Made by a program: the position numbers and the translations under genes. From positions 496,001 through 560,000 of the forward strand of contig NZ_LMPD01000001.1 in NCBI RefSeq assembly GCF_001424305.1: a stretch of DNA of 64,000 nucleotides, written 5' to 3'. Numbering within the stretch: the stretch's first letter is position 1; each line of letters begins with the position of its first letter. The DNA is from Pedobacter sp. Leaf176. Lineage in GTDB: Bacteria; Bacteroidota; Bacteroidia; Sphingobacteriales; Sphingobacteriaceae. Below the pieces are notes generated by a model. The model did no database searches and had not been told where the DNA came from. It saw only the letters and a program-made list of their open reading frames with translations. Below, one piece after another: positions 1 to 64,000 of this stretch.

Positions 1-153
1 AATTCAGAAAATAGAGTCCATTTTGTTTATAATTTCCTGGCCATTCTGGAAATGTTGCAGCAACAAATCGTTGAGATAAGCATTGGCAGCGGTTTTAATA
101 ACTTTAATGTAAAAGCAACCGCTTAACACCAGCTTAATTAATTTCTAATTTCT

Positions 154-161
154 TACTTTTG
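154..161 (+). promoter_or_regulatory. glyA promoter -7 element
   Basis: TACTTTTG matches the Bacteroidota sigma-A -7 consensus TAnnTTTG exactly. It lies 27 bases before the glyA ATG at 189. A possible TTG start at 159 falls inside this element, which argues against the longer reading of glyA. Confidence 0.7.
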
Positions 162-188
162 CAAGAAAAATCACAAACCCTATTAAGG

Positions 189-1460
189 ATGAAACGCGAC
201 AGCCAAATTTTTGAACTTATTGATAAGGAATTAAACCGCCAGGAGCATGGTTTAGAGCTTATTGCATCGGAAAACTTTGTAAGCAAGCAGGTTATGGAAG
301 CTGCAGGCTCTGTACTTACCAATAAGTATGCAGAAGGATTACCTAGAAAACGCTATTATGGTGGTTGCCAGGTTGTAGATGTTGTTGAGCAAATTGCGAT
401 CGACAGGGCTAAAGAACTGTTTGGTGCCGCATGGGTTAACGTCCAGCCACATTCTGGTGCTCAGGCTAACGCTGCAGTCATGTTGGCTGTTATTCAGCCT
501 GGCGATAAAATTTTAGGTTTCGATCTTTCGCATGGCGGTCACCTAACCCATGGTTCTCCGGTCAATTTCTCAGGAAAACTATATCAGCCATTTTTTTATG
601 GTGTAGATAAAGAAACAGGCCTAATTGATTATAAGAAACTGGAAGAGGTTGCGCTTGCAGAAAAGCCGAAATTGATCATCTGTGGTGCTTCTGCTTATTC
701 AAGAGAATGGGATTATGCTTTTATCCGCTCTGTTGCTGATAAAGTTGGTGCATTGGTGCTGGCTGATATTTCTCACCCTGCAGGCTTAATTGCCAAAGGT
801 TTATTGGCAAACCCACTTCCTCATTGCCATATCGTAACGACGACAACACATAAAACTTTACGTGGTCCTCGCGGTGGTATGATTATGATGGGACAGGATT
901 TTGAAAATCCATGGGGTTTAAAAACACCAAAAGGCGAACCACGCATGATGAGCAATTTGCTCGACATGGCAGTTTTCCCTGGAACACAAGGCGGTCCGTT
1001 AGAACATATTATTGCAGCTAAAGCGATTGCTTTCGGTGAAGCTTTAAGTGATGAGTATGGTACATACATTAAACAGGTTGCTGCAAATGCACAAGCGATG
1101 GCAAAAGCGTTTGTGGCTAAAGGTTACGGCATTATTTCAGGCGGAACGGACAACCATTTAATGTTAATCGATCTTCGCAATAAAAATATAACCGGTAAAG
1201 TTGCCGAAAATGCATTGGAGAAAGCAGAAATTACTGTAAATAAGAACATGGTTCCATTTGATGATAAATCGCCATTCGTAACTTCAGGTATCCGTGTGGG
1301 TACGGCAGCAATTACAACCCGTGGTTTGAAAGAAGCTGAAATGGAAAAAATCGTTGATTTAATTGATCAGGTTTTAACAAATCCTGAAGACGAGGCAAAT
1401 CTTGATGCAGTAAAAGCAGAAGTTATCAAACTGGTGAGTGCTTTTCCACTTTATAAATAA
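189..1460 (+). CDS. glyA: Serine hydroxymethyltransferase
   Basis: This cytosolic PLP enzyme interconverts serine plus tetrahydrofolate and glycine plus 5,10-methylene-tetrahydrofolate, the main source of one-carbon units. The 423-residue length is typical of the family. The N-terminal ELIASENF motif is present, and the PLP lysine lies in [14 protein letters not shown] at about residue 222. The frame is open from a TTG at 159, but that codon is within the promoter, so the ATG at 189 is the start. The gene stands alone on the plus strand and converges with a minus-strand lipoprotein gene. A terminator hairpin follows about 25 bases after the stop. Identification is secure. Confidence 0.97.
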
Positions 1461-1485
1461 TTACTAATCTTTATGGTTAAAGAAG

Positions 1486-1515
1486 AGCTTTACATTAATT
1501 TGTAAGGCTTTTTTT
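1486..1515 (+). terminator. glyA intrinsic terminator
   Basis: AGCTTTAC (1486-1493) pairs with GTAAGGCT (1502-1509), with one G-U pair and an 8-base loop, and runs into a stretch of seven T residues. It sits 25 bases after the glyA stop. Confidence 0.75.
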
Positions 1516-1762
1516 GTATTCAATAGCTTTGACAAATCCCTTGGTTATTGTCCTTTAAAAGATTTTTCGAACTTCAATCTTGAAAATCCTTAAATCCTGT
1601 AATTTTGGTCCAGTTTTGGAAGTCCTTCAATCCTAGAACCCTGGTCCAAAGTAAAGGGCCGATATCCTTTTGAAGAAATATCGACCCTTACCATCTAAAT
1701 TAACGCTCTCGAATATATAAACGCGGTGAAATATAAAATGTTTTAAATAATCGAAAAAAAAT
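1516..1762. other. Intergenic region between convergent genes
   Basis: No gene is seen. Two imperfect direct repeats built around TTTTGGTCCAG and CCCTGGTCCAA occur near 1600-1650. An inverted repeat (about 1652-1665 with 1678-1690, one mismatch) encloses a short loop and could help end the minus-strand lipoprotein transcript, although it has only a weak T tract on that strand. Confidence 0.4.
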
Positions 1763-3133
1763 TTAATACTCATAACAACCCAAGGATGAGGGGAAGGTCC
1801 TCTGGTTATTTTTTAAATCTTTTTTCAGGTAGGTGTTAAAATATTGGTCATTGATCAAGTCCGTCCCTTTTTTTTTTGCCGGACTGTTATTGGCAAGTGT
1901 AAAATCTCCACGGCTTGCTGAAACAAACAGCGGATCGGTATTAATTATATTTCCAGAATTATAATTTGTATTGGTTGTTTTAATCAAATTACCGTTTAAA
2001 TTGTATTGCGGGGAAGCTGTTGATTTATCCTGTATAGCTAATTCGTTTGCCAAAGTTCCCCATATAATATTATTAGTTAAATCGATTTTTAGCTTGTTGT
2101 AAGATTTAGCGTTCAAATAATCAGAAAAAGTTAAAGCAGCTGCTTTGCGCGGAAAAGTAGGATTAAGTCCTGCAAAGGTATTTTGCTTAAAGGTATAATT
2201 CCCGCCACCAATTGCATAAACCAGGTAGTTTCCACAATTATAAAATAGGTTATTGAATGCGATGAGTTCCGAATGGTAGCCCATGTATCCGGCAACCTGC
2301 ATGTTTTTAATAATCGTATTCGTTAAAATTAATTTAGGATTGGCATTAGGCGATAGTGAATCAGAAGTTATTGCAGCTGAGGCATTTTTAATGATTGCAT
2401 TGTTTATAGTGCCCGTCCCGGAAGGTTTGATATAAATGCCTTTCCACTGGCCGGGTTCGTTATCATATTGGGCTTCCAACCTGTCGCTGCAAAATACTAC
2501 AGGTTCATTGTAGGTACCATTTGCAGACAAAACACCTTCTATGTTTATCATTGCATCCTTATGAAAGTAAATTCTTGAGCCTTGTTGAATAGATAAAGTG
2601 GACCCATTTGTTATGTCGAGCGAGCCGCTTATTACATAAGGTAAGCTCTTTGTCCATACAGTATTGATATTTATTTTTGCGTTATTAACAAAAATTGCAT
2701 TGCGGCCGTAAGCCAAAAGCGGGATAGATTGTTTATTACCGTTTGAGGTGATTAGTATGGAATCCTGTACCAAAAAGGTGCTACTGCTGGCATCAGGATT
2801 AATGGTTACTTTAATAAAAACAGTTAATGAATCGTTTCCATTTAATATTAGATTATCTCTCGAATATATTAGCTGACCGTTGATGTTAATACTGAATGGA
2901 GAACTGCTGCCCCCGGATAGTTTAATTTGCGAAATATTTAACGCCTTGCCATTTTTATTTAATAGCTTAACTTTTTGTATTGTAGAGCCAATAGAGGTAA
3001 AAATTGTATCAAACAGCACGCTGTCTCGGGATAATGTTAGTTTTGCGTTAGCATCCGTTGTTATGTATTCATTTTTGCGGCAAGCCGAGAGGAACATAAT
3101 TAAAACAATAAAGCTCAATAACGAATACCGCAT
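1763..3133 (-). CDS. Beta-helix lipoprotein, function unknown
   Basis: A 456-residue protein with a lipoprotein signal peptide; the lipobox LSAC puts the lipidated cysteine at residue 18, so it is likely outer-membrane anchored. Residues about 30-130 look like an immunoglobulin-like beta domain. From about 150 to 400 there are recurring hydrophobic and Asn-rich strands (NNAIIKNASAAI, LTNTIIKNMQVAG, AFNNLFYNCGN), as expected of a right-handed parallel beta-helix. The C-terminus GCYEY resembles those of Bacteroidota beta-helix lipoproteins. Function is not known; a polysaccharide-binding or surface-structural role is only a guess. The 18-base gap to comF upstream suggests co-transcription. Confidence 0.75.
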   Translation of the reverse strand: MRYSLLSFIVLIMFLSACRKNEYITTDANAKLTLSRDSVLFDTIFTSIGSTIQKVKLLNKNGKALNISQIKLSGGSSSPFSININGQLIYSRDNLILNGNDSLTVFIKVTINPDASSSTFLVQDSILITSNGNKQSIPLLAYGRNAIFVNNAKININTVWTKSLPYVISGSLDITNGSTLSIQQGSRIYFHKDAMINIEGVLSANGTYNEPVVFCSDRLEAQYDNEPGQWKGIYIKPSGTGTINNAIIKNASAAITSDSLSPNANPKLILTNTIIKNMQVAGYMGYHSELIAFNNLFYNCGNYLVYAIGGGNYTFKQNTFAGLNPTFPRKAAALTFSDYLNAKSYNKLKIDLTNNIIWGTLANELAIQDKSTASPQYNLNGNLIKTTNTNYNSGNIINTDPLFVSASRGDFTLANNSPAKKKGTDLINDQYFNTYLKKDLKNNQRTFPSSLGCYEY

Positions 3134-3151
3134 GAATCAAATATGGTGAAA

Positions 3152-3871
3152 TTATTCGGCGAATGCCAGTGCCGCGATGCTGATTTTAGAAGCGCCATTG
3201 TCCATCAACGCGTAGGCACATGCTTCGAGTGTTGCCCCGGTCGTAATTACATCGTCGATAAGTAGAATATGTTTGTCTTTAATAATTTCAGGGTCTGGAA
3301 CTTCAAAAACACCTCTCATGTTTTCGTAACGACTGTATCGATTTTTTTTGGTTTGGGTATCAGTGGCTTTATTCCGGGTTAAAATAGAATCATTGAAAAT
3401 GACATCCAATTTTTCAGATGTGCCTGATGCAATAAAGGCACTTTGATTATAGCCTCTTGAACGTATTTTTTTATGGTGTAAAGGGACTGGGATAATCAGA
3501 TCTATATTTTGGTAAATCGGACTAACTTTCAACCTTTCGCCTAACAGATTGCCCAGCAATATACCCACATCGGTTTTGTTGTTGTATTTTAAATTGTGAA
3601 TAAGATTTTGAACTTTAGCACCTTTCCTGAAATACAGGAGGGCCATTGCGGCATGGAATGGTGTTCTTCCCCAGAGCTGTTTGGCTACCCGGTTTTCAGC
3701 ATGAATGTGGTAATCTGTAAATGGTAGATCATACAGGCATTTGGTACAAATTAAATGTTCGCTTCGAAACAAATTTATTCCGCAGGCATTACATAGATTT
3801 GGAAATAGTAATCCGATCAAGTCAGAAACCCATCGTCTGAATTGTGATTTACTTGATTGGTGGATTTCCAT
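3152..3871 (-). CDS. comF: ComF family phosphoribosyltransferase-like protein
   Basis: A 239-residue ComF/GntX-type protein. The N-terminus carries a zinc-ribbon pattern (C27-x2-C30, C42-x2-C45). The C-terminus carries the PRPP-binding motif HILLIDDVITTGAT (201-214) of type I phosphoribosyltransferases. The family is linked to DNA uptake in naturally competent bacteria, where ComF acts in the cytoplasm on incoming single strands; its role in Bacteroidota is not settled. No other competence gene is visible in the window. It lies just upstream of the beta-helix lipoprotein gene on the same strand, and the 113-base gap to rlmN suggests its own promoter. Confidence 0.9.
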   Translation of the reverse strand: MEIHQSSKSQFRRWVSDLIGLLFPNLCNACGINLFRSEHLICTKCLYDLPFTDYHIHAENRVAKQLWGRTPFHAAMALLYFRKGAKVQNLIHNLKYNNKTDVGILLGNLLGERLKVSPIYQNIDLIIPVPLHHKKIRSRGYNQSAFIASGTSEKLDVIFNDSILTRNKATDTQTKKNRYSRYENMRGVFEVPDPEIIKDKHILLIDDVITTGATLEACAYALMDNGASKISIAALAFAE

Positions 3872-3984
3872 GATAAAGGCTGCAAATATTGAACTAAAAA
3901 TTTATCTAAATAAATATAATGCCTTTATCAGGGTTTTCAAAATTAAAGGGTTCTCATATTGATTAAGTTTCAATTTACCAGAAA

Positions 3985-5046
3985 CTAGGCTCCGGCTTCT
4001 TCTTTCACAGCTAATTGTCCACAGGCTGCATCGATATCCTTACCACGACTACGGCGGATATTGGTGTTTATTCCCTGGCTTTTCAAATAGTTGGAAAATG
4101 CATCGATTTTATCGCCTTCTGCATTTGTAAAATCGGCAAAGGAAATCGGGTTGTATTCGATAAGGTTAACCTTGCATGGAATGTGTTTGCAGAACTTTGC
4201 CAAATCCATGGCATCAGAAATTTCATCGTTAAAATGATTGAAAACAATGTATTCGTAGGTTACAGGATTCTTGGTCTTCGCGAAATAATATTTTAAAGCA
4301 TCGGCTAAAGCCTTTAATGAGTTGGCCTCATTGATGGGCATAATCTCGTTTCGTTTTTTATCATCCGCAGCATGCAGGGAAAGCGCAAGATTGAATTTTG
4401 CGCCATCATCGCCAAGTTTTTTAATCATTTTAGCAATTCCTGCTGTTGAAACCGTGATGCGTTTGTAACTCATATTCAAACCATCCGGCGCAGTTATGCG
4501 CTCGATTGATTTCATCACATTTGCATAGTTCAAAAGCGGTTCCCCCATACCCATATACACGATATTGGTTAATGGGTTATTGTAATTTTGTTTTGCTTGT
4601 TTATCAATTAACACCACCTGGTCGTAAATTTCATCAGCATTTAGATTACGTTTACGGTCCATATAACCAGTTGCACAGAATTTGCAGGTTAAACTGCATC
4701 CAACTTGCGAGCTCACACAAGCTGTCATCCGGTCTTCCAGAGGAATTAAAACACCTTCTACGATATTTCCATCCGCAAGGCGGAAGGTATTTTTAATGGT
4801 ATGGTCGTTACTGAACTGAGAATTGTTAACCTGAACGGCATTAATGGTAAAACTTTCATCTAACGCTTTGCGCAAATCTTTAGAAAGATTGCTCATTTCA
4901 TCAAAATGAGTTGCCGATTTTTCCCAAAGCCACTGGTAAATTTGCTTTGCCCTAAACGCAGGTTGCTGCATCGCGGTTAAATGCTGTTGCAGCTGAGGCA
5001 AATCTAATGAGCGGATATCGGTTTTTTTTGCTGTTTTTTCTAACAT
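3985..5046 (-). CDS. rlmN: 23S rRNA (adenine-2503-C2)-methyltransferase, also tRNA m2A37
   Basis: A radical SAM enzyme that methylates C2 of A2503 in the peptidyl-transferase centre and A37 of some tRNAs. The 353-residue reading has the iron-sulfur motif CSLTCKFC (C117, C121, C124), the SAM-binding GMGEPLLNY, and the conserved C-terminal cysteine in DAACGQL used for the methyl-transfer intermediate. The ATG at 5046 is one base past the stop of the upstream toxin gene. A GTG at 5058 would extend it four residues and overlap the toxin by 11 bases. Both suggest that rlmN is translated together with the toxin-antitoxin pair upstream. Confidence 0.95.
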   Translation of the reverse strand: MLEKTAKKTDIRSLDLPQLQQHLTAMQQPAFRAKQIYQWLWEKSATHFDEMSNLSKDLRKALDESFTINAVQVNNSQFSNDHTIKNTFRLADGNIVEGVLIPLEDRMTACVSSQVGCSLTCKFCATGYMDRKRNLNADEIYDQVVLIDKQAKQNYNNPLTNIVYMGMGEPLLNYANVMKSIERITAPDGLNMSYKRITVSTAGIAKMIKKLGDDGAKFNLALSLHAADDKKRNEIMPINEANSLKALADALKYYFAKTKNPVTYEYIVFNHFNDEISDAMDLAKFCKHIPCKVNLIEYNPISFADFTNAEGDKIDAFSNYLKSQGINTNIRRSRGKDIDAACGQLAVKEEAGA

Positions 5047-5047
5047 T

Positions 5048-5329
5048 TTATTTATCACTGTAATGACCCATTCCGGAAATGATGAAAACGGTAACGATCT
5101 CTTCTTCCACTTTGTAAATCATTCTATCTTTTTGATTTATTTTCCTTGCCCAAAAGCCGGTTAATTCATGTTTAAGCAATTCAGGATTGCCGACGCCACT
5201 GTAAGGTGTTTCGGTAAGTTCGATAAGAATTTTTTCTATTTTTTTTATACTGGCTTTGTTTCCAGATTTATAATGCTTTTTGAGATGATTTTGAGCTAAT
5301 TCTTCTACTTCAAGCCTAAACTTCCCCAT
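5048..5329 (-). CDS. Txe/YoeB-like (RelE fold) mRNA interferase toxin
   Basis: A 93-residue basic protein of the Txe/YoeB type. Diagnostic parts are the N-terminal HLKKHYKSGNKASIKKIEKIL helix, the GNPELLKHELTGFWARKIN core and the C-terminal MIYKVEEEIVTVFIISGMGHY. Members of this fold cleave mRNA in the ribosomal A site. The start overlaps the end of the upstream antitoxin gene by 25 bases, the usual translational coupling of such pairs. The stop is one base from the rlmN ATG. Catalytic residues (Glu/Arg/His-Tyr) look present, so the toxin appears intact. Confidence 0.85.
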   Translation of the reverse strand: MGKFRLEVEELAQNHLKKHYKSGNKASIKKIEKILIELTETPYSGVGNPELLKHELTGFWARKINQKDRMIYKVEEEIVTVFIISGMGHYSDK

Positions 5330-5508
5330 ATATCATTTGCATCAATTGGTTTGAAATTCCCTCTTTTTTCAGCTGTTTTTATCATTCTGACAAACTCAGG
5401 ATTGTATGGGCTTTTTGTGGTTTCAACATTAACCTTTAATGCCTTAGCTACAGCTTTTAAAGCAGCTAACTGCTCTTTGGTTTCGGGGTGCATAATTAAT
5501 GTTTCCAT
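5305..5508 (-). CDS. Antitoxin of the Txe/YoeB-like pair (DUF2683-type)
   Basis: A 67-residue protein beginning METLIMHPETKEQLAALKAV. That start region resembles the DUF2683 antitoxins that accompany RelE-fold toxins in Bacteroidota. The frame is open further upstream to 5589, but the extension is cysteine-rich and shows no family similarity, so the ATG at 5508 is chosen. The N-terminal part should dimerise or bind DNA. The C-terminal part (NPEFVRMIKTAEKRGNFKPID) should wrap the toxin. It overlaps the toxin gene by 25 bases. Autoregulation is expected from the family but no operator was identified. Confidence 0.8.
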   Translation of the reverse strand: METLIMHPETKEQLAALKAVAKALKVNVETTKSPYNPEFVRMIKTAEKRGNFKPIDANDIWGSLGLK

Positions 5509-5622
5509 ATTAAACTTTATTTCGTGGCAAACGATTAATACAAAGTTACTCAAAAAGCATTTAAGCTGAAAGGCTAAAGCATAAAGCAAGGTTTGGGATT
5601 CAGAATTTTACAATTTATTGGC

Positions 5623-6597
5623 TTATCTTCCTCTTTGTCTGCCGTTTGATTTACTTGTGGGCTTGCCTTTCGCTGGCCTTGCAGTTCTGTTTGATGAAGT
5701 ATTTTTGCCAATCGGTTTTGCTGATGAGTTTCCTGAAGATTTCTTAGCACCCGATTTATGAGCAGGTTTTGATGATGGTTTGAATGACTTTTTGGGCTGC
5801 TCTTGCTTTGGCTCCGGAATTTCTTCCCAGGAATTGGTTTTCTTTTTGGTATTTTTAGGTTTTGAGGCTGCCTCTGATGAAGATTTTTCGACACTCTTCA
5901 TAATGCCATTCAGCTCCTCTTCAGTAAGTTCCCTGAATTCTCCTGTTGGAATACCTTTCAGGCTTATGTTCATTATTCTCGTGCGTTCCAACTTAGTCAC
6001 TTCATAGCCAAAATGTTCACACATTCTACGGATTTGCCTGTTTAAGCCCTGAATTAAAGTGATATTGAATACAAAGGGCCCAATCTGGCGCACTTTACAT
6101 TTTCTGGTATTGACACCTAAAATAGGTACGCCATTACTCATTTCAAAAACGAAATCTTCCGTAACCGGTTTATTAACCGTAACCACATATTCTTTTTCGT
6201 GCTTATTGCCGGCTCTTAGAATTTTGTTGACGATATCGCCATTGTTGGTCAGGAAGATTAATCCTGAAGAATCTTTATCCAAACGACCGATTGGAAAGAT
6301 ACGTTCGCTGTGATTAACATAATCTACAATATTATCTTTAACATTTGATTCTGTTGTACTGGTAACTCCAACGGGCTTATTGAATGCCAGGAGGATGAAG
6401 TTAGAAGCTTCTTTCGGCTCTATGTTATGGCCGTTTACCATCACCCTGTCGCCTGGCAAAACCTGGTCGCCGATTTTTGCCCGTTTGCCGTTGATGAAAA
6501 CCGTTCCTTTTTCGATGAATCTATCCGCTTCGCGGCGGGAACACAATCCGCTTTCGCTGATAAATTTATTTAAACGGGTTGCAGCATTGTTGTTCAT
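5623..6597 (-). CDS. rluF: RsuA/RluF family 23S rRNA pseudouridine synthase
   Basis: A 324-residue protein. Residues 7-65 form an S4 RNA-binding domain ([20 protein letters not shown]). Residues about 70-225 form the pseudouridine synthase domain, with the catalytic aspartate in [10 protein letters not shown] and the [17 protein letters not shown] motif typical of RluF, which modifies U2604. After about residue 235 comes a 90-residue tail rich in Lys, Ser and Pro and ending [12 protein letters not shown]. The tail is probably disordered and may add RNA affinity; such tails are common in Bacteroidota members. rluF rather than rluB/rluE is the best fit by motif and not proven. Confidence 0.88.
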
Positions 6598-6650
6598 CCT
6601 GCAATTTTACGGAAATAATTACTGAATAAACCATAAGGTACTTAGAGAAA

Positions 6651-6750
6651 TTAACCACAGAGGGCACAAAGTTTTCACAGAGAAACACAGAATCTTATTC
6701 GTCTAACGCTGTGTTCCTTTTTGCTTTTCTTTGTGTGCTCTGTGGTTATT
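6651..6750. repeat. Long imperfect palindrome, copy A
   Basis: The left arm begins TTAACCACAGAGGGCACAAAG and the right arm ends CTTTGTGTGCTCTGTGGTTA; GAAACACAG and CTGTGTTC pair inside. The whole element could fold as one cruciform or long hairpin. A second copy lies about 171 bases downstream (6822-6921), so this is part of a tandem duplication that also includes the 3' end of the dinB-like gene. Confidence 0.8.
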
Positions 6751-6752
6751 AA

Positions 6753-6797
6753 TTAAAATTTTAGTCGTTGGCGTTTGGGATGTAACTTCAAGGTAGC
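6753..6797 (-). pseudogene. Remnant of a duplicated dinB-like 3' end
   Basis: Reading the minus strand, this stretch aligns with the last codons of the intact dinB-like gene ending at 6924. It gives P-stop-S-Y-I-P-N-A-N-D against P-G-S-Y-G-P-S-A-D-D. A glycine codon has become a stop and there is a one-base indel just before the shared TAA. The adjoining palindrome is duplicated as well. It appears to be the surviving tail of a paralogous or duplicated DinB gene; upstream coding sequence is not recognisable. Confidence 0.6.
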
Positions 6798-6821
6798 GCT
6801 GAATTATTGGAATTACAGAAA

Positions 6822-6921
6822 TTTTACCGCAGCGGGCGCAAGTTTTCACAGTGGAACACAGAATGTTATTCATCTAAACTCTGTGTTCTTTGTGCTTCTC
6901 TCTGTGTGCTCTGTGGTTATT
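6822..6921. repeat. Long imperfect palindrome, copy B
   Basis: Second copy of the palindrome at 6651-6750, with a more diverged left arm (TTTTACCGCAGCGGGCGCAAG) and an intact right arm (TGTGTGCTCTGTGGTTA). It abuts the stop codon of the dinB-like gene and could form the 3' end of its transcript. Confidence 0.75.
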
Positions 6922-6923
6922 AA

Positions 6924-7484
6924 TTAAAAGTTCTGATCGTCGGCACTAGGGCCATAGCTTCCGGGGATTGGTATATTTAACAACCTTAAATATACGCCTA
7001 ATTGAGCCCTGTGGTGAATTGTCTGACTGAATGCAGTGCGTATTGTTTCATATTTCGTCCAATCACCTAAAGTTTGTTCACCATTGCGTAATGTCCATTG
7101 CTTATCAAAATCTTGTACATTCGCTTTTTCTAACGCTGCTTTGCCGCTTTCATAGCTTTCCGTTAAGAGTTTCAACAAATCTTCATTACTTTCCACCTTT
7201 TTCTCTTCATAAGGCATCTTTGCAAAATCTAAGCCATCAGTTGTAAGCGCCAAACTTACCCAACCGGGTAGTTCCGCGATATGGCTGGCCAGCGATTTCA
7301 TTTTCATGCTTTTTTCATGGGGCGCCCAGTCGAATTTATCAACAGGTACCAGCGCCATAAATTTTTTTGTGGTGTTGAATTCAGCTTCGAATTCTTTCAA
7401 TAATGCTTTAAGGATGTCCATATTTTTCTGTTTTGTTTTTTCCATCGTGGTTAATTCCATTAATAGTAAGTCTGCTATGCTCAT
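6924..7484 (-). CDS. DinB family putative metalloenzyme
   Basis: A four-helix-bundle DinB/YfiT protein of 186 residues. The family's metal-binding histidines are seen in SLASHIAEL and in QTIHHRAQLG. Many members are thiol transferases acting with bacillithiol, mycothiol or glutathione; which thiol applies here cannot be told. The reading frame opens from a TTG at 7508, but that codon is next to a possible -7 element (TTCCTTTG), so the ATG at 7484 is preferred. A later ATG (MEKTKQKNMDIL) is also possible. The divergence of its 3' flank into a duplicated remnant is described separately. A WYL regulator lies just upstream on the same strand. Confidence 0.85.
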   Translation of the reverse strand: MSIADLLLMELTTMEKTKQKNMDILKALLKEFEAEFNTTKKFMALVPVDKFDWAPHEKSMKMKSLASHIAELPGWVSLALTTDGLDFAKMPYEEKKVESNEDLLKLLTESYESGKAALEKANVQDFDKQWTLRNGEQTLGDWTKYETIRTAFSQTIHHRAQLGVYLRLLNIPIPGSYGPSADDQNF

Positions 7485-7693
7485 GGCTTTTTGGTTTTTG
7501 TTATACAAAGGAAACAGGGGTGGGTGACAACCCTATGGCAGCGTGAAAAAATAACCTGAATTTTTTAAATAATCAGAAAACCATCTGATCGCTTTGAATG
7601 CCTTTATAGTACAAATAGAAATATTTATCCTTCGATGAAGTCAAGACGATAGTAGCCTTCAATTACGGTAGACGAGGTTTGATGTGCTGACCA

Positions 7694-8383
7694 TCAAAAA
7701 TTAACTGGCAACATGCTCATGTAATCACTTAATGGCATGTGTTCTGTTTTTATGAATGATTTATCAAGCGTTTTTAAGCAAATAATTCTCGTTAAATTAA
7801 AATCGCGGTATTGATTTCTGAAATGACACCAGGCAATTAAATGCCAGCTAAAAGCATAGAATATTAAACCGATTGGCTCTACTTCACGTTTGCTCGATTC
7901 ATCTTTGGCATTTTTATAGTCCAGCTCAACCATTTTTTTGTCAGAAATCGCTTGCTGTAAAAGCGATAGATATCCGTAATTGAAATTTAAGCGCTCAGGA
8001 ATCTGCAGCTTGATGTGTTGGTTCATGGTTTCCAACTTCTCTTTCTGACTGGTTTTTAAAACCGATTTAACCTTTGTAAGCGCCGCAGAGTAGTGAGAAC
8101 GAATGGAATTATCGGCAAAACCGTTGACCAAACTTTCTACTAGTAGTAAGGCATTGGCCTCATCCATATTAAATGAAACAGGTGGTAAAAAGTAGCCTTG
8201 AACCAAAAAATAACCTTTTGGCTGTTCGAAACCAACAGGAATTCCTTGTTCCTGTAAAGCCTTAATATCGCGGTAAACCGTACGAACACTGATGCTAAAC
8301 CTTTCAGAAATTTTATCCGCAGTAATGTATTTTCTTGATTGAAGTAGTGTTAAAATCCCGAAAAGGCGGTCGATGCGGTTCAT
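7694..8383 (-). CDS. YafY-type HTH/WYL transcriptional regulator
   Basis: A 229-residue regulator starting MNRIDRLFGILTLLQ. Residues 1-60 form a DeoR/HTH_11 winged helix (ITADKISERFSISVRTVYRDI). Residues about 130-215 form a WYL domain with the EVEPIGLIFYAFSWHLIAWC signature. WYL domains bind nucleic-acid or nucleotide ligands and tune the attached DNA-binding domain. The longer frame (start near 8437) reads through an inverted repeat, so the ATG at 8383 is used. In Bacteroidota such regulators often sit beside DinB or glyoxalase genes; control of the adjacent dinB-like gene is a reasonable inference only. Confidence 0.88.
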   Translation of the reverse strand: MNRIDRLFGILTLLQSRKYITADKISERFSISVRTVYRDIKALQEQGIPVGFEQPKGYFLVQGYFLPPVSFNMDEANALLLVESLVNGFADNSIRSHYSAALTKVKSVLKTSQKEKLETMNQHIKLQIPERLNFNYGYLSLLQQAISDKKMVELDYKNAKDESSKREVEPIGLIFYAFSWHLIAWCHFRNQYRDFNLTRIICLKTLDKSFIKTEHMPLSDYMSMLPVNF

Positions 8384-8419
8384 AATTTTAGGCTTGGTTA
8401 AAATTAGAGAAAATTGCCA

Positions 8420-8469
8420 CGGAAACACGGAATTCACGGAAATTTATTCTGTTTAAATTGGTGTTTCCG
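8420..8469. repeat. Inverted repeat upstream of the WYL regulator
   Basis: CGGAAACAC (8420-8428) and GTGTTTCCG (8461-8469) are perfect 9-base inverted arms. The left side continues as short direct repeats of ACGGAA. It lies in the regulator's leader or promoter region and may be a dispersed palindromic repeat or an operator. Confidence 0.55.
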
Positions 8470-8630
8470 GGCGAATAATATTTCTTGCGAAGAGTATAGG
8501 TATTAAATTATCCCGTTTTCGCAACCCCGATAAAAAAATAAAACTTCCTTGGTATGTTATTTGTACCTGTTAGTTAAATATGTCTTTTCCGAAAAATATT
8601 CGTTCTATATAAAAGCACAATTCACATTTA

Positions 8631-11102
8631 ATGGCAGTTGAAATCCAGAAACGTTTCTTCAGGGCAGTAAAAAGTAAAGTAATTATCGGATTTTTATTCG
8701 CTTGTTTTGCTTTGCTTATGGCTTGGGGCATCAGCAAATTTGCTTTTACGCGTATGCTGAATACTGTTGAAGAGATTTCAGCGCCGAATGACAGGTTGAG
8801 AATTGTTAACGATTTATCGCACAAAATTGCCAGATTGGACCAGTTACAGCGTGATGAGGCTTTTAACAAACAGGGCAATTCAAGTTTTTTAATGGAATCG
8901 AGGAAGTTAAGGTCGAGTTTGGATACGCTTCGCAAACTGTATAAAGACGATTCCCTGCAACTCGCAAGAATCAGGTCGATACGCAACTTACTGGTGGAAC
9001 GTGATAAGCAGTTTATCTCTTACCTGCAGGTTCGGGAGACTTTGGTAAACACCAAATCTTTTTCAAATGAAGTTCAAAAGCTGAATAAACTTGTGGCTAC
9101 CCGTGCACGTCAGACAGACAGCGCTGTACTAACGACTGAAACCACGACATCAACCACAACCGTTGCGCCGGAGGAAGAAGAAAAATCGAGAGGCTTTTTG
9201 AGCAAGCTTTTTGGTAAAAAGAAGGCCGATGTATACAAAATCATTAACGAGGAATTTAAGGTAAAACGCGACACATTAAACGCCAGGGCCGAAGACAGCA
9301 TTATGAAAAGCATGACTGGATCCCTGAAAAATATTGAGTTGGAACAACGTCAGAAAAGCCAGAAGTTTTTAAAACGTGAGGCCGAGTTATCTAACGCAAG
9401 TAATGCTTTGACAAACCAGATTTTGCAGATTCTACGCGAAGTTGAAGGTCAGGCTGTTGCCCAGGTTGACCTTAATGGCGTGCAAGCAAAGAAAGTGGTT
9501 AACGATGGAATTACCCAAATCACAGCGATTATTATTGCATTCTTTCTGCTTACAGTAATCCTGCTGTATTTAATTTTAACAGATATTACGAAGAGTAATA
9601 AATATCGGAAAGAATTAGAACAAGCCAAAGATGAGGCTGAATATCACGGCAAAGCAAAACAGCGGTTCTTATCTAACATGAGTCACGAAATCAGAACACC
9701 GCTGCAATCTATCTTAGGATATGCAGAATTGATTTCTCAGAATGATAATCCTAAGAAAAAAGACGTTGATGCAATTTACCAATCGTCCATCCACTTACTT
9801 CAAATTGTGAATGAAGTTCTTGATTATAATCGAATAATTTCAGGCGAGTTCAGTTTTAATAACCAGGCGTTTGATGTAAGGAAAATTCTAAATGAAGTGA
9901 TTTCAGTGGTTCGTCCGCTGGCGGAGCAGAAATCGCTAAACTTAGTTGCTGATTTGGATTTAGGCAATGTTGAATTTGTTAAAGGTGATGCTTTCCGATT
10001 AAAGCAAATCTTATTTAACCTCTTGGGTAATGCAGTTAAATTTACCCTAAAAGGAGAGATTAATCTCCGGGTTTCCTGCAAAAAACAACTCGATAATCTG
10101 CATTTTCATTTTACCATTAAGGATACAGGTATTGGTTTCGAGGAAAAAGACGTGACAAGGATTTTTAATGAATTTGAGCAGATTGAATCTCCGGATAGAT
10201 ATGTGTTGAATCAAACCGGCACTGGTTTAGGTCTACCAATTGTGAAATCGCTAATTGAGGCCCAAGGCGGGAGGATTCATGTAAAAAGTAAGGTTGGCAT
10301 TGGCACTACTTTTAATATTTATTTAACTTATCAGGAAACTAAGGAACGCATAATTGACACTATGGATTTGGAGCATTATGCAATAATCAACCCTGGAACG
10401 GTTTGGATTATCGACGATGATAGGTTAATCCTTGATTTATGTGAGATAATTTTTGAGAAAAATAAAATCCCTTTTAAAGGTTTTAGTCAGGTTGCTGATA
10501 TTTTGCATGAAGTGGTTGATATCAACCTGAAATATGTGCTGGTTGATATGCGCTTACCCGAGATGACAGGCTTAGAATTGCGTCACATTTTGAAGAAAAA
10601 ATTGCCAGCTAATGTCAAGTTTTATGCCATTACCGCACAGGTTTTGCCGGAGGAACGTGAAATGGTTTTAAGTGAAGGATTTGATGGTTTGATAATGAAA
10701 CCATTCAGAGCTGTTGATTTACTTGCTATTTTCGATAAAACTGAAATATTGACGGACGAACCGGAATTAGATTTCTCTTCGATCGAAAAAATGACTTTCG
10801 GCGACCAGCAGATGCTTGAAAAAATCCTCAATCGGTTTAAACAGGATTGTATTGATGATGCCACAGCATTGAGAACCTATATCCGGGAAAACAATAAGGA
10901 TAAGAGCAGACTTATTACGCATCGTCTTGCCGGAAGAACAGCACAAATGGGTTCAAAAACTTTAGCTGGTTCTTTCAGGGTATTAGAGACTAAAATTGCT
11001 GAAAAGGGTTTAGAAAGCAGTATTAAAACAGATGTTTTTTTTCAATTGAAGAAATTAGATGCTTTAATAAGGGCAATGGAAGAGATGGATTACTCATTTT
11101 AA
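8631..11102 (+). CDS. Hybrid sensor histidine kinase with REC and Hpt domains
   Basis: An 823-residue inner-membrane phosphorelay protein. Transmembrane segments lie at about 17-40 and 296-317. They bracket a roughly 255-residue periplasmic region that is helical and contains a Thr/Glu-rich insert (about 162-186). HisKA follows with H352 in SHEIRTPLQS, then HATPase_c with N-box (LFNLLGNAVKFT), DTGIGF and GTGLGL motifs. A receiver domain follows (DDD at 595-597, phospho-acceptor D639, K690), then an Hpt domain with H764 in ITHRLAGRTAQMG. The relay must end on a separate receiver; the NtrC-type regulator at 12526-13857 is the obvious candidate. The ligand is unknown. The ATG at 8631 places the first membrane segment properly. 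Confidence 0.93.
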   Translation: MAVEIQKRFFRAVKSKVIIGFLFACFALLMAWGISKFAFTRMLNTVEEISAPNDRLRIVNDLSHKIARLDQLQRDEAFNKQGNSSFLMESRKLRSSLDTLRKLYKDDSLQLARIRSIRNLLVERDKQFISYLQVRETLVNTKSFSNEVQKLNKLVATRARQTDSAVLTTETTTSTTTVAPEEEEKSRGFLSKLFGKKKADVYKIINEEFKVKRDTLNARAEDSIMKSMTGSLKNIELEQRQKSQKFLKREAELSNASNALTNQILQILREVEGQAVAQVDLNGVQAKKVVNDGITQITAIIIAFFLLTVILLYLILTDITKSNKYRKELEQAKDEAEYHGKAKQRFLSNMSHEIRTPLQSILGYAELISQNDNPKKKDVDAIYQSSIHLLQIVNEVLDYNRIISGEFSFNNQAFDVRKILNEVISVVRPLAEQKSLNLVADLDLGNVEFVKGDAFRLKQILFNLLGNAVKFTLKGEINLRVSCKKQLDNLHFHFTIKDTGIGFEEKDVTRIFNEFEQIESPDRYVLNQTGTGLGLPIVKSLIEAQGGRIHVKSKVGIGTTFNIYLTYQETKERIIDTMDLEHYAIINPGTVWIIDDDRLILDLCEIIFEKNKIPFKGFSQVADILHEVVDINLKYVLVDMRLPEMTGLELRHILKKKLPANVKFYAITAQVLPEEREMVLSEGFDGLIMKPFRAVDLLAIFDKTEILTDEPELDFSSIEKMTFGDQQMLEKILNRFKQDCIDDATALRTYIRENNKDKSRLITHRLAGRTAQMGSKTLAGSFRVLETKIAEKGLESSIKTDVFFQLKKLDALIRAMEEMDYSF

Positions 11103-11394
11103 TCATTCAAACAGCTTAACTGAATTCTGAAAAAACTAATAACTATCTATTACAATCTTCAAGTGAAATTTTGGCGTACATCCTATCACATTCTTCAGGT
11201 AAATTAATAAGAGTACTTCGATCTTTTTTATGCAACCGGCGTTTGCTTAAATCCCGGCTCATTTATCTTGCACCCTTACACAATCATAAAACTTTGAGAT
11301 ATAATTTTTTAAATAGTCCTATTTTTTATCGACAATAATATACAAATTACGCAATATGAAACTGATCAAATCAGATACGAAAAATTATTTTGTC
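11103..11394. other. Intergenic region, nothing recognised
   Basis: A 292-base AT-rich stretch between the converging kinase and acyltransferase genes. I see no ORF with coding character, no strong hairpin and no exact promoter motif. Confidence 0.5.
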
Positions 11395-12453
11395 TCATTT
11401 GTTGTCAGTCCGTTTCAAATAGAAAGCAGATTCAAAATACTTGTAAGAGAGATGGGCACACAAAAGGCTAAAAAAAAGTACAATTATATTTAATCCTATT
11501 ACAAATATAGCAGTATTAATTCCTGTATAAATTTTTGTTTTGCTTACAATAAATAATATACCGGTTATTATTACCATGTGATACATATAAATACCATAGG
11601 ATATCTTTCCTAAATAATCAATCATTTTATTTTTAATTTCAAATATCGGATAGTCTGCTATTATGGAGACAAGGATGGAACTAACTGATAAGTTAAACAG
11701 ATGGAACACAAATAAATTTTTGAAGGCAAAAATATTTGTTATGAATGATAGAACAAATAGCGTATAAATGAAGAAATGTAAAAATCTCGATTTAAAAAAG
11801 GCCAATGGTCTGTTCGCTGATAGTATAGATAGTATTCCCGCGCAAATGAAATAGAAATAAAAGTTGCTATATATGTAAAAATCTGGGAAAACCTTTAAAA
11901 TAATAAGGAATACTATCAAAAGAATACTCAGGGATAGAAGAATGTTTTTTCTTGTTGCAAACATCCACATTGGTATAAAGAGATAGAATTGCTCTTCAAT
12001 TCCTATGCTCCATAATACAATAAGTATGCTTCCGACCTCAGGATGATAGAATTTGAAAACATTAGGAACGATGAAAATATAACTAATAATCAAGTCCTGA
12101 AGTTTATAATCTATCTCGAATGGAATTCCTAGTATGGGCAAGATAACATGATATAAGGCAATTCCAATGATCAGGATTAAATAGTAAACTGGATATAGCC
12201 TTGTAACCCGGCGCAAATAGAAACGTTTGAAATTGAATTTTCCAGTTTTAATCAATTCATCGTTTATTATTCTTAAAATCAAAAAGCCCGAAAGACTAAA
12301 AAAATAATATACGGCTAACTCCCCTTTATGGAATAAGGGGGAATTACTGTAATTGGGGATTTCCAGTCCATTTGATATCATAGGTAAATGGTAAATTACT
12401 ACGACAATGGATAAGATTAGTCTGAGTGGATATAGATTGGGAAGATCGTTCAT
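11395..12453 (-). CDS. Acyltransferase 3 family membrane protein (OafA/WecH type)
   Basis: A 352-residue polytopic membrane protein with about ten hydrophobic helices. Family marks are the N-terminal PLRLILSIVVVIYHLPM with the catalytic-type histidine, the RFYLRRVTRLYPVYYL motif, WSIGIEEQFYLF, and the C-terminal GKISYGIYMYHM. Members O-acetylate or otherwise acylate cell-surface polysaccharides or lipids. Base composition is more AT-rich than its neighbours. It also lies between a hybrid kinase and its likely response regulator, which suggests a later insertion. No other glycan gene is adjacent, so the substrate is unknown. Confidence 0.9.
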   Translation of the reverse strand: MNDLPNLYPLRLILSIVVVIYHLPMISNGLEIPNYSNSPLFHKGELAVYYFFSLSGFLILRIINDELIKTGKFNFKRFYLRRVTRLYPVYYLILIIGIALYHVILPILGIPFEIDYKLQDLIISYIFIVPNVFKFYHPEVGSILIVLWSIGIEEQFYLFIPMWMFATRKNILLSLSILLIVFLIILKVFPDFYIYSNFYFYFICAGILSILSANRPLAFFKSRFLHFFIYTLFVLSFITNIFAFKNLFVFHLFNLSVSSILVSIIADYPIFEIKNKMIDYLGKISYGIYMYHMVIITGILFIVSKTKIYTGINTAIFVIGLNIIVLFFSLLCAHLSYKYFESAFYLKRTDNK

Positions 12454-12525
12454 GTAGCGAACTGATTATAATAAGTTATGTTTTTCAAAAGTAGTCTTTT
12501 CTAAATAAAGAGTGTCGTCAATTAT

Positions 12526-13857
12526 TTATTCAATCCCATACTTTTCCATTTTCGCATAAAGCGTTTTTCGGTCTATATTCAGCATTTTCGCTGTTTTAGA
12601 TTTATTATGTTTGGCTTTAATCAAAGTTTCGGCGATTAAAGATTTTTCGTTTTGTTCGTTTACAGCTTTTAAATCTGAAGAACTTCCTGGCAAAGTTTGC
12701 TGATTCACCGAGATCATCATTTCATCTGGCAGGGCATTTACTTGAGCAACTTCGCCCGGTGTTAGTAAAACCATGCGCTTAATCACATTGCTTAGCTCAC
12801 GTAAGTTACCGGGCCAGTCGTAGTTTAATAACAATGATTTTGCCTCTGCCGAAATGCTTTTCACGTTTCTATCTAAATTGCGGTTTGCCAAGCCTACAAA
12901 ATGGTTAATGAACAATTCCAAATCGCCGTCTCTATCTCTCAAAGCAGGTAGCTGAATTTTAAATTCATTTAAACGATGGTATAAATCCTCTCTGAATTCA
13001 CCGACAGAAATACTGTTTAGCAAATCGTCGTTTGTTGCTGTAATAATCCGGACATCAACCGCAATTTGTTTTGTACTGCCCAAAGGCTGAATTATCTTTT
13101 CCTGCAAAGCACGGAGTAACTTTATTTGTACTTCATAGCTCAGATTTCCTACCTCATCCAGAAACAAAGTTCCACTGTTGGCGGCCTCAAATTGCCCTTT
13201 TTTGTCACTTAAAGCGCCTGTGAAAGCACCCTTTACATGTCCAAACAATTCGCTTGCAGCCAAATCTTTCGATAGAGCACCGCAGTCAATCGCCACAAAA
13301 GGTTTATCGGCACGCTTGCTTTGTTGGTGTAAAGTTCTCGCGGCAAACTCCTTTCCCGTTCCGCTTTCGCCCTGAATAATAACCGACATATCCGTTGGCG
13401 CAACCAGGGCAATGTGTTCATAAAGTCTATCCGCGGTAGCGCTTTTACCTCTTATAAAGTCCGTAGCTGTAGCCTCCATTTTAACCTCTTTCGAATCCTT
13501 TTTAGTTAAAGAATTTTTAATCACCATTAAAAGCTCATCAGGGTTAACAGGCTTTGTAATGTAATCGAAAGCGCCCATTTGCATGGATTTTACAGCCGTT
13601 CGAACGTCGTTGAAGCTGGTCATTATAATAATCGGAGTAGAAAGGCCCAGGTTTCTCGAATGTGTAATCACTTCGAAACCAATCCCGTCAGGCAGGCGAT
13701 AATCAATTAAGAACAAATCAAAGGCCTGATTTTCGATTAATTTAAAAGATTGCTTAATGTGGGTTACGAGGGTAACTTCATGGTTATTTTTAGTTAAAAA
13801 AACTTCCAATAATTGGGCAAATGTTGTATCGTCTTCTAAAATCAGGATGCTCGCCAT
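12526..13857 (-). CDS. NtrC-family sigma-54-dependent response regulator
   Basis: A 443-residue enhancer-binding protein. The receiver domain (1-120) has phospho-acceptor D52 and the TKP lysine. The AAA+ domain has Walker A GESGTGKE (163-170), the sigma-54-contacting GAFTGA loop (210-215), the Walker B LFLDEVGNL and the sensor/arginine motifs. The C-terminal Fis-type HTH is TAKMLNIDRKTLYAKMEKYG. The frame is open to 13884, but that region is a terminator hairpin for the upstream gene, so the ATG at 13857 is used. It is the likely phosphorelay partner of the hybrid kinase at 8631. The targets may include the two small exported proteins upstream, which is an inference. Confidence 0.94.
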   Translation of the reverse strand: MASILILEDDTTFAQLLEVFLTKNNHEVTLVTHIKQSFKLIENQAFDLFLIDYRLPDGIGFEVITHSRNLGLSTPIIIMTSFNDVRTAVKSMQMGAFDYITKPVNPDELLMVIKNSLTKKDSKEVKMEATATDFIRGKSATADRLYEHIALVAPTDMSVIIQGESGTGKEFAARTLHQQSKRADKPFVAIDCGALSKDLAASELFGHVKGAFTGALSDKKGQFEAANSGTLFLDEVGNLSYEVQIKLLRALQEKIIQPLGSTKQIAVDVRIITATNDDLLNSISVGEFREDLYHRLNEFKIQLPALRDRDGDLELFINHFVGLANRNLDRNVKSISAEAKSLLLNYDWPGNLRELSNVIKRMVLLTPGEVAQVNALPDEMMISVNQQTLPGSSSDLKAVNEQNEKSLIAETLIKAKHNKSKTAKMLNIDRKTLYAKMEKYGIE

Positions 13858-13865
13858 ACAACAAA

Positions 13866-13893
13866 AATAAGAAAAGCCAGACAAAGTCTGGCC
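13866..13893 (-). terminator. Intrinsic terminator between small exported protein and regulator
   Basis: On the minus strand GCCAGAC and GTCTGGC (13876-13892) form a 7-bp stem with a 3-base loop, followed by TTTTCTTATTTTT. It ends the transcript of the gene at 13927-14241 and separates it from the sigma-54 regulator gene. Confidence 0.85.
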
Positions 13894-13926
13894 TTTCTTG
13901 TACTAGGTAGATGTAATATTTGGGAT

Positions 13927-14241
13927 TTATTGAACTGGTTTACCGTCTTTGTCAATTTTCACAGAACCTGTTTCTGCTTCTTTTTTAACATTAATCAGGT
14001 AGTATTCTTTTGTGCCTTCCTTAACGGACCATGCTTCGGCTGCGGTCCAGCCTTTATAAGCATCAGATTTCAATGCCGTTGTTACTGGTTCTGGAAGTTC
14101 TTCTAATTTAACTGGAGTTTTTACTGCACTATCCTGAACTGCAACAACAGCAGCATGGTTTATTGTATTTATTTCACTCGCTTGTACTGCTGAGAATCCT
14201 GCAAATGCCAGGAACGCAGCTGATAAAATTAATTTTTTCAT
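13927..14241 (-). CDS. Small exported protein, tandem paralogue 1
   Basis: A 104-residue protein with a clear Sec signal peptide (MKKLILSAAFLAFAGFSAVQASE, cleavage near residue 21). The mature part includes VQDSAVKTPVKLEELPEPV and a C-terminal beta-rich stretch (EYYLINVKKEAETGSVKIDK) resembling PepSY-like small periplasmic proteins. It is about 90 percent identical to the neighbouring gene at 14359-14673. Function is unknown. It ends at a strong terminator and lies directly upstream of the sigma-54 regulator gene on the same strand. Confidence 0.85.
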   Translation of the reverse strand: MKKLILSAAFLAFAGFSAVQASEINTINHAAVVAVQDSAVKTPVKLEELPEPVTTALKSDAYKGWTAAEAWSVKEGTKEYYLINVKKEAETGSVKIDKDGKPVQ

Positions 14242-14358
14242 CTTTTTTGTTTTTATTTTAAAAGTGATGAAACTGCCGAAACAATTCCGTGGTTCTGGTT
14301 TAATTGAGAGCGCAGCCCTTAGACTACGCTATATGTTGATTATGCCTTAAGAGCATTA

Positions 14359-14673
14359 TTATTGAACTGGTTTACCGTCTTTATCGATTTTCACGGAACC
14401 AGTCTCTGCTTCTTTTTTAACGTTGATTAAATAATACTCTTTTGCACCTTCTTTAACGGACCATGCTTCAGTTGCTGTCCAGCCTTTGTAAGCGTCGGAT
14501 TTTAGAGCGGTTGTTACTGGCTCAGGTAATTCTTCCAATTTAACCGGAGTTTTTACTGCACTATCTTGAACTGCCACAATTGCAGTGTTTTTGATTGAGT
14601 TTACTTCACTTGCCTGTACTGCTGAGAATCCTGCGAACGCTAAAAATGTAGCTGATAAAATGAACTTTTTCAT
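14359..14673 (-). CDS. Small exported protein, tandem paralogue 2
   Basis: A 104-residue protein nearly identical to the gene at 13927-14241, with differences concentrated in the signal peptide and residues 24-33. The ATG at 14673 is chosen because the homologous signal peptide (MKKFILSATFLAFAGFSAVQASE) begins there. The longer frame to 14706 runs into a dyad element. The EYYLINVKKEAETGSVKID region is shared exactly, suggesting recent duplication or gene conversion. The C-terminal part resembles PepSY-like small periplasmic proteins; the role is unknown. Confidence 0.85.
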   Translation of the reverse strand: MKKFILSATFLAFAGFSAVQASEVNSIKNTAIVAVQDSAVKTPVKLEELPEPVTTALKSDAYKGWTATEAWSVKEGAKEYYLINVKKEAETGSVKIDKDGKPVQ

Positions 14674-14701
14674 AGTATGATTTTTAAAATTTAATGTTTG
14701 T

Positions 14702-14720
14702 AACAATACTTGCTATTGTT
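14702..14720. promoter_or_regulatory. Dyad upstream of the exported-protein genes
   Basis: AACAATA (14702-14708) and TATTGTT (14714-14720) are perfect inverted arms around CTTGC. The dyad lies 29 bases upstream of the start of paralogue 2. Further upstream on the minus strand is TTTGGCAC, matching the sigma-54 -24 half-site, but the -12 half-site is poor (TGAAA in place of TTGCA). It could be an operator; no match to a named regulator is claimed. Confidence 0.4.
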
Positions 14721-14820
14721 TCATAATAGTGCCAAACGGGTAAGTAGATATAAATGACTTATTTTCAGAACATTAATGTTTTGCCGAAAAGTAGTTACTG
14801 TGGAGTTTCTCCACACTTTG

Positions 14821-15560
14821 GGGGGATTGACTACAGATTCGATAGTTGATTATAGATATTATAACCAAACGAAGCTGATTTTTGATTTGGAAAGCATGGA
14901 CAGATGGCAATTTTAAAGCTTCTTCCCGCTAATGCTTCAAGCACCGAAGAAGATTCGGTGGCTTTTAGCGTATATCGGGTTTATTGAACTTCTGCTTGTG
15001 CAAAAATTTAGAGTTTGAACCACCCCGACCCCTACTTATTTCAAGGAAGGGGGCTCCCCTCATAATTACTCAAAAATTCCATGCACCCTGCTACCGGCAT
15101 AGGAAATGATGGAGGGAAAAAACGTTAAAGCTTTTGCAAATGTTTTCAATATACTACTACCCAAGGCAGCGCGTCCTCCACGATTCTTCATCGGGGGCTT
15201 GTGCTGCCGAAAACGAAGCTTTGACGGATTTATCCGACATCAGGTCCAAGCCTTGGGTTTTTTTACTTTTGGGCCAAGCCAAAAGTAAAAGCCCTTCGGC
15301 GGCTAGCGAAGCGAGAACGTGTGTATAGGAAAAATAATAAGAATTTATCTATGCATTAAGATTCCCCCCTGCGCGGGAAAGACGACTTATAAAAGAACTT
15401 ATAGAAAATGTAGCTTTTCTGCACCCTACTACCGGCATCTTTGAATAGTTAAGCATACGAAAAAGATTTCATTATTCCGCTGCACTCGAAAGGAAGGCTG
15501 GTAGAATACATCAATTATAAATCAAAAAAATAAAGTTATTTTTTATGAAAAGAATATTTT
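14821..15560. repeat. Repeat-rich non-coding region
   Basis: No convincing gene. It contains several dispersed-repeat types: a CCCCGACCCCT/AGGGGGCTCCCCT palindrome near 15028-15060; a perfect 12-bp hairpin (TTTTACTTTTGG 15261-15272 with CCAAAAGTAAAA 15279-15290); a CCCCTGCGCGGGAAAGACG element near 15366; and an 18-base near-perfect direct repeat at 15083 and 15421. Short ORFs across 15106-15328 overlap in two frames, read through the hairpin and have no coding character. Confidence 0.6.
15083..15438. repeat. Direct repeats GCACCCTRCTACCGGCAT flanking the hairpin segment
   Basis: GCACCCTGCTACCGGCAT at 15083-15100 and GCACCCTACTACCGGCAT at 15421-15438 differ at one base and bracket about 320 bases of hairpin-rich DNA. 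They could be ends of a non-autonomous element or two members of a dispersed repeat family. Confidence 0.6.
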
Positions 15561-15564
15561 TTTC

Positions 15565-15572
15565 TATACTTG
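15565..15572 (+). promoter_or_regulatory. tRNA-Thr promoter -7 element
   Basis: TATACTTG differs from TAnnTTTG at one base and ends 13 bases before the first base of tRNA-Thr, a suitable distance for a short 5' leader. Confidence 0.45.
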
Positions 15573-15585
15573 CAGCCCGATAAAA

Positions 15586-15658
<73 letters not shown>

Positions 15659-15794
15659 CTTTTTAATCTACGATTCTACATTTACGGATTAGATTTGTTC
15701 AAAACAAAATTCCCAAAAAATTTACTGCTCCCTAGATTACAAATCGTAGTTTGTAATTCGATAACTATCGACTCAAAAATCTTAAATTAGCTGC

Positions 15795-16961
15795 ATGTTA
15801 AGATATTTTTCAGCCGATTGGGTTTTTCCGGTAAGCACTCCGCCCATAAGAAACGGGGTAATTGCAGTGAATCAGGATGGGGAAATAAAAGAAATATTGA
15901 CCGCAGATGCTTCCGAAAGCCGCAACTTGAACGTAGAGCAATACATAGGCGCAATTGTTCCCGGCTTCATCAATACACATTGTCATTTAGAACTTTCGCA
16001 CATGTTGGGCCAAATTCCGGAGCGTACAGACTTAGTCGAATTTGTGCAAACTATCATTAAAAGCAGGCAAGCCGATCATGAACAAATTAGTGCATCGATG
16101 CAAAAGGCAGATGTAGAAATGTTCGAAAACGGTATCGTTGCCGTTGGCGATATTTCCAATCAGACTGCGTCAAAGGAAATTAAGCAAAACAGTAAAATCT
16201 ACTACTACACTTTTGTTGAGGCCATGGGATTTAACCCGGAAAGCGCAAACCAGATTATGGATTATGCCACGGGAATAAAAAATGAGTTTTCGCCACTGCC
16301 TGCATCGGTTGTTCCCCATGCGCCATATTCAGTTTCTACATCACTTTTTAGTCTGATTAACGAGGCGGCTGAAAAGGAGAATGCTTTGATAAGCATCCAT
16401 AACCAGGAAACCTCCAACGAAAATTCATTCTTTCAAAATAAAACAGGTGGTTTTTTAGACCTTTATAGATTCCTTGGACTTGATACTGCTTTTTTTGAAC
16501 CCACGGGAAAGACTTCCTTACAATCCTGGTTACCTTACATTAAAAAGGCTAAAACACTTTTAGTTCATAATACCGTTTCAAGTAAAGCAGATATAGAGTT
16601 TGCGAAACAAAGCCATCCGGATTTATATTGGTGTCTTTGTCCACAGGCTAATTTATACATCGAAAATGAATTGCCCGACGTTAATTTACTCCTTTCAGAA
16701 AATGTTAAAATCACTTTGGGAACCGATAGCCTGGCAAGTAACAATCAATTAAATATTCTATCTGAAATGAAAACCTTGCAGCAGCATAAAAATGTTGCTT
16801 TTGAAAATCTTTTACTTTGGGCCACGTATAATGGTGCTGAGTTTTTAGGTTTAAATAACCAATTCGGGAGCATCGAAGTTGGCAAAAAACCAGGTTTAAA
16901 CCTTATTCAGTTATCAGAGGATTTTGTAATTGAAAGTGATAAGGTGGTTAAATTGGTTTAA
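15795..16961 (+). CDS. Amidohydrolase family deaminase (TRZ/ATZ type)
   Basis: A 388-residue member of the amidohydrolase superfamily, subgroup of cytosolic metal-dependent deaminases and chlorohydrolases. It has the metal-binding GFINTHCHLELSHM (H62, H64), a further histidine in ISIHNQE, and the catalytic aspartate in LGTDSLASNN, followed by the usual C-terminal FGSIEVGKKPGLNLI returning to the composite beta domain. The substrate could be a nucleoside or guanine-like base, or aminodeoxyfutalosine; the sequence does not decide. It appears monocistronic. The ATG at 15795 lies only four bases after a near-match to TAnnTTTG (15783-15790), so the transcript may be almost leaderless. Confidence 0.88.
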   Translation: MLRYFSADWVFPVSTPPIRNGVIAVNQDGEIKEILTADASESRNLNVEQYIGAIVPGFINTHCHLELSHMLGQIPERTDLVEFVQTIIKSRQADHEQISASMQKADVEMFENGIVAVGDISNQTASKEIKQNSKIYYYTFVEAMGFNPESANQIMDYATGIKNEFSPLPASVVPHAPYSVSTSLFSLINEAAEKENALISIHNQETSNENSFFQNKTGGFLDLYRFLGLDTAFFEPTGKTSLQSWLPYIKKAKTLLVHNTVSSKADIEFAKQSHPDLYWCLCPQANLYIENELPDVNLLLSENVKITLGTDSLASNNQLNILSEMKTLQQHKNVAFENLLLWATYNGAEFLGLNNQFGSIEVGKKPGLNLIQLSEDFVIESDKVVKLV

Positions 16962-17011
16962 CGACTTTCTAATTAACAAATAAAAATGTAAGTTTATTAA
17001 ATGAATTTATT

Positions 17012-17019
17012 TAAATTTG
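17012..17019 (+). promoter_or_regulatory. Promoter of the Abi-linked small RNA
   Basis: TAAATTTG is an exact TAnnTTTG match. An AGTTTA about 17 bases upstream could serve as a weak -33 element. The hairpin RNA begins about 10 bases downstream. Confidence 0.65.
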
Positions 17020-17025
17020 TATCAA

Positions 17026-17097
17026 CAGTACACGCCACGCTACCCTTAAGAACAGCGTCCCAGGGCGTGTCTTTTGCTTTATAAGCTTTTTGTTTTT
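17026..17097 (+). ncRNA. Structured small RNA upstream of the Abi gene
   Basis: The transcript predicted to start near 17025 folds into a long helix. ACACGCC (17030-17036) pairs with GGCGTGT (17064-17070). ACGCT (17037-17041) pairs with AGCGT (17054-17058). The 3' strand has a 5-base bulge (CCCAG) and the loop is 12 bases. The loop CCCT could also pair with AGGG at 17062-17065 as a pseudoknot. A short GCTT/AAGC hairpin followed by TTTTTGTTTTT (17087-17097) ends it just before the Abi ATG. Comparative studies describe an abiF RNA motif before HEPN-type Abi genes, and related Abi proteins act as toxins restrained by an adjacent RNA. Assignment to that family is by position and shape only. Confidence 0.6.
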
Positions 17098-17099
17098 AT

Positions 17100-18004
17100 A
17101 TGTATAATAAGCAGCCACTTACTGTAGATGAACAAATCGCTCAATTAATAGAAAGAGGGCTATCAATTTCTGACTCTAATTTAGCTTTTCATTTTCTATC
17201 TCATATTAGTTATTATCGCTTGGCAGGTTATTGGTGGCCAATGCAATCGGAGCCTAAAGAAGGCCATGTCTTCAAGCCTGGAAGTAGGTTCGAAGATGTA
17301 ATTTCATTATACAATTTTGATAGAGAATTTCGAATTATCGTTTTTGATGCTATTGAAAAAATAGAAATCAGCTTACGAACAAAATTAATTTATCATTTGT
17401 CTCATGAATTTGGCCCATGGTGGTTTCAAAAATTAGAGATATTTCAAAACGTACCTGAAGCAGTAAAAACTTTAGCCGTCATTGAGGAGGAATTAACTCG
17501 TTCTAAAGATATCTTTATTAAATCTCATAAAACAAAACACAAAGATGATTTACGCTTTCCTCCATCCTGGAAAACATTAGAACTCACTAGTTTTGGGGCG
17601 CTTTCAAAAATTTATGGAAATCTTAAAAATGATGTGGTGTCTAAAGATACCATTGCTAAAGAACTTGGTTTAGTTAATCATACCTATCTGCCTAGTTGGC
17701 TACAATCTTTAGCTCAAATAAGAAATTATTGTGCGCATCATAGCCGTTTATGGAATAAAAATCTTCCAGGCAGACCTAAGCTTTGTCAAGCCCGCCTTGT
17801 AGTTGGATTGCTGAATTACCAGAAGAAAAGGAGTTGCACATGCTTTACATCCACTTGTGTTGCATAAAATATTTGCTAAATATTATTCAACCCCAAAATA
17901 ACCTAAAACTTCAACTAATCGGTTTATTGGAAAAATATCCAAGTGTAGACCCAAATGCCTTAGGCCTGAAACCTAATTGGGCAAACGAACCATTATGGAA
18001 ATAA
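17100..18004 (+). pseudogene. Abi_2-family (AbiD/AbiF-like) HEPN protein, frameshifted
   Basis: The first frame (17100-17867) encodes about 226 recognisable residues of an Abi_2 protein, including HFLSHISYYRLAGYWWP and the HEPN ribonuclease motif R208-NYCA-H213. The C-terminal part, from SPPCSWIAELPEEKELHML through NALGLKPNWANEPLWK, continues in another frame and ends at 18004. Restoring one T to the CTTTG at 17781-17785 joins the two into one protein of about 300 residues, the normal family length. The change is therefore a single-base loss in a T run, either real or a sequencing error. Translation of the shifted frame would replace the C-terminus after about residue 228, leaving the HEPN motif intact. 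A structured RNA precedes it. Confidence 0.82.
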
Positions 18005-18957
18005 GAAATACAATCTGCAAACTTTTCAATATAAAATATCCAATTATCCAGGCTGGAATGGTTTGGTGTAGCGGCTGGAAACTGGCATCAGCAGTTTCGA
18101 ATGCAGGTGGATTGGGCATTATCGGTGCGGGTTCCATGTATCCGGAAGTTTTGCAAATGCACATCCGAAAATGTAGAGTTGCAACCGAAAAACCTTTTGG
18201 CGTAAACATCCCATTGTTGTATCCGAATATTCAAGAGATTATTGACGTTGTAATTGAAGAAGATGTAAAAATCGTTTTCTCTTCAGCCGGGAATCCGGCC
18301 ACCTGGACCGGCATTTTAAAAGAAACGGGAATAACGGTTGTTCATGTAATTGCAAATACCAAATTCGCGTTGAAAGCCCAGGAAGCGGGAGTAGATGCCA
18401 TAGTTGCTGAGGGTTTTGAAGCCGGTGGACATAACGGTCGCGAGGAGACTACCACTATGTGTTTAATACCAATAGTTAAAGCCGCGGTAAATATTCCTAT
18501 TATTGCCGCAGGAGGAATTGCGAGTGGAAAATCGATGCTGGCCGCTTTTGCCCTTGGAGCCGATGCTGTTCAAATCGGTTCTGCCTTTGCAGTTGCTGAG
18601 GAATCATCTGCTCATCCGGCATTCAAAAATAAAATTATTTCATCAGCTGAAGGCGATACAAAATTGGCTATGAAAAAACTTGTTCCAGTCAGGCTTTTAA
18701 AAAATGAATTTGCCGATGCCGTTGCGCAAGCGGAGGCTGAAGGTGCCGACCGAACCCAATTAATAGCGTTGTTGGGAAAGGCAAGAGCAAAACTTGGTAT
18801 GTTTGAGGGCGACTTGGAAAACGGCGAACTTGAAATCGGGCAGGTTTCTGCTATGCTACAAGAAATAAAGCCGGCTAAACAGATTTTAGAAGAAATTTGG
18901 CAGGACTATCGAACAGGTTTAAAAAGATTTAGGGATTTACATGATGAAACCAAATAA
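17995..18957 (+). CDS. Nitronate monooxygenase / 2-nitropropane dioxygenase family
   Basis: A 320-residue FMN-dependent TIM-barrel protein starting MEIRNTICKLFNIKYPIIQ. Family marks are the AGMVWCSGWKLASAVSNAGGLG N-terminus, the EGFEAGGHNG flavin/catalytic region with its histidine, and AAGGIASGKSMLAAFALGADAVQIG phosphate-binding loops. Members oxidise alkyl nitronates; some act as enoyl-ACP reductases of the FabK type, a related possibility. The ATG at 17995 overlaps the final codons of the Abi gene (stop at 18002-18004) by ten bases, so the two may be translationally coupled. An upstream TTG at 17977 is less likely. Confidence 0.9.
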   Translation: MEIRNTICKLFNIKYPIIQAGMVWCSGWKLASAVSNAGGLGIIGAGSMYPEVLQMHIRKCRVATEKPFGVNIPLLYPNIQEIIDVVIEEDVKIVFSSAGNPATWTGILKETGITVVHVIANTKFALKAQEAGVDAIVAEGFEAGGHNGREETTTMCLIPIVKAAVNIPIIAAGGIASGKSMLAAFALGADAVQIGSAFAVAEESSAHPAFKNKIISSAEGDTKLAMKKLVPVRLLKNEFADAVAQAEAEGADRTQLIALLGKARAKLGMFEGDLENGELEIGQVSAMLQEIKPAKQILEEIWQDYRTGLKRFRDLHDETK

Positions 18958-18984
18958 TATGCGTACGGATAGATTCTGGTTTAC

Positions 18985-18992
18985 TAACTTTG
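18985..18992 (+). promoter_or_regulatory. Acylphosphatase promoter -7 element
   Basis: TAACTTTG is an exact TAnnTTTG match 28 bases before the acylphosphatase ATG. It probably drives the acylphosphatase-flippase-dut-TPR-DUF4292 series. Confidence 0.6.
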
Positions 18993-19020
18993 CGCCTCTA
19001 AATGATAATTTCATAAACGT

Positions 19021-19335
19021 ATGAATGGGAGAAATTCAAAGTCCCCTTTAGGGGATTTAGGGCTTAAACACTTAAATATCACCATCACTGGCAAAGTTCA
19101 GGGCGTAGGTTTTAGGGAAACAACTAAAATTGTAGCGAACCAAATGATGGTTAATGGTTTCGTTAGAAATGAAAAAGACGGTTCGGTATTTATTGAAGCA
19201 GAGGGAGAAGACATTTTTCTAGAGGAGTTTGTAAACTGGTGCCATGAGGGACCAGACCGCTCCCGTGTAGAAAATGTCTCAGTTAGTGAGGGCGAAGTGA
19301 AAAACTATCGTAATTTTGAAGTTTTAAGAAAGTAG
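19021..19335 (+). CDS. acyP: Acylphosphatase with a repeat-derived N-terminal extension
   Basis: Hydrolyses carboxyl-phosphate bonds such as acetyl phosphate and 1,3-bisphosphoglycerate. The GKVQGVGFR phosphate-binding loop (24-32) with catalytic R32 and the catalytic N50 in GFVRN are present. At 104 residues it is about a dozen longer than usual. The extra residues come from KSPLGDLG, encoded by a TCCCCTTTAGGGGATT palindrome at about 19041-19057 that looks like a dispersed Bacteroidota repeat. No later start codon fits the domain, so the repeat seems to have been taken into the coding region. The 74-base gap to the flippase gene holds another inverted repeat. Confidence 0.88.
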   Translation: MNGRNSKSPLGDLGLKHLNITITGKVQGVGFRETTKIVANQMMVNGFVRNEKDGSVFIEAEGEDIFLEEFVNWCHEGPDRSRVENVSVSEGEVKNYRNFEVLRK

Positions 19336-19341
19336 CGAGTA

Positions 19342-19410
19342 TTTAGTATCAAGTAGCAAGACAGTCTCTATGCTAGTCTCGATACATGATACTTTAATCT
19401 AGATACTAAA
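19342..19410. repeat. Inverted-repeat element between acyP and flippase
   Basis: TTTAGTATC (19342-19350) and GATACTAAA (19402-19410) are perfect 9-base terminal arms. TAGTATCAAGTAGCAAGA at the left end also occurs with one change at 49471-49488, so this belongs to a dispersed family. Confidence 0.6.
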
Positions 19411-20897
19411 TGTCTGTATATAAAAAGTTCCTTGGGCAAACAATGGTTTATGGTATCAGTACCATTGCCTCGCGGTTACTTAATTTCATTTTAACCCCAA
19501 TATTTACCAGAAGTTACGGTGCGAGTGCATTGGGTGTTTTTACTAAAATGTACGCTTATGCCTCTATGACAAATGCCATATTGGCTTTTGGTATGGAAAC
19601 TACTTTTTTCAGGTATCTCAATAAACACGAAGACAAAAAGCAACAGGTTTATAACAATTCTTTTCTGATTGTTGCTTTTATATCCATTCTCTTTTTAATT
19701 ACTGGACTTGTTTTTACCGAACCGATAACCCAGTGGTTGTTAAATAATAATATGTCGCATTATCAGGATCAAAAAAGATATGTGCAATATTTTCTTTGGC
19801 TCTTATTTTCGGATGCCATTTGTGTAATCCCCTTTGCAAGGATTAGGGCTGATGGAAAGCCTTTTAGATATAGTATCATTAAATTTGTAAACATCCTAAG
19901 TTATGTGCTCTTAAGTCTGTTTTTCATTTATGGTATCCCATTGATTATTAAACACGATTTGCCCGGCTCAGCGTTCTTTCAAAGTTGGTTCCGGGATAAA
20001 TGGGTTGGATATGTATTTATTGCCAATCTCGTAGCGAGTGCCCTTACCTTTTTGCTTTTAGTGCCTGAATTTTTAAAGGTGCAGTATAAGTTTGATCGCG
20101 ATCTTTTTAAAAAAATGCTTTCTTACAGCTGGCCTGTCCTGATTGCGAATTTATCCTTTATTGTTAATGAGAACCTGGATAAAATACTTTTGGACAGATA
20201 TACAACCGAGGCAGAGGTAGGTATTTATGGCGCTGTTTGTAAGCTGGCTATATTTTTAAGTATTTTCAATATGGCCTTCAGACTGGGTGCTGAGCCGTTT
20301 TTCTTCAGCTATGCTAAAAATGAAAATGCAAAGGTTACTTATGCAAAAATTCTGGAATATTTTGTGATTGCACTTTCCATTCTTTTTGTGGCGCTCACTG
20401 CAAATATTGAAATCCTAAAATACTTTATCAGCCGGGATGCAAAACACCTGGCAGAGTATTGGGTAGGTTTACCCGCAGTTCCCTTTTTATTGGTAGGATA
20501 CGTGTGCTTAGGTATTTATATGAATCTTTCCATTTGGTATAGATTATCTGATCAAACAAGATTTGGATTATATATTTCGCTTGTTGGCGCGTTTATAACA
20601 ATTGTCTTCAATATAATATTAATTCCAAAGTTTAGTTACATGGGTTCGGCCTGGGTTTCAATGGCAACTTATGCTACAATGATGATTATTTCCTACATCC
20701 TTGGACAGAAATATTACCCCATTCCTTACAACCTAAAAAAGATTTTAGCTTACCTGATCATTTCCATCATATTGGTATTCTCTTCGTTTTTCGTATTCAA
20801 TAGAAATATTTATATTGGTAATGCCATGCTCATTGCTTTTGTTGCGGGTATTGCCTATTTCGAAAAGAAAGATTTGTTGAAAATTTTGAAACGATAG
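19410..20897 (+). CDS. Polysaccharide flippase-like (MATE/Wzx superfamily) membrane protein
   Basis: A 495-residue integral membrane protein with about 14 hydrophobic helices, from MVYGISTIASRLLNFILTPI through SIILVFSSFFVFN. The N-terminal layout and the central GVFTKMYAYASMTNAIL/MLSYSWPVLIANL regions fit the polysaccharide-biosynthesis flippases that move undecaprenyl-linked units across the inner membrane. No glycosyltransferase is adjacent, so the substrate is open. Its ATG is the last base-group of an inverted repeat. Spacing to dut (33 bases) suggests one operon with acyP, dut, the TPR gene and the DUF4292 gene. Confidence 0.85.
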   Translation: MSVYKKFLGQTMVYGISTIASRLLNFILTPIFTRSYGASALGVFTKMYAYASMTNAILAFGMETTFFRYLNKHEDKKQQVYNNSFLIVAFISILFLITGLVFTEPITQWLLNNNMSHYQDQKRYVQYFLWLLFSDAICVIPFARIRADGKPFRYSIIKFVNILSYVLLSLFFIYGIPLIIKHDLPGSAFFQSWFRDKWVGYVFIANLVASALTFLLLVPEFLKVQYKFDRDLFKKMLSYSWPVLIANLSFIVNENLDKILLDRYTTEAEVGIYGAVCKLAIFLSIFNMAFRLGAEPFFFSYAKNENAKVTYAKILEYFVIALSILFVALTANIEILKYFISRDAKHLAEYWVGLPAVPFLLVGYVCLGIYMNLSIWYRLSDQTRFGLYISLVGAFITIVFNIILIPKFSYMGSAWVSMATYATMMIISYILGQKYYPIPYNLKKILAYLIISIILVFSSFFVFNRNIYIGNAMLIAFVAGIAYFEKKDLLKILKR

Positions 20898-20930
20898 CAT
20901 TCATTTTAATCTAATTCACTCATTCCTGAC

Positions 20931-21365
20931 ATGAACATAAAAATCATAAATAAATCAGCACATCCGTTGCCGCAATACGAAACTGCCCATGCCGCAGGGA
21001 TGGATTTAAGGGCTTCAATCGAAGGAGAAATTATATTAAAACCTTTACAACGCCAACTCATTCCGACAGGGTTGTTTATTGAATTGCCGGTTGGTTACGA
21101 GGCCCAGATCAGGCCAAGAAGTGGCCTCGCTTATAAGCATGGTGTCAGTATTGTAAATGCACCCGGCACAATCGACGCGGATTACCGGGGAGAGCTGAAA
21201 GTTTTATTGGTAAATTTATCAGATACTGATTTCAAAATCGTTAATGGTGATAGAATTGCACAAATGGTTGTCGCTAAACACGAAACTGTAGTTTGGCAAT
21301 CTGTTGATGTCCTGGGTGAAACAGCCAGAGGTGAGGGCGGTTATGGCCATACGGGAAAAAGTTAA
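20931..21365 (+). CDS. dut: Deoxyuridine 5'-triphosphate nucleotidohydrolase (dUTPase)
   Basis: A 144-residue trimeric dUTPase that hydrolyses dUTP to dUMP and pyrophosphate, keeping uracil out of DNA. All five motifs are visible: [32 protein letters not shown] and [10 protein letters not shown]. Length is normal. It sits between the flippase and the TPR gene in a plus-strand series. Confidence 0.96.
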
Positions 21366-21432
21366 TGATATGTTAGAAAATGATTGATTGAGAAAATTAT
21401 TTTAAATATTCACTCATTCAAAATTCAGATTT

Positions 21433-23127
21433 ATGATTAAAGGGTACGTTTTTCTTTTTGCGTTTGTCATTAGCTTTAAAACCAATGCACAAATAAATCC
21501 TGTATTTGCTTCAAGCCATGATAGTAACATGGTAAAGCAGTTGTTTTTTGCAGGTTTAAAAGAAAAAATGGCGGATAACTATGTTGGTGCAACAATGAAC
21601 TTTAGTAAAGTTTTAAGCCTGGATCCCGCCAATCATGCCGCCTATTTCGAATTGGCAAATGCAAACCTTCGCCAGGATAAACTGGCTGAGGCTGAACTTA
21701 ACATAAAACAGGCTGTTAAATTCGGTCCGGATAATAAGTGGTATTTAAGATTGCAGGGCGACGTTTACAAACGCACCAATAAAATACCTGAATTGATTGC
21801 TGTTTTTAATCAATTGATCCGTATTGACCCAGATAATGATGCATATTATTTTGATAAAGCCAATGCCGAATTTATTTCTAATCAGCCTGAAGAAGCGAAA
21901 AAAACCTATGATGTTATTGAGAAGAAATTTGGCGAGTCGAGAGCGTTAGCAAATGCAAAAAGGCGCTTTCAACAAAACGGAAATGCAAGCGACAGCGATA
22001 TCGTTAAGTTATTGGAAGGCAACCAGGCGGATGTTAAAAATTATTTATATGCCGCAGGCTTATTGCTTCAAAAAAATAATGATGCTGAAGCTTTAAAAGT
22101 TTTGCAGAAGGCTCAAAGTTTAGAACCTGATAACTTCGAGGTGAACCTGGGACTGGCAGACATTTATCGTAAGCAGAAAAATGATGAAGCTGCTTTTGCC
22201 GCATTGAGGTTAGCCTTTGAAAGCGATGAGATGCCACTTATTGAAAAGGAAAAAATTATTGTGGGTCTGTTACCAAAATTAAATCAGCCGGTTGTAGCAA
22301 AAAATGTGACCGATTTAAGCCGGATTATTGCTGAAAAAAATTCAACAGATCCTAAGGCAATCGCACTTTATGGGGATGTTTTGTATCAACAAAATAAGTT
22401 GAAAGAGTCTTTGGTCCAATATCAGTCGGCCTTAAAGTTAAATGAACAAGTGTATGCCGTTTGGGAGCAAATTATCAATATTCAGACTTTGTTAGGTCAT
22501 TATGCTGATGCGATTAAAGTAGGCGATGAAGCATTAACCATTTATCCAAATCAGGCTGGTTTGTATTATTATACGGCTTATGCCTTATATAAAACCGATA
22601 AATATGAGCCTGCGCTATCAAATTTAAAAAATGCACTCCAGTTGGATGTCGATAATAAAAGTTTACAGGCACAGGTTTACGCGTTACAAGGCGATATATA
22701 CATCAATCAAAATAATTTTACCCTGGCTAAATCAGCTTTTGAAAAGGCAATTTTAACGGAGCCCGACAACTACCTGATCATGAACAATTATGCTTATTAC
22801 CTGGCGTTGAAAAATGATGATTTGGTTAAAGCAGCTAAGTATGCCGAAACGGCAGCCACTGCAATGCCCGATAATCCATCAGTTGCAGACACTTATGCCT
22901 TTATTTTGTTGAAGCAGCAAAAGTACGATTTAGCTAAAATCTGGATTGAAAAAGCCCTGCAAAACAATAGCTATAAGAATGGTGTTTACTTGGAGCGTTA
23001 CGGCGATATCCTTTTCTTAAAAGGCGACAAAGAAGCTGCGGTAAGTCAATGGCAGAAAGCAAAGAATGCTGGAAACAGCTCCGAAGTGTTAAATAAGAAG
23101 ATAAATGAAAAAAAGTATTTTAAATAG
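21433..23127 (+). CDS. Exported tetratricopeptide-repeat protein
   Basis: A 564-residue protein with a signal peptide (MIKGYVFLFAFVISFKTNAQ). The rest is built of about 12 TPR units recognised by repeated A-x-Y-x-L/A-N and P-N/D-N-x pattern (for example LDPANHAAYFELANANLRQ and IRIDPDNDAYYFDKANA). It probably scaffolds a periplasmic or outer-membrane complex. The 3' end overlaps the DUF4292 lipoprotein gene by 23 bases, so the two are translated together. This dut, TPR, DUF4292, EnvC-like order recurs in Bacteroidota as I recall, hinting at an envelope role. Confidence 0.87.
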   Translation: MIKGYVFLFAFVISFKTNAQINPVFASSHDSNMVKQLFFAGLKEKMADNYVGATMNFSKVLSLDPANHAAYFELANANLRQDKLAEAELNIKQAVKFGPDNKWYLRLQGDVYKRTNKIPELIAVFNQLIRIDPDNDAYYFDKANAEFISNQPEEAKKTYDVIEKKFGESRALANAKRRFQQNGNASDSDIVKLLEGNQADVKNYLYAAGLLLQKNNDAEALKVLQKAQSLEPDNFEVNLGLADIYRKQKNDEAAFAALRLAFESDEMPLIEKEKIIVGLLPKLNQPVVAKNVTDLSRIIAEKNSTDPKAIALYGDVLYQQNKLKESLVQYQSALKLNEQVYAVWEQIINIQTLLGHYADAIKVGDEALTIYPNQAGLYYYTAYALYKTDKYEPALSNLKNALQLDVDNKSLQAQVYALQGDIYINQNNFTLAKSAFEKAILTEPDNYLIMNNYAYYLALKNDDLVKAAKYAETAATAMPDNPSVADTYAFILLKQQKYDLAKIWIEKALQNNSYKNGVYLERYGDILFLKGDKEAAVSQWQKAKNAGNSSEVLNKKINEKKYFK

Positions 23128-23899
23128 TGTTCTAATTATTGCGGCGGTTTGTTTAGCTACCGCTTGTAAGCCGAAGAGAGAAATCGTCGTTGTACCACAA
23201 ACAAAGTCGGAAACGAAGGTTGATAATTCGAAAGCAGAGGCTTTAACGCTGTTGAATAACAAACAGCTGAAGTTTAATACACTTTCTTTGAAAGCAAAAG
23301 CAACACTCGATATTAATGGCGACGCGAATGATGTAACCATGAACTTTCGGATGAAAGACAAAGAAATCATTTGGATAAGTATTACTGCATTGGGCGGCCT
23401 GGCAGAAGTTGCGAGGGCTTTAATTACGCCTGACAGCATTAAAATCCAAAACAAGCTAAAGAGCGAATACCTTAAAAAACCGTTTAGTTATATCTACAAT
23501 TTTACGAATAAGCAGGTCAACTTTAACACGCTCCAATCAATTTTGACTGGTAATGCGATGGGCGAATTCCTTACAGATAAATCAGATGTAAAACAGGAAA
23601 ATGGTGTTTGGGTTGTATCGGGTACTAAAGAAAATTTAGATTATAAATTACTTTTTAATACCTTATTTAAAGTTGCGGAAACAAATCTTAATGATGCAAA
23701 AGGCGGTCAAGCTTTAAAAGTGACATATTCAGATTATCAGAAGCTCAACGACTCGCTATTTCCAGGTGCTTTAAACATCAATACGTTATCTGGTAATAAG
23801 AAAATAAATATCGAGTTACAGTATGTAAAAATAGATGGCAATGTTCCTGTCGATTTTCCGTTTACTGTACCAAAGAGATATACATTGGTAACCAGATAG
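23105..23899 (+). CDS. DUF4292 family lipoprotein
   Basis: A 264-residue protein with lipobox LATAC (lipidated C21). The body is a LolA/LppM-like beta fold: LKAKATLDINGDANDVTMNFRMKDKEIIWIS followed by ALGGLAEVARALITPDSIKIQNK matches DUF4292. The YVKIDGNVPVDFPFTVPKRY C-terminus is also family-like. A role in lipid or lipoprotein handling is suggested by the fold only. The start overlaps the TPR gene. A 138-base gap precedes the EnvC-like gene, with a promoter within it. Confidence 0.88.
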   Translation: MKKSILNSVLIIAAVCLATACKPKREIVVVPQTKSETKVDNSKAEALTLLNNKQLKFNTLSLKAKATLDINGDANDVTMNFRMKDKEIIWISITALGGLAEVARALITPDSIKIQNKLKSEYLKKPFSYIYNFTNKQVNFNTLQSILTGNAMGEFLTDKSDVKQENGVWVVSGTKENLDYKLLFNTLFKVAETNLNDAKGGQALKVTYSDYQKLNDSLFPGALNINTLSGNKKINIELQYVKIDGNVPVDFPFTVPKRYTLVTR

Positions 23900-24024
23900 T
23901 TTTCTGTTTAACCGTTTAGCTAGGATTTTTAGCTATAGGATGAAGTTTTAGTGAAGAAGCTTATCCATCAGGTATTTGTGCTCCCAGTATATCAATTTTA
24001 ATATATTTTACTGTAAAATTTTTA

Positions 24025-24032
24025 TACTTTTG
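24025..24032 (+). promoter_or_regulatory. EnvC-like gene promoter -7 element
   Basis: TACTTTTG is an exact TAnnTTTG match that ends only five bases before the ATG at 24038. The mRNA is likely to be leaderless or nearly so. Confidence 0.6.
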
Positions 24033-24037
24033 GCTTA

Positions 24038-25336
24038 ATGAAGCTACACAAATTTGTATTTATTCTGATTATTAGTGTGTTTTCCGTTGCGGCTTCGGCT
24101 CAAACAGCAAACGAACTCAGAAGAAAAAAGGAGGCAATCGAACGCGATATTGAACAACTTCAAAAAAGTCTTACCAAAACTGCAAATGGTAAAAAACTTA
24201 CATTGCAACAAATTAATGTAATTAATGCCCAAATCAGGTTACGTCAGGATAAAATTGGCGCCATTAATTCCGAAATAAAAAACCTGGATAATCAAATCTC
24301 TCAGAACACAAATACCGTACATACATTGCAAGGTCAGTTAGGTGATCTTAAAAAGGAATATGCCGGGATGATTCGTTTCGCACAAAGGAATCGAAATGCT
24401 TACGAAAAAATGATGTTCATTTTTGCCGCAAAGGACTTCAATCAGGCGTATAAGAGAATAAAATATTTACAACAGTTTAGTCAATACCGTAAAAAGCAGG
24501 CTGGTTATATTGAAAATACACAACAAGACCTGAATGGTAAAATCAAAGTTCTGGATAGGACATTGAGAGAAAAAAGTGATTTATTGAAGGAGCAGGAGCG
24601 TGAAAGGGAGCGTTTAGGTAAAGATAAAAGCCAGCAATCGGCAGTTTTAAATAATTTAAGCAAGCAGGAGCGAACTTTTAAAAAGGATATTGCTTCAAAG
24701 CAGAGGCAAAGAGCTCAGTATGATAGAATGATCAGGGCGGCGATTCAGCGTGCAATTGAAGAGGCACGAAGAGAAGAGGCTAGGAAAAGGGCTGCAGAGG
24801 AAGCCCGGTTGGCTGCGGAAGCCAAGGCTGCTGCAGCTAAAGCGAAAGCTGAAAACAGACCTGCCCCTGCTGCCCCGCCTGCAGCAAAGGTGAAAACGAA
24901 TAGTGAAGCACTTACAGCAACACCAGAAAGTGCCAGATTATCTGAAGGATTTGAAAATAACCGTGGACGATTACCCTGGCCGGTTGCTACAGGTCAGATA
25001 ACCGAACGTTTCGGTATGCATAAAGTAGATCAGGCAACATACACAAATGATGGGGTGGATATTACTACTTCTGAAGGTGCAACAGTTAGGGCAGTGTTTA
25101 GTGGGACAGTAAAATTAGTGCAGAATTATTTAGGTAAAAACCTGGTCTTAATCAGTCATGGAGAATACTTTACCGTTTATCAGAATTTAAAATCGGTTAA
25201 TGTAAGTGTTGGTAGTAAGGTTGATACTAAAGACGCAATAGGCACAGTTGCAAATACAGAAGGTTCAGCAGTTCTAAACTTCCAAATCAGAAGGGTTTCA
25301 ACACCTTTAAATCCTGAAGCTTGGATAAGTAAATAA
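24038..25336 (+). CDS. EnvC-like murein hydrolase activator (degenerate M23)
   Basis: A 432-residue periplasmic protein with a signal peptide (cleavage near residue 22). A long coiled coil follows at about 24-270 (ELRRKKEAIERDIEQLQKSL, ending in an Ala/Arg/Glu-rich helix and a Pro-Ala linker). The C-terminal LytM/M23 domain (about 310-432) lacks metal ligands: NHxGVD is replaced by NDGVDI and the HxH by YQN/NFQIR. EnvC and related proteins with the same loss activate N-acetylmuramyl-L-alanine amidases for septum splitting, so that role is inferred. A tatA pair follows. Confidence 0.88.
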   Translation: MKLHKFVFILIISVFSVAASAQTANELRRKKEAIERDIEQLQKSLTKTANGKKLTLQQINVINAQIRLRQDKIGAINSEIKNLDNQISQNTNTVHTLQGQLGDLKKEYAGMIRFAQRNRNAYEKMMFIFAAKDFNQAYKRIKYLQQFSQYRKKQAGYIENTQQDLNGKIKVLDRTLREKSDLLKEQERERERLGKDKSQQSAVLNNLSKQERTFKKDIASKQRQRAQYDRMIRAAIQRAIEEARREEARKRAAEEARLAAEAKAAAAKAKAENRPAPAAPPAAKVKTNSEALTATPESARLSEGFENNRGRLPWPVATGQITERFGMHKVDQATYTNDGVDITTSEGATVRAVFSGTVKLVQNYLGKNLVLISHGEYFTVYQNLKSVNVSVGSKVDTKDAIGTVANTEGSAVLNFQIRRVSTPLNPEAWISK

Positions 25337-25356
25337 CATTAGGTAATTAAAATGTT

Positions 25357-25364
25357 TATATTTG
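25357..25364 (+). promoter_or_regulatory. tatA promoter -7 element
   Basis: TATATTTG is an exact TAnnTTTG match, 17 bases before the ATG at 25382. Confidence 0.6.
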
Positions 25365-25381
25365 TATAAAATAGATTAGTG

Positions 25382-25744
25382 ATGTATCAAGGCACGTTAT
25401 TAGAGTTTTTAAATATGGGTGGATCTGAGATCGTACTCATTTTAGTAGTCGTACTTTTGTTATTCGGAGGTAAAAAATTGCCTGAATTAGCGAGGGGATT
25501 AGGTAAAGGAATCAGGGAATTTAAGGATGCTTCTGATGGTGTTAAGCGTGAAATTCATAGAAATATAAATGCTATGGATTTAGATAAGGAAGAAGAAACT
25601 CATACAGTTACAAATAATAATAACTCACATGAACCTGCTGAAAGCCCGGCAACGGAAACCGCAGCACAACACGGAGCGGATGTTCCGTATCCATCAAGCA
25701 CGCCCATCGACGATAAAATAGTAACTGACAGTCAAAAAGTTTAA
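25382..25744 (+). CDS. tatA: TatA/E-type twin-arginine translocase subunit with long tail
   Basis: A 120-residue protein starting at the ATG at 25382 (a GTG just before is possible). A short N-terminal segment leads to the single membrane helix ([19 protein letters not shown]), the hinge FGGKKLPE and the amphipathic helix [18 protein letters not shown]. The remaining 55 residues are acidic and Asn/Thr-rich. Bacteroidota usually lack TatB, so one of the two TatA copies here may play that part; this is inference. Ten bases separate it from the second copy. Confidence 0.92.
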
Positions 25745-25754
25745 ACAAAAAATT

Positions 25755-25955
25755 ATGTTAAATACAACAATAGCAGCAATGCTCGGCACTCCGGAAATTA
25801 TCATTATTGCAGTAGTGGTATTGTTATTATTCGGTGGGAAAAAAATTCCTGAACTTATGCGTGGCTTAGGTAAAGGTGTAAAAGAATTTAAAGATGGTAA
25901 AGATGGTGTTGATGGGGAACAAGTGGATCCGTCAAATCGCGATAAAACCGTTTAA
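25755..25955 (+). CDS. tatA: TatA/E-type twin-arginine translocase subunit, short form
   Basis: A 66-residue TatA starting [19 protein letters not shown]. The helix is [17 protein letters not shown] and the amphipathic region is [20 protein letters not shown]. It lies 10 bases after the longer paralogue, in one operon, and shares the FGGKK-PEL-RGLGKG core. tatC is not in the window. TatA multimers form the transport pore for folded proteins. Confidence 0.93.
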
Positions 25956-25973
25956 TAAAGATAGTTTTTAGTT

Positions 25974-27392
25974 TTGAAGAAATACAATTCTCTAAAAGGG
26001 ATTCAAGCGCTCATTTCGCAAAAGCAATTAACTTTACCCGATTTATTAGCTTACTATTTTAAGCAAATTAAGGAAAATGAACACCTCAATGCATTCAACG
26101 AGGTGTTTTTTTATTCGGCAGAAGTTCAGGCGCAAGCGGTACAGCAGAAGATAGAAGAAGACAGAGCAGGTAAACTTGCCGGGATGGTTATCGGTATTAA
26201 GGATAACATCTGTTACAAAGATCATATTGTAACAGCATCATCAAAAATGCTCGACGGTTTTGTGTCGCCCTATTCCTCAACTGTTGTACAACGTTTATTA
26301 CAGGAAGATGCCGTGATAATCGGTCGTTTAAACTGCGATGAATTTGCTATGGGTGGTTCAAATGAAACTTCTTATTTCGGACCCGCCAGAAATGCGGTAA
26401 ATCCGGACTTGGTTCCCGGGGGATCTTCAGGCGGTTCGGCTGTAGCCGTTCAGGCAGATATGTGTTTAGCGGCTTTAGGAACAGATACAGGTGGCTCAGT
26501 ACGACAACCAGCGGCTTTCTGTGGGCAAATTGGCTTAAAGCCTACTTATGGCAGAATTTCCAGATATGGCGTAATTGCTTATGCCTCCTCTTTCGATCAG
26601 GTCGGTCCGATTACCTCTTCAGTTGAAGATGCGGCGTTGCTTTTAGAAGTTTTAGCTGGCGCTGATGAAAATGATTCGACAGTTTCTTCTATAAAAGTGC
26701 CTGAGTATTTAGTGCATTTAAGCGAATCAAAGCAAAGAAAAATTGCCGTTCTGAAAGAAACACTCGAAAGCGAAGCACTCGATCCGGAAATCAAATCAGC
26801 AATATTGAAATCAATTGATGATTTAAAAGCTCAGGGCCATACCGTTGATTACGTTTCCTTCGATTTGCTGGATTACCTCGTTCCGGCATATTATATTTTA
26901 ACGACTGCCGAGGCTTCATCAAATCTCTCGCGTTACGATGGTGTACACTATGGCTACCGTAATACGGAAGCTAAATCATTAACGGAGTTATACAAACTTT
27001 CTCGTGCAGAAGGCTTTGGTGAAGAAGTGAAACGAAGAATTCTTTTAGGAACGTTCGTTTTAAGTGCGGGTTATTATGATGCTTATTATCAAAAAGCGCA
27101 GCAGGTGAGACGGTTAATCAGAGCGAAAATGGATGCCTTATTTCAGGAATACGACTTGATTTTGTCGCCTGTTGCACCCACACCGCCTTTCAAAATCGGT
27201 GATAATGTTCAAGATCCATTGGTGATGTATATGGCTGATATTTTCACCGTTTTGCCATCGTTAAGTGGTCATCCGGCTATTGCTTTGCCATTGGGCAATA
27301 ATAAAGCTGGTTTGCCGTTAAGTATTCAGTTTATAGCCAAACATTTTGAGGAAGAACAACTGCTGTCTTTTTCTCAGGCATTTTTATCATAA
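25974..27392 (+). CDS. gatA: Glutamyl-tRNA(Gln) amidotransferase subunit A
   Basis: The 472-residue amidase subunit of GatCAB, which converts Glu-tRNA(Gln) to Gln-tRNA(Gln) (and Asp to Asn where needed). The Ser-cisSer-Lys triad is visible: the GIKDN lysine, and GGSSGGSAVAV with TDTGGSVRQPA. Length fits GatA. It begins with TTG at 25974; the N-terminal sequence KKYNSLKGIQALI looks native and no ATG fits, so TTG initiation is accepted. It follows the tatA genes by 18 bases, probably in the same operon. gatB and gatC are not nearby. Confidence 0.95.
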   Translation: MKKYNSLKGIQALISQKQLTLPDLLAYYFKQIKENEHLNAFNEVFFYSAEVQAQAVQQKIEEDRAGKLAGMVIGIKDNICYKDHIVTASSKMLDGFVSPYSSTVVQRLLQEDAVIIGRLNCDEFAMGGSNETSYFGPARNAVNPDLVPGGSSGGSAVAVQADMCLAALGTDTGGSVRQPAAFCGQIGLKPTYGRISRYGVIAYASSFDQVGPITSSVEDAALLLEVLAGADENDSTVSSIKVPEYLVHLSESKQRKIAVLKETLESEALDPEIKSAILKSIDDLKAQGHTVDYVSFDLLDYLVPAYYILTTAEASSNLSRYDGVHYGYRNTEAKSLTELYKLSRAEGFGEEVKRRILLGTFVLSAGYYDAYYQKAQQVRRLIRAKMDALFQEYDLILSPVAPTPPFKIGDNVQDPLVMYMADIFTVLPSLSGHPAIALPLGNNKAGLPLSIQFIAKHFEEEQLLSFSQAFLS

Positions 27393-27490
27393 GTTTTCTT
27401 TTCGGGTAGGTAGCAAGCTGGATTTTAGTTTGTGACTACGAAAACCGGTCGCGGTTAACGTAAAGAGATGCTAATCAAGTCAAATAGCCC

Positions 27491-28894
27491 ATGGTTAAAA
27501 AATTACTTTTTACTACACTTTATGCTTTAACCGGATTTATTTCCATTTCTAATGCGCAGCAAATTCTAAAAGCCGACAGCCTTTACAAAAAGTCAAATAA
27601 TATTTTCGTTAACAATGATACTGTAACGGTTCCGCTTGCTATTGAAAATCCATTATTACTTAGCCAGAATTATATTTACAAGCTTCGTTTAGATTCTATT
27701 GCTAAAACAGTTCCGCTCCCTCATAATGAATATGTGCAGCAATACATCGATATTTACGCAAAACGTAAAGATATGTTCGGCAAAATGCTCGGCTTATCAA
27801 ACTATTATTTCCCCATTTTCGAAAAAGCTTTAAAAGATTATAATATCCCGCAGGAGATAAAATATTTGACCATTGTAGAATCCCAAATGAATCCGCATGC
27901 GGTTTCCAGAGTTGGGGCAACAGGTATATGGCAGTTTATGTTCGGTACCGGAAAAGCCTATGGATTGAAAATGGATAATTTTGTTGATGAACGTAAAGAT
28001 CCTGTTCAGGCAAGTTACGCGGCTGCTGCTTATTTTCGTGATGCTTTTGAAGAGCTGGGTGATTGGTTACTGGCCATTGCAGCCTACAATTGCGGCAAAG
28101 GAAATGTAACCCGGGCGATTGATAAAGCAGGCTCCAGAGATTTTTGGGTAATCAGACCCTATTTACCTAAAGAGACACGAAATTATGTTCCTGCCTTCAT
28201 TGCTGCAGTTTATGTGATGAATTATTCTAGTAAACATCAGATTACGGAGCAGGCCTGCAATTTGTTCTTAAAAACGGATACCATGCAAGTCAATCATTTT
28301 GTTTCACTGTCTGCGCTTGCGAAAGTTTTAAATCTTGAGGATGAATCCATTTTTGCATTAAACCCGTCCTACAAGAAAAAAATTATCAACGGAACGGTTG
28401 ATGCGCCTAAAAGACTGGTATTGCCGAAAATTAAAGGTGCTGATTTAGCTGCGATGTATGATGTACTGAACAATGAAGAATTGGAAAACAAAATACAGGT
28501 GATACAGGCCAGTACAGACGACTTACGTGAGCTTAGAAAAAGAATGCCTTCAGCGGCAACTCCTTCATCTGTTCTATACCACAGCGTAATCCCAGGCCAA
28601 AGCTTAAACGCCGTTGCTAATAAATATGGCATCGAGGTGCAGGATTTAAAGGTTTGGAATAGCCTCAAAACTAAAACCATAGTCCCGGGGCAAAAATTAA
28701 AAATCTATAGCAGCAAAGGGAACGTTTTAAAAGTACCGGCGTCTTTTTTAAGTTATAAAGTAAAACGTGGTGATACGTTATCCGAAATCGCAGAAAAATT
28801 TGATGGTGCTACAGTCCAAAATATCAAAAGAGATAACCGTTTGGGTAAAGCAGGTTTGCAGGTTGGTATGATATTAAAGATTAGTAAGGGTTAA
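27491..28894 (+). CDS. mltD: Membrane-bound lytic murein transglycosylase D-like
   Basis: A 467-residue exported enzyme. After the signal peptide (MVKKLLFTTLYALTGFISISNAQ) comes the SLT domain with the catalytic glutamate in TIVESQMNPHAVSRVGATGIWQF and the AYNCGKGNVTRAI motif. Two LysM peptidoglycan-binding repeats follow near the C-terminus (VIPGQSLNAVANKYGI and VKRGDTLSEIAEKFDG). It cleaves the MurNAc-GlcNAc bond to anhydro ends. The start at 27491 gives a well-formed signal peptide. The 98-base gap to gatA leaves room for a separate promoter. Confidence 0.94.
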   Translation: MVKKLLFTTLYALTGFISISNAQQILKADSLYKKSNNIFVNNDTVTVPLAIENPLLLSQNYIYKLRLDSIAKTVPLPHNEYVQQYIDIYAKRKDMFGKMLGLSNYYFPIFEKALKDYNIPQEIKYLTIVESQMNPHAVSRVGATGIWQFMFGTGKAYGLKMDNFVDERKDPVQASYAAAAYFRDAFEELGDWLLAIAAYNCGKGNVTRAIDKAGSRDFWVIRPYLPKETRNYVPAFIAAVYVMNYSSKHQITEQACNLFLKTDTMQVNHFVSLSALAKVLNLEDESIFALNPSYKKKIINGTVDAPKRLVLPKIKGADLAAMYDVLNNEELENKIQVIQASTDDLRELRKRMPSAATPSSVLYHSVIPGQSLNAVANKYGIEVQDLKVWNSLKTKTIVPGQKLKIYSSKGNVLKVPASFLSYKVKRGDTLSEIAEKFDGATVQNIKRDNRLGKAGLQVGMILKISKG

Positions 28895-29022
28895 TCATTT
28901 TCTGATCGGAAAATATTAAGTTATAATGGTATCGTTTTCTATGTATCTCAGAAACAAACCTACCACTTTATTCATTTTCCTATTTGGTTTCTTATTTATT
29001 TCAACCCTCTGTAAAAGAATAG

Positions 29023-29030
29023 TACCTTTG
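29023..29030 (+). promoter_or_regulatory. Malic enzyme promoter -7 element
   Basis: TACCTTTG is an exact TAnnTTTG match 23 bases before the ATG at 29054. A TTG at 29033 is only three bases past the element and is unlikely to be the start. Confidence 0.65.
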
Positions 29031-29053
29031 CGTTGTCACTAGTTTTACAATTA

Positions 29054-31378
29054 ATGAGCAATATAAATAGAAAGCAAGATGCGCTTGATTACCACTCGAA
29101 AGGGCGGCCCGGAAAAATACAAGTCGTACCCACCAAACCAACAACTTCACAACGCGATTTAACGCTGGCTTATTCGCCAGGAGTTGCAGAGCCTTGTTTA
29201 AATATAGCAGAAAATAAAGAAGACGTTTATAAATATACCGCAAAGGGTAACCTGGTTGCAGTAATCAGCAACGGAACCGCCGTTTTGGGTTTAGGCGACA
29301 TCGGTCCCGAAGCCAGCAAACCAGTAATGGAAGGTAAAGGGCTGCTTTTTAAAATCTTTGCCGACATCGATGTTTTCGATTTAGAATTAGATACAAAAAA
29401 TGTTGATGATTTTGTCAAAATCGTGAAAGCTCTGGAGCCAACATTCGGCGGTGTTAATTTAGAAGATATTAAAGCTCCGGAGTGTTTTGAAATCGAGCGT
29501 CGCTTAAAAGAGGAAATGAACATTCCGGTCATGCACGATGACCAACATGGAACGGCCATTATTTCTGGTGCTGCATTGCTGAATGCCTGCGAAATTCAGA
29601 AGAAAAAAATTGATAAAATTAAAGTCGTGGTAAGTGGTGCCGGTGCTGCTGCTGTATCCTGTTCGAAAATGTACTTATCGCTAGGTGTGAAGCGCGAAAA
29701 CCTGGTTATGTTCGATATCAATGGGATAATTGACAACAATCGTACGGATTTAGATGAAATGAGGATGAGTTTTGCGACTTTCCGAACCGATATTAAAACC
29801 ATTGGCGATGCGATGAAGGGTGCCGATGTATTTATTGGTTTATCTGCAGGAAATGTTATTCAGCCTGAAATGCTGGTTGGCATGGCAAAAAACCCGATTG
29901 TATTTGCAATGGCAAATCCTAACCCGGAAATTGCCTATGAACTTGCTATAAAAACCCGGAAGGATTTAATCATGGCAACAGGCCGTTCTGATTATCCTAA
30001 CCAGGTAAATAATGTTCTTGGCTTTCCATATATCTTCCGTGGTGCCCTGGATGTTCGTGCCACAACGATTAACGAGGCTATGAAGATTGCCGCTGTAAAG
30101 GCAATCGCGGAACTGGCAAAAAAATCCGTTCCTGAAGCCGTTAACCTGGCTTATAATGCCCGTAATTTAAAATTCGGGCGTGATTACATTATTCCAAAAC
30201 CGGTCGACTTCAGGTTGATTACAGAAGTCTCTATCGCTGTTGCTAAGGCGGCGATAGAAAGTGGTGTTGCCCGTAAGGCAATTACCAACTGGGATGCCTA
30301 CAGCGAAGAATTGAGAAAACGCCTTGGTTTGGACGATGCCATCATGCGATCAGTCACCAACAAAGCCAAATCAGATCCGAAAAGGGTGGTTTTTGCAGAA
30401 GCCGATAATTACAAAATTTTGAAGGCTGCGCAAATTGTTCGTGATGATAAAATAGCCATCCCTATCCTCTTAGGAAACAAAGAAAAAATTCAGGCCATAA
30501 TTGATGAACATGCACTTGAATTAGAAGGTGTTCAAATCATTGATCAGATGCAAGAACCTGAAAAGACCAAAACATATGCCAATGCCCTGTATAAAAAGCG
30601 CCAGCGTAAAGGAATCTCTGAAAGGGACGCCATAAAATTGTTAAGAGATCGTAACTACTTTGGTGCGTCTATGGTTGAGTTCGGCGAAGCTGATGCGATG
30701 ATTTCTGGTTTAACAAAGGATTATGGCACAACGATAAAGCCTGCGCTTCATGTAATTGGCGCTGACCCAATGGTTAAACGCGTTGCCGGTATGTACATGA
30801 TGATGACTAAAAAAGGCCCGGTCTTTTTTGGTGATACTACAGTTAACGTAGATCCAACTGCTGAAGAATTGGTAGACATCACTTTACTGGTTGAGAAATC
30901 TGTAAAACAGTTTAACATTAAACCAAGGGTAGCCTTACTTTCATATTCTAACTTCGGTTCAAATGACGGGGTGGTTCCTGAAAAAGTAAGAAAAGCGGTA
31001 AACATCCTGCACAAGCAATATCCTGAAATTGTGGTAGATGGTGAAATGCAGGGGAACTTCGCTATAAATAATGAACTGTTAAAAGATAATTTTCCATTCA
31101 GTACCCTGGTAAACGCGCCTGCAAATACTTTAATTTTTCCTAACTTGGAATCTGGTAATATTACTTATAAGTTGTTGCAGGAATTGGGTGGTGCAGAAGC
31201 TGTCGGACCTATTTTATTGGGATTAAATAAGCCGGTTCATATTGTGCAGCTGGGTAGCTCGGTTCGTGAAATTGTAAATATGGTAACAATTGCCGTGGTG
31301 GATGTTCAGGCTAAAGAAGAGTTGGCTGGAACCGCTAAACGGAAGGGGATTTTTGGAAAAACATCAACAAAAAAATAA
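29054..31378 (+). CDS. maeB: NADP-dependent malic enzyme fused to phosphotransacetylase-like domain
   Basis: A 774-residue MaeB-type enzyme that converts malate to pyruvate and CO2 with NADPH. The malic domain includes the [15 protein letters not shown] and [10 protein letters not shown] sites. The Rossmann region [13 protein letters not shown] follows, then [12 protein letters not shown] and AMANPNPEI. The C-terminal third (from about residue 430) is a PTA-like domain with [15 protein letters not shown], generally regulatory for acetyl-CoA rather than catalytic. The ATG at 29054 ([14 protein letters not shown]) is preferred over an upstream TTG because that codon is next to the promoter box. 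It is followed after 48 bases by ruvA. Confidence 0.95.
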
Positions 31379-31426
31379 TATATTTTAGATTTTTAACTTA
31401 AGGTCTAAAATCGTAAACCTAATCTT

Positions 31427-32011
31427 ATGTACGCCTATATTGATGGTAAATTAACGTTTAAGAATCCGGCCTATGTTGTATTAGAAGCCGGAGGTGTAGG
31501 CTACCACATCAACATTTCATTAAATACATATAGCAATCTTGGTGATGCCGAAAGGTGTAAATTGTATACCTGGCTTCATGTAAAAGAAGACGGCCATACT
31601 TTATACGGATTTGCTGATGAGGGGGAACGCCGTTTGTTTTTGCACTTGATTTCCGTTTCTGGTATAGGTCCAAATACCGGACGTATGATTTTATCATCCA
31701 TTACGCCTGTCGAAATACAAACGGCTATTGTAAAAGCGGATTATCCACTGATACAACGAATTAAAGGGTTGGGCTTGAAGACAGCGCAGCGATTGGTACT
31801 GGAATTACAGGACAAATTAAAAAAGGAAGGTGTAGATTCGTTAATTTCTATGCCTCAGCACAATACAGTTAAAGATGAGTCGTTATCAGCTTTAGTGATG
31901 CTCGGTTTCGCCAAACAAACAGCCGAAAAAACCATTGATCAGATTTTGAAAACAACTGAAGGAACACTTTCGGTAGAGCAGCTAATTAAACAAGCTTTAA
32001 AAAATTTATAG
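31427..32011 (+). CDS. ruvA: Holliday junction branch migration protein RuvA
   Basis: A 194-residue protein that binds four-way junctions and recruits RuvB. The N-terminal OB domain begins MYAYIDGKLTFKNPAYVVLEAGGVGY. Helix-hairpin-helix motifs are SVSGIGPNTGRMIL and IKGLGLKTAQRLVLEL. The C-terminal RuvB-contacting domain (LSALVMLGFAKQTAEKTID) is complete. ruvB is not in the window. Only 12 bases separate it from sprA, so the large sprA gene may be read on the same transcript. Confidence 0.96.
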   Translation: MYAYIDGKLTFKNPAYVVLEAGGVGYHINISLNTYSNLGDAERCKLYTWLHVKEDGHTLYGFADEGERRLFLHLISVSGIGPNTGRMILSSITPVEIQTAIVKADYPLIQRIKGLGLKTAQRLVLELQDKLKKEGVDSLISMPQHNTVKDESLSALVMLGFAKQTAEKTIDQILKTTEGTLSVEQLIKQALKNL

Positions 32012-32023
32012 ACATAACAGCCT

Positions 32024-35000
32024 TTGAAGAGAATATTTACCCTACTAATTCTCATTCTTACCTTATTTGCTGTAAATAACGCCTCCTCACAGGTCGTTAC
32101 GGGCAAAGCAGATACCGCCGTGTCGAAAAATAATTTCAGCCTGCGCGAAAAGCAGTTACTTGGCTTAAGTCCAACGACCAATCCCTTCTACCCATTACCA
32201 AATGGCATAAAAAGAGTGGTTGAGTATGACGCGAAAAACAAACGTTATATTATCAAAGATCTTATTGGGGATAAATATGTTACTGGCACACAATATTTAA
32301 CCGTTGATGAATACCAGCGGCTGGTTAACAGTGAAATTAAAAGAGGTAACTGGCGTAGCATTTCGAATGCCGAAGTAAGCGATTTCCGCAATACCGGAAT
32401 TATTCCGCAGATACAAATAAATAGCAAGGCTTTCGAAAAACTATTTGGTGGAACAACAATCGATATCCAGCCACGGGGTGAAGCTGAACTTACTTTTTTA
32501 GGTCGGGTTAATAAAAATGAAAACCCGCTGTTTAATGAAAGGCAAAGGGTTCAGACAAATTTTGATTTTAACCAGCGAATCCAGATGGATTTGATCGGTA
32601 ATATCGGTACGAAACTTAAAATCAAGACCAATTATAACACAGAAGCTCAATTCGATTTTGAAAATCAGATTAAATTGGATTACACCGGTGGGCCAGATGA
32701 TATTATAAAAAAAATAGAGGCCGGTAATGTAAGTCTGCCGCTCAATACAAGCCTAATTACAGGAACACAAGCACTTTTTGGCTTAAAAACACAACTCCAA
32801 TTCGGGAAATTAAATGTAACAAGCGTTTATACGCAGCAGAAGTCGCAGTCGCGGGAAATAAAAATTACAAACGGTGCCCAGTCGAATGAGTTTCGCTTGA
32901 GTGCTGATGGTTATGAAGCCAACCGCCATTACTTTTTAGCACAATATTTTCGTAATAATTACAATAAAAACCTGGCGAATGCACCGGTTATCACTTCGCC
33001 AATTCAAATTACAAAGATAGAAGTATGGATAACGAATAAATCTGGAAGTACGGCTGATTCAAGGGACGTTTTAGGACTCTTGGATTTGGGTGAGAATACC
33101 CCTTACAACACAGCTCAGATAAGCGGCGGCGGCTCCACTCTGCCAGGGGGAACAACTGCTACCGGTTTTACACAGCAATCAAATAATTTACTGCAAAATT
33201 TACCGCCAGGCGCCAGATTTACTAATACAAACGATGTAATTGCCTATTTTCAAGCCAATGGTGGTACTGATAACTTCGCTAAATTAACCTATGCCAGAAA
33301 GTTAACCGAAAGGGAATTTACCTTTCAGCCACAGCTTGGTTATGTTTCGTTAAATAATCCATTAAATTCAGATGAAGTTTTAGCTGTTGCTTATCGGTAT
33401 ACCTATAACGGAGTAGAATATCAGGTAGGTGAATTTTCTACAGATGTAACTTTTGATGCCGCAAACCCGAAGGTTTTATATGCAAAATTATTAAAGAACG
33501 AAACGACGAAAATAAACCTGCCGACCTGGGATTTAATGATGAAAAACATTTATTCCATTGGCGGTTATCAAATAAGCAGTCAAAATTTTAGGTTAGATAT
33601 TTACCGGATTGATAATGAAACCGGTGTTGAAAACCCGGTAATGACGGAAGGCCAGAATACAGCAAATAAACAGTGGATAAATTTGGTCGAATTTGATAGG
33701 TTAAACCAGCAGAACGAGCGTAAGTCCGATGGCATTTTTGATTTTGTCCCAGCAAATAATGCCTTTGGTTCTGCCACGAATGCTTACACAGCGAACAGTT
33801 CTGGTACGTTCGGTTCAAATCTTTCAGCCTCAGGTTTATCATCACTAATTACAAATACCAATACAGGTTATATAACCATTGATCCGGCAAATGGGCGCAT
33901 TATATTTCCTATTATCGAGCCTTTCGGTAAAGATCTCGCTGCTAAATTTCTTCCGTCTGAGCAGGCGTTAATTGATAAATATACATTTACGGCATTATAC
34001 GATTCAACTCAGGTCATCGCCAGACAGTTATTTCAGAATAAAAACAGGTACATCATCAAGGGTAATTATCAATCGGATGTATCATCAGAATTCAGTTTAA
34101 ACTCAATTAACGTACCCGAAGGTTCCGTTAAAGTTTTTGCAGGTACAATGCCTTTAACCGAGGGGGTCGACTTTACCGTCGATTATCAGGGCGGCCGGGT
34201 GAGCATTATTAACCAGGGGCTTCTAACGTCTGGCCAACCAATTCGAATTACGACCGAAAATAACGAGCTTTTTGGGCTACAGCAACGTTCGCTGTTTGGA
34301 ACCAGATTGGATTATAGGGTGAATAGCAAGCTTAATCTGGGTGGTACAATCATGAACCTGACAGAAAAGCCTTTAACTCAAAAAGTAAATTTAGGTGAAG
34401 AACCTATTTCCAATACCATTTGGGGTGCCGATATTAATTATAGCTCCTCATCAAGATTTTTAACAAAATTGGTCGATAAGATTCCGTTTATTTCTACAAA
34501 GGTACCATCCAGTGTAACTTTCTATGGCGAATTTGCACAATTAATTCCCGGCCATCCGAGCGCATTAAATTTTGCAGGAAGTAAGAATGGTGTCAGTTAT
34601 CTTGATGATTTTGAAGCCTCAAGGTCGGTCATCGATTTAAAAAGTGCTATTGCCTGGCAATTATCCGGTACGCCGCAGCTATTTCCCGAGTCACAATTGG
34701 TTAACGATTTAGCTTATGGATACAATCGCGCAAGGCTGGCATTCTACAACATCGATCCGACTTTCTATAATTCCGCAGCAACCACAACGCCGGCTAATAT
34801 TCGCAACAATCGGGCTGAATTGTCGAATCATTATGTAAGAGAGATTATTGAACAGGAAGTCTTTCCTTTTAAACAAACTGCAACAGGCCAGGCGTTAAAT
34901 ATTGCAACGCTTGATGTTGCCTATTATCCAACAGTTCGCGGTCCTTATAACTTCAGAACGACTGGTTTTAACAGAGAGGGAACATTATTAAATCCACGGA

Positions 35001-38000
35001 ATAATTGGGCCGGTTTTCAGCGAAAAATAGAAACAAATGATTTTGAAGCTTTGAATATCGGGTTTATCGAATTTTGGGTAATGGATCCATTTATTTACAA
35101 GCCAAATTCTGCCGGAGGCGATCTTTATTTTAACCTGGGTAACATCTCCGAAGATATTTTAAAAGATGGAAGAAAATCTTTGGAAAACGGGCTTCCTGCA
35201 GACGACGACCAGTCGAAATATGACGAAACAAACTGGGGCCGTGTACCAAAATTACAGCCTGTTATACAGGCTTTTGACAATAGTCCGGGCGCGCGTAAAG
35301 CTCAGGATGTTGGTTTAGATGGCTTATCCAATGAAAATGAACGGGCAAAGTTTGCGGCTGCAATAAATGCAATTAAGAATCAGTTGAGCCCCGCTGCTGC
35401 CGGTTTAATTGATGCAGATCCTGCGTCAGACGATTATAGTTATTTCAGAGGCCCGGCGCTAGACCAGATTAATGCCGGTATTTTAAAGCGATACGAAAGA
35501 TATAATGGACCGGAAGGGAATTCAAAAACTTCTCAACAATCTCAGGAGGAATTGGGACTTGAGAATTCAGCTTCAACATCTTTGCCAGATGGGGAGGATA
35601 TAAATCGCGATAATAACATGACCCAAAGCGATGAATACTTTCAATACAAATTTTCTATGCGTCCGGCAGACCTGGTTGTTGGCCAAAATTTTATTACAGA
35701 TAAAGTAACCTCGCAGGTTAAGTTGGCGAATGGAAATACGCAGGCCGTTTCATGGTATCAGGTTAGAATTCCCATTGGTGATTATCAGCAACGGGTTGGG
35801 GGCATTCAGGATTTTAAATCTATTCGTTTCTTTAGATTGTTTATGACAAATTTCGCTGATACTGCCGTGATGCGCTTTGCAAAACTTCAATTAATTAGAG
35901 GCGAATGGCGAGAGTTTAATGCGACAAATACAGGCGACCAGGTTATTGTAGACCCATCATTACCACAGCTGACACCCGATAATTCTACCATTGAAGTATC
36001 AACCGTTAACATTGAAGAAAATGGCAAACGTTCGCCGATTCCTTATGTCACGCCGCCCGGCATCATTCGCGAAAGGGATTACAGCAATTATAGGGGAGAT
36101 ACCCGTTTAAACGAACAATCTTTATCTGTTACGGTTAAAACCTTAAGAGACGGTTATGGCAGGGCCGCTTTTAAAACAGCCTATAGCGATTTTCGTTCTT
36201 ACAAGCATTTGGAAATGTTCGTCCATGCCGAAGCGGTTAATAACCAGATTTTAAATGACAGGGATGTTTCCGCTTTTTTAAGAATAGGAACAGACAACCA
36301 GGATAATTATTATGAATACCTGATGCCTTTAAAAGTGACCCCGCCAGGTACAACAGATCCTGATGCCATTTGGCCTGAAGTAAACCGAATGGATATTGAT
36401 TTAACTTTATTTCAGAATGCCAAACTGGCCCGTAATTCTGCAAGACTTGCAAACGGACAACCATGGCCCATCAATGTTCCATTCCCTTATTCCGATGGCG
36501 TAAGAACCATTCTGGTTAAAGGTCAGCCCGATATGAGCAAAGTTCGGGTTTATATGCTTGGCGTTAAAAATCCGTTGAGGAGCCAGGTAAACCCTGAAGG
36601 TGACGATGGGCTCGACAAAAGTGTATTGGTTTGGTTCAACGAACTCAGGTTAACTGAATTTGATGAACGTGGTGGTTGGGCAGCTACAGGAAGGTTAAAC
36701 CTGAAGCTCGCAGATTTTGCAGATGTAAATATTTCCGGCAGCAAATCTACAATAGGCTTTGGATCTATTGATTCAAAAGTGAGCGAACGTAACCGGTCCG
36801 ATAATACACTTTTGGATGTTTCTTCTTCAGTAGAGCTGGGGAAATTCCTCCCTCAAAAATCAGGGGTGAAAATACCAATGTATGTAAATTATTCCAAACA
36901 GGTTGCAACGCCTCAGTATAACCCGAAAACGCCTGATATAGAATTGAAAAATGCCCTAAACCAGGCTACAAAAGAACAGAAAGATTCCATCTTAAATTTT
37001 GCACAGGATTATACCGTTAGAAGGGGTATCAACTTTACCAACGTTCGTAAAGAACGCACCAACAATAGTAAGCCGGTAAGGCTTTGGGATATCGAAAATT
37101 TCTCTGCCAGCTATGCTTATACACAATATAGCCATCGCGATTTTATCAACCAAAGCAGCATTCAGAATAATTACAGGGGCTCATTGCAATACAGCTATTC
37201 TAAAGAAGCGAAAAGTTATGCCCCTTTTGAAAAAGTTATAAAATCGAATATGCTGGCGATATTGAAAGACTTTAATTTCAGTATTTTACCAAGTGCCATT
37301 AATTTCAGAATCGACGTAGACCGGCTTTATTCGGAAAATACGCTGAGAAATAATGACCCAAATAATGCAATTCCCATTTTTCAAAATGGTTACGGAACTA
37401 CATTTAATAAAAATTTTAGAATGAGCCGGGTTTATGGAATTGCATGGAACCTGACCCGTTCATTGCAGTTGGATTTCAATGCCACGAATTATTCTATTAT
37501 AGATGAGCCTGATGGTAGAATAGAGGGATTGAAGCGCGATACAGTTTGGGAAAATTTAAAACGTTTAGGGCGCACAACCGACTACAATCATAACTTAAAC
37601 GTCACTTATGCAGTGCCTATAAATAAAATTCCGGGTTTGAACTGGATTACTTTGCTAACCAAATATGGTACTAACTTTAACTGGCAAACTGAACCATTAT
37701 CTACGTTGTTAGATCCAACAATTAATTTAGGTAATACCATTCAAAACAGCCGGAATATTCAGGTAAATCCAACTTTAAATTTAACGACGCTGTATAACAA
37801 GTTCGGCTTTATAAGAAATACCTCAAATAATCAGAACGGTGGCCGGTTAACAAATTTCTTCATCAATCTGGTAACAAGTTTGAAAAATGTGAACGTCAAT
37901 TATGTACAAACAAAAGGTACATTTTTACCCGGCTATTTGCCAAAGACCAGATATCTTGGGATCGACAATGTGAGCGGGGCACCCGGACTAGGTTTCGTTT

Positions 38001-39202
38001 TTGGAAGTCAGCGCGATATTCGTGATATGGCATTGAACAACGGCTGGTTGACTACGGACACTTTACAAACACAATTATACGTGAATACTTTAAGGGAAGA
38101 TTTTCAATTGACCGGCCAATTGGAACCAATCAAAGATCTACGGATTACCTTGAGGGCAAACCGTGCGCAAACCAGGAACTTTTCTTCGAACTTCAGGTAT
38201 ATGCCAAGCGTTGCTTCTTTTGAAAATCTGAGTGCCATTACAACGGGTGACTACAGTATTTCATACATTACCTTGGGAACCGCTTTTAAAGAGAGCAACG
38301 CAAATACAATATCAGCTCTGTATAACACATTCATGTCCAATAGATTGGTTATATCTCAGCGTTTAGGCGCAAGAAACCCGAATTCATCCGGTACCGCGAA
38401 TGGATATGCTGATGGTTATGGTAAAGAGAGCCAGGATGTAATTATTTCTGCTTTTCTGGCCGCTTATTCAGGTAAAGATGCAGGAAGTTCCTCAACGAAT
38501 TCTTTTCCCAGAATTCCGCTACCAAACTGGAGTTTAACTTACAGCGGTTTAATTGGTATTCCGTTTATCGCTGATAGATTTTCTTCAGTTGATATTAAAC
38601 ATGGTTATCGTTCAGCTTATAATATAAACGGCTTTAACTCCCTGCTCCGTTATCAGGAAAATAACGGCTTCTCCAGCACAAGAGATGCAAACAATAACTT
38701 TCTACCTCAATACCAGTTTGCACAAGTTACCGTTTCTGAGTATTTTTCCCCTTTGATTGGTGTAGATACAAGATTAAAAAATAACCTGACAGCTACATTC
38801 GAATTAAACCGTGCGCGCTTACTAGGCTTGAGTTTGTCGAATAGTCAACTGGCACAGTTATCGGAGAATAATGTAGTTTTGGGTTTAGGCTACCGGACCA
38901 ATAAATTCCGCTTCCCTTTCGGTTTATTTAAAAGCCTGAAGATGGATAATAACATGGATTTTAAACTCGATGTGGCTGTGCGGGATAATAAAACGGTTAT
39001 TTACCGTCCTGACGTAACGGAAGCGGAGATTTCATCGGGGGCGAAAAATATTACCTTAAGACCCAGCGTAGATTATGTATTGAATCAGAAATTTAATGTC
39101 AGGTTATTTTACGATTCTAATATTACAAAGCCCTACACGTCGCAAAGCTTTAATACTTCATTCAGTAATTTTGGATTTAGTTTAAGGTTTACCCTCAATT
39201 AG
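32024..39202 (+). CDS. sprA: SprA, type IX secretion / gliding motility outer-membrane translocon
   Basis: A 2392-residue protein, the length typical of SprA. It is the giant beta-barrel that forms the outer-membrane channel of the type IX system and exports proteins with C-terminal sorting domains. The N-terminus is a signal peptide (MKRIFTLLILILTLFAVNNASSQ). SprA hallmarks include GKADTAVSKNNFSLREKQLLG, FNFNQRIQMDLIGNIGTKLK-like strands near residue 180, the repeated VNPTLNLTTLYNKFGF strand region, and a C-terminal barrel ending SFSNFGFSLRFTLN. The start is TTG at 32024; no ATG gives the signal peptide. No other type IX component is in the window. Confidence 0.95.
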   Translation: MKRIFTLLILILTLFAVNNASSQVVTGKADTAVSKNNFSLREKQLLGLSPTTNPFYPLPNGIKRVVEYDAKNKRYIIKDLIGDKYVTGTQYLTVDEYQRLVNSEIKRGNWRSISNAEVSDFRNTGIIPQIQINSKAFEKLFGGTTIDIQPRGEAELTFLGRVNKNENPLFNERQRVQTNFDFNQRIQMDLIGNIGTKLKIKTNYNTEAQFDFENQIKLDYTGGPDDIIKKIEAGNVSLPLNTSLITGTQALFGLKTQLQFGKLNVTSVYTQQKSQSREIKITNGAQSNEFRLSADGYEANRHYFLAQYFRNNYNKNLANAPVITSPIQITKIEVWITNKSGSTADSRDVLGLLDLGENTPYNTAQISGGGSTLPGGTTATGFTQQSNNLLQNLPPGARFTNTNDVIAYFQANGGTDNFAKLTYARKLTEREFTFQPQLGYVSLNNPLNSDEVLAVAYRYTYNGVEYQVGEFSTDVTFDAANPKVLYAKLLKNETTKINLPTWDLMMKNIYSIGGYQISSQNFRLDIYRIDNETGVENPVMTEGQNTANKQWINLVEFDRLNQQNERKSDGIFDFVPANNAFGSATNAYTANSSGTFGSNLSASGLSSLITNTNTGYITIDPANGRIIFPIIEPFGKDLAAKFLPSEQALIDKYTFTALYDSTQVIARQLFQNKNRYIIKGNYQSDVSSEFSLNSINVPEGSVKVFAGTMPLTEGVDFTVDYQGGRVSIINQGLLTSGQPIRITTENNELFGLQQRSLFGTRLDYRVNSKLNLGGTIMNLTEKPLTQKVNLGEEPISNTIWGADINYSSSSRFLTKLVDKIPFISTKVPSSVTFYGEFAQLIPGHPSALNFAGSKNGVSYLDDFEASRSVIDLKSAIAWQLSGTPQLFPESQLVNDLAYGYNRARLAFYNIDPTFYNSAATTTPANIRNNRAELSNHYVREIIEQEVFPFKQTATGQALNIATLDVAYYPTVRGPYNFRTTGFNREGTLLNPRNNWAGFQRKIETNDFEALNIGFIEFWVMDPFIYKPNSAGGDLYFNLGNISEDILKDGRKSLENGLPADDDQSKYDETNWGRVPKLQPVIQAFDNSPGARKAQDVGLDGLSNENERAKFAAAINAIKNQLSPAAAGLIDADPASDDYSYFRGPALDQINAGILKRYERYNGPEGNSKTSQQSQEELGLENSASTSLPDGEDINRDNNMTQSDEYFQYKFSMRPADLVVGQNFITDKVTSQVKLANGNTQAVSWYQVRIPIGDYQQRVGGIQDFKSIRFFRLFMTNFADTAVMRFAKLQLIRGEWREFNATNTGDQVIVDPSLPQLTPDNSTIEVSTVNIEENGKRSPIPYVTPPGIIRERDYSNYRGDTRLNEQSLSVTVKTLRDGYGRAAFKTAYSDFRSYKHLEMFVHAEAVNNQILNDRDVSAFLRIGTDNQDNYYEYLMPLKVTPPGTTDPDAIWPEVNRMDIDLTLFQNAKLARNSARLANGQPWPINVPFPYSDGVRTILVKGQPDMSKVRVYMLGVKNPLRSQVNPEGDDGLDKSVLVWFNELRLTEFDERGGWAATGRLNLKLADFADVNISGSKSTIGFGSIDSKVSERNRSDNTLLDVSSSVELGKFLPQKSGVKIPMYVNYSKQVATPQYNPKTPDIELKNALNQATKEQKDSILNFAQDYTVRRGINFTNVRKERTNNSKPVRLWDIENFSASYAYTQYSHRDFINQSSIQNNYRGSLQYSYSKEAKSYAPFEKVIKSNMLAILKDFNFSILPSAINFRIDVDRLYSENTLRNNDPNNAIPIFQNGYGTTFNKNFRMSRVYGIAWNLTRSLQLDFNATNYSIIDEPDGRIEGLKRDTVWENLKRLGRTTDYNHNLNVTYAVPINKIPGLNWITLLTKYGTNFNWQTEPLSTLLDPTINLGNTIQNSRNIQVNPTLNLTTLYNKFGFIRNTSNNQNGGRLTNFFINLVTSLKNVNVNYVQTKGTFLPGYLPKTRYLGIDNVSGAPGLGFVFGSQRDIRDMALNNGWLTTDTLQTQLYVNTLREDFQLTGQLEPIKDLRITLRANRAQTRNFSSNFRYMPSVASFENLSAITTGDYSISYITLGTAFKESNANTISALYNTFMSNRLVISQRLGARNPNSSGTANGYADGYGKESQDVIISAFLAAYSGKDAGSSSTNSFPRIPLPNWSLTYSGLIGIPFIADRFSSVDIKHGYRSAYNINGFNSLLRYQENNGFSSTRDANNNFLPQYQFAQVTVSEYFSPLIGVDTRLKNNLTATFELNRARLLGLSLSNSQLAQLSENNVVLGLGYRTNKFRFPFGLFKSLKMDNNMDFKLDVAVRDNKTVIYRPDVTEAEISSGAKNITLRPSVDYVLNQKFNVRLFYDSNITKPYTSQSFNTSFSNFGFSLRFTLN

Positions 39203-39288
39203 TATCCGTACAGGTTGTGAAACTGAAATTCCTTCATTTTGCCTTAGTTTACAGAAACCTTTTTGCTTCATGTAATGTTTATAGCTGT

Positions 39289-39552
39289 ATGAAAGAATAC
39301 ATTTACATTCCATTTAACAAGGTCAATAAAAATTATTTAGAAGAAATACAAGCCATCTCCGCTGTTCAGTTTAAAGTGGATGCCGTATTCGGTGCAGATA
39401 AAAAATCGCTTAGAATAGACCTTGAAAACCAGAATCTGGTATCCGTTTTTATAAATCCGGTTTATGCTATAGTGAAATTAAGTACAGAGTCCGAACTGGC
39501 AAAAGAGATATATAACCTGGTCACTTTACAAACCAAAAAAATCTGTAACTGA
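39289..39552 (+). CDS. Small protein of unknown function
   Basis: An 87-residue protein from the ATG at 39289 (MKEYIYIPFNKVNKNYLEE), with a mixed alpha/beta look and no signal peptide from this start. A GTG at 39217 adds 24 residues that include a cysteine-rich stretch and look non-native. I do not recognise the family. It lies just downstream of sprA and ten bases before another small gene, so all three may form one transcription unit. Confidence 0.55.
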   Translation: MKEYIYIPFNKVNKNYLEEIQAISAVQFKVDAVFGADKKSLRIDLENQNLVSVFINPVYAIVKLSTESELAKEIYNLVTLQTKKICN

Positions 39553-39561
39553 TAATTGATC

Positions 39562-39798
39562 ATGATAGAAAAAAAAGAACTTCTTTCTGAGAATCTTAAG
39601 GATTACCTGGATTATTCGATGGAGGTGATGAATGCTTTAGATGGAGCGCCACATCATAATCAGGAAGAAACTAAAAACGTTAATGACAAGATAGCAACGT
39701 TAAAAGAATATCTAAAAAACCTGGAGTTGTCTTATAACGAGACATCGCCATTTGGAAATTCGTTGAGTAATGAAGGGTTGAGCGACGTAATTCTTTAG
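39562..39798 (+). CDS. Small acidic helical protein of unknown function
   Basis: A 78-residue protein from the ATG at 39562 (a TTG six bases earlier is possible). It is mainly helical and charged: KKELLSENLKDYLDYSMEVMN and KNVNDKIATLKEYLKNLELS suggest a short coiled coil. A polar C-terminus (NETSPFGNSLSNEGLSDVIL) follows. No family is recognised. It follows the 87-residue gene by ten bases, suggesting co-translation downstream of sprA. Confidence 0.55.
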   Translation: MIEKKELLSENLKDYLDYSMEVMNALDGAPHHNQEETKNVNDKIATLKEYLKNLELSYNETSPFGNSLSNEGLSDVIL

Positions 39799-39949
39799 AA
39801 ACTTGTTCATAAGACTGTTTTCTTTCCCCTTTCAGCTCAGTTATCTGCTACTTCCCAAAGGTTATGTGACTATTTGGCTTGTTAATCGTATCCATATTGT
39901 CCGCCATGTCTTTAGATAAGGTCAGACCAGGTAACTAGTCTGAACGATA

Positions 39950-39966
39950 GTATGATCATACCTTTG
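39950..39966 (+). promoter_or_regulatory. Palindrome overlapping a promoter-like element
   Basis: GTATGATCATAC (39950-39961) is a perfect 12-base palindrome. Its last bases form the start of TACCTTTG (39959-39966), an exact TAnnTTTG match. A protein bound to the palindrome would block the promoter. The first gene downstream on this strand is gcvH, about 317 bases away. Confidence 0.45.
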
Positions 39967-40152
39967 GATTCTATTTATTATACTATTAATTTGGGTCTGC
40001 GATTTTCTCATTCAATTATCAAAAAGGGCTAATTTATAGCTTTATCGGTAATTTGGTTAAGTTTGCACTACTGGTTTTGGGGCTGCCATCATCAATTTTC
40101 TGATACAATAAAAACTTTCGATTAAGTTCAACCTTATCTTACGCAACATTCA

Positions 40153-40183
40153 TTGCTAATAGCAAAACTAAATTGTATTTTTG
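40153..40183 (+). promoter_or_regulatory. gcvH promoter
   Basis: TATTTTTG (40176-40183) matches TAnnTTTG. A TTG at 40153-40155, 20 bases upstream, can serve as the -33 element. The leader to the gcvH ATG would be about 95 bases. Confidence 0.5.
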
Positions 40184-40282
40184 GAGCTGTAAACGTTAGC
40201 ACATATAAATATTTGCAATTTTGTGTACAAGCGACTAGCTACGGATGACTTATCTTATTGACAGACAAATAAATACAAACAA

Positions 40283-40663
40283 ATGAATTTTCCATCAGAA
40301 TTAAAATATACCAAAGACCATGAGTGGGTTAAGGTAGAAGGCAGTGAAGCATTAATTGGCATTACTGATTTTGCTCAGCGCGAATTAGGTGATATCGTTT
40401 ATGTCGACATAAACAGTGTGGGTTCGGAAGTTGCGAAAGAAGAGGTTTTTGGTACGGTTGAAGCTGTTAAAACGGTTTCAGATTTGTTTATGCCAGTAAC
40501 TGGTACAGTTTTAGAAATTAATGCTGAATTAAACGACAATCCTGAACTGGTAAATTCTGATCCTTATGGTAAAGGCTGGATGGTAAAAGTGTCTTTGACT
40601 GATTTGGCAGAAATAGAAGACTTGTTATCTGCAGATGCTTATCAGTCTTTAGTTGGCGCTTAA
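40283..40663 (+). CDS. gcvH: Glycine cleavage system H protein
   Basis: A 126-residue lipoyl carrier that shuttles the aminomethyl group between the P and T proteins. The lipoylated lysine is K63 in VEAVKTVSD. The family start [12 protein letters not shown] and the C-terminal [10 protein letters not shown] are present. The lipoyl domain is complete. gcvP and gcvT are not here. The gene's end overlaps the VanZ-like gene by 11 bases. Confidence 0.96.
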
Positions 40664-41072
40664 TAAAAATACCTTGTTCAAAGCACTAAAACATCAAAAG
40701 TGGGCCATTTTGTGGACCTTTGTAATTTTAGTGCTTTGTAACATGCGAATGTCTAACGGGAAAGGCATAGGATTTTTCTTTGAAGGCTTTGATAAGATGG
40801 CCCATTTGGGTTTTTTCTTTATCTTATCTGTATTGCTTTTTTATGGGAAGATAAAATATCAGCATAATTTCGGCTTCAGGACATTAACAATCTTTAAAAT
40901 TATCCTGATAAGTGCTATAATTGGCGGCAGCATTGAGATATTACAATGGAAAATTTTCACCTACCGCTCCGCCGAATGGTGGGATTTCGCATGTGATATG
41001 CTGGGTTGTTTTATGGCAGTATTTAGTTACGTTTTGCTTCATAAATTAAATTTTGATGAAAATAAAGATTAG
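40653..41072 (+). CDS. VanZ-like family membrane protein
   Basis: A 139-residue membrane protein with four hydrophobic helices and the VanZ-like signature [17 protein letters not shown] followed by [28 protein letters not shown]. It starts at a TTG (40653) inside the end of gcvH, overlapping it by 11 bases. The family's function is unsettled: VanZ itself gives low-level teicoplanin resistance, whereas most homologues are not linked to resistance. Its 3' end overlaps a tiny lipoprotein gene, making a compact gcvH-VanZ-lipoprotein series. Confidence 0.85.
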
Positions 41073-41181
41073 TTTAATCGGTTTAATAGCGCTTATTTCG
41101 CTAAGTGGCTGCGGTATTTTCAAAAAAAGCTGCAATTGCCCAAAAGTATATTACAAATCCTATCCTGTAATACGTAACTAG
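41056..41181 (+). CDS. 41-residue lipoprotein with Cys pair
   Basis: A 41-residue protein: [20 protein letters not shown] then IFKKSCNCPKVYYKSYPVIRN. The start codon lies inside the VanZ-like gene, overlapping its end by 17 bases. The lipobox LSGC puts lipidation at C19, and two further cysteines (C26, C28) follow in SCNCP. Mature length is about 23 residues. It is too short for usual gene callers but has a textbook lipoprotein signal and in-frame, coupled placement. Function is unknown. Confidence 0.65.
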   Translation: MKIKISLIGLIALISLSGCGIFKKSCNCPKVYYKSYPVIRN

Positions 41182-41324
41182 ATTTTTTAACTTGGATTTA
41201 CGGCATAACCATGGATTTTGGCGCTGTATTTAAAATGTTACCTAACTTTCTTTGCTCCACGACAAACCTTTCGACATTCCTGTAGTCTGATAGCATAGTT
41301 TGTAATACTTATATTTATAATTTG

Positions 41325-44144
41325 ATGAAAATTTACGTTCAAAGAGCAATATTTCTTGCTCTTCTTTTTTGTGGATACTTCGCACAAGCCCAAAATACAG
41401 GTGCTGTTAATGGCCGGGTAATTAATGCCAAAGATAATAAACCTGTTGACTACGCAACAATTGCTATTAAAAGTTTAAAAGATTCGAGTATAGTTGCCAG
41501 TGGCCAGTCTAACCCTGATGGTACATTTTCATTTAAAAATATCCCCGCAGGTAATTACAGAATTATTGCCGCCTTCATAGGTTTAAAGACAACCAATAAG
41601 AATATAACTATTGCGAAAGCGGCGGTAAATGCCGGCGATATTTCAATGGCAGATGATGGTCTGGATCTTAATACGGTAAATGTTACAGGTCAAGTTCCCA
41701 CCGTCGTGGTTAAGAAAGATACTTTAGAATACGATGCCAAATCCGTGAAGGTTCGTGAAAATGCAGTTGTCGAAGATGTCCTGAAAAAACTTCCAGGTGT
41801 TGAAGTTGCCAAAGATGGTAGTATTAAAGCAGGCGGTGAAACTGTAACACGCGTAAAGGTAGATGGTAAAGAGTTTTTTGGTAGCGACCCGCTTTTGGCG
41901 ACTAAAAATCTTCCTGCAGACATGGTCGATAAAATTCAGGTAATTGATGAGCTATCCGAACAGGCACAGTTTACCGGTGTTGATGATGGTTCCAGAAGTA
42001 AAATATTAAATATTACAACCAAAAGTGGCATGAAAAAGGGCTATTTTGGAAACAGCACGGTTGGATACGGAACAAATGATCGTTACGATGCTAGTTTGAA
42101 TGTGAACAAGTTTAATAACGACCAGCAGTTTAGTTTTATTGGGCAATTTAATAATGTAAATAAGCAAAACTTCGGTGGCGGTGGTGGGCAGGGAAATGGG
42201 TTTGGCGGCGGTGGTGGTGGCGGCCGAGGTTTCAATATTGGTGGAGGTAATTCTTCTGGCGGTGGCGGTATTACAACCACTAATGCTGCCGGTTTAAACT
42301 TTGGAGATACTTATAAAGATGGCACACAAATCCAAGGAAGTTATTTCTTTAATAAAGCCTCTGTATTTAATGAGCAAACCAGCAATACCCAAACACTTTT
42401 AGGTAACTCATCTCAGAATGTAAATAACTACTTAAACAGCAACAGTGATAGAACGAACCATAGGTTTAATTTCATGATTGATACCAAACTGGATTCTTCT
42501 ACAAGTATTAAAATTCAACCAAACGTTGCTTATACAGAAAATGATGGCTTAAGTCTTCAAAATTATGTCAGAAATAACGTGCTGGGTAATGGAACTACGA
42601 ACACAGTCGGTAATCAGAATTTTACAACTAATAATTCTACACCAGCTATCAGCAACAATATCTTGGTTCGTAAAAAGTTTAAACGCAGGGGCCGTACGCT
42701 ATCATTGAACATAAACACTTCGATTAATGATAGCGACTCTGACAACATAAACTATATTTTAGAGAACAGTGCTGTAAATGGGGTTTCTACTCAGAAACTT
42801 ACCAATCAGTTAAATGATCTAAGCAGTAGTAATGTTACCAATACCACACGAGTTGTTTATACAGAGCCCTTATCAAAAACAACCAGTTTAGAATTGAATT
42901 ATCAAAATGGCATTAACAATAGTACTTCTGATAGAAATATCTTGAACTTTAATTCATTAACGGGGAACTTTGATATCGTTGATAATACCTATTCAAATCA
43001 TTATGAAAATCAAACTTTAACCAATGCAGCTGGTTTAAGTTATACCGTAACGCAGAAAAAATACAACTGGAATATTGGTGTTGCCGGACAACAAACAAAC
43101 AGAGAAAATACCAATTTAACTACTGGCGTTACTTTTACTCAAAATTTCATTAACCTCACACCGTCAGCACAATTCAGATATAATTTTAGCAACAGCAAAA
43201 GATTATTTATTAACTATAGAGGAAATACTCAACAACCTTCTATTGATCAGATTCAGCCAATTCCGGATAATACAAATACACAATCCGTAATTTTAGGTAA
43301 TCCTGATTTAAAGCCAGCGTTTAATAACACTTTAAGTATCCGTTATAACAATTTTGCATTTGCAAAAATGAGGTTCTTTGCAGTGTTTCTAAATCTAACA
43401 CAAACATTTAATGCATTTGCATCCAGTCAATCTGTTATTTCTAATCCGAATGACATAAACTTTGGTAAAATTGCATCTACATTCATTAACGTAGATGGTA
43501 ACTATAATGGTAATGCAAACATTGTACTAGGACAGCCAATATTGCCTAATAACAAGCTAAACTTAAATGCTACGTTAAGCGGTAATTACTCAAGAGGCAC
43601 GAACATTACGAACGGGATTGACAACATCACAAACAACTGGAGTTTAAATAACAATTATAGGTTTGTAACTAATTTAGATAAGCTTGATTTAACTGCAGGA
43701 ATTGGAGGTACAGTAACAAGAGCAACCTATTCTGCTACTCCAAATTCAAATACCAGGTTCTTTACTTTAAATCCAAGTTTTGATGTTTCTTACCTTTTTC
43801 CTGGAAATATTCGTTTAGCGGTCGATTTAGATTATATTAAGAATACCGGTAGAGGTGAAGGTTTTAACACTGATTTTACTTTAGTGAATGCATACATCAG
43901 TCGTCAGTTCTTTAAGAATCGCGGTACATTTAAGGTAGCTGTTAATGATGCATTAAATCAAAACCAAGGCATTAGTCGCACGGCTACAGCCAATACAATT
44001 ACAGATTTAAATTACAATGTGTTAAAACGTTATTACATGTTCTCCTTTACGTACTCATTAACCCGTATTGGAGGAAGAAACGTTGGGAATGATGTGCCAA
44101 TACCTGGAATGGGCGGTCAAGGCGCACCCCGGATGAGATTCTAG
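41325..44144 (+). CDS. Outer-membrane beta-barrel protein, CarboxypepD_reg and TonB-receptor-like (paralogue 1)
   Basis: A 939-residue protein. The signal peptide is MKIYVQRAIFLALLFCGYFAQAQ. A carboxypeptidase-regulatory-like beta domain follows (NTGAVNGRVINAKDNKPVDYA, about 24-100). A plug-like region follows (VVEDVLKKLPGVEVAKDGSIKAGGE, about 147-230), then a Gly-rich linker (about 284-322) and a large OMP_b-brl_3-type barrel. The last residues GGQGAPRMRF are aromatic-ended like outer-membrane barrels. Bacteroidota use such proteins for uptake, but no SusD partner is adjacent. It is a tandem paralogue of the gene at 44295 and ends at a strong terminator. The ATG at 41325 follows a possible TTG at 41322. 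Confidence 0.88.
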   Translation: MKIYVQRAIFLALLFCGYFAQAQNTGAVNGRVINAKDNKPVDYATIAIKSLKDSSIVASGQSNPDGTFSFKNIPAGNYRIIAAFIGLKTTNKNITIAKAAVNAGDISMADDGLDLNTVNVTGQVPTVVVKKDTLEYDAKSVKVRENAVVEDVLKKLPGVEVAKDGSIKAGGETVTRVKVDGKEFFGSDPLLATKNLPADMVDKIQVIDELSEQAQFTGVDDGSRSKILNITTKSGMKKGYFGNSTVGYGTNDRYDASLNVNKFNNDQQFSFIGQFNNVNKQNFGGGGGQGNGFGGGGGGGRGFNIGGGNSSGGGGITTTNAAGLNFGDTYKDGTQIQGSYFFNKASVFNEQTSNTQTLLGNSSQNVNNYLNSNSDRTNHRFNFMIDTKLDSSTSIKIQPNVAYTENDGLSLQNYVRNNVLGNGTTNTVGNQNFTTNNSTPAISNNILVRKKFKRRGRTLSLNINTSINDSDSDNINYILENSAVNGVSTQKLTNQLNDLSSSNVTNTTRVVYTEPLSKTTSLELNYQNGINNSTSDRNILNFNSLTGNFDIVDNTYSNHYENQTLTNAAGLSYTVTQKKYNWNIGVAGQQTNRENTNLTTGVTFTQNFINLTPSAQFRYNFSNSKRLFINYRGNTQQPSIDQIQPIPDNTNTQSVILGNPDLKPAFNNTLSIRYNNFAFAKMRFFAVFLNLTQTFNAFASSQSVISNPNDINFGKIASTFINVDGNYNGNANIVLGQPILPNNKLNLNATLSGNYSRGTNITNGIDNITNNWSLNNNYRFVTNLDKLDLTAGIGGTVTRATYSATPNSNTRFFTLNPSFDVSYLFPGNIRLAVDLDYIKNTGRGEGFNTDFTLVNAYISRQFFKNRGTFKVAVNDALNQNQGISRTATANTITDLNYNVLKRYYMFSFTYSLTRIGGRNVGNDVPIPGMGGQGAPRMRF

Positions 44145-44163
44145 AAAATTATTTCAATCCTGT

Positions 44164-44203
44164 AATAAAGGCTTCCCGGTTGTCCGGGGAGCCTTTATTT
44201 TTA
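44164..44203 (+). terminator. Strong intrinsic terminator after paralogue 1
   Basis: A stem of about 16 bp (44164-44179 with 44184-44199), beginning AATAAAGGCTTCCCGG and closed by a TTGT loop, is followed by TTTT. One G-U pair. It separates the two tandem barrel genes. Confidence 0.9.
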
Positions 44204-44294
44204 CCTTGTGATTTGTATTTCAAATGTTACCAAGACTGAACAAACCTTCTTTTGTGTTCAGAGTCTTAAGTACAATGCCAAATGTTTTAGCTAA

Positions 44295-47039
44295 ATGAAG
44301 ATACTTTTTACTTGCTTTTTACTCTTTTCTTTTTCCCTAATATACGCTCAAAAAACCGGCTCTGTAAGCGGTCGTATTCTTCAAAAGAAAGATAAAACAC
44401 CAATTGACTATGCATCAGTGGCCATAAAAAACCTTAAAGATTCGAGTGTGGTGGGTGCCACAACTACGGTTGCGGATGGTAAGTTTATATTTAAAAATCT
44501 TCAGCCAGGTTCCTATCGTTTGTACGCTGCTTTTATAGGTTTGAAAAATGCAAATAAAGATTTCGTAATAACAACAGATAAAGCGGACTTAAACCTTGGT
44601 GATATCTATTTGGAAGGAGGAATTATCGACTTGCAAACTGTAGAAATCAAGGCAGAAATCCCTCCGATTGTGGTAAAAAAAGATACACTGGAGTTTAATG
44701 CAAGTTCTTTCAAAACGGTAGAAAATGCTGTTGTTGAAGATTTGCTCAAGAAATTACCGGGCGTTGAGGTTGATAAAGCAGGGGCCGTAAAAGCGCAGGG
44801 TGAAACCATTACAAAGATAAAAGTTGATGGGAAGGAGTTCTTTGGTAACGATCCGCTTCTGGCTACTAAGAACCTTCCTGCCGATATGATTGATAAAATT
44901 CAAATCATTGATGAACTTTCAGACCAGGCACAATTTACCGGTGTTGATGATGGCAGCCGGACAAAAATTATCAATATCACGACAAGAAAAGATAAAAAGA
45001 ATGGCTATTTCGGCAATACCAGTCTTGGCTACGGTTCTGATGGCAGGTATGATGTGAATGCCAATGTTAACCAGTTTAATAAAGACCGGCAAATGAGTGT
45101 GGTTGCACAATTTAATAATGTGAATAAACAAAATTTTGGTGGCGGATTAGGTGGAAACGGTGGTGCAGGTGGCCGAAGCAGTGGTTTAACCACTACAAAT
45201 GCTTTTGGCTTTAATTTTGCCGACACTTATTCAGATCAAACTCAGATTAATGCGAGTTACTTCTTTAATAAAACAGAAAACTTAATTCAGCGAAATAGTT
45301 TAACACAGAATTTGTTAGGAAACATTACCACAGTTTTTAATAATAACCAGAATAATACCTCCGAACGGCTAAACCATCGGCTAAATTTTATGGTCGACAC
45401 TAAAATCGATTCTTTAACCTCTTTAAGAATACAGCCAACGATTAGCTATACGAATAACGAAAGTGTCAATAGTAGCATTTATACGCGCGATTATAGCACC
45501 TATAAAACCAATGGTACGCAGTTGCTTAATAACCATGGTACTGCCCCTTCCATTAACAACAATATTTTGTTAAGGCGCAAATTTATGCGGAGAGGAAGAA
45601 CACTTTCTTTGAATTTAAATACAAGCATCAACAACAATGACGGAGGCAATTATAACAACATAACGGATAACACAGATAACGGCGGAGTCATCACCCAGAA
45701 AATTACCAATCAGTTTGACGATCAAGAATCTGAATCTATTAACCATAGTTCGAGAATTGTTTACACCGAGCCTTTATCAAAAAAGCTCAACATTGAGCTA
45801 AACTATCAAAATGGATATAACCACAACACTTCCGATAGGTTTACCTACAATTACAATCCGGTTACTTTGCAATATGATCTGCTCGATTTAACCTATAGCA
45901 ATTCTTATGAAAACACCATTTTAACCAATAACGCTGGTTTCAGTTTTAGCGGCAATGGTAAAAAATACAATTGGAATATAGGCATGGCCGTGCAAAATAC
46001 CGATAGAACCAACAACAATTTAACACAAGGCTATGTACTTAATCAAAATGTGTTTAATTACACGCCATCGGCGATGTACAGGTATAACTTTAGCAACAGT
46101 AAACGCCTGGTTATAAATTACCGCGGCTCAACAAACCAGCCAACCATACAACAATTGCAGCCTATACCAAATAATACCAATACCCAAAGCATTCCTGTCG
46201 GGAACCCTGATTTGAAGCCGGAGTTTAATAATAACCTGCGCATTGCATACAATACTTTTACTGCAGGTAGAAACAGATCCTTATTCATTAATCTAACGCT
46301 TACACAAGCATCCAACAGAATTGCGAACAGCAGTAGTCTGATAGAAAGTGGAGTTAATCAGGGTAAGCTAGCGGTGGTACCCGTAAATGTAAACGGTACT
46401 TATGCTGGCGGCCTTTCGTCCTCGCTGAGTCTACCCCTGATGGCTGAAAATAAGCTTAATTTCCATATTAACGTGAATGGAAATTACGACCGAGATGTCA
46501 ATTTTACCAATTCGCTAAAGAATATCACGAACAGCTGGTCAGTTACAAATGGTTTCCGGCTGGTCTCAAACCTCGATAAGCTCGATTTAACAGCAGGTGT
46601 AAGCGCTTCGATAAACCGGGCCACTTATTCTGTTCAGCCGACATCGAATACGAAATTTTATACTTTTAGTCCAAACATTAATGTCAGTTATCTTTTTCCG
46701 GGCAATATTCGTTGGAGCGTAGACGCCGATTATAACCAAAATACCGGGAGGGGAGCAGATTTTGATACCCATTTCACTTTGGTGAACTCTTATGTAAGCA
46801 AACTATTTTTCAAAAACCGGGCTACTTTAAAAGCTTCAGTTAATGATCTGTTAAATCAAAATCAGGGCATAACGCGTACAGCAAATAACAATACGATTCA
46901 AGATGTCAGTTATAATGTTTTGAAACGCTATTTCATGTTTTCGTTTACTTACGCTTTAAACAGGATGGGTGGTAAAAACAGGGGTGATTTGCCCGGCAAT
47001 GGAAATAGGAGAGATGGATTCGGGAGAATAAGAAACTAA
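44295..47039 (+). CDS. Outer-membrane beta-barrel protein, CarboxypepD_reg and TonB-receptor-like (paralogue 2)
   Basis: A 914-residue paralogue of the previous gene with the same order: signal peptide (MKILFTCFLLFSFSLIYAQ), CarboxypepD_reg domain, plug-like VVEDLLKKLPGVEVDKAGAVKAQGE, a shorter Gly-rich linker, and an OMP_b-brl_3-type barrel. Long stretches such as KVDGKEFFGNDPLLATKNLPADMIDKIQIIDELSDQAQF are nearly identical to paralogue 1, whereas outer barrel loops differ. Its own transcription unit is likely, as a terminator precedes it. The substrate is unknown. Confidence 0.88.
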   Translation: MKILFTCFLLFSFSLIYAQKTGSVSGRILQKKDKTPIDYASVAIKNLKDSSVVGATTTVADGKFIFKNLQPGSYRLYAAFIGLKNANKDFVITTDKADLNLGDIYLEGGIIDLQTVEIKAEIPPIVVKKDTLEFNASSFKTVENAVVEDLLKKLPGVEVDKAGAVKAQGETITKIKVDGKEFFGNDPLLATKNLPADMIDKIQIIDELSDQAQFTGVDDGSRTKIINITTRKDKKNGYFGNTSLGYGSDGRYDVNANVNQFNKDRQMSVVAQFNNVNKQNFGGGLGGNGGAGGRSSGLTTTNAFGFNFADTYSDQTQINASYFFNKTENLIQRNSLTQNLLGNITTVFNNNQNNTSERLNHRLNFMVDTKIDSLTSLRIQPTISYTNNESVNSSIYTRDYSTYKTNGTQLLNNHGTAPSINNNILLRRKFMRRGRTLSLNLNTSINNNDGGNYNNITDNTDNGGVITQKITNQFDDQESESINHSSRIVYTEPLSKKLNIELNYQNGYNHNTSDRFTYNYNPVTLQYDLLDLTYSNSYENTILTNNAGFSFSGNGKKYNWNIGMAVQNTDRTNNNLTQGYVLNQNVFNYTPSAMYRYNFSNSKRLVINYRGSTNQPTIQQLQPIPNNTNTQSIPVGNPDLKPEFNNNLRIAYNTFTAGRNRSLFINLTLTQASNRIANSSSLIESGVNQGKLAVVPVNVNGTYAGGLSSSLSLPLMAENKLNFHINVNGNYDRDVNFTNSLKNITNSWSVTNGFRLVSNLDKLDLTAGVSASINRATYSVQPTSNTKFYTFSPNINVSYLFPGNIRWSVDADYNQNTGRGADFDTHFTLVNSYVSKLFFKNRATLKASVNDLLNQNQGITRTANNNTIQDVSYNVLKRYFMFSFTYALNRMGGKNRGDLPGNGNRRDGFGRIRN

Positions 47040-47091
47040 ATTCATTTTCATGTAAATCCTACTGAATAATCAATAATAGCAACCTTTCTTA

Positions 47092-47122
47092 TTTGGAATA
47101 AATCTAAAGAAAGGGTAACTTG
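47092..47122 (+). promoter_or_regulatory. feoAB promoter
   Basis: TTTG (47092-47095) and TAACTTG (47116-47122) are separated by 20 bases, near the Bacteroidota TTTG-N19-TAnnTTTG layout (the -7 element has one mismatch). The feoA ATG is 15 bases downstream. Confidence 0.5.
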
Positions 47123-47137
47123 CGTCAAATTTAACAG

Positions 47138-47353
47138 ATGAAACTTTCGCAGTTAAAAGTTGGAGAAACAGGTACAATAGTTGCCTTTACAGACTTAGAT
47201 ATGTCGGTAAAGTTGATGGAAATGGGTTGCCTTCCTGGCGAAATCGTTGAAGTCGAACGATTTGCCCCACTGGGTGATCCCATGGCGATTCGGGTGGCGG
47301 GTTATCAGCTTTGCCTACGCAAAAGTGAAGCTGCAGTTATCATTATTCAATAA
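47138..47353 (+). CDS. feoA: Ferrous iron transport protein A
   Basis: A 71-residue SH3-like protein with the family pattern TGTIVAFTDLDMSVKLMEMGCLPGEIVEVERFAP and C-terminal GYQLCLRKSEAAVI. It is the small cytosolic partner of FeoB. feoB begins four bases after its stop. The pair is the standard Feo order. Iron-responsive regulation is expected but no Fur box was recognised. Confidence 0.94.
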   Translation: MKLSQLKVGETGTIVAFTDLDMSVKLMEMGCLPGEIVEVERFAPLGDPMAIRVAGYQLCLRKSEAAVIIIQ

Positions 47354-47357
47354 GCTT

Positions 47358-49469
47358 TTGAGTTTGGATATTAAAGTTGCATTAGTTGGTAATCCCAATA
47401 CGGGTAAGTCTACGTTATTTAACCGGTTAACCGGTTTAAATCAAAAAATAGGAAACTTTCCTGGAATAACGGTTGACAAAAAAACAGGCTATACCAAACT
47501 CGTTGATGGCAAAAATGCCGAGATTATCGATTTACCTGGCACTTACAGTCTTTACCCAAAAAGCAATGATGAAAGCATCGTTTTCCAGGTATTGGCCGAT
47601 AAAGCCAACAGCAGCCATCCTGATGTTATTGTTTTAATTGTTGATGCTTCTAACCTGAAAAGGAACATGCTCTTGTTCTCACAGGTTGCAGACTTGGGTA
47701 TTCCCATGATTCTGGCCTTAAACATGACCGATTTATCTGATAAGCAAGGAATTTATATCGATGTAGAGAAGCTGTCAAAAAAGCTTGGTGTGCAAGTGAT
47801 ACCAATTTCAGCACGAAACAATGTCGGTATCGATAAGCTAAAAGCCGCGATTACTTACACCAATAAAGTCGCTACTCAGATCAATGACGTAGAGATAAAT
47901 TATCTGGCGCCTGAAGCAATCGATGCTATAAAACAGAAAATTAATTCGGATAACGATTACTATGCTTTGCAGATTTTGCATCAGCATGAGCATTTAACTT
48001 TCTTTTCAGAGCAAGATCAAATCGAAATAGAAGAAATTGAGCAATCAAATCATTTCGAATCTTCTAAAATTCAGGCCGCGGAAACGATTGCCCGCTATAA
48101 GCACCTTAGTACAATTTTAGCTGATGTTGTTATTGACAAAGGCACGGCAGAAAAATTTTCATTCAGCGATAAACTGGATTCAATACTTACACATAAGGTG
48201 TGGGGCTTTACAATTTTCCTGCTTGTTCTTTTTATTATTTTTAATGCAATTTTCGCCTGGTCGTCCTACCCGATGGACTGGATCGAAAGCGGTTTTGGAT
48301 TTTTAACAGAAAAAGGCCACGAATATCTTCCTTCTGGTATGCTTACCGATCTAATATTGGATGGTATTATAGCCGGCTTAGGCGGAATCTTTGTCTTTAT
48401 TCCTCAAATTGCTATTTTATTTGCCTTTATATCCATTCTGGAAGATACTGGCTATATGGCCAGGGTTACTTTCATGATGGATAAAATTATGAGTAAGGTT
48501 GGCTTAAACGGCAAATCCGTTGTGCCTATGATTGGTGGTCTGGCTTGTGCAGTTCCGTCTATTATGGCCGCCAGAAATATTGAAAACTGGAAAGATAGGA
48601 TGATCACAATAATGGTTACGCCATTAATAAGTTGTTCTGCCCGTTTACCGGTTTACATTCTGTTAATCTCACTTATTATTCCGTCGAAAACTATTTTTGG
48701 TATCATCAGCCTACAGGGTTTAGCCTTAATGGTGATGTACCTCATCAGCTTTGTTGCAGCGATTTTGGTGGCATGGGTCATGAAAATTATAATTAAGGCG
48801 AAAGAGAAATCTTACTTTATAATGGAGCTCCCTGTATATCGGATGCCAAGATGGAAGAATGTTTTTTACACCATGTATGAGAAATCAAAAACATTTGTTT
48901 TTGAGGCAGGGAAGGTAATTATAGCCATTTCGATAATTCTATGGGTGATGGCATCCTTTGGTCCTGGTAATCGCTTCGAAAATATCGAAGCCAAATATCG
49001 GAAAGCTTTACTCGATACTACTAAAACCGAACACGTAAAAACCCTTATTGCTACCGAAAAACTTGAAAACTCCTATGTTGGCATCTTAGGGCATTGGATA
49101 GAGCCGGTAATCAGGCCGTTAGGTTACGATTGGAAGATAGGCATCGGTTTGATTACTTCTTTCGCTGCCCGGGAGGCGTTTGTAGGCACGATGGCTACTA
49201 TTTACAGCGTAGACGGTGGCGATGAAGATACGTCAACAATTAGAGAGCGGATGGCTTCATCAGTAAATTCTAAAACCGGGTTACCTGTTTATTCTTTCGC
49301 AACGGGTATTTCCCTGATGCTTTTTTACGCATTTGCAATGCAGTGTATGAGTACAGTTGCAATTGTATACCGTGAAACAAAAGGTTGGAAATGGCCGGTT
49401 ATACAGTTGGTTTATATGACAGCCATGGCTTATTTTGCGGCCTTAATTGCTTATCAGTTGTTAAATTAA
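47358..49469 (+). CDS. feoB: Ferrous iron transport protein B
   Basis: A 703-residue inner-membrane Fe2+ transporter. The GTPase domain has G1 GNPNTGKST (11-19), G3 DLPGTYSL and G4 NMTD. The Feo transmembrane core includes FVFIPQIAILFAFISILEDTGYMARVTFMMDK and GLACAVPSIMAAR, then FAAREAFVGTMATIYSV. It starts at TTG at 47358, four bases after feoA; the frame extends further upstream through feoA but that part is a shadow. The stop coincides with the left end of an inverted-repeat element. Confidence 0.95.
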   Translation: MSLDIKVALVGNPNTGKSTLFNRLTGLNQKIGNFPGITVDKKTGYTKLVDGKNAEIIDLPGTYSLYPKSNDESIVFQVLADKANSSHPDVIVLIVDASNLKRNMLLFSQVADLGIPMILALNMTDLSDKQGIYIDVEKLSKKLGVQVIPISARNNVGIDKLKAAITYTNKVATQINDVEINYLAPEAIDAIKQKINSDNDYYALQILHQHEHLTFFSEQDQIEIEEIEQSNHFESSKIQAAETIARYKHLSTILADVVIDKGTAEKFSFSDKLDSILTHKVWGFTIFLLVLFIIFNAIFAWSSYPMDWIESGFGFLTEKGHEYLPSGMLTDLILDGIIAGLGGIFVFIPQIAILFAFISILEDTGYMARVTFMMDKIMSKVGLNGKSVVPMIGGLACAVPSIMAARNIENWKDRMITIMVTPLISCSARLPVYILLISLIIPSKTIFGIISLQGLALMVMYLISFVAAILVAWVMKIIIKAKEKSYFIMELPVYRMPRWKNVFYTMYEKSKTFVFEAGKVIIAISIILWVMASFGPGNRFENIEAKYRKALLDTTKTEHVKTLIATEKLENSYVGILGHWIEPVIRPLGYDWKIGIGLITSFAAREAFVGTMATIYSVDGGDEDTSTIRERMASSVNSKTGLPVYSFATGISLMLFYAFAMQCMSTVAIVYRETKGWKWPVIQLVYMTAMAYFAALIAYQLLN

Positions 49470-49628
49470 ATAGTATCAAGTAGCGAGAACCAAGTATCAG
49501 GATGTGATCCATTGCTAAATTGTTCCTTAGATAAAGTACATTCTGAATACTCGTTTTTATACCTTAAACTTCCAGGACCTTGTACTCACTAAAATCGCAT
49601 TTATGCGCTAAAAAAATGATACTATTTA
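49467..49628. repeat. MITE-like inverted-repeat element
   Basis: TAAATAGTATC (49467-49477) and GATACTATTTA (49618-49628) are perfect 11-base inverted ends of a 162-base segment lacking an ORF. Its left part, TAGTATCAAGTAGCGAGA, also occurs (one change) in the element at 19342-19410. Its first TAA is the feoB stop codon. Confidence 0.55.
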
Positions 49629-49729
49629 GGCTATTACTTCAAAACCTACTTTGCATATGTGTTCTTTACGCTTTGGCCTTTTAGCTTTAGTCTATTATCT
49701 TTGATCTTTATTCTTTTATCCTTGCCCCA

Positions 49730-50206
49730 TTACCCTAATTCAATCTGCCTTTTAATACTTTCTTCCAATGAGATTAATGTTTCTGTACGCTGAATGCCGT
49801 TTACGGCTTGTATCTCCTCATTTAAGACATGACGAAGGTGATTTGTATCCCGGCAGATGATCTTTGCAAACATGCTATAGGCACCTGTAGTATAATGCAG
49901 CTCAACAACTTCTTTTATTTTGCTTAGTTGTGCAACCGCATCCTTATATTGAATTCCTTTTTCAAGATAAATCCCCAGAAACGCACAAATATCGTAACCA
50001 GCTTTTTGGGGGTCAATGATTAGATGCGATCCTTTAATAATGCCCATCTCCTGTAATTTCTTCATCCTGACATGAATTGTACCTCCGGAAACAATCAAAT
50101 CTTTTGCAATTTCCGTATAAGGTTTTGTAGCATCATGCATTAATTGTTTCAAAATATCGATGTCGAGGTTGTCAATTTCTAAATTGGAATTGTCTTTTTT
50201 AAGCAT
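49730..50206 (-). CDS. Lrp/AsnC family transcriptional regulator
   Basis: A 158-residue regulator. The N-terminal HTH (LDIDILKQLMHDATKPYTEIAKDLIVSGGTIHVRMKKLQEMG) is joined to a C-terminal RAM (ligand-binding) domain with the GAYSMFAKIICRDTNHLRHVL strand pattern. Members sense amino acids and form octamers that wrap DNA. It is divergent from the tRNA-like unit starting at 50304 and shares its 150-base promoter region with it. It could act on that unit or on itself, which is an inference. Confidence 0.92.
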   Translation of the reverse strand: MLKKDNSNLEIDNLDIDILKQLMHDATKPYTEIAKDLIVSGGTIHVRMKKLQEMGIIKGSHLIIDPQKAGYDICAFLGIYLEKGIQYKDAVAQLSKIKEVVELHYTTGAYSMFAKIICRDTNHLRHVLNEEIQAVNGIQRTETLISLEESIKRQIELG

Positions 50207-50225
50207 ATTTTCTGATTTTGATAAG

Positions 50226-50233
50226 CAAATTTA
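50226..50233 (-). promoter_or_regulatory. Lrp/AsnC gene promoter -7 element
   Basis: On the minus strand TAAATTTG matches TAnnTTTG, 19 bases before the regulator's ATG at 50206. Confidence 0.55.
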
Positions 50234-50279
50234 ATTAAAATTATCAATATTATAAAAATAAAATTAAATGTTTAAAATA

Positions 50280-50311
50280 TTTGCAAGATATTGTGTGTTC
50301 CTTTACATTTG
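50280..50311 (+). promoter_or_regulatory. Promoter of the tRNA-like unit
   Basis: TTTG at 50280-50283 and TACATTTG at 50304-50311 are 20 bases apart, close to the TTTG-N19-TAnnTTTG consensus, with an exact -7 box. The first tRNA-like gene starts 48 bases downstream. Confidence 0.65.
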
Positions 50312-50359
50312 TATTAAGCAATTAACAAAAAGAAACGTTCTTTAAAGTTGCTAACATAA

Positions 50360-50467
50360 TGTAGGGTGGTGAAACAGGCAGACACACCTCCTTGTCTCGG
50401 TGGTGGAGAATTTGGGAAACCGGCAACGGCTAACTACTCCTTGAAGGTTCGATTCCTTCCCCTACAG
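50360..50467 (+). tRNA. tRNA-like gene 1: type II body with GUC anticodon
   Basis: A 108-base RNA folding as a tRNA. The acceptor TGTAGGG pairs with CCCTACA (50460-50466); the discriminator is G. Then U8, G9; D stem GTG/CAC with loop AAACAGGCAGA; anticodon stem CCTCC/GGTGG with one U-U mismatch; loop TTGTCTC with anticodon GTC (50394-50396). The 39-base variable region has GGAG/CTCC stem (50405-50408, 50437-50440) and an inner CCG-GCAA-CGG hairpin. The T stem GAAGG/CCTTC encloses TTCGATT and abuts the acceptor without extra bases. CCA is not encoded. U37 is very unusual. The D arm resembles leucine tRNAs, but G2-C71, G10, G34, U35, C36, C38 and G73 are aspartyl determinants. It may be a special tRNA, a regulatory mimic or a diverging Leu tRNA. 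Confidence 0.75.
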
Positions 50468-50542
50468 CTGTTTCAGTTTGCAGTAGCCAGTATACAGTTA
50501 GCAATAACTGATAATTGAAAACTGCTTACTGAATACTTAAAA

Positions 50543-50686
50543 TGTTGGGTGGTGAAATTGGCAGACACGCCTCCTTGTCTCGGTGGTGGGGAATCATGGG
50601 ACAAACGCAGTTTATTGGGTTGACCACAATTAATTTTTTGAACTGTAGCTAACTACCCCTTGAAGGTTCGACTCCTTCCCCAACAG
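50543..50686 (+). tRNA. tRNA-like gene 2: type II body with 75-base variable arm
   Basis: A 144-base RNA of the same plan as gene 1. The acceptor TGTTGGG pairs with CCCAACA, discriminator G. D stem GTG/CAC with loop AAATTGGCAGA. The anticodon arm CCTCC-TTGTCTC-GGTGG is identical to gene 1 (anticodon 50577-50579). T loop TTCGACT. The variable region (50587-50661) is 75 bases, closed by GGGG/CCCC (50588-50591, 50656-50659) and containing a CAGTT/AACTG helix. Compared with gene 1, acceptor pair 4 changes from A-U to U-A and the variable stem from A-U to G-C, so pairing is kept. CCA is not encoded. Standard tRNA finders may miss it because of its length. Confidence 0.72.
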
Positions 50687-50716
50687 CATTTTTTATGAAT
50701 AATAAGTTAGTTAATT

Positions 50717-50750
50717 GAGCAATCCCGGATGGGTTGCTCTTTTTCTTTTT
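50717..50750 (+). terminator. Terminator of the tRNA-like unit
   Basis: GAGCAATCCC (50717-50726) pairs with GGGTTGCTC (50731-50739), with one bulged T and a GGAT loop, and is followed by TTTTTCTTTTT. It ends the plus-strand unit 30 bases after tRNA-like gene 2. Confidence 0.85.
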
Positions 50751-50772
50751 CAAGTTTTTCCGGAAAATTCTA

Positions 50773-50804
50773 AAAACAAAAAAGGAGCAAATTTCTTCGC
50801 TCCT
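50773..50804 (-). terminator. frr intrinsic terminator
   Basis: On the minus strand AGGAGC (from 50804) pairs with GCTCCT, with a 10-base loop, and is followed by TTTTTTG. It lies just past the frr stop, back to back with the terminator of the tRNA-like unit. Confidence 0.8.
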
Positions 50805-50825
50805 CAATAATATTCTTAATGTAAT

Positions 50826-51389
50826 TTAAACAGTCATTACATCTTTTTCTTTAGCTTCCGCGTGCTTATCAACTTTAATAATGTAGGCGTCAGTTAATTT
50901 TTGCACTTCGCCTTCGCCGGTTTTGATTTCATCATCAGAAACGCCTTCACCTTTTAGCTTTTGAATTTTAGTGTTAGCATCTTTACGTATGTTACGCACA
51001 GTTATACGTCCACGTTCTGCTTCTTCTTTGACTTTTTTAACCAGATCTCTTCTTCTTTCTTCGGTTAGTGGGGGTACAACCAGACGAATGACGATACCAT
51101 CGTTTTGCGGATTAATGCCAATGTTAGCAACCTGAATTGCTTTTTCAATAGCAGTTAAAAGAGATTTTTCCCAAGGTTGAATAACAATTGTTCTCGCATC
51201 AGGCGTGTTGATACTCGCTACCTGGGATAAAGCCGTAGCCGCTCCATAATAATCTACGAAGATGCCATCCAGCATTCCTGCCGATGCTTTTCCTGCCCTG
51301 ATTTTTGTTAATTCAGACTCACAATGATCGATGGCTCTGTCCATTGCAGCTTGAGCATCCATTAATTGTAATTGTATGAGGTCGTTCAT
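50826..51389 (-). CDS. frr: Ribosome recycling factor
   Basis: A 187-residue RRF that splits post-termination ribosomes with EF-G. The family core is visible: ITKIRAGKASAGMLDGIFVDYYG, IQPWEKSLLTAIEKAI, IRLVVPPLTEERRRDLVKKVKEEAERGRITVRNIRKDANTKI. Length is normal. It lies 38 bases downstream of pyrH, the common pairing, and ends at a terminator. Confidence 0.97.
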   Translation of the reverse strand: MNDLIQLQLMDAQAAMDRAIDHCESELTKIRAGKASAGMLDGIFVDYYGAATALSQVASINTPDARTIVIQPWEKSLLTAIEKAIQVANIGINPQNDGIVIRLVVPPLTEERRRDLVKKVKEEAERGRITVRNIRKDANTKIQKLKGEGVSDDEIKTGEGEVQKLTDAYIIKVDKHAEAKEKDVMTV

Positions 51390-51427
51390 AATTGTGTGTA
51401 TTTCTACAAAAATAATAAATTATAATG

Positions 51428-52132
51428 CTATTTTACTAAAGTACCAATGGCTTCTCCATTGGCAATTTTCATGAAGTTACCATGCTTATTCATATCAAAC
51501 ACAATAATAGGAACCTGGTTTTCTTCACATAAAGTAAATGCAGTCATGTCCATTACATTTAAGTTTTTTGCATAAACTTCTTTGAAAGAAATTTCTTCGT
51601 ATTTGGTCGCTAAAGGATCTTTTTCCGGATCAGCAGTATAAATACCGTCTACTCTCGTTCCTTTTAATACTGCATCTGCTTTAATTTCAATGGCACGTAA
51701 TGCTGCTGCAGAATCTGTTGTAAAGTAAGGGTTACCTGTTCCTGCTCCAAAAATAACAACGCGACCTTTTTCTAAATGGCGAACGGCCCGTCTGCGGATA
51801 AATGGTTCGCAAATCTGCTCCATTTTTATTGCTGTTAACAAACGGGTTTTAATACCAACTTTCTCAAGTGCATCTTGTAAAGCCATAGAATTGATTACAG
51901 TAGCTAACATACCCATATAATCGGCTTGCGCTCGGTCCATCCCACTTTTTTCGGCACTTAAGCCTCTAAAAATATTCCCTCCGCCAATTACGATTGCTAT
52001 TTCCAAACCTTTGTCGTGTACTGCTTTGATGTCTTCAGCATATTGCTTAACACGTTCGTTATCAATACCGTATTGTTTGTCGCCCATTAGCGATTCGCCG
52101 CTAAGCTTTAGTAGGATGCGTTTGTATTTCAT
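51428..52132 (-). CDS. pyrH: UMP kinase
   Basis: A 234-residue hexameric UMP kinase that phosphorylates UMP to UDP. Motifs include [42 protein letters not shown] and the [29 protein letters not shown] substrate loops. Usually tsf-pyrH-frr form one cluster; here nagA lies between tsf and pyrH. The gap to nagA is 64 bases and holds no clear terminator. Confidence 0.97.
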
Positions 52133-52196
52133 GACCTCAAAAATATTAACAATTTTTTAATACCCCGCTATGGTTTCCAACAAATGATGTAATTAT

Positions 52197-53291
52197 TTAG
52201 ATTGACAAACTTTCTCCATTAAAGAATACCGTTATTAAATTCAGTTCATTATCCAGCAAGATCATATTTGCCCGTTGGTTGATCTCAATTTTTCCTAAAT
52301 AACCCGCTTTACCAATTAAATTGGCAGGATATAGCGATGCCATATTTAAGGCCTCCTGTAATTCGATATCACAATGTGAAATACAATTTTTTACCGCCTG
52401 TAGCATGGTCAATGAAGAACCGGAGAGTGTGCCGTCAGGCATAACAAATTTATCCCCGTCTTGAATATGCTGATATGGCCCATTATTGCATGCAGTAACT
52501 GCATCCGTAATCAGAAATAATCTTTCTTTAACAAGTTTTTTAGCAAATTTTACAACTTCAAAATCTAAATGGCGGCCATCTACTATTATACTGGCCATAG
52601 CCTTATCGTGGTTAAAAATAGCTGTTGGAATTCCAGGTTCGCGATGGTGGATCGGACTCATCGCATTAAAAAGATGCGTCGTTGTTTGAACACCCTTATT
52701 GTATGCCTTCGTTGCTTCCTCAAAAGTAGCATTGCTATGGCCTAAAGAAACCACCACATCATTATCCAGTAAGTATTGGATAACATCATCATCCTGACAT
52801 TCCGAAGCAATTGTCATCATCTTAATTACCCCATCTCCAAAATCCAGTAATTCTTTAATTTCGCCCAGAGTCGCCTTTCGCACGAATGACGGAACATGCG
52901 CACCCAGGCGTTTTGGATTTAGAAATGGGCCCTCTAAATGCAGGCCTAAGAAATTCCTTGCAGAGGATCGGTATTCCTTCGCTGTCTTTATGCAATCATT
53001 AAAAACATCTGGTGTGTTTGTTGCCATGCAGGCTAAAAATCCTGTGGTACCTTTCTTCAGTAAATCCTCTTCCATAATGGTTAATGATTCAACCGTTGGT
53101 TTGGCCGAGAACAGGCGGCCACCCGCGCCATATATTTGTAAATCTATAAACCCGGGAACAAGAAAATTCTCCTCAGATATATTTGAATCGCTGGTTTTTA
53201 TAGAAGAAATCAAGCCATTATGTATTTCAACATCCTGATTTTTGATTAAAGTATCGTTCCTGAAAAGATTTACGTTTTTTACGGTTGTCAT
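52197..53291 (-). CDS. nagA: N-acetylglucosamine-6-phosphate deacetylase
   Basis: A 364-residue amidohydrolase that deacetylates GlcNAc-6-phosphate in amino-sugar recycling or chitin use. Metal and substrate residues are seen in GLHLEGPFLNPKRLGAH, SLGHSNATFEEA, THLFNAMSPIHHREPG and the catalytic LITDAV. Length is slightly short but complete. It is oddly placed between tsf and pyrH, genes that are normally adjacent. The only start with a proper N-terminus is the ATG at 53291, and an intrinsic terminator from tsf lies just upstream. Confidence 0.93.
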   Translation of the reverse strand: MTTVKNVNLFRNDTLIKNQDVEIHNGLISSIKTSDSNISEENFLVPGFIDLQIYGAGGRLFSAKPTVESLTIMEEDLLKKGTTGFLACMATNTPDVFNDCIKTAKEYRSSARNFLGLHLEGPFLNPKRLGAHVPSFVRKATLGEIKELLDFGDGVIKMMTIASECQDDDVIQYLLDNDVVVSLGHSNATFEEATKAYNKGVQTTTHLFNAMSPIHHREPGIPTAIFNHDKAMASIIVDGRHLDFEVVKFAKKLVKERLFLITDAVTACNNGPYQHIQDGDKFVMPDGTLSGSSLTMLQAVKNCISHCDIELQEALNMASLYPANLIGKAGYLGKIEINQRANMILLDNELNLITVFFNGESLSI

Positions 53292-53347
53292 ATTCTAAGT
53301 TTATGCCTCGCTAAATTATGGCTTAAGTGGTCGAAAAAAAAATAGGG

Positions 53348-53377
53348 CAAAAAAAAAATCCCGATTTTCATCGGGAT
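53348..53377 (-). terminator. tsf intrinsic terminator
   Basis: On the minus strand ATCCCGAT and ATCGGGAT (53358-53377) form an 8-bp stem closed by a GAAA tetraloop, followed by a run of eight or more T. It ends the rplM-rpsI-rpsB-tsf transcript before nagA. Confidence 0.9.
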
Positions 53378-53398
53378 TCCAGTACTATTTATGAATGC

Positions 53399-54244
53399 TT
53401 ATGCACCTAATTGTACACGTTTGAAAGCAGATACAGTTAAACCTTTAGAAGTGTTATCTAAAAATTTACGAACATCTACTGAACTGTCTTTAACAAATTC
53501 CTGGTTTAATAAAGTACTGTCTTTGTAGAATTTGTTCAATTTGCCTGCAGCGATTTTCTCAACCATTTCTTCTGGTTTGCCTTCAGCGCGGATAACGTCT
53601 TTAGCAATTTCAATTTCACGTTGAATAGTAGCAGGATCAACACCCTCCTTATCAACAGCTACCGGGTTCATTGCTGCAATTTGCATTGCAACATCTTTAC
53701 CAGCTTCAGTAATATCGGCGCCGTTAGTGCCTTCAAATACTACTAGAACGCCCATTTTACCATTTGAGTGGATGTAAGAAACGATTTTCTCACCAGAAAT
53801 ATTTGCGTATTCCTGAATAACGATTTTCTCTCCGATTTTACCAGTCAATTCAGTAATTGTTTCAGCAACTGTACGTCCGTCTTCCAAAGTAATTGCTGAT
53901 AATTCTTCAGTGTTAGCAGGATTGTTGGCAACCGCAGCAGCTAAAACAGCTTGAGCAAGATTACGGAAATCTTCAACTTTAGAAACTGGTTCAGTTTCAC
54001 AAGCCAAAGCAACTAGTTTACCATTTGTGCCATCTGCTGAAACAGCGATTGATACCAAACCTTCAGAAGTTGCATTACCAGAACGAGCGGCAGATACTTT
54101 TTGACCTTTTTTACGCAATAAATCAACAGCGGCTTCGAAATCGCCATTTGCTTCTACTAAAGCTTTTTTGCAATCCATCATACCAGCGCCAGTTTGTTGG
54201 CGTAGTTTATTTACATCAGCGGCAGTAATTTGTACTGTAGACAT
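53399..54244 (-). CDS. tsf: Elongation factor Ts
   Basis: A 281-residue nucleotide-exchange factor for EF-Tu. The N-terminal UBA-like part has VNKLRQQTGAGMMDCKKALVEANGDFEAAVDLLRKKG. The core includes GKIGEKIVIQEYANI and AMQIAAMNPVAVDKEGVD, and the C-terminal KFYKDSTLLNQEFVKD. It is downstream of rpsB with a 109-base gap containing a GC hairpin. Confidence 0.97.
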   Translation of the reverse strand: MSTVQITAADVNKLRQQTGAGMMDCKKALVEANGDFEAAVDLLRKKGQKVSAARSGNATSEGLVSIAVSADGTNGKLVALACETEPVSKVEDFRNLAQAVLAAAVANNPANTEELSAITLEDGRTVAETITELTGKIGEKIVIQEYANISGEKIVSYIHSNGKMGVLVVFEGTNGADITEAGKDVAMQIAAMNPVAVDKEGVDPATIQREIEIAKDVIRAEGKPEEMVEKIAAGKLNKFYKDSTLLNQEFVKDSSVDVRKFLDNTSKGLTVSAFKRVQLGA

Positions 54245-54267
54245 TTTATCTTGTTTTTACTAACAAA

Positions 54268-54284
54268 TCCCGATTAAATCGGGA
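54268..54284 (-). promoter_or_regulatory. Hairpin between rpsB and tsf
   Basis: TCCCGAT and ATCGGGA arms (54268-54284) with a 3-base loop lie in the rpsB-tsf gap, 24 bases before the tsf start. It lacks a T tract on the minus strand, so it may act as an attenuator or a processing site. A second short palindrome resembling TCCCCTTTAGGGATTGGGGG follows rpsB at about 54335. Confidence 0.35.
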
Positions 54285-54353
54285 CTTGCGAGTGATTAAA
54301 TAATTTTATGAATTTGAAATTGTAACCTTTTACTCCCCTTTAGGGATTGGGGG

Positions 54354-55214
54354 TTATTCTTCTGTTTTAGTTTCTTCTGATGAAGGCGCTTCAACTTCTG
54401 CTTCTGCAGTTACCTTTTTAGTAGTTGGTCTTTTTTCGCCAGCTGCTCTAGGTTCTTTAACTTCAGGAGCATCAGCTGCAACTTTCGCTGCTACTGCTTC
54501 TTTTTCTGCTTCATCATCTTTTTCGCGTTTACGCTCATCTAAACCTTCTTCAATAGCTTTGATAATTACATCAGTAATTAAAGAGATTGATTTTGTAGCA
54601 TCATCATTCGCCGGAATCGGGAAATCGATGTTAGAAGGATCAGAGTTTGTATCAACCATCGCAAAAGTTGGGATGTTTAATTTTAATGCTTCAGTTACTG
54701 CGATATGCTCTTTCTTAACATCAATTAAGAATAAAGCTGCAGGTAAACGGTTTAAATCAGCAATACCACCTAGAAGTGATTCTAATTTAATACGCTCACG
54801 CTGAATCATCAAACGCTCTTTTTTAGATAAAATAGCATAAGTACCGTCTTTAGTCATTTTATCGATGGTAACCATCTTTTTAATTGACTTACGAACTGTA
54901 GCGAAGTTGGTTAACATACCACCTAACCAACGTTCAGTTACGAAAGGCATATTTACTTTTTTAGCTTGCTCAGCTACGATTCCTTTTGCTTGTTTTTTTG
55001 TTGAAACAAATAATACTTTACGTCCTGATTTTACGATTTGTTTAATCGCAGCCGCAGCTTCTTCAGTTTTAGTTAAAGTTTTATTTAAATCTATAATGTG
55101 AATTCCATTACGCTCCATGAAAATGTAAGGAGCCATTTTTGGATTCCATTTACGGGTAAGGTGACCAAAGTGTACACCTGCATCCAATAAGTCTTGATAA
55201 GTTGTTCTTGCCAT
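54354..55214 (-). CDS. rpsB: 30S ribosomal protein S2
   Basis: A 286-residue S2. The core (1-225) has YQDLLDAGVHFGHLTRKWNPKM, FVSTKKQAKGIVAEQAKK, TERWLGGMLTNFATVRKSI and IPTFAMVDTNSDPSNIDFPIPANDDA. A tail of about 55 residues rich in Glu, Lys and Ala follows, common in Bacteroidota. It lies 18 bases downstream of rpsI. Confidence 0.97.
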   Translation of the reverse strand: MARTTYQDLLDAGVHFGHLTRKWNPKMAPYIFMERNGIHIIDLNKTLTKTEEAAAAIKQIVKSGRKVLFVSTKKQAKGIVAEQAKKVNMPFVTERWLGGMLTNFATVRKSIKKMVTIDKMTKDGTYAILSKKERLMIQRERIKLESLLGGIADLNRLPAALFLIDVKKEHIAVTEALKLNIPTFAMVDTNSDPSNIDFPIPANDDATKSISLITDVIIKAIEEGLDERKREKDDEAEKEAVAAKVAADAPEVKEPRAAGEKRPTTKKVTAEAEVEAPSSEETKTEE

Positions 55215-55232
55215 TGTTCTTGCCTCCTGTGA

Positions 55233-55619
55233 TTAACGTTTACTGAATTGGAATTTCTTACGAGCTTTAGCACGTCCTGGTTTTTTACGCTCAACCATAC
55301 GCATATCACGCGTCATTAGGCCTTTAGCACGTAATGCAGGTTTTTTCTCCGCATCTAGTTCAACAATCGCTTTAGCAATAGCTAAACGAACAGCTTCTGC
55401 TTGTCCTTTTACTCCACCACCTTGTACATTTACAGTAATATCATAACGACCAGTAAGCTCAGAAACTTCTAAACTTTGGTTTACGATGTATTGCAATGGT
55501 AAAGTAGGGAAATATTCTTTGTGATCTTTACCGTTAACGGTAATTGCGCCAGCACCATCTTTTAAGTAGATGCGTGCAACAGCTGTTTTTCTTCTTCCTG
55601 AAGTGTTAGTAACTGACAT
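55233..55619 (-). CDS. rpsI: 30S ribosomal protein S9
   Basis: A 128-residue S9 starting MSVTNTSGRRKTAVARIYLK and ending in the basic KPGRAKARKKFQFSKR tail that reaches the decoding site. It is three bases downstream of rplM, the near-universal pairing. Confidence 0.97.
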   Translation of the reverse strand: MSVTNTSGRRKTAVARIYLKDGAGAITVNGKDHKEYFPTLPLQYIVNQSLEVSELTGRYDITVNVQGGGVKGQAEAVRLAIAKAIVELDAEKKPALRAKGLMTRDMRMVERKKPGRAKARKKFQFSKR

Positions 55620-55622
55620 TTC

Positions 55623-56066
55623 TTAAAGTTTAATGGTTTTTGGAGACTGAGCTGAATGAGGGTGGTTTTCACCTGCATACACAAAAAGATTTGTGTATAA
55701 TTTTTTGCCCAATTTAGTTTTCGGTAACATACCACGTACCGCTTTCTCGATTACACGTTGAGGGTGTTTTGCCATTAACTCCTTAGGAGAGATAAAACGT
55801 TGACCACCTGGATAACCAGTATAAGAAACATATTGCTTTTCGCTGAATTTGTTTCCTGTCAATTTAACCTTGTCTGCATTGATAACAATAACGTTATCTC
55901 CGCAATCTACGTGTGGGGTGTACTCAGGCTTGTTTTTACCACGGATGATCATAGCGATCTTCGATGACAAGCGCCCCAAAATCTCGCCTTGTGCATCAAC
56001 AACAATCCACTGTTTGTTAACAGTTTTCGCATTGGCAGAGACAGTTTTGTAACTTAACGTATTCAC
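55623..56066 (-). CDS. rplM: 50S ribosomal protein L13
   Basis: A 147-residue L13 with WIVVDAQGEILGRLSSKIAM, the HVDCGDNVIVINADKVKLTGNKF core, and GMLPKTKLGKKLYTNLFVYAGENHPH. It is the first gene of the ribosomal operon, with a clear promoter and a short hairpin (TCCCA/TGGGA) in its leader near 56100-56117. Confidence 0.97.
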   Translation of the reverse strand: MNTLSYKTVSANAKTVNKQWIVVDAQGEILGRLSSKIAMIIRGKNKPEYTPHVDCGDNVIVINADKVKLTGNKFSEKQYVSYTGYPGGQRFISPKELMAKHPQRVIEKAVRGMLPKTKLGKKLYTNLFVYAGENHPHSAQSPKTIKL

Positions 56067-56120
56067 TTGCTTGTATTTAATTTATTAAACAATTATTTAT
56101 TCCCATTAAATTTGGGACTG

Positions 56121-56151
56121 CAAAGATAGATAGAAAACTTTTATTATCAAA
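56121..56151 (-). promoter_or_regulatory. Promoter of the rplM-rpsI-rpsB-tsf operon
   Basis: On the minus strand TTTG (56148-56151) and TATCTTTG (56121-56128) are separated by exactly 19 bases. This matches the Bacteroidota TTTG-N19-TAnnTTTG consensus perfectly and sits about 55 bases before the rplM start. Confidence 0.85.
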
Positions 56152-56222
56152 TAGTTGACGGGAAAAAAAGTTATGAGTTAAGTGATAAGTTTTATTTCTT
56201 CAAGAAAATCGTCCTGCTGAAT

Positions 56223-56489
56223 TTATCTCAACATCTGATAGACTTTGTTTTTTAAGGATTCATAAAGCAAAATCCGCAGTTCTTCTGGCAACTCAACCGG
56301 TTTTCCGCTAATTTCTTTGGTTTTCAGCTTTGAAAACTTTCTTTTTACGTCGCTATTGAAGTTGCATAAGCTATAACAGAAAACAAACAGGATACAGCTG
56401 TATGGTGATATCGAATGGAATGATTTTGAAATGTGTTTTCGGATTTGGGATTTACATAATGGCAAGCATAAACTCAATCTACAAATCAT
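56223..56489 (-). pseudogene. Possible gene fragment after ORF6N gene
   Basis: An 88-residue frame. The first half is cysteine-rich and looks non-coding. The last 45 residues (for example SGKPVELPEELRILLYESL) have a natural composition and may be the tail of a degraded gene. Its ATG overlaps the stop of the ORF6N gene by 11 bases. I do not recognise a family, and the call is weak. Confidence 0.25.
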
Positions 56490-57018
56490 CAGGCATATAG
56501 CCCATTCTTTTTCTCGGCCCGATTTTCTTATCCATCAATTTATCAAGGTAACTGAAAACCAACTCAATATTTTTATCTTGGTTATTCAGTTTCCGCTTAA
56601 TGTCCTCAATCTCATATTTTAATTCGCCATTTTCGGTTAACCATTGCCGTAATCTTGTAAATATTCTTACAATCTGAATATTTACCTGAATGGCCTGCTG
56701 ACTTTTTAAAATGCTGGAAAGCATAAGTACGCCATGTTCGGTAAAAACATTAGGTAGATAAGTTCTTCCGCCTCTTCCGATCTTTGAGGTCACAATTTGT
56801 GACCTCAAAGATTCCCATTCACTTTCAGTAAGTTGAAACATAAAATCTTTTGGAAATCTTTCGAAATTTCTACGAATGCTTTGATTCAAAACTTTTGTTT
56901 CAACTCCATAAAGTTCTGCCAAATCGCTATCCAGCATAACCTTATGACCGCGGATTTCATAAATTTTGTTTACTAGAATATTTTCAGGGATGATAGAGCG
57001 CGTTTCTTTAGCCGCCAT
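56479..57018 (-). CDS. ORF6N domain-containing protein
   Basis: A 179-residue protein. The N-terminal ORF6N domain (about 10-95) has IYEIRGHKVMLDSDLAELYGVETKVLNQSIRRN and RFPKDFMFQLTESEWESLRSQ. The C-terminal half is helical (GELKYEIEDIKRKLNNQDKNIELVFSYLDKLM). ORF6N/KilA-N proteins are best known from phages and mobile DNA, where they bind DNA, but many are chromosomal in Bacteroidota with no known role. No phage genes are adjacent, so this may be a lone mobile cargo gene. Confidence 0.85.
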   Translation of the reverse strand: MAAKETRSIIPENILVNKIYEIRGHKVMLDSDLAELYGVETKVLNQSIRRNFERFPKDFMFQLTESEWESLRSQIVTSKIGRGGRTYLPNVFTEHGVLMLSSILKSQQAIQVNIQIVRIFTRLRQWLTENGELKYEIEDIKRKLNNQDKNIELVFSYLDKLMDKKIGPRKRMGYMPDDL

Positions 57019-57139
57019 ATCAAATTGGATTTAAGTTCAATATACGAATAAATTTGAGTGTTGTTGCGTAAATTATTGATTTCAAACAATAGCTAAAGCG
57101 TGTTGTTATCTACGCAGTTCCTTAACCAACAAATTATTT

Positions 57140-58219
57140 ATGCAATACCTTGATAATATTTTCGGTTATCCAATTCCACTATTCGTAAAAAACATAATTA
57201 TTGGTTTTATTGCTATTTTGACAGGCATTTTAATCAAATTTATCATCCATAAGGTGTTTATACTCTTATCTCGCTGGTGGGATTTTATCATCATTAAATC
57301 AATCATCAAACATTTAAGAAGGCCTGTTGATGTTTTCATTCCTTTATTGTTGCTAAATTTTTCTTTTGATTTGATGGTAATGCCAACTGTAATTCGCCTG
57401 CCTTTAGATAAATTGCTGGAAATAGCGTTAACCGTAAATTTTGCATTAATTCTGATAAGGATTATAAATGTTCTGGAAGATTATTTTTACCTCAAGTATG
57501 ATCTGAATAAGGAAAATAATTTAAAAGAACGTAAAATAAGAACGCAACTTCAATTTGTCCGTAAGTTTATCGTTTCGCTGATTATTTTAATAACAGCTGC
57601 TATCATTTTATTAAGCTTCGAAAGTATGCGTAAAATTGGTGCAGGTTTGCTTACTGGTGTCGGTATAGGTGGCATCATTATCGGTTTCGCAGCTCAAAAG
57701 TCGCTTGGTAATTTACTGGCTGGTTTTCAAATTGCATTTACCCAGCCCATAAGAATTGATGACGTTCTTGTTGTAGAAGGCGAATGGGGAAGGGTAGAAG
57801 AAATTACGTTAACCTACGTTGTAGTAAATATCTGGGACCAACGCAGGTTAATTTTGCCCATAACCTATTTTATTGAAAAGCCCTTTCAAAACTGGACAAG
57901 GGTTTCAGCAGACTTATTGGGTACAGTATTTCTTTACCTTGATTATACTATTCCGATTGAACCACTACGACAGGAAATGACAAAGCTTCTAAGCTTGAAT
58001 CCACTTTGGGATAAACGTGTAAACGTTGTTCAGGTTACGGATAGCACGAAAGATGGATCGATAGAAGTCCGTTTTTTAATGAGTGCTTCTAATTCATCTC
58101 GGGCTTTCGATTTGCGCTGTAACATCCGTGAAGCGATGATTGCCTATATTCAAACCAATTACCCTGAAAGTTTACCAAAGAAAAGACTGGAGTTTAAGGA
58201 TAAGTTTGAGAATATATAA
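57140..58219 (+). CDS. MscS-family mechanosensitive ion channel
   Basis: A 359-residue inner-membrane protein with four or five transmembrane helices. The pore helix is GAGLLTGVGIGGIIIGFAAQKSLGNLLAGFQIAF. The MscS beta domain follows (DDVLVVEGEWGRVEEITLTYVVVNIWDQRRLILPITYFIEKPFQNWTR) and then an alpha/beta cytosolic part. It protects against hypo-osmotic shock or serves a related role. The ATG at 57140 gives a proper N-terminal helix. It converges with tex across an inverted repeat. Confidence 0.92.
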   Translation: MQYLDNIFGYPIPLFVKNIIIGFIAILTGILIKFIIHKVFILLSRWWDFIIIKSIIKHLRRPVDVFIPLLLLNFSFDLMVMPTVIRLPLDKLLEIALTVNFALILIRIINVLEDYFYLKYDLNKENNLKERKIRTQLQFVRKFIVSLIILITAAIILLSFESMRKIGAGLLTGVGIGGIIIGFAAQKSLGNLLAGFQIAFTQPIRIDDVLVVEGEWGRVEEITLTYVVVNIWDQRRLILPITYFIEKPFQNWTRVSADLLGTVFLYLDYTIPIEPLRQEMTKLLSLNPLWDKRVNVVQVTDSTKDGSIEVRFLMSASNSSRAFDLRCNIREAMIAYIQTNYPESLPKKRLEFKDKFENI

Positions 58220-58226
58220 TAACCAA

Positions 58227-58282
58227 CTTAGGCACCTAAGACCATTTAAGTACCTTGTTCAGGTTCACCTAAGGTGCCTAAG
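58227..58282. terminator. Inverted repeat between mscS and tex
   Basis: CTTAGGCACCT (58227-58237) and AGGTGCCTAAG (58272-58282) are perfect 11-base arms with a 34-base loop, placed between convergent genes. The left arm is also part of a shorter palindrome (CTTAG-GCAC-CTAAG). It may terminate both transcripts or be a dispersed palindromic repeat. Confidence 0.55.
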
Positions 58283-58292
58283 GTGGTAAAAA

Positions 58293-60584
58293 CTATTTAA
58301 ACATACCTTTCAACTTCGCTAACTTTTCCTGTAAATCTCCATCAGCATTTTTAGGTTCGTTACGTGGCTTGAAGTTTTGCTTTTGATTATTCGGCTTAAA
58401 ATCTTGTTTAGCTTTTTCTTCTCCTGGCTTTCTTCTTTGGTCTTTCTGTTTTGGTCTTTCTTCCGTCTTCATCGACAGCGAAATTCTTTTACGCGCGGTG
58501 TCAACTTCCATAACCGTAACCTCAACTTTCTGGTGAACTTTAACAATATCATTTGGATTTGCAACAAAACGATTAGCCAACTGACTCGTATGAACCAAAC
58601 CGTCCTGGTGCACACCAATATCTACAAAAGCACCAAAATTGGTAATGTTTGTTACAATTCCTGGCAATTTCATCCCGATTCTTAAATCAGCGATTTCATT
58701 TACACCATCAGTAAAACTAAAAGCTTCGAATTGTTCCCTAGGATCGCGGCCAGGTTTGGCCAATTCTTTCAAAATATCGGTGAGTGTTGGTAAGCCTATT
58801 TCATCAGTAACATATTGTTGTGGCTTAATTTGTTTTTGCAGTTGCGTATCTTTCATCAAAGCAGAAACGGTTGTGCCCAAATCTTTGGCCATTTTATCAA
58901 CTACGGCATAGCGTTCAGGGTGAACGCCGCTGGTATCCAAAACATTTTCTGCGTTGCGGATTCGCAGGAAACCTGCGGCCTGCTCGTAAGCCTTATCACC
59001 CAGGCGAGGCACTTTTTTCAAGCTTGCGCGGTTTTTAAAAGCACCATTTGTATTTCTATAGTCAATAATGTTTTGTGCTAAAGTTGGGCCTAAGCCGGAA
59101 ACGTATGCTAAAATTTGTTTCGATGCCGTGTTTAATTCAACACCAACGGCATTCACAGCACTGATTACGGTATCATCTAAACTTGCCTGTAGTTTACTTT
59201 GATCAACATCGTGCTGGTATTGGCCAACACCGATGGATTTCGGATCAATTTTAACCAGTTCAGCCAAGGGATCCATCAGCCGGCGGCCAATCGAAACTGC
59301 TCCCCGAACGGTAATGTCCTGTGTCGGGAATTCTTCGCGGGCAACTTCAGAAGCCGAATAAATAGACGCTCCGCTTTCATTTACCATCACAATCGTAATA
59401 TTTGGTAAGTTTAAATTGCGAATAAAAGTCTCAGTTTCTCTACCGGCGGTTCCATTACCAATAGCAATCGCTTCAATAGCATGTTTTTCACAAAGCTGCT
59501 TTATGGTGATTTCAGCATTTTTTATGTTCCCCTGCCCTGTATGCGGGTAAATGGCGGTGTTTTCTAACAACTGGCCTTGTTTATCTAAACAGACTACTTT
59601 ACAGCCGGTACGGAAGCCAGGGTCGATAGCCAGTACATTTTTTTGGCCCATTGGCGCGGCCAGTAATAACTGACGGGCATTTTCAGCGAAAACACGAATG
59701 GCTTCCTCATCGGCTTTCTGCTTGGTTAAAACTCTGAGTTCAGTTTCCATCGCAGGTTCCAGAAGTCGTTTATAACCATCTTCCAAAGCTTGTTGAACTT
59801 GTTTTGAAGCTGCATTGTTTCCTAATATGAATTGCTTTTCCAGGATTGATAGCGCATCCTCAGTGGGAGGTAGGACATCTAAACGTAAAATCAATTCTTT
59901 CTCGCCACGGCGCATCGCTAAAACGCGGTGAGAGGCGGCCGCTTTCACTGGTTCGCTCCATTCAAAATAATCTTTGTACTTAATACCATCTTCTTCTTTC
60001 CCTTTAATTACTTCTGACTTAAAGACTGCTTTTTCTTGAAAATAGCTGCGCATTTTGGTTCTGGCTTCTGCATTTTCTGAAATCATTTCAGCAATAATAT
60101 CAAGAGCGCCGGCTAATGCTTCTTCCAGGTTATTTACACCTTTTTCTACATCTATAAATTTATCTGCCGAGGCTTCCAAATCAAAATTCTGTTGTTCGAA
60201 AATTTGAATTGCGAGTGGTTCTAAGCCTTTTTCTTTCGCTGCCGATGCGCGGGTTTTGCGTTTCGGTTTATAGGGCAGATAGATGTCTTCCAAAAGTGAA
60301 ATGGTCTCGGCTTCGTTTACTTGTTTTTCAAGCTCAGGTGTCAACTTCCCGAGATCGGTCATTGATTTTAAAATCGCTTCACGGCGCTTGTCTAAATCGC
60401 GTAGTTGTAAAACCCTGTCGCGTATTGCGGCAACTTCAACCTCATCTAAACTACCTGTCAGTTCTTTACGGTAACGTGAAATAAATGGTATGGTTGCACC
60501 TTCATCCAGCAGGTTTACGGTTGCAGTTACTTGTTTTTCTGCAACTTTTAATTCGGCTGCAATTATTTTATGGTGAGCTAACAT
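58293..60584 (-). CDS. tex: Tex family RNA-binding transcription accessory protein
   Basis: A 763-residue Tex protein. N-terminal helical domain begins MLAHHKIIAAELKVAEKQVTATVNLLDEGATIPFISRYRKE. A YqgF-like RNase H fold has LAIDPGFRTGCKVVCLD, then helix-hairpin-helix (LGPTLAQNIIDYRNTNGAFKNRASLKKVP). The S1 domain near residue 640-710 contains LPGIVTNITNFGAFVDIGVHQDGLVH. A Lys/Gln-rich tail follows. Tex binds nucleic acid and affects transcription and RNA quality; its precise role is unsettled. Confidence 0.95.
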   Translation of the reverse strand: MLAHHKIIAAELKVAEKQVTATVNLLDEGATIPFISRYRKELTGSLDEVEVAAIRDRVLQLRDLDKRREAILKSMTDLGKLTPELEKQVNEAETISLLEDIYLPYKPKRKTRASAAKEKGLEPLAIQIFEQQNFDLEASADKFIDVEKGVNNLEEALAGALDIIAEMISENAEARTKMRSYFQEKAVFKSEVIKGKEEDGIKYKDYFEWSEPVKAAASHRVLAMRRGEKELILRLDVLPPTEDALSILEKQFILGNNAASKQVQQALEDGYKRLLEPAMETELRVLTKQKADEEAIRVFAENARQLLLAAPMGQKNVLAIDPGFRTGCKVVCLDKQGQLLENTAIYPHTGQGNIKNAEITIKQLCEKHAIEAIAIGNGTAGRETETFIRNLNLPNITIVMVNESGASIYSASEVAREEFPTQDITVRGAVSIGRRLMDPLAELVKIDPKSIGVGQYQHDVDQSKLQASLDDTVISAVNAVGVELNTASKQILAYVSGLGPTLAQNIIDYRNTNGAFKNRASLKKVPRLGDKAYEQAAGFLRIRNAENVLDTSGVHPERYAVVDKMAKDLGTTVSALMKDTQLQKQIKPQQYVTDEIGLPTLTDILKELAKPGRDPREQFEAFSFTDGVNEIADLRIGMKLPGIVTNITNFGAFVDIGVHQDGLVHTSQLANRFVANPNDIVKVHQKVEVTVMEVDTARKRISLSMKTEERPKQKDQRRKPGEEKAKQDFKPNNQKQNFKPRNEPKNADGDLQEKLAKLKGMFK

Positions 60585-60789
60585 ATTCGAAAATTAAAGG
60601 AGCAAAGCTAATCATGATTTTGCGAAGATTTTTAAGATTCTGGGATTTTATGATGGAACGAATAATGCATTTGCCAGTCTAAGCTGCTGCCCGAAATAAA
60701 GCTTCCGGCTGTTAAAAAATAAAACATAACTGGTTTCTTTCGGTTAATATAGTAACGCTCTGCAGAATGATTAACTAAATTTTATAATT

Positions 60790-60969
60790 ATGAAAAATGT
60801 AAGCACACCTAAAAACAATCCGACAACACAGGGAAGTTCGATAGCTGACAGAGCAAATCACGATGTTAAAACTGATAAGAAAATGCAGGGCATTACGAAT
60901 GGCGGCGGGCAGCGGTCAGACCAGACTTCAAATAAGGATAATCAACGTAAACAAGATAATAAGAAATAG
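60790..60969 (+). CDS. Small hydrophilic protein, 59 residues
   Basis: A 59-residue protein starting MKNVSTPKNNPTTQGSSIAD and ending QRKQDNKK, rich in Asn, Lys, Gln, Asp and Ser with no hydrophobic core, so probably disordered. There is an ATG start, a TAG stop, and 205 bases of open space upstream. It resembles small stress-related hydrophilic proteins in general character only. I do not recognise a family. Confidence 0.5.
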   Translation: MKNVSTPKNNPTTQGSSIADRANHDVKTDKKMQGITNGGGQRSDQTSNKDNQRKQDNKK

Positions 60970-61029
60970 TTTAAATATGGAAGATGTTTATGTATTCATT
61001 TTTCTATATACATCTTCCATTTTACATTT

Positions 61030-61707
61030 TTATAAGGGGTTTGCAGCCAAATTAATGATGTCTTTTCCTTCTAAGATTTGCCGCTTATTATTGTGGCTTA
61101 GCGCATTTATCATCGCATCACCAAGTTCTGTCATTTTACAAAATCCATTTGGGAAAAACTTTCTTCCAATTGGAAACAGCCAGTTAATGTATTTGTAAAA
61201 ATTGTGCGCAAATTTTTGTCCTTCAATCGGTTTAATGAAACCTGGTCTAAAGTTGAAAACCTGTTCGAAAGGTAATTTCATTAAATCATTTTCAGTTTTA
61301 CCTTTAACTCTTTGCCAGTTTAATCTGCCTTTTTCGTTAGTTCCGCTTCCAGATACATAACAGAAAGTCATGTTTTCATTCAACTTACTTAATGTTTCTG
61401 CTATATGCATCGTAAGCGTGTAAGTCATTTTGTAATAAACCTCATCGCTCGCACCTACAGAAGTAATTCCTAAACAGAAAAAACAAGCATTGTAACCTGT
61501 CAACTGGTTCTCAATTGCCGAAAAATTAAAGAAATCCTGGTGAATAATTTCCTTCAATTTAGGGTGTGTGTAACCACAGGATTTACGGTTGATGACTAAT
61601 ATTGAATTAATCTCAGGACTATTCAGGCATTGTATTAAAACGCCTTCACCAACCATCCCCGTTGATCCGGTAATAATTACATGATTTTCTTTTCTTGTTT
61701 TTTCCAT
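61030..61707 (-). CDS. NAD(P)-binding SDR-like oxidoreductase/epimerase
   Basis: A 225-residue Rossmann-fold protein of the NmrA/HIM1-like atypical SDR group. The nucleotide-binding motif is ITGSTGMVGEGVL; a CYVSGSGTNEKG segment occupies the place of the active-site serine; FNFRPGFIKP follows. The short length and absent classical YxxxK suggest an atypical SDR with unknown substrate. It is monocistronic in appearance. Confidence 0.82.
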   Translation of the reverse strand: MEKTRKENHVIITGSTGMVGEGVLIQCLNSPEINSILVINRKSCGYTHPKLKEIIHQDFFNFSAIENQLTGYNACFFCLGITSVGASDEVYYKMTYTLTMHIAETLSKLNENMTFCYVSGSGTNEKGRLNWQRVKGKTENDLMKLPFEQVFNFRPGFIKPIEGQKFAHNFYKYINWLFPIGRKFFPNGFCKMTELGDAMINALSHNNKRQILEGKDIINLAANPL

Positions 61708-61741
61708 GAAATGTCGTATTATGGCTGAATAACTGTTAAAG

Positions 61742-62494
61742 TTAATCTTTGTTTGGTCTAATAAATTCGGTATAACTTTTCCTTACGTACATCAGTAGTT
61801 GATAATCGTTCATTTTTCTGATTTCTGTAGCAGAAGGGCGATATCTTTGAATGAAATTTTGCAGATAATCGCCTTCGAGGGTTGTAATTGAAGCTATTTT
61901 TTCAGCGTTAAACCTATGGTCGATATACTTGGTTTCTTCGGCCTTTAATTGTTCTTTTTTTAGTTTTGATAGTGATGATTTGTTTTTTGTGAGCAAACCA
62001 ATCGTTTTCAATATATCAAAACTCACAATGGAGGATGTAGAATTTGAGACTAAGTTTGAGCCAAAAGTTGGATAGCGCAAACCTTTTTTCACGACAACAT
62101 CTTTAATTGTTGGTGCTTTATAAGCGAAAACATTTGCGAACTCCTTTCTCATTTTTAGCGAATCGGCAAGGTAATCGCGTTTGGGGAAAATCAGCACATC
62201 ATCTAAGTTTATAGACGACGGTTTAAGGTAAATCGTAAAGTCTTTAAAATTGCTGGCTAAGTTTAAATCGTAATCCTGATAACCCAGCTTCTTTAGCTCG
62301 ACAATTTCAATTGAAGCAATTTTTTGAAACGAAAATTTCCCTGTGATTGTGGTAATTATCGTTTGTTGCCCATAGGTAATAACGACATTATCTACCGGTA
62401 ATTTTGTGTTATAATCTAAAACCAGACCATTAATCTGCTGGGCAGAAATTTTGCTCGTTACAACGGCTAGTAAAAACAGGAAGTAGATTTTCAT
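61742..62494 (-). CDS. Exported carboxypeptidase-regulatory-like domain protein
   Basis: A 250-residue protein with signal peptide MKIYFLFLLAVVTSKISAQ. Residues about 20-95 form a CarboxypepD_reg-like beta sandwich (INGLVLDYNTKLPVDNVVITYGQQTIITTITGKFSF). The rest is helical and Lys-rich without a recognised domain. Unlike TonB-dependent receptors it has no barrel. Short proteins of this kind are common in Bacteroidota; the role is unknown. Confidence 0.82.
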   Translation of the reverse strand: MKIYFLFLLAVVTSKISAQQINGLVLDYNTKLPVDNVVITYGQQTIITTITGKFSFQKIASIEIVELKKLGYQDYDLNLASNFKDFTIYLKPSSINLDDVLIFPKRDYLADSLKMRKEFANVFAYKAPTIKDVVVKKGLRYPTFGSNLVSNSTSSIVSFDILKTIGLLTKNKSSLSKLKKEQLKAEETKYIDHRFNAEKIASITTLEGDYLQNFIQRYRPSATEIRKMNDYQLLMYVRKSYTEFIRPNKD

Positions 62495-62580
62495 TATCCG
62501 ATTGGCTTTCAGCTAAAATAAAACATAATTGTTCGGTAATAGAAAGTTTAACAGAACTTAACTTTTTCCTAATTTGATTA

Positions 62581-62611
62581 AAAAAAAGGTTCCGATTTTC
62601 ATCGGAACCTT
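62581..62611 (-). terminator. S9 peptidase gene terminator
   Basis: On the minus strand an 11-bp stem (AAGGTTCCGAT with ATCGGAACCTT, 62586-62611) closed by a GAAA tetraloop is followed by seven T residues. It lies 16 bases past the stop of the S9 peptidase gene. The CCGAT-GAAA-ATCGG core is the same as in the tsf terminator. Confidence 0.9.
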
Positions 62612-62627
62612 CGGTCAATATTTCTGA

Positions 62628-64000
62628 TTACCTCATTGTCGGAGGTTTCATCTGGTAATCGTAAGGGGGTTGAGCACCTAACAAATTTTGGACAAAATAA
62701 TCCCATCTTCTTCTCATCATATATGGTGAATAAGAGCCGTAGCCATGAGCACTATTCGGGAAAATAACTAAATCGAAAGATTTGTTCGCTTTTTCTAACG
62801 CCTCAACCACTAACAAGGTATTGTAAGGCGGTACATTATCGTCCATCATTCCGTGAACAAGCATTAGTTTTCCTTTTAAGTTTTTTGCGTAATTCTGATT
62901 GGCCTGTGCTTCGTAGTTGGCATTTTCGACTAAGCCATTGTAACGTTCGCCCCAATCGTCCTCATAATTTCTGTTTTCGTGGTTTCCGGATTCAGAAATG
63001 CCGACTTTAAAAAAATCAGGGTAACGGAACATGGCTGCTGCTGTTGCGAAACCACCTCCGGAGTGGCCCCAAATCCCGACCTTTGTGGTATCCATCGGGT
63101 ATTTTTCAGCAAGTTGTTTAATTGCTGTAATTTGATCAGGAAGGGTGTTTTCAGCCATGTTTCCATAACTCATATCGTGGAAGCTCTTTGAGCGGTTGGG
63201 ATTGCTTGTGCCTTCCATTACCACAACGATAAAGCCTAATTCAGCTAAGCATTGATTATCGCCGCGAGACGCTGCAAACGACCAGCTGCCTACACTTCCG
63301 CCTTGCGGACCGGGATAAATATAATCGATAACCGGATATTTCTTTCCTGTTTCAATCTTCGTTGGGGTAAAGACCAATCCATAGATTGCTGTTTTACCAT
63401 CCGCGGCCTTAACCGAAACTGGTGTTGGTGCTTTCCAACCGGTAGCAGCTAACCTCGAAACATCTGTTTTTTCCAATTCAGTAATTAGTTTACCATCCAT
63501 GCTGCGGAAAACGCTCGTTGCCGGAACATTTGGTTGAGAGTAAGTGTCGATAAAATATTTACCCGATGGAGATATTGTTACATTGTGGTTTCCTGCTTCA
63601 GGAGTTAGGTCAGTTAATTTTTTTCCATCAAAACCAATCTTGTAAAAATGCCCGAAATAAGGATTTATTTTATCCTGACCATTTGCAATAAAATAAAGCG
63701 TACGGCTTTTCTCATCTACTTTTAACAAGCGGGTAACTACCCAGTTTCCTTTTGTAATTTGGTTTTTCACTTTGCCTGTTGTCGCATCATATAAATATAA
63801 ATGCCCCCAGTTATCCCTCTCAGAATACCATAAAATTTCTTTTGTCGCAGGTAAATACCTCCAGTTAATGGCACCCTGCCCGGATTCGTATTGTGTTTTT
63901 ACGGTTTCTTCAAATACCTCGCGAACGGCACCAGTTGCTGCATTTGCGATGCGGAATTTTTCATTTTTATGATCACGTGAAGTAGATACGAAAGCAACCT
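62628..64000 (-). CDS. S9 family peptidase (dipeptidyl-peptidase IV type), 5' end outside window
   Basis: 457 codons are visible; the frame stays open to the window edge, so the start lies beyond position 64000. A GTG at 63770 within the frame is an internal valine. The DPP-IV-type beta-propeller portion includes WRYLPATKEILWYSERDNWGHLYLYD. The alpha/beta-hydrolase domain has the nucleophile in WGHSGGG (serine codon near 63060), the acid in HGMMDDNVPP and the histidine in NSAHGYG. It is likely exported, cutting proline-containing peptides, though the signal peptide is not seen. Confidence 0.9.
   Translation of the reverse strand, partial: VAFVSTSRDHKNEKFRIANAATGAVREVFEETVKTQYESGQGAINWRYLPATKEILWYSERDNWGHLYLYDATTGKVKNQITKGNWVVTRLLKVDEKSRTLYFIANGQDKINPYFGHFYKIGFDGKKLTDLTPEAGNHNVTISPSGKYFIDTYSQPNVPATSVFRSMDGKLITELEKTDVSRLAATGWKAPTPVSVKAADGKTAIYGLVFTPTKIETGKKYPVIDYIYPGPQGGSVGSWSFAASRGDNQCLAELGFIVVVMEGTSNPNRSKSFHDMSYGNMAENTLPDQITAIKQLAEKYPMDTTKVGIWGHSGGGFATAAAMFRYPDFFKVGISESGNHENRNYEDDWGERYNGLVENANYEAQANQNYAKNLKGKLMLVHGMMDDNVPPYNTLLVVEALEKANKSFDLVIFPNSAHGYGSYSPYMMRRRWDYFVQNLLGAQPPYDYQMKPPTMR

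Follow-up and report, generated by a model that had tools for sequence, protein, structure and literature searches.

A conserved family of tRNA-like RNAs in Bacteroidota with features predicted for an aspartate carrier amidated to asparagine outside translation

The window analysed here, by which we mean the whole stretch of 64,000 nucleotides from Pedobacter sp. Leaf176, contains two tandem tRNA-like genes that lie head to head with a gene of the Lrp/AsnC family of regulators (Table 1). Both RNAs have an acceptor stem of 7 bp, a D stem of 3 bp and a T stem of 5 bp, with G73 as the discriminator, and share the anticodon arm CCUCC-UUGUCUC-GGUGG, whose stem of five positions has a U-U mismatch in the middle. 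The variable loop of an elongator tRNA-Asp measures 4-5 nt, and the arms in its place here measure about 39 and 75 nt. The original prediction, made from the sequence alone, described two complete tRNA-like genes that combine a long variable arm with the anticodon GUC; its coordinates are exact, both genes score highly with a model of the family (R1), and their relatives covary.

Table 1. Features of the tRNA-like RNA locus, with positions counted from the first letter of the window.
Feature	Positions	Strand	Description	Score or basis
Lrp/AsnC-family regulator gene, AsnC-type	49730..50206	-	158 aa; head to head with the RNA genes	
Bacteroidota-type promoter	50280..50311	+	TTTG 50280-50283; -7 box TACATTTG 50304-50311	
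Leader element GTTCTTTAA	50337..50345	+		sequence
tRNA-like RNA 1	50360..50467	+	U1-A72, G73, no encoded CCA	R1 127.7 bits (RNA 1 is among the 37 sequences used to build R1)
Anticodon GUC, RNA 1	50394..50396	+	loop UUGUCUC 50392-50398	sequence and alignment
Long variable arm, RNA 1	50404..50442	+	about 39 nt	basal stem covaries family-wide
tRNA-like RNA 2	50543..50686	+	U1-A72, G73, no encoded CCA	R1 101.5 bits (RNA 2 is not among the sequences used to build R1); R2 103.8 bits
Anticodon GUC, RNA 2	50577..50579	+	loop 50575-50581	sequence
Very long variable arm, RNA 2	50587..50661	+	about 75 nt; contains GGGUUGACCAC	
Trailer and intrinsic terminator	50687..50744	+	stem 50717-50726 x 50731-50739; T run from 50740	

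Standard tools pass over these genes. ARAGORN calls neither of them (its sole call in the window is a tRNA-Thr), Rfam gives no tRNA match (RF00005) between 49300 and 51800 at E<=1, and at gathering scores it gives no match for family members on L065, L086, L152, L140 and L225, so that the family is probably absent from annotations or mislabelled in them. A 42-base pattern allowing up to three mismatches matches RNA 1 and RNA 2 and nothing else in their own genome, where a pattern search also finds one ordinary tRNA-Asp and two tRNA-Asn.

The RNAs belong to a widespread family. When 201 genomes of the host's own family were searched at the DNA level, 128 gave matches, many of them short; 65 distinct elements were extracted from the loci found, identical elements being left out both here and in the base counts below, and 37 were aligned to build R1. 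With membership set at >=62 bits and >=107 nt, R1 identifies members in 65 of 395 genomes of the class, spread over 19 families of Bacteroidia. This is a lower bound: some ordinary tRNAs (76-87 nt) reach about 62 bits, so that R1 does not divide the two groups cleanly, and at least one long element scores only 55 bits. A second model (R2), built from 98 matches and run on 296 genomes of the phylum, separates clearly, with long members at >=87 bits in 31 genomes and the next match at 67.6 bits. That match (L264:1339-1414, genome G257) is a 76-nt relative with a short variable loop and the anticodon AUC, which carries U1-A72, U35, C36, U37, C38 and G73; its genome has AsnA and lacks GlnRS. A T-arm/acceptor pattern search for relatives returned at least 120 named stretches, and R1, run on 28 of them, found members in Arcticibacter, Desertivirga, Chitinophaga, Lewinella and Thermoflexibacter as well as in metagenome-assembled genomes labelled Cytophagales, Flavobacteriales, Ignavibacteria and Kapaibacterium (Kapabacteria). 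The homologues are thus not plain Leu or Ser tRNAs, and the family is conserved far beyond the genome in which it was first noticed. The idea that the pair might be diverged Leu genes may still hold as ancestry, the next-best model matches being ordinary tRNAs, mostly of 79-87 nt.

Tandem arrays reach five copies in L033, with a period of 150 bp, and five in L038. Within both arrays (L033:2005-2720 and L038:1984-3601) the RNAs are nearly identical and no AsnC-type gene lies in the available stretch, as if dosage matters.

The cloverleaf is supported by covariation. In an alignment of 94 distinct members, standard pairs fill 99.9% of 2162 pair cells, both sides change in 14 of the 23 pairs, and double changes occupy 210 cells; shuffles give 49.7 such cells, and slid partners no more than 32. 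These figures are favoured by the fitting of this alignment to the model. The first alignment (n=37), made without structure fitting, has 12 double-change cells against 1.6. Folded as single sequences, neither RNA 1 nor RNA 2 has a cloverleaf as its minimum-energy structure, and these structures do not exceed shuffles in stability (z -0.04 and -1.02), so that the fold rests on comparison. The variable arm has a basal stem, and a loose pattern recognises an ANAAA...CUAAC core in 70 of the 110 members; the motif GRUNGACCAC is present in 29 of the 48 members longer than 130 nt, RNA 2 included.

The pattern of base conservation separates charging from decoding. U1-A72, G2-C71, U35, C36 and G73 are invariant in all 110 distinct members, C38 is present in 109 and G34 in 106, the four exceptions to GUC being UUC (twice), CUC and AUC. 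Some loci were found by a pattern that fixes the 3' acceptor; the 83 members that came from other searches, made with models of the same family, show no variation at positions 1, 2, 71, 72 and 73 either. The bacterial Asp identity set comprises G73, G10, G34, U35, C36 and C38, with G2-C71 as a minor element (PMC9976931, available part). The claim that every determinant known for AspRS is present is therefore borne out across the family for G2-C71, G34, U35, C36, C38 and G73, and needs correction for G10, which both window RNAs carry but which is not kept in the 94-member alignment; the U-U mismatch in the anticodon stem, likewise reported for both, is found in 24 of 110 members only. Position 33 is U in 75 members, G in 14, A in 11 and C in 10, and position 37 is U in 98, C in 6 and G in 6 (a purine in 6/110) and never A. 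Ordinary tRNAs read from such genomes have U33 in 57 of 57 cases, and ordinary tRNA-Asp has G1 in 35 of 35. Judged from the alignments, the bases read by AspRS are mostly kept and those needed for decoding are not.

This pattern leaves little room for a tRNA-Asp isoacceptor that works in translation and has an enlarged variable arm. The near-universal GUC, the Asp determinants and the occurrence of members within viral tRNA arrays would suit such a tRNA, but it would have lost U33 in 35 of 110 members, would never have A37 and would carry U1-A72 instead of G1-C72; an ordinary tRNA-Asp was moreover found by pattern in 34 of 36 genomes with the RNA (the pattern does not resolve the other two), and the presence of the RNA follows gatB, as described below, which together make this reading very improbable. 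The long variable arm and the Leu-like D arm also bring to mind a non-decoding type II tRNA charged with Ser or Leu, either diverged from a Leu gene or resembling the allo-tRNAs, whose acceptor/T stems measure 8/4 or 9/3 and whose charging is of the Ser type. The family shares with allo-tRNAs a type II arm and an anticodon at odds with such a shape, but differs in its 7/5 stems and its Asp determinants. G73 would suit SerRS, but LeuRS needs A73, which no member has (G73 in 110/110), and Ser and Leu identity ignore the anticodon, which leaves the conservation of U35, C36 and C38 unexplained (PMC9976931, available part); we give a Ser- or Leu-charged RNA very little credence. Of the options raised in the original prediction, the evidence favours charging with Asp for a use outside translation: the family keeps the Asp determinants but not U33 or a purine at 37, and an ordinary tRNA-Asp coexists.

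The invariant first pair suggests what this use may be. Bacterial GatCAB recognises tRNA-Asn through U1-A72 (PMC4206432, available part), and amidation of tRNA-Asp is prevented by G1-C72 and U20a (PMC9976931, available part). An RNA that unites the Asp determinants with U1-A72 is thus predicted to serve AspRS first and GatCAB next as a substrate. The original prediction had listed U1-A72 as an oddity without linking it to GatCAB, and mentioned neither the AsnC-type neighbour nor the spread beyond Sphingobacteriaceae. A point against a dedicated carrier is that the ordinary tRNA-Asn could itself serve if charged by AspRS, since it begins with U in 14 of the 17 cases read (U1-A72 being judged from the first base). 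It begins with G, and so has G1-C72, in L322 (G397), L332 (G257) and L351 (G383); GatCAB should not accept the tRNA-Asn of these three genomes, in which gatB and the RNA (in G257 the short-arm relative) are present. In G397, which has gatB, AsnRS and GlnRS but neither AsnA nor the AsnB equivalog, the tRNA-like RNA is therefore the only one of the two with the GatCAB pair.

A Glu anticodon (UUC or CUC) with U35-C36 kept is seen at L066:1501-1610, L132:5565-5712, L108:291-454, L098:1937-2043 and L083:1972-2086, and these members could represent a Glu-to-Gln version or drift.

A link to gatB was predicted from U1-A72 beforehand and is borne out by co-occurrence, GatCAB presence being read from gatB alone. 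A panel of 68 genomes was hand-picked before any gatB result and consists of 35 genomes with a member of the family (RNA+), 21 Bacteroidia without one (RNA-) and 12 RNA- genomes of other classes. gatB is present in 35/35, 2/21 and 11/12 of these, respectively (Fisher 1e-12 for the 33 RNA+ Bacteroidia, with kinship ignored). Among the RNA- Bacteroidia, gatB is limited to G257, the genome of the short-arm member, and G219, where GlnRS is missing. Among RNA- genomes from the same families as RNA+ ones, gatB is absent in G016 and G021 (f1) and in G275 and G447 (f36), and within a single genus G384 has both the RNA and gatB and G215 and G258 have neither gatB nor an R1 member. The class sample agrees, with gatB in 296 of 395 genomes and all 65 RNA+ genomes among them (hypergeometric 9e-10, kinship ignored). 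AsnRS (asnS) is over the cut-off in 67 of the 68 panel genomes, including all 35 RNA+, and GlnRS (glnS) in 31 of these 35, so that in these 31 GatCAB is not needed for either tRNA in translation; gatB and glnS occur together in 31 panel Bacteroidia, all of which carry the RNA. Against a carrier stand the 231 of 296 gatB-positive class genomes without an R1 member, and the four panel genomes outside Bacteroidia that combine gatB and GlnRS without the RNA; of such cases in the panel, a missing GlnRS explains only G219.

The distribution of asparagine synthetases is less straightforward. With TIGR01536, a broad model of asparagine synthases, 31 of the 35 RNA+ genomes score over the cut-off, that of Pedobacter sp. 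Leaf176 included, and this counts against the carrier; because the model does not separate RNA+ from RNA- genomes, the AsnB equivalog NF006949 was used next, and is over its cut-off in 0/35 RNA+ and 15/33 RNA- genomes. The AsnB-like protein of the host genome (598 aa) scores 409.5 bits with TIGR01536 and 277.8 bits with the equivalog, against 499 required. We tentatively read the AsnB-like proteins of RNA+ genomes as other amidotransferases, and a working asparagine synthetase among them is the main caveat. AsnA, which counts in the same direction, is found in three RNA+ genomes (G531, G500 and G383; 3/35) and in 4/33 RNA- genomes. The genomes G275, G447 and G261 have no gatB, AsnA or AsnB equivalog, and are possibly asparagine auxotrophs or use another route. 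An earlier survey names Bacteroidetes among the genera with AsnRS and GlnRS but no AsnA or AsnB; it assumed an ordinary tRNA-Asn and left the specificity of AspRS open (PMC4206432, available part).

If tRNA-Asn were the main substrate of AspRS and GatCAB, the tRNA-like RNA might act as their scaffold or regulator, a tRNA mimic that binds both enzymes and tunes the formation of Asn on tRNA-Asn. The conserved bases and the co-occurrence with gatB fit this idea equally well, as does U at position 1 in most tRNA-Asn. The motif RDHG, which we take to be the mark of a non-discriminating AspRS, is absent from all 19 AspRS that a pattern could read among 26 sequences from RNA+ genomes (G257 included, 7 not readable), which argues against it together with the three tRNA-Asn that begin with G. 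In transamidosomes a tRNA helps to hold the complex together (PMC9976931, available part), a precedent counted in favour of a scaffold. On balance we consider this function unlikely, and prefer a dedicated carrier.

The gene arrangement adds a regulatory aspect. The regulator matches Pfam AsnC_trans_reg (7.3e-18) and HTH_24, and its best NCBIfam match is AsnC (NF008384; 179.5 bits, E 3.6e-53), followed by LrpA at 71.4; this score is the best by far yet below the curated cut-off of 227, and the protein is accordingly called AsnC-type and not AsnC proper. An Lrp/AsnC-type gene lies near 84 of 125 loci, a count that leaves out the near-identical loci of the host's own genus (L001-L032) and is not de-duplicated by species. 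Of these genes 83 are head to head with the RNA, at a median of 157 bp, and one is convergent; the other 41 loci, extra copies and viral contigs among them, show no such gene in the available stretch. Escherichia coli has a divergent asnC-asnA pair. The likeness lies in an AsnC-type regulator head to head with a presumed asparagine-making gene, and the difference in the partner, which here is an RNA gene and not an enzyme gene. In 20 loci with asnA or asnB, mostly of RNA- genomes, tblastn found no neighbouring gene of the AsnC type, and this counts against the carrier. The RNA could instead work together with the AsnC-type protein, as a regulatory tRNA mimic through which Asp or the status of AspRS is sensed without amidation, as the head-to-head gene, the structured arm and the tandem arrays of some genomes would allow; with the invariant U1-A72 and the gatB co-occurrence left unaccounted for, we find this highly unlikely and retain the dedicated carrier.

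Flanking transcription signals were counted in 91 regions that leave out loci with short flanks or with a neighbouring element within 260 bp. A Bacteroidota-type promoter, called with a consensus that we assume to be valid for the phylum, occurs upstream in 49 of the 91 (1.4 in shuffles), GTTCTT in the leader of 22 (1.7 in shuffles), and a terminator with a perfect stem follows within 90 nt in 25 (1.4 in shuffles). The leader element GTTCTTTAA resembles what we take to be boxA of rRNA operons.

Taken as a pathway, these elements would work as follows. The AsnC-type regulator, probably sensing asparagine, would control the divergent RNA promoter. AspRS would place Asp on the RNA through G34-U35-C36, C38, G73 and G2-C71, GatCAB would turn this Asp into Asn while it is bound to the RNA, and the Asn would then be released for AsnRS and other uses. 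The frequent loss of U33, the absence of A37 and the large variable arm would bar Asn on an RNA with the anticodon GUC from reaching Asp codons. We consider it quite probable that this conserved tRNA-like family, with its AspRS bases and GatCAB pair, is a dedicated carrier off the ribosome on which Asp is amidated to Asn. The broader proposal, a phylum-wide RNA cofactor outside the genetic code that replaces asparagine synthetase, is governed by an asparagine-type regulator and is carried by phages too, appears to us reasonably likely.

The kind of pathway is known. In Deinococcus and Thermus, and as predicted in Bdellovibrio, asparagine is synthesised on tRNA-Asn by a non-discriminating AspRS and GatCAB (PMC4206432, available part). 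The proposed route is alike in that GatCAB would amidate an aspartyl-RNA recognised through U1-A72 in cells that also have AsnRS and GlnRS, but in Deinococcus and Thermus, as far as the available part of the source goes, the carrier is the decoding tRNA-Asn (GUU), whereas here it would be a separate RNA with an Asp anticodon, a very long variable arm and a frequently lost U33. With such a separate carrier an ordinary, discriminating AspRS would do. A tRNA variant reserved for use outside translation is known from Staphylococcus, where a non-proteinogenic tRNA-Gly serves in the making of cell-wall bridges; it differs in its amino acid, in its ordinary tRNA shape and in the lack of amidation, and is unrelated in sequence. 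A separate RNA dedicated to tRNA-dependent asparagine synthesis appears to be new within the literature searched, no published description of such an RNA having been found among titles and abstract openings, a coverage outside which preprints and most subscription papers fall. If the proposal is true, these bacteria would make an amino acid on a non-decoding RNA reserved for that task; this would explain the supply of asparagine in those Bacteroidota that have AsnRS, GlnRS and GatCAB without AsnA or the AsnB equivalog, and would show how a cell can protect its genetic code from a chimeric Asp-to-Asn carrier.

The family extends to viruses. A pattern run over viral contigs picked out 20 stretches, 15 of which hold members of >=150 nt by R1, and a gene for the terminase large subunit lies near the RNA on L226 and L237. 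Relatives of the L226 terminase occur in 133 phage records, including phages of Flavobacterium, Cellulophaga and Bacteroides. On a contig of 149 kb the RNA stands in an array with tRNA-Asp and two tRNA-Asn. A nucleotide search with two viral-contig members against an annotated phage collection gave no match. Long-arm viral members are located at L225:6179-6352, L226:3288-3454, L231:9683-9843, L235:885-1039, L237:4862-5023 and L239:7143-7311; some viral members lie inside tRNA arrays with tmRNA, tRNA-Asp or tRNA-Asn, and some have extra hairpins in the D loop.

Several smaller features of the transcripts were observed. Between the last RNA copy and the terminator lies a conserved trailer (50687-50716 in the window), which reads approximately TTTAATTTAGGTTTATAATTGGTTAGTTTGAG in related genera (downstream in L036-L052). 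In some elements, though not in all, the GGTTAG of this trailer could pair with the variable arm: pairing with CTAACC of the arm looks compensatory in the host genus, but several combinations mismatch among the 38 elements with a downstream GTTAG, and the pairing was rejected as a general feature. A weak Rfam match to the Bacteroides sRNA BTnc005 at 50719-50859 on the minus strand (20.3 bits, E 0.11, far under the gathering score) is probably due to chance. The sequence GGGUUGACCAC recurs in long variable arms across families and viral contigs, for example in RNA 2 of the window and in L086, L093 and L152. Finally, GGUUGACC is nearly self-complementary and its version in L093, GGUCGACC, fully so, which could allow pairing between two RNAs.
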